A DNA stretch of 5,811 nt from positions 7,469 to 13,279 of the forward strand of contig PKZC01000098.1 of NCBI GenBank assembly GCA_003132905.1. Direction: 5' to 3'. The DNA is from Bryobacterales bacterium. Lineage in GTDB: Bacteria; Acidobacteriota; Terriglobia; Bryobacterales; Bryobacteraceae. Positions 1 to 5,811 of the stretch are shown here, piece after piece. Each line of letters starts with the position of its first letter. The stretch's first letter is position 1. Below the pieces are notes generated by a model. The model ran no database searches, was not told the DNA's origin, and saw nothing but the letters and a program-made list of their open reading frames with translations. Both the position numbers and the translations under genes were made by a program.

Positions 1-2
1 TC

Positions 3-392
3 TCTGGCGACTTCACGCCACTGCTCGCTAAGCATTCCAAGAATTTCAACTTGATCCACTCACTCGACATCGGCGTTTCGGAGATGCAGCGAAACTTCGA
101 TCCGATGACGAAGCAGGTTACGCGTTGGCGCGATTCCCAACTCACGGACGTTTCGGCGAAGCTCATTATCTACCAGGCTTTCATCGAAGGCGCGATAGAC
201 CTTCCGAAGCACCTCGCCGCTCCCGTCCACAACCTGTATTTCAATCCGGAGCACGAGGAGTTTGCACCAAGAACGATGTGGAGCCTGTCGAACGCCTTCA
301 CGTCCGCGCTCAAACAACTGGACCCGGTGCCGCAGTTTCGGGCTACCGCAAGGCTCGGGCCATTCTTAGAGGCTCGCGATATAACCTCTTAA
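3..392 (+). CDS. DUF932-type phage/plasmid protein, C-terminal part (5' end outside window)
   Basis: The reading frame is open from the left edge to TAA at 390-392 and gives 129 residues of a protein that starts upstream of the window. A TTG at 51 could be read as a start, but the frame is coding-like before it, so I treat it as internal. The tail combines a helix-rich segment (LIIYQAFIEGAID), a short hydrophobic strand before FNPEHEEF, and a motif TMWSLSNAFTSALKQLDP followed by a Q...TARLGPFLE ending. This resembles the C-terminal region of the DUF932 family (phage/plasmid-like proteins), where a W/YxLxNAxT motif precedes the end. DUF932 proteins have no established biochemical function and are common on plasmids, prophages and integrative elements. 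The gene is followed 38 bp later by an intrinsic terminator, so it is the last gene of its transcript. Family recognition is by pattern only; that this is a real coding end is more certain than the family name. Confidence 0.7.
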   Translation, partial: SGDFTPLLAKHSKNFNLIHSLDIGVSEMQRNFDPMTKQVTRWRDSQLTDVSAKLIIYQAFIEGAIDLPKHLAAPVHNLYFNPEHEEFAPRTMWSLSNAFTSALKQLDPVPQFRATARLGPFLEARDITS

Positions 393-427
393 CGTCGCTA
401 CCACTCCTGAAACAATCTGTTCGACCC

Positions 428-460
428 AAGCCACCCTTTCTCCGGGTGGCTTCCTTTTTT
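428..460 (+). terminator. Rho-independent terminator after the DUF932 gene
   Basis: A perfect 9-bp stem (AAGCCACCC at 428-436 pairing with GGGTGGCTT at 444-452) closes a 7-nt loop and runs into CCTTTTTT. The stem is GC-rich at its core, and the T-run lies on the plus strand, so it ends transcription coming from 3-392. It insulates the region to the right. Confidence 0.85.
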
Positions 461-527
461 ATCGTGTGCGCGCAACAATGACTTCCGGGCTCCTCGCCGA
501 AATAGAGGTGAATTCGTCGCACAAAAT

Positions 528-773
528 GTGCCGGCCAGAATTGAGTTTGCAGCTCCACTACCATGGCCGTCTTCGAGAAATGTCTCGCCCGATAACTCAC
601 CGCGCGAAAACCGGAAGCCGAAGCCCGAACCTGACGTGATCCCGCCCGAAGCGGTTGGCATTTACGTTGCAATGCCTTACTTGCGAGGAATGTCGTCTGC
701 GATGCAGAGACGCGATAGAGAAGGCGCACTCGATTATGGCGAAGCAGCTTTGGAGTTGCTCCCAGAAGGCTGA
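528..773 (+). CDS. Hypothetical protein, possibly the broken end of an older gene
   Basis: An 81-codon frame starting with GTG at 528 and ending with TGA at 771-773. I do not recognise the product. The first half is proline- and charge-rich (a linker-like stretch around residues 10-40). The second half (GIYVAMPYLRGMSSAMQRRD, then EGALDYGEAALELLPEG) would form amphipathic helices, vaguely like a tetratricopeptide-type helix pair. No convincing Shine-Dalgarno sits at the right distance; AGAGGTG at 504-510 is 17 bases before the GTG. Codon choice in the second half looks like real coding sequence. Just after its stop, another frame continues to TAG at 854-856 with an equally coding-like tail (IYSEGIWIVDANAEGFAARM), so one lost base near 760-775 could have split a longer gene. 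Positions 857-957 hold nothing I can support. The alternatives are a chance ORF or a decayed gene. Confidence 0.3.
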   Translation: MPARIEFAAPLPWPSSRNVSPDNSPRENRKPKPEPDVIPPEAVGIYVAMPYLRGMSSAMQRRDREGALDYGEAALELLPEG

Positions 774-957
774 GTCCGATCTATTCGGAGGGCATTTGGA
801 TCGTTGACGCGAATGCTGAAGGCTTCGCCGCGAGAATGTCGGAGGAAGTTTTCTAGTTTCCTTTTCCCTTTTTCGGTTCCAGCAGTTGTGCATGACACCT
901 TCCGTTACCGCCCGTTTGTGGGAAGAATTGAATTGTGGAGATTTCGCGGCCTTAGTT

Positions 958-1149
958 CTAACTGGCTGCGGCGGTCATTACGCTCGATACCTTACTGAAG
1001 ATTTTGCTGATGCTGCTCGCCACGTTCGGCATTATTGCACCTGCCGCAACCGCCACAAACCCCGCCATCAAGGCATACTCAATCAGGTCCTGTCCGTGGC
1101 TGTCTGTCCAGATTCGCAAGATCCAGATCAGATTGATCGCTTTCTTCAT
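958..1149 (-). CDS. Flp/Fap-type (type IVb) pilin precursor
   Basis: A 63-residue prepilin read on the minus strand from ATG at 1149-1147 to TAG at 960-958. A strong Shine-Dalgarno (GGAGGAAGG at 1160-1152) lies at good spacing and fixes the start. The leader is 19 residues ending in glycine (WTDSHG), followed by QDLIEY. This matches the Flp prepilin cleavage pattern G/XXXXEY, with E24 and Y25 at positions +5 and +6 of the mature protein. Next comes the hydrophobic helix LMAGFVAVAAGAIM and a short Ser/Ala-rich tail (SKIFSKVSSVMTAAAS). Family knowledge: such proteins are cut by a TadV-type prepilin peptidase at the inner membrane and polymerised by the Tad secretion machinery into thin adhesive pili. 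The mature subunit would be 44 residues, a normal size for the family. No tad/cpa assembly genes are in the window, so it is an orphan pilin here. Its neighbour on the other side is a divergent membrane kinase-like gene. Confidence 0.9.
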   Translation of the reverse strand: MKKAINLIWILRIWTDSHGQDLIEYALMAGFVAVAAGAIMPNVASSISKIFSKVSSVMTAAAS

Positions 1150-1192
1150 TGCCTTCCTCCGATCGTTACTTATGTCGTGTTTCTTCTCTCCT

Positions 1193-1202
1193 GAACCGGT
1201 TC
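1193..1202. promoter_or_regulatory. Perfect 10-bp palindrome GAACCGGTTC in the pilin leader
   Basis: GAACCGGTTC is self-complementary and lies 43 bases upstream of the pilin start codon, a plausible place for a dimeric regulator to bind. A 10-bp palindrome can occur by chance, so the role is an inference. Confidence 0.25.
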
Positions 1203-1404
1203 GATCGGATCAAGGACTTCGTTCCCTGAGGCTATATCGTTGTTTGTTGGGCAGCCTTTAACCTTTTTAGAGGGAAGTTGCGCAGCTTATGCCGGATGCT
1301 TCTCATGCATCGAACCATGTCTAATCTACGACATTTAACACCCAAGTAACTTACGCCATTGAAGAAAACAGGGCTGCCGGCCGATAGATTTAATGCACAC
1401 CCAT

Positions 1405-1451
1405 GAGTTAACAGGAGGACCGACGTTCTCGCTGGGCTTGCGAGAGTTAAC
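1405..1451 (+). repeat. GAGTTAAC direct repeats around a hairpin upstream of the kinase-like gene
   Basis: GAGTTAAC occurs at 1405-1412 and again at 1444-1451. Between and overlapping them is a perfect 6-bp stem, TCTCGC (1427-1432) and GCGAGA (1440-1445), with a 7-nt loop. The second stem arm overlaps the second repeat. The unit lies 34 bases before the ATG at 1485, so in a transcript it would sit in the leader just ahead of the ribosome binding site. No T-run follows, so it is not a terminator. It could be a regulator site or an RNA structure. Confidence 0.4.
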
Positions 1452-1484
1452 GAGGCGCAGTCAGGGCGGCGGGGAGTAGATGCG

Positions 1485-3296
1485 ATGACGAACTCGAAGG
1501 ATTCGCAAAAAGGCCGGCGCTCCGAGAAACTGTGGCTGCCTAGCTTGCTCCTGCTTCTGGGTCAGTTCCTCACAATCACTCCCGCTCTCCTGATCGTTTT
1601 CGCCGACGAACAGCAAAGAGGGGCCTCCGATGGATATGTGGCCCTTCTGGATGAACTCGACAAACTTTCTTCCGCCATCGCCGAGCTGGAGACCGTTCCG
1701 GCGCAGCAAAGCCCCGCAGCGTGGCAGCAACGATATTCCGATTATCGCAGCCAGCTGAACCGCACTCTTGGAAGTTCCGCATTGACGCCCGAGATTCGTG
1801 AAACTCTGTCTCGAGTCGATTCCACTGTCGAGCGGATGGCAAAGGCCGCGTCTGACCTGGCGGCTTTCCATCAGGCAGGCAAGACGCCGCCACAAACCCA
1901 GGTCATAGCGGACGCGTTCCGCCAGGATGGCCGGGCTGTCCGCTCCGAGCTATCGAACGCGGAACGCTCAGTTCGCCTCCAGCTATCCACAACCGGCCAC
2001 AGCCTCACGCAACTGAACACTTATCTCAAGGCCTTGGTCGGGGGAGCCTGCCTGTTGGCATTTGGAGTGGTGTTTCTGGTCCGCAAGTTTCGCATCGATG
2101 CCGCCGTGCAAAGAAAGTTACAAGAAGAACTACGAACCATTAACGAAGAGGTCGTTGCAGCGCTCGCCGCCGCTCGGTCCGAATCCGAGGCTAGGAATCA
2201 ATTTCTGGCGCATGTCGGCAATTTAATGTGGACACCGTTGAATTCGATTGTTGCGGGGACGGGAGAACTTCTCCAAACGGAGCTCACTACCCGTCAGCGC
2301 GAATGCGCCCAAACCAGCCGTGAGCTGGCGGAATCGCTCACCAGAGTAGCAGGCCAGGTGGCCGACTATTCGAAGATGGAGTCCGGCGGGCTCGATCTGC
2401 AATCCGTCACATTCGAGCCGGCCGGAATCGTCGCCGATGTTCTGCAGACTTTCAGTCCGCCAGTGGAGCGCAAAGGGCTGAAACTCAAAAGCGCCATCTC
2501 GAAGGATTTGCCGCGCGCCGTAAAAGGCGATCCGGAACGATTTCGCCAGGTGCTGGTCAACCTGATGAGCAACGCTGTTCGGTTTACCCAGAAGGGCGAG
2601 ATCTGGTTGCGTGCGGAGGAAGTGAGCGGACCCGAGGGCAGGACGAGCCTGCGATTCGAAGTCAAAGATACAGGCATCGGGCTGAGTGAAAAAGCTCGCG
2701 CCCATATATTTCAGCCGTTCAGCCAGGTAGGTAAATCGGCAACGGGCCAAAACCAGGGAATCGGTCTGAGCCTGGCGATTTCGAAGAAGCTGGTGGAATT
2801 GATGGGAGGCAAACTCGACGTTTCGAGCGAGCCGGCCCGCGGCAGCACTTTCTGTTTCACCGCGGTATTTGAAAGCGTTCACGCCACTCCAGAACGCCGG
2901 CCTGAACCGAGCGAAGCCACCGCGGCCGCAGTACCCGCTCACGTGCCGGTCAACTCATCGCCACAGAATGGAAAGAAAGGGCGCGAAAGAAGAACGGAGC
3001 CCCGCCATGGGATCAACTACCCGACGCTGCTCAGATCCGAACAGGCCGGCATCGGGATTATCCGAATACTGGATGTGTCTGCGTCGGGCTTGCGCGTATC
3101 GGTTCCTTTTCGCCTGGGGGTTCTGAGCGAAGTGGAGATTCGCATCGAGGGTGCGTCCGTGGTTGGCACCGTTCGGAACTGCACTTGTATTGCAGCGAAC
3201 GAGTTTCATGTTGGCATCGAGCTTCAGCCGGCGAATTCAGCGGACGAGCACTTCTTGCAGCATCTCCGTCTGTTGCGCACCGAGCGGGTCACGTAG
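1485..3296 (+). CDS. Membrane histidine-kinase-like protein with degenerate H-box and C-terminal PilZ domain
   Basis: 603 residues. ATG at 1485 is preceded by GGGGAG at 1471-1476 with an 8-base gap, which supports this start. Domains in order: membrane segment about residues 16-40; a roughly 140-residue, mostly helical extracytoplasmic sensor (about 41-180) that I cannot assign to a named family; second membrane segment about 183-199; coiled linker about 205-235; HisKA-like helix about 236-300; HATPase_c about 349-461; Pro/Ala-rich linker; PilZ about 500-590. The ATPase boxes are intact: N-box with N359 and N363, G1 as DTGIGL (395-400), F-box IFQPFSQV, and G2 as GIGLSL (425-430). PilZ carries both c-di-GMP motifs, RxxxR (R503-R507) and DxSxxG (D530-G535). 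The oddity is the H-box. FLAHVGNLMWTPLN (240-253) aligns without gaps to the usual FLANMSHEIRTPLN, so N246 replaces the phosphoacceptor His, L247 the Glu and W249 the Arg. Autophosphorylation at the normal site is therefore not expected. Likely role (inference): a membrane sensor or scaffold that binds ATP and c-di-GMP, perhaps acting on a partner kinase or on the divergently encoded pilin's pathway. No response regulator lies beside it. Confidence 0.88.
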   Translation: MTNSKDSQKGRRSEKLWLPSLLLLLGQFLTITPALLIVFADEQQRGASDGYVALLDELDKLSSAIAELETVPAQQSPAAWQQRYSDYRSQLNRTLGSSALTPEIRETLSRVDSTVERMAKAASDLAAFHQAGKTPPQTQVIADAFRQDGRAVRSELSNAERSVRLQLSTTGHSLTQLNTYLKALVGGACLLAFGVVFLVRKFRIDAAVQRKLQEELRTINEEVVAALAAARSESEARNQFLAHVGNLMWTPLNSIVAGTGELLQTELTTRQRECAQTSRELAESLTRVAGQVADYSKMESGGLDLQSVTFEPAGIVADVLQTFSPPVERKGLKLKSAISKDLPRAVKGDPERFRQVLVNLMSNAVRFTQKGEIWLRAEEVSGPEGRTSLRFEVKDTGIGLSEKARAHIFQPFSQVGKSATGQNQGIGLSLAISKKLVELMGGKLDVSSEPARGSTFCFTAVFESVHATPERRPEPSEATAAAVPAHVPVNSSPQNGKKGRERRTEPRHGINYPTLLRSEQAGIGIIRILDVSASGLRVSVPFRLGVLSEVEIRIEGASVVGTVRNCTCIAANEFHVGIELQPANSADEHFLQHLRLLRTERVT

Positions 3297-3433
3297 CTCG
3301 ATGCGGCATCAGGAAGAACACAGTTGCTAGGGACACAGATTTGGCCGAGTACCCACATTTCAGACACGACACTGTCGGAACGAAGCGAGTATGATGGATC
3401 GGGGCGGCGTTCGCGTGCCCTTCGGCTCTGGGG
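3297..3433. other. Intergenic stretch after the kinase-like gene
   Basis: No supportable gene and no T-run terminator for the kinase-like gene. The only structure seen is an 11-bp interrupted palindrome, CGACA-C-TGTCG, at 3367-3377. An ATGATG at 3391-3396 opens a frame whose translation (Arg/Ser/Pro-rich) does not look like protein. Confidence 0.3.
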
Positions 3434-3634
3434 TTGATCCGTGGGCCGGTAGCGGAGCCTGCTATCGCTTCGCCGCTTCAATCTGCAGCAGATCGGTGGT
3501 GCCTTCTTTGCTGGGCGCTGTTTCGCCCGAATGCCCTTGTGATCTCAGTCTCGATCGGAACAGGAATCCTGCTCTGGGCCGCCTCCGTCTCAGCGCTGTT
3601 TCGCGCCCGCAAAATCGTGCAATCGCTGCCATGA
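3434..3634 (+). CDS. Small hydrophobic ORF, unrecognised, possibly a gene remnant
   Basis: A 66-codon frame (TTG at 3434, TGA at 3632-3634) with no good ribosome binding site. The frame is open leftwards only to TGA at 3392. The product has one clear membrane-type helix (NALVISVSIGTGILLWAASV), followed by a basic end (LFRARKIVQSLP), the layout of a one-pass inner-membrane protein with its C-terminus inside. Codon choice in the last 40 codons resembles the surrounding genes. The absence of an ATG or RBS, and an end that falls right where recombinase similarity begins on the other strand, suggest the tail of a gene cut by rearrangement. Function unknown. Confidence 0.28.
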   Translation: MIRGPVAEPAIASPLQSAADRWCLLCWALFRPNALVISVSIGTGILLWAASVSALFRARKIVQSLP

Positions 3635-3709
3635 TCCCCGTTCGCCCCAGGCGAAGAACTGGCCCACGGTCTCGGCATAGGCGGCTCGCGTGTTCTTGTT
3701 CCGGACAAC
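3635..3709 (-). pseudogene. Scrap of a tyrosine recombinase (phage-integrase N-terminal SAM-like domain)
   Basis: Read on the minus strand, this gives VVRNKNTRAAYAETVGQFFA followed by WGERG. The pattern N-x-NTR-x-AY...-FFAWxExRG is the signature of the core-binding (SAM-like) N-terminal domain of XerC/XerD-type integrases. The frame runs from 3799 to a stop at 3592-3590, but similarity fades on both sides. No other frame of 3541-3635 picks up the expected continuation, and the catalytic domain (R-H-R-Y) is absent. It is therefore a fragment of about 25 residues, not a working recombinase. It marks a former integrative or resolvase element at this spot. Confidence 0.5.
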
Positions 3710-3727
3710 GGCTCTAAGCACACCGCG

Positions 3728-3755
3728 TTGACAACTCCCGCCTATTTGATATCGT
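3728..3755 (+). promoter_or_regulatory. Candidate sigma-70 promoter of the toxin-antitoxin pair
   Basis: A perfect TTGACA at 3728-3733 is followed, after 16 bases, by TATCGT at 3750-3755 (4 of 6 matches to TATAAT). Transcription would start near 3762, at or just after the first possible ATG (3760). Translation would then be leaderless or begin at the in-frame ATG 3811. Confidence 0.4.
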
Positions 3756-3760
3756 TCAAA
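3745..3760. promoter_or_regulatory. Operator-like inverted repeat TTTGA-N6-TCAAA
   Basis: TTTGA at 3745-3749 and TCAAA at 3756-3760 form a perfect 5-bp inverted repeat whose 6-base spacer is exactly the proposed -10 box. Type II antitoxins usually repress their own promoter by binding such palindromes, so a repressor here would block RNA polymerase. The site is short, so the assignment is tentative. Confidence 0.35.
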
Positions 3761-4023
3761 TGCGACCAGCATTCCAACTGAAGGATGTTCTTGCCGCACT
3801 ATTCCCTAGTATGAATCGCGCCGCTACCAAATCGAATAATCCGCGCGTCTTTGAGGAGGCGCGGGAGGCCATTATCAAGTTCACGACGTTGAGCCGCGTT
3901 TTGACGCGGGCGGAACTTGAAACACTCGAACTGCTCTTCGATAAGCGCGCCATGACGACCATCGGCAAGAGCTTGCAAGAAGCCGAACGGGGAAAGTATG
4001 AACCAATTACCAGCATCCGGTAA
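3760..4023 (+). CDS. Type II antitoxin (partner of the RelE/ParE toxin)
   Basis: 87 residues from ATG at 3760 to TAA at 4021-4023. An in-frame ATG at 3811 would give 70 residues and may be the true start, because the candidate promoter places the transcript start near 3762. Neither ATG has a Shine-Dalgarno. The assignment rests on position (directly before a RelE/ParE toxin, with no gap) and on the C-terminal end: LETLELLFDKRAMTTIGKSL then QEAERGKYEPI. This resembles the toxin-wrapping tail of Phd/YefM-type antitoxins (a 'LxxLxDxxxxxxIxxSLxxxxxG' pattern). The N-terminal half is helical and basic, but I do not see a ribbon-helix-helix, a HTH or a canonical Phd fold, so how it would bind DNA is unclear. 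Its role would be to neutralise the toxin and probably to repress the operon. Confidence 0.65.
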   Translation: MRPAFQLKDVLAALFPSMNRAATKSNNPRVFEEAREAIIKFTTLSRVLTRAELETLELLFDKRAMTTIGKSLQEAERGKYEPITSIR

Positions 4024-4317
4024 ATGGACGAGCGTTATCGCGTCTACATCACCCCATCAGCCCGCAAAGAAGTAAGACGATTTCCGAAGGGCTTGAAAGA
4101 AGCCATTCTCGAAGCAAGCGCCACGCTTGAAAAGGAACCGTTTGCCGGCGAGCGCCTTACGGGCTCGCTTCATATGCTGTACTCTTTTCACTTCACCTCT
4201 GGCGAATCTCAGTATCGGATCGCCTATAGCCTCGACCACCCTCGTCAATTGGTAATCGTGCATCTGATCCATAGCCGCGAAAACTTCTATGCGAAGTTGA
4301 AGCGGATTTTTCATTAG
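4024..4317 (+). CDS. RelE/ParE-superfamily toxin
   Basis: 97 residues from ATG at 4024, which abuts the antitoxin's TAA with no spacer, so translation is very likely coupled; the stop is TAG at 4315-4317. The sequence follows the family layout. An opening strand (YRVYITPSARKEVRRFP) leads into two helices (LKEAILEASATLEKEPFAGE). Then come the LTGSLHMLYSFHF strand, the YRIAYSLD strand, and VIVHLIHSRENFYAKL at the end, where R and Y of 'SRENFY' occupy the positions often used for RNA cleavage or target binding. Length is typical (85-100 residues). RelE-like members cut mRNA in the ribosome and ParE-like members poison DNA gyrase; sequence reading alone does not decide which. The frame is intact, so it could be functional. 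It sits among IS and integrase debris, a usual place for such modules. Confidence 0.85.
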   Translation: MDERYRVYITPSARKEVRRFPKGLKEAILEASATLEKEPFAGERLTGSLHMLYSFHFTSGESQYRIAYSLDHPRQLVIVHLIHSRENFYAKLKRIFH

Positions 4318-4460
4318 ACATTCCGATGCACCGTTGCCTTTCAGCGTGACGCGCCGTTGATTACATTGGATGGCTTGCCGGACCCCGTGTTTTTGTTCGT
4401 CGGCCATGCTCAGTCGGCCGGATCTGATCAAGGGAAGCAGTAATCCTTCGTTGGGTGCTA
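4318..4460. other. Spacer between the toxin gene and the IS630 end
   Basis: 143 bp with no supportable gene. It holds a small stem, CGGCC (4401-4405) with GGCCG (4416-4420), and ends in ...GTGCTA directly against the IS630 left end. None of the three minus-strand frames continues the IS66 gene found on the far side of the IS. Confidence 0.4.
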
Positions 4461-4477
4461 GTTCTAAGACCGCGTAA
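4461..4477 (+). repeat. IS630 left terminal inverted repeat
   Basis: GTTCTAAGACCGCGTAA, matching the right end at 12 of 17 positions with a shared GACCG core. It contains the transposase stop codon. Confidence 0.75.
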
Positions 4478-5135
4478 AAGAGTTCTTATCATAGCCGAAC
4501 GTGTGGCGAGCGTTTTTGCGTGTGAATTGCCAGTTGATGGTGACCTTGTGGCGATTCATGCGGCGATTCCAAGCATTTGACTCTCGCTGAAGGTGCTGGA
4601 GGCTGGGGATGCGACGCTTCCCCAGGCATTGGCGCGCGAAGAGGCCGATTTCAATCTCCGCCTGGTTGAGCCAACTGCCGTGGCGCGGTGTATAGTGCAC
4701 CGTGAATCGACCCCAGACCTCAGCGCCGACCTCGTCCCCAAGGGCATCGGTGAGTGACTTCTGGCTGTGGATATTCAGGTTATCCACAACCAGATGAATG
4801 GTTTTCGCTCCGACATAACGCAGGGCGAGTCGAAAGATCACCTTGGCGAACTCAAAGGCGGATCGGTCTGGCGTCGCGAACGTGAAATGACGGCCAACCT
4901 TGGGTTCTACAGCGCAAAATACGTTGGCCGTGCCGCATCGCTCGTACTCGCTATCTCGTTTGGCTGGTTGGCCGGGACGCGCCGGTTGCGAAGGGCGAAC
5001 CTCGGCATGGAGAGAAACCGGTTTCTCATCCAGGCAAACGACCGGCTCAGCTGGATTGTAGGGCTTCTCATATACCGCCAGGACGTCTTCCATCTTGCGG
5101 ACGTACTCGGCGTCGAGTTGAGGAATGCACCACAT
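4464..5135 (-). CDS. IS630 transposase, C-terminal DDE half (frame B)
   Basis: The catalytic half, 223 codons counted from the ATG at 5135-5133, which I read as an internal Met rather than a start since no ribosome binding site precedes it. RNase-H-like DDE domain: first Asp in VVCLDEKPVSLHAE (D36 of this frame), second in IHLVVDNLNIHS (D118), and the Glu in GSWLNQAEIEI (E160), the usual IS630 signatures in the usual order. Joined to frame A by a single +1 step at the A run (...PWREK-MWCIPQLD...), the protein would have about 374 residues, normal for the family. All three catalytic residues are present, so if the frames are joined in vivo the enzyme could be active. The stop codon lies within the IS left end. 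Confidence 0.85.
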   Translation of the reverse strand: MWCIPQLDAEYVRKMEDVLAVYEKPYNPAEPVVCLDEKPVSLHAEVRPSQPARPGQPAKRDSEYERCGTANVFCAVEPKVGRHFTFATPDRSAFEFAKVIFRLALRYVGAKTIHLVVDNLNIHSQKSLTDALGDEVGAEVWGRFTVHYTPRHGSWLNQAEIEIGLFARQCLGKRRIPSLQHLQRESNAWNRRMNRHKVTINWQFTRKNARHTFGYDKNSFTRS

Positions 5136-5589
5136 TTTTTTCCCGCCACGGCTTCAGTTCGTGGCTCTCGAGCAGGATGCGGATCGTCTCCCGGCCCACC
5201 TGCGGCGCCAGTTTCCGCTTGACCGCCTCGGTAGCGACCAACCGCACACTCCACCGCGCAATGCCCTCGGGCGGCGAACCGCACACCATGGCGATGATTC
5301 GCTGGCTCTGGCCTACGTCCAGCGTTCGCTGTTTCCCTGGCCGGGGCTTTTCGTACAGTGCCGATTCCAGCCCTTGCTCCTCATAACGCCGGGCAACTGC
5401 TCTCACCGTTTTCGCCGCCACACCCACATTGGCCGCCACCTGCGCCGCCTTCTGACCAATGTCGAGCTGGCGCAGAATCGAAGCACGCCGCAAAACACGC
5501 GCCGATTCCCGCCCCTTGGTCAGCATCCCAGCAAGCTGCCGCCGATCCTTCCTTCCCAACTGGACATGCACCCGATGATAGCTTTGCAT
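5068..5589 (-). CDS. IS630 transposase, N-terminal half (frame A)
   Basis: DNA-binding half of the transposase. I choose ATG at 5589-5587 (product begins MQSYHRVHVQLGRKDRR); an in-frame GTG at 5613 is also possible. A GGAG sits just ahead of the ATG, closer than ideal. A first helix-turn-helix (residues about 20-60: RRASILRQLDIGQKAAQVAA, then NVGVAAKTVRAVARRYEEQG) is followed by a linker, KPRPGKQRTLD. A second winged-helix-like region follows (about 75-150), ending ETIRILLESHELKPWREK. These are the HTH arrangement of IS630 proteins, which recognise the terminal repeats. After ...PWREK the frame runs on for 23 unrelated, Arg/Pro-rich codons to a stop at 5070-5068, while the true continuation is in the next frame. 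The break is at the A7 run 5141-5135. Confidence 0.8.
   Translation of the reverse strand: MQSYHRVHVQLGRKDRRQLAGMLTKGRESARVLRRASILRQLDIGQKAAQVAANVGVAAKTVRAVARRYEEQGLESALYEKPRPGKQRTLDVGQSQRIIAMVCGSPPEGIARWSVRLVATEAVKRKLAPQVGRETIRILLESHELKPWREKNVVHSSTRRRVRPQDGRRPGGI
5135..5141 (-). other. A7 run at the transposase frame junction
   Basis: On the minus strand the sequence is CGG GAA AAA AAT G in frame A. Dropping one A (or a +1 step) gives CGG GAA AAA ATG TGG, restoring the family sequence PWREK-MWCIP. A homopolymer of seven A is a known setting for transcriptional slippage or ribosomal frameshifting in IS elements, but also for simple mutation or sequencing error. Confidence 0.6.
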
Positions 5590-5644
5590 GTCTCCACTAT
5601 GCGGCCATTCCACTCGTTCAAGAAGTGACTGAAAAGGTACATCA

Positions 5645-5661
5645 TTATACGGTCAAAGACC
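5645..5661 (-). repeat. IS630 right terminal inverted repeat
   Basis: Read inward on the minus strand: GGTCTTTGACCGTATAA. It shares the GACCG core and TAA with the left end. It also supplies the TGA (5655-5653) that now ends the truncated IS66 frame. Confidence 0.75.
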
Positions 5662-5811
5662 TAGCAGCTCCAGTACGAAGCGGCATTCGCTGGGGAAGTT
5701 CTCCGCGACCTCCACGAACTGCCGGCGTCCGTGCGCGAGGCAGTTGGCCAGCAGGATTTCCACGCCCCCGGGTAACTTCGGAACATTGCGCGACAACGCA
5801 TCGCACATCTG
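5662..5811 (-). pseudogene. IS66-family transposase (TnpC) fragment, cut by the IS630 element
   Basis: The minus-strand frame entering from the right edge gives 50 residues: QMCDALSRNVPKLPGGVEIL, LANCLAHGRRQFVEVAENFP and SECRFVLELL. The ANCLAHxRRxFxEVAxxFPxEC pattern is characteristic of the DDE transposase of IS66 elements (between the second Asp and the Glu). The gene begins outside the window. At CTA (5664-5662) it runs into the IS630 right end and stops two codons later (TGA at 5655-5653). The residues that should follow, including the catalytic Glu, are missing and are not found beyond the IS630 element, so the copy is dead. Confidence 0.8.

Follow-up and report, generated by a model that had tools for sequence, protein, structure and literature searches.

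A membrane-anchored protein family with a degenerate histidine kinase transmitter and a C-terminal PilZ domain, probably non-phosphorylating receptors of c-di-GMP

The window, as the whole analysed stretch of 5,811 nucleotides of Bryobacterales DNA is called here, carries a gene for a protein of the histidine kinase type in which asparagine stands at the position of the phosphoacceptor histidine. The question raised by this locus is whether the substitution is an accident of one copy or the mark of a lineage that signals without phosphate transfer, and which parts of the protein have been kept in the latter case. The gene and its domains were located as follows.

1471..1476, + strand: probable ribosome-binding site GGGGAG, 8 bases 5' of the ATG (direct reading)
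1485..3296, + strand: coding sequence of 603 amino acids (open reading frame, Pfam, AlphaFold2 model, hydropathy)
1533..1604, + strand: transmembrane helix 1, about residues 17-40 (model, site rates, hydropathy)
1605..2015, + strand: putative periplasmic helical domain, about residues 41-177 (helices only in the model; faster-evolving)
2016..2084, + strand: transmembrane helix 2, about residues 178-200 (site rates)
2085..2189, + strand: juxtamembrane helix, residues 201-235, conserved and coiled-coil-like (rates, periodicity)
2190..2387, + strand: degenerate HisKA (DHp) domain, residues 236-301 (PF00512, 27.9 bits against a cut-off of 26.9)
2526..2861, + strand: HATPase_c domain, residues 348-459 (Pfam, 94.3 bits against a cut-off of 26.4)
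2985..3263, + strand: PilZ domain, residues 501-593 (PF07238, 23.4 and 25.6 bits in two scans, cut-off 22.5)

The protein begins with MTNSK, as does the family consensus, and hydropathy peaks are centred at residues 27-32 and 188-193. The order of parts is thus a transmembrane helix, a helical domain that the two membrane spans would place in the periplasm, a second transmembrane helix, the juxtamembrane helix, the degenerate HisKA domain, HATPase_c and PilZ; the AlphaFold2 model has a mean pLDDT of 79.8 and a pTM of 0.46. As HisKA and HATPase_c follow each other in order, both above their Pfam cut-offs, the protein is of the HisKA type by descent. Elsewhere in the window, positions 3-392 (+ strand) code for the C-terminus of a protein whose resemblance to DUF932 is weak and below cut-off, and an 87-amino-acid open reading frame lacking a Pfam match is followed directly by a ParE-like toxin gene (PF15781, E 9e-15; 3760-4317, + strand), the two forming a probable type II toxin-antitoxin pair. 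An IS630-family transposase (NF033545) occupies 4464-5613 on the - strand in two overlapping frames, 5071-5613 and 4467-5135, of which the N-terminal part falls under the family cut-off by itself; the element is a frameshifted or frameshift-expressed insertion sequence. No Rfam family was found within the window at gathering thresholds.

Relatives of the protein were collected by a search of proteins clustered at 90%, which were found via shared words (best 120 per search, about 8,000 candidates scored). This yielded a family of 75 clear members, namely the window's own protein (P0001) and 74 others of 43-74% identity, after which scores fall from 369 to 205 bits, where ordinary kinases and hybrid kinases follow. 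A second search, with an alignment of 39 sequences as query, added seven fragments (P0121-P0127), which enter no count; next below them came P0128, with 365 bits and two canonical kinase cores, and then a score of 276 bits. P0075, in which the region is absent, was left out of the H-box counts (n = 74), and P0073 and P0074 were also left out of the tree and of the 72-member counts. As controls, 45 canonical kinases (P0076-P0120) were aligned with the family by MAFFT. Parsimony counts refer to one midpoint-rooted consensus tree of 72 sequences, and structures were predicted from alignments that comprised 39 or 33 of the 75 members. Pfam at E <= 0.01 recognised HATPase_c in all 39 members scanned, HisKA in 25 and PilZ in 37, two members giving no PilZ match at that threshold. 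The source name Bryobacteraceae bacterium (Acidobacteriota, Terriglobia) is attached to two members, P0054 and P0072. When the sensor alone (P0011, residues 1-235) was used as query, all of the 64 proteins found were already family members, and no active kinase sharing the sensor was found among the 7,997 candidates with most words in common. A scan of genome contigs with six short peptides from the protein led to three distant loci of 25-40% identity, and a scan of viral contigs gave no match. In the plasmid search no record covered 80% of the query; identity was 24.5-40.8% for the 20 matches listed out of at least 5,000.

The features on which the phosphoacceptor question turns lie at the start of the DHp domain.

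2202..2243, + strand: H-box FLAHVGNLMWTPLN, residues 240-253 (open reading frame, alignment)
2211..2213, + strand: codon of His243, proposed as a displaced acceptor (55 of 74 members have His)
2220..2222, + strand: codon of Asn246, the phosphoacceptor position (alignment)

The H-box of HisKA kinases reads FLANMSHEIRTPLN where that of the 603-residue protein is FLAHVGNLMWTPLN. The gap-free alignment of the two, from which the earlier note had read an asparagine at the phosphoacceptor position, was reproduced by HMMER against GacS (7z8n) and by MAFFT against the 45 control kinases, confirming the substitution. His, Glu and Thr occupy the positions of residues 246, 247 and 250 in all 45 controls. 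An acidic residue after the phosphoacceptor histidine is required for autophosphorylation, and the pair by which a kinase would be recognised as an enzyme, the histidine with its acidic neighbour, is replaced by N246-L247 in the protein. Histidine followed by an acid was likewise found in 0 of the 74 family members, as against 45 of 45 canonical kinases, and an acid at position 247 in none of the 74 (P0064 having an alignment gap there). Relatives with a normal H-box, which would have marked this copy as a recent mutant, were therefore not seen in the family.

Position 246 itself proved to be highly variable. Over 75 rows it holds H in 28, R in 19, N in 10, Q in 6, S in 4, G in 3, E in 3, A in 1 and a gap in 1. 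This variety does not come from misaligned members with a shortened DHp domain, because it is also seen in the 48 members whose DHp is of full length (R 18, H 11, N 9, G 3, E 3, S 2, Q 2). Its rate of 2.32 lies at the 91st percentile for the protein as a whole and exceeds that of 63 of the 66 DHp positions, and at least 26 changes are needed there on the 72-sequence tree, or at least 14 if only His and not-His are distinguished. The neighbouring H-box sites 243, 245, 247, 250 and 251 have middling rates (47th-56th percentile), and the box is therefore not wholly released. Conservation of Asn246, which the earlier note wished to see checked, holds close to the window's protein and not across the family: all eight members of the window's clade carry it (P0001-P0004 and P0006-P0009; their sister P0005 has His), but only 10 of 75 rows do so overall, two of the ten lying outside the clade. 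A recent mutation or a read error at 246 was ruled out, since the asparagine is common to the whole clade; Asn is thus old in this clade, though at a released site where several other residues are also accepted.

That the transmitter no longer autophosphorylates is well supported by these sequence comparisons, and the proposed long evolution as a non-phosphorylating protein is supported by the missing His-acid pair, the freedom of site 246 to vary and an ATP site that is mostly kept. A caveat to the pseudokinase reading is that His246 is still present in 28 of 74 members, which might, strictly speaking, still be unusual kinases working without the neighbouring acid.

An initial alternative was that phosphate goes to His243, one helical turn before 246, as a displaced phosphoacceptor. 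Histidine is indeed the commonest residue at 243 (55 of 74 members); the other 19, however, have Y, N, Q, K, S or G, and Tyr243 is found in P0004, P0006 and P0007, three proteins that share 71-72% identity with that of the window. These three are among 17 of 74 members with neither His243 nor His246, and 8 of 72 have no histidine anywhere in residues 229-301. His243 can thus be no mechanism for the family as a whole, and was rejected as such on these counts. Given in addition the lack of any acid at 247, the displaced acceptor suggested in the earlier note is not supported, and we regard it as scarcely credible.

Loss within the transmitter extends beyond the H-box. The DHp domain is shortened in 25 of 74 members, to 20-50 residues as compared with 66 in the window's protein, and at least six changes between the full and the shortened state are required by parsimony on the 72-sequence tree. 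His246 is found in 17 of 24 members with a shortened DHp and in 11 of 48 with a full-length one; being commoner in the former, a retained histidine does not indicate that the transmitter is intact. In the predicted structure of P0064 (mean pLDDT 75.2, pTM 0.35), one long helix extends as far as residue 244, where the remnant of the H-box lies, a second DHp helix is missing, and residues 244-258, with pLDDT below 50, lead into the ATP-binding domain. The fragments P0126 and P0127, for which the longest contig has the same length (735,992 bases), resemble the N-terminal and C-terminal halves of one family member as separate proteins, which suggests a natural split or a frameshift between the DHp and ATP-binding domains.

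These shortenings bear on two ways in which the core might still act on other proteins. It was possible that the protein pairs through its DHp domain with an active paralogous kinase and, dependent on c-di-GMP bound by PilZ, biases the balance of kinase and phosphatase activity of that partner. Such a role has precedents in RocA, which in the available part of the source interacts with CovS in Streptococcus and whose own His246 is dispensable (PMC7028121), and in the ChrS pseudokinase of Corynebacterium, for which the accessible text reports heterodimerisation with HrrS (PMC9491836). The DHp of the window's protein is of full length, and such members may form the heterodimer put forward in the earlier note; for the family it is weakened, because in the 25 members with a shortened DHp in-register pairing with a normal kinase would be hard, the more so in P0064, which is predicted to have almost no DHp. 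Furthermore, no partner gene was seen within the window. Modulation of a partner kinase in this manner is accordingly judged unlikely.

The DHp domain of histidine kinases is also a docking surface for response regulators, and the transmitter core could bind a phosphorylated response regulator in the manner of DivL, without phosphorylating it. A structure comparison, covering residues 231-465 only, showed that the transmitter fold is kept; this match, however, is shared with active kinases at similar Z. As the DHp domain is moreover shortened in a third of the family (25 of 74) and is not slow-evolving (mean rate 0.86), a reader of response regulators appears quite improbable.

Unlike the phosphoacceptor site, the ATP-binding domain has been largely retained.

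2571..2573, + strand: N box, Asn363 (kept in 69 of 72 members)
2667..2681, + strand: G1 box DTGIG, residues 395-399 (D395 in 68 of 72, G397 in 72 of 72)
2709..2720, + strand: F box FQPF, residues 409-412 (F409 in 66 of 72)
2757..2771, + strand: G2 box GIGLS, residues 425-429 (Ser429 in place of Gly)

The Asn of the N box, the Asp and Gly of G1 and the Gly of G2 are all present in the window's protein. The statement of the earlier note that the ATP-binding boxes are intact held for the N, G1 and F boxes, but not quite for G2, which reads GIGLSL rather than GTGLGL; Gly429 is found in 64 of the 73 members with a letter there. Of the other ATP-site glycines, G399 is kept in 69 and G427 in 70 of 72. 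Six of 72 members lack F409 or have another residue in its place, the F box being absent from P0050, P0059 and P0060, and ATP-site residues are lost in five members: N363, D395 and G399 in P0065, P0069 and P0071, D395 and G427 in P0058, and G427 in P0045. In view of these five, the conformational switch by ATP binding that the earlier note put forward is no more than a possibility.

The C-terminal PilZ domain, which is absent from the earlier note, is the main addition of the present analysis.

2991..3005, + strand: PilZ RxxxR motif, R503 and R507 (71 of 72 members; 3rd rate percentile)
3072..3089, + strand: PilZ DxSxxG motif, D530, S532 and G535 (71 of 72 members; 0-6th rate percentiles)

The c-di-GMP motif of PilZ domains is given, in the part of the source available, as RxxxR with (D/N)xSxxG (PMC10333796). 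Both motifs are present in the window's protein together with a PF07238 match above cut-off, albeit by only 0.9-3.1 bits, and binding of c-di-GMP by this domain would be expected from its sequence. Few sites in the whole protein are as constrained as those of this motif, and the sole member that fails to show it is P0063 (423 amino acids), which was kept in the counts. When the PilZ part was compared by sequence with the PDB, four leucine-rich-repeat receptor kinases were matched weakly and nothing else; these matches were taken as chance. Mean rates were low for transmembrane helix 2 (0.30), transmembrane helix 1 (0.37), the juxtamembrane helix (0.46) and PilZ (0.47), and higher for the CA domain (0.84), DHp (0.86) and the periplasmic part (1.09), CA and DHp thus being alike. 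Over residues 205-262 the rates have a periodicity of 3.6, as for a helix with one conserved face, and C189 and R200 are invariant in 39 aligned members. The transmembrane helices, among the slowest-evolving parts, are slower than the periplasmic domain; this hints at a membrane partner.

It might be argued from the five members with changed ATP sites, the DHp deletions and the halves P0126 and P0127 that the family is functionless and heading for loss. The PilZ motif is nevertheless unchanged in 71 of 72 members, and transmembrane and juxtamembrane sites are slow. In addition, 70 of 75 members are 525-655 amino acids long, in a search that admits only proteins of 0.55-1.75 times the query length, the shorter ones being P0063 and P0072-P0075. 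Decay is therefore considered very unlikely.

Taken with its domain layout, the sequence evidence suggests that the protein is probably a pseudo-histidine kinase anchored in the membrane, which would act as a receptor of c-di-GMP and signal by conformation, without phosphorylation. Input from the envelope would enter through the periplasmic helical domain and the two conserved transmembrane helices and pass to the conserved juxtamembrane coiled coil. What was once the DHp hairpin may serve only as a coiled-coil or dimer spacer, and the ATP-binding domain may be retained as a structural or allosteric module, while the C-terminal PilZ domain would bind c-di-GMP. The envelope signal, and perhaps ATP, would thus be integrated with c-di-GMP, and the result passed by conformation to a partner; the loss of enzymatic activity, the direction of signalling and the existence of that partner are what we infer. 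For the family as a whole, opinion is evenly balanced on a broader reading, in which the kinase transmitter is being discarded and PilZ takes over, giving a transmembrane c-di-GMP receptor that may also read ATP. The phosphoacceptor would then be a freely varying site, and the DHp hairpin would have been shortened in several lineages to near absence. As far as the accessible text allows the comparison, the logic of such a receptor would resemble that of LapD (PMC5231407).

Several described proteins share parts of this arrangement. RetS retains the histidine of its H-box and, to our knowledge, has no C-terminal PilZ domain. DivL of Caulobacter likewise has a HisKA/HATPase core with the phosphoacceptor histidine replaced, by Tyr550, and no kinase or phosphatase activity was measured for it in the available part of the source; it has PAS sensor domains, however, in place of the transmembrane helical sensor, C-terminal PilZ and family-variable acceptor site found here (PMC4211667). 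RocA and the ChrS pseudokinase are similar as pseudokinases acting on or pairing with a partner kinase, but from the portions available RocA differs in its six transmembrane segments, its CA domain at the C-terminal end and its retained, dispensable His246 (PMC7028121), and the ChrS pseudokinase, unlike the natural family described here, is the product of a frameshift that occurred during laboratory evolution (PMC9491836). ShkA and SgmT resemble the protein in being of the histidine kinase type and in binding c-di-GMP or being controlled by it. In the accessible part of its source, ShkA binds c-di-GMP through a pseudo-receiver and no PilZ is seen (PMC7010744); SgmT has retained His336 in its H-box and carries a GGDEF domain at its end, again with no PilZ seen in the text available (PMC3509222). 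In the literature searched, chiefly outside subscription journals, no description of a PilZ-bearing pseudo-histidine kinase was found among the matches listed.

The other pseudo-histidine kinases met in the literature are single cases, whereas the present proteins form a natural family with 75 known members. Across it, graded losses (of the acceptor motif, the DHp helices, the F box and, in a few members, the ATP site) stand against a conserved PilZ motif, and the family therefore offers a way to explore what a transmitter still requires after phosphate transfer has been given up. As many of its members are named signal transduction histidine kinase by JGI, counts of kinases based on such names would include non-kinases and would miss a likely class of c-di-GMP receptors.
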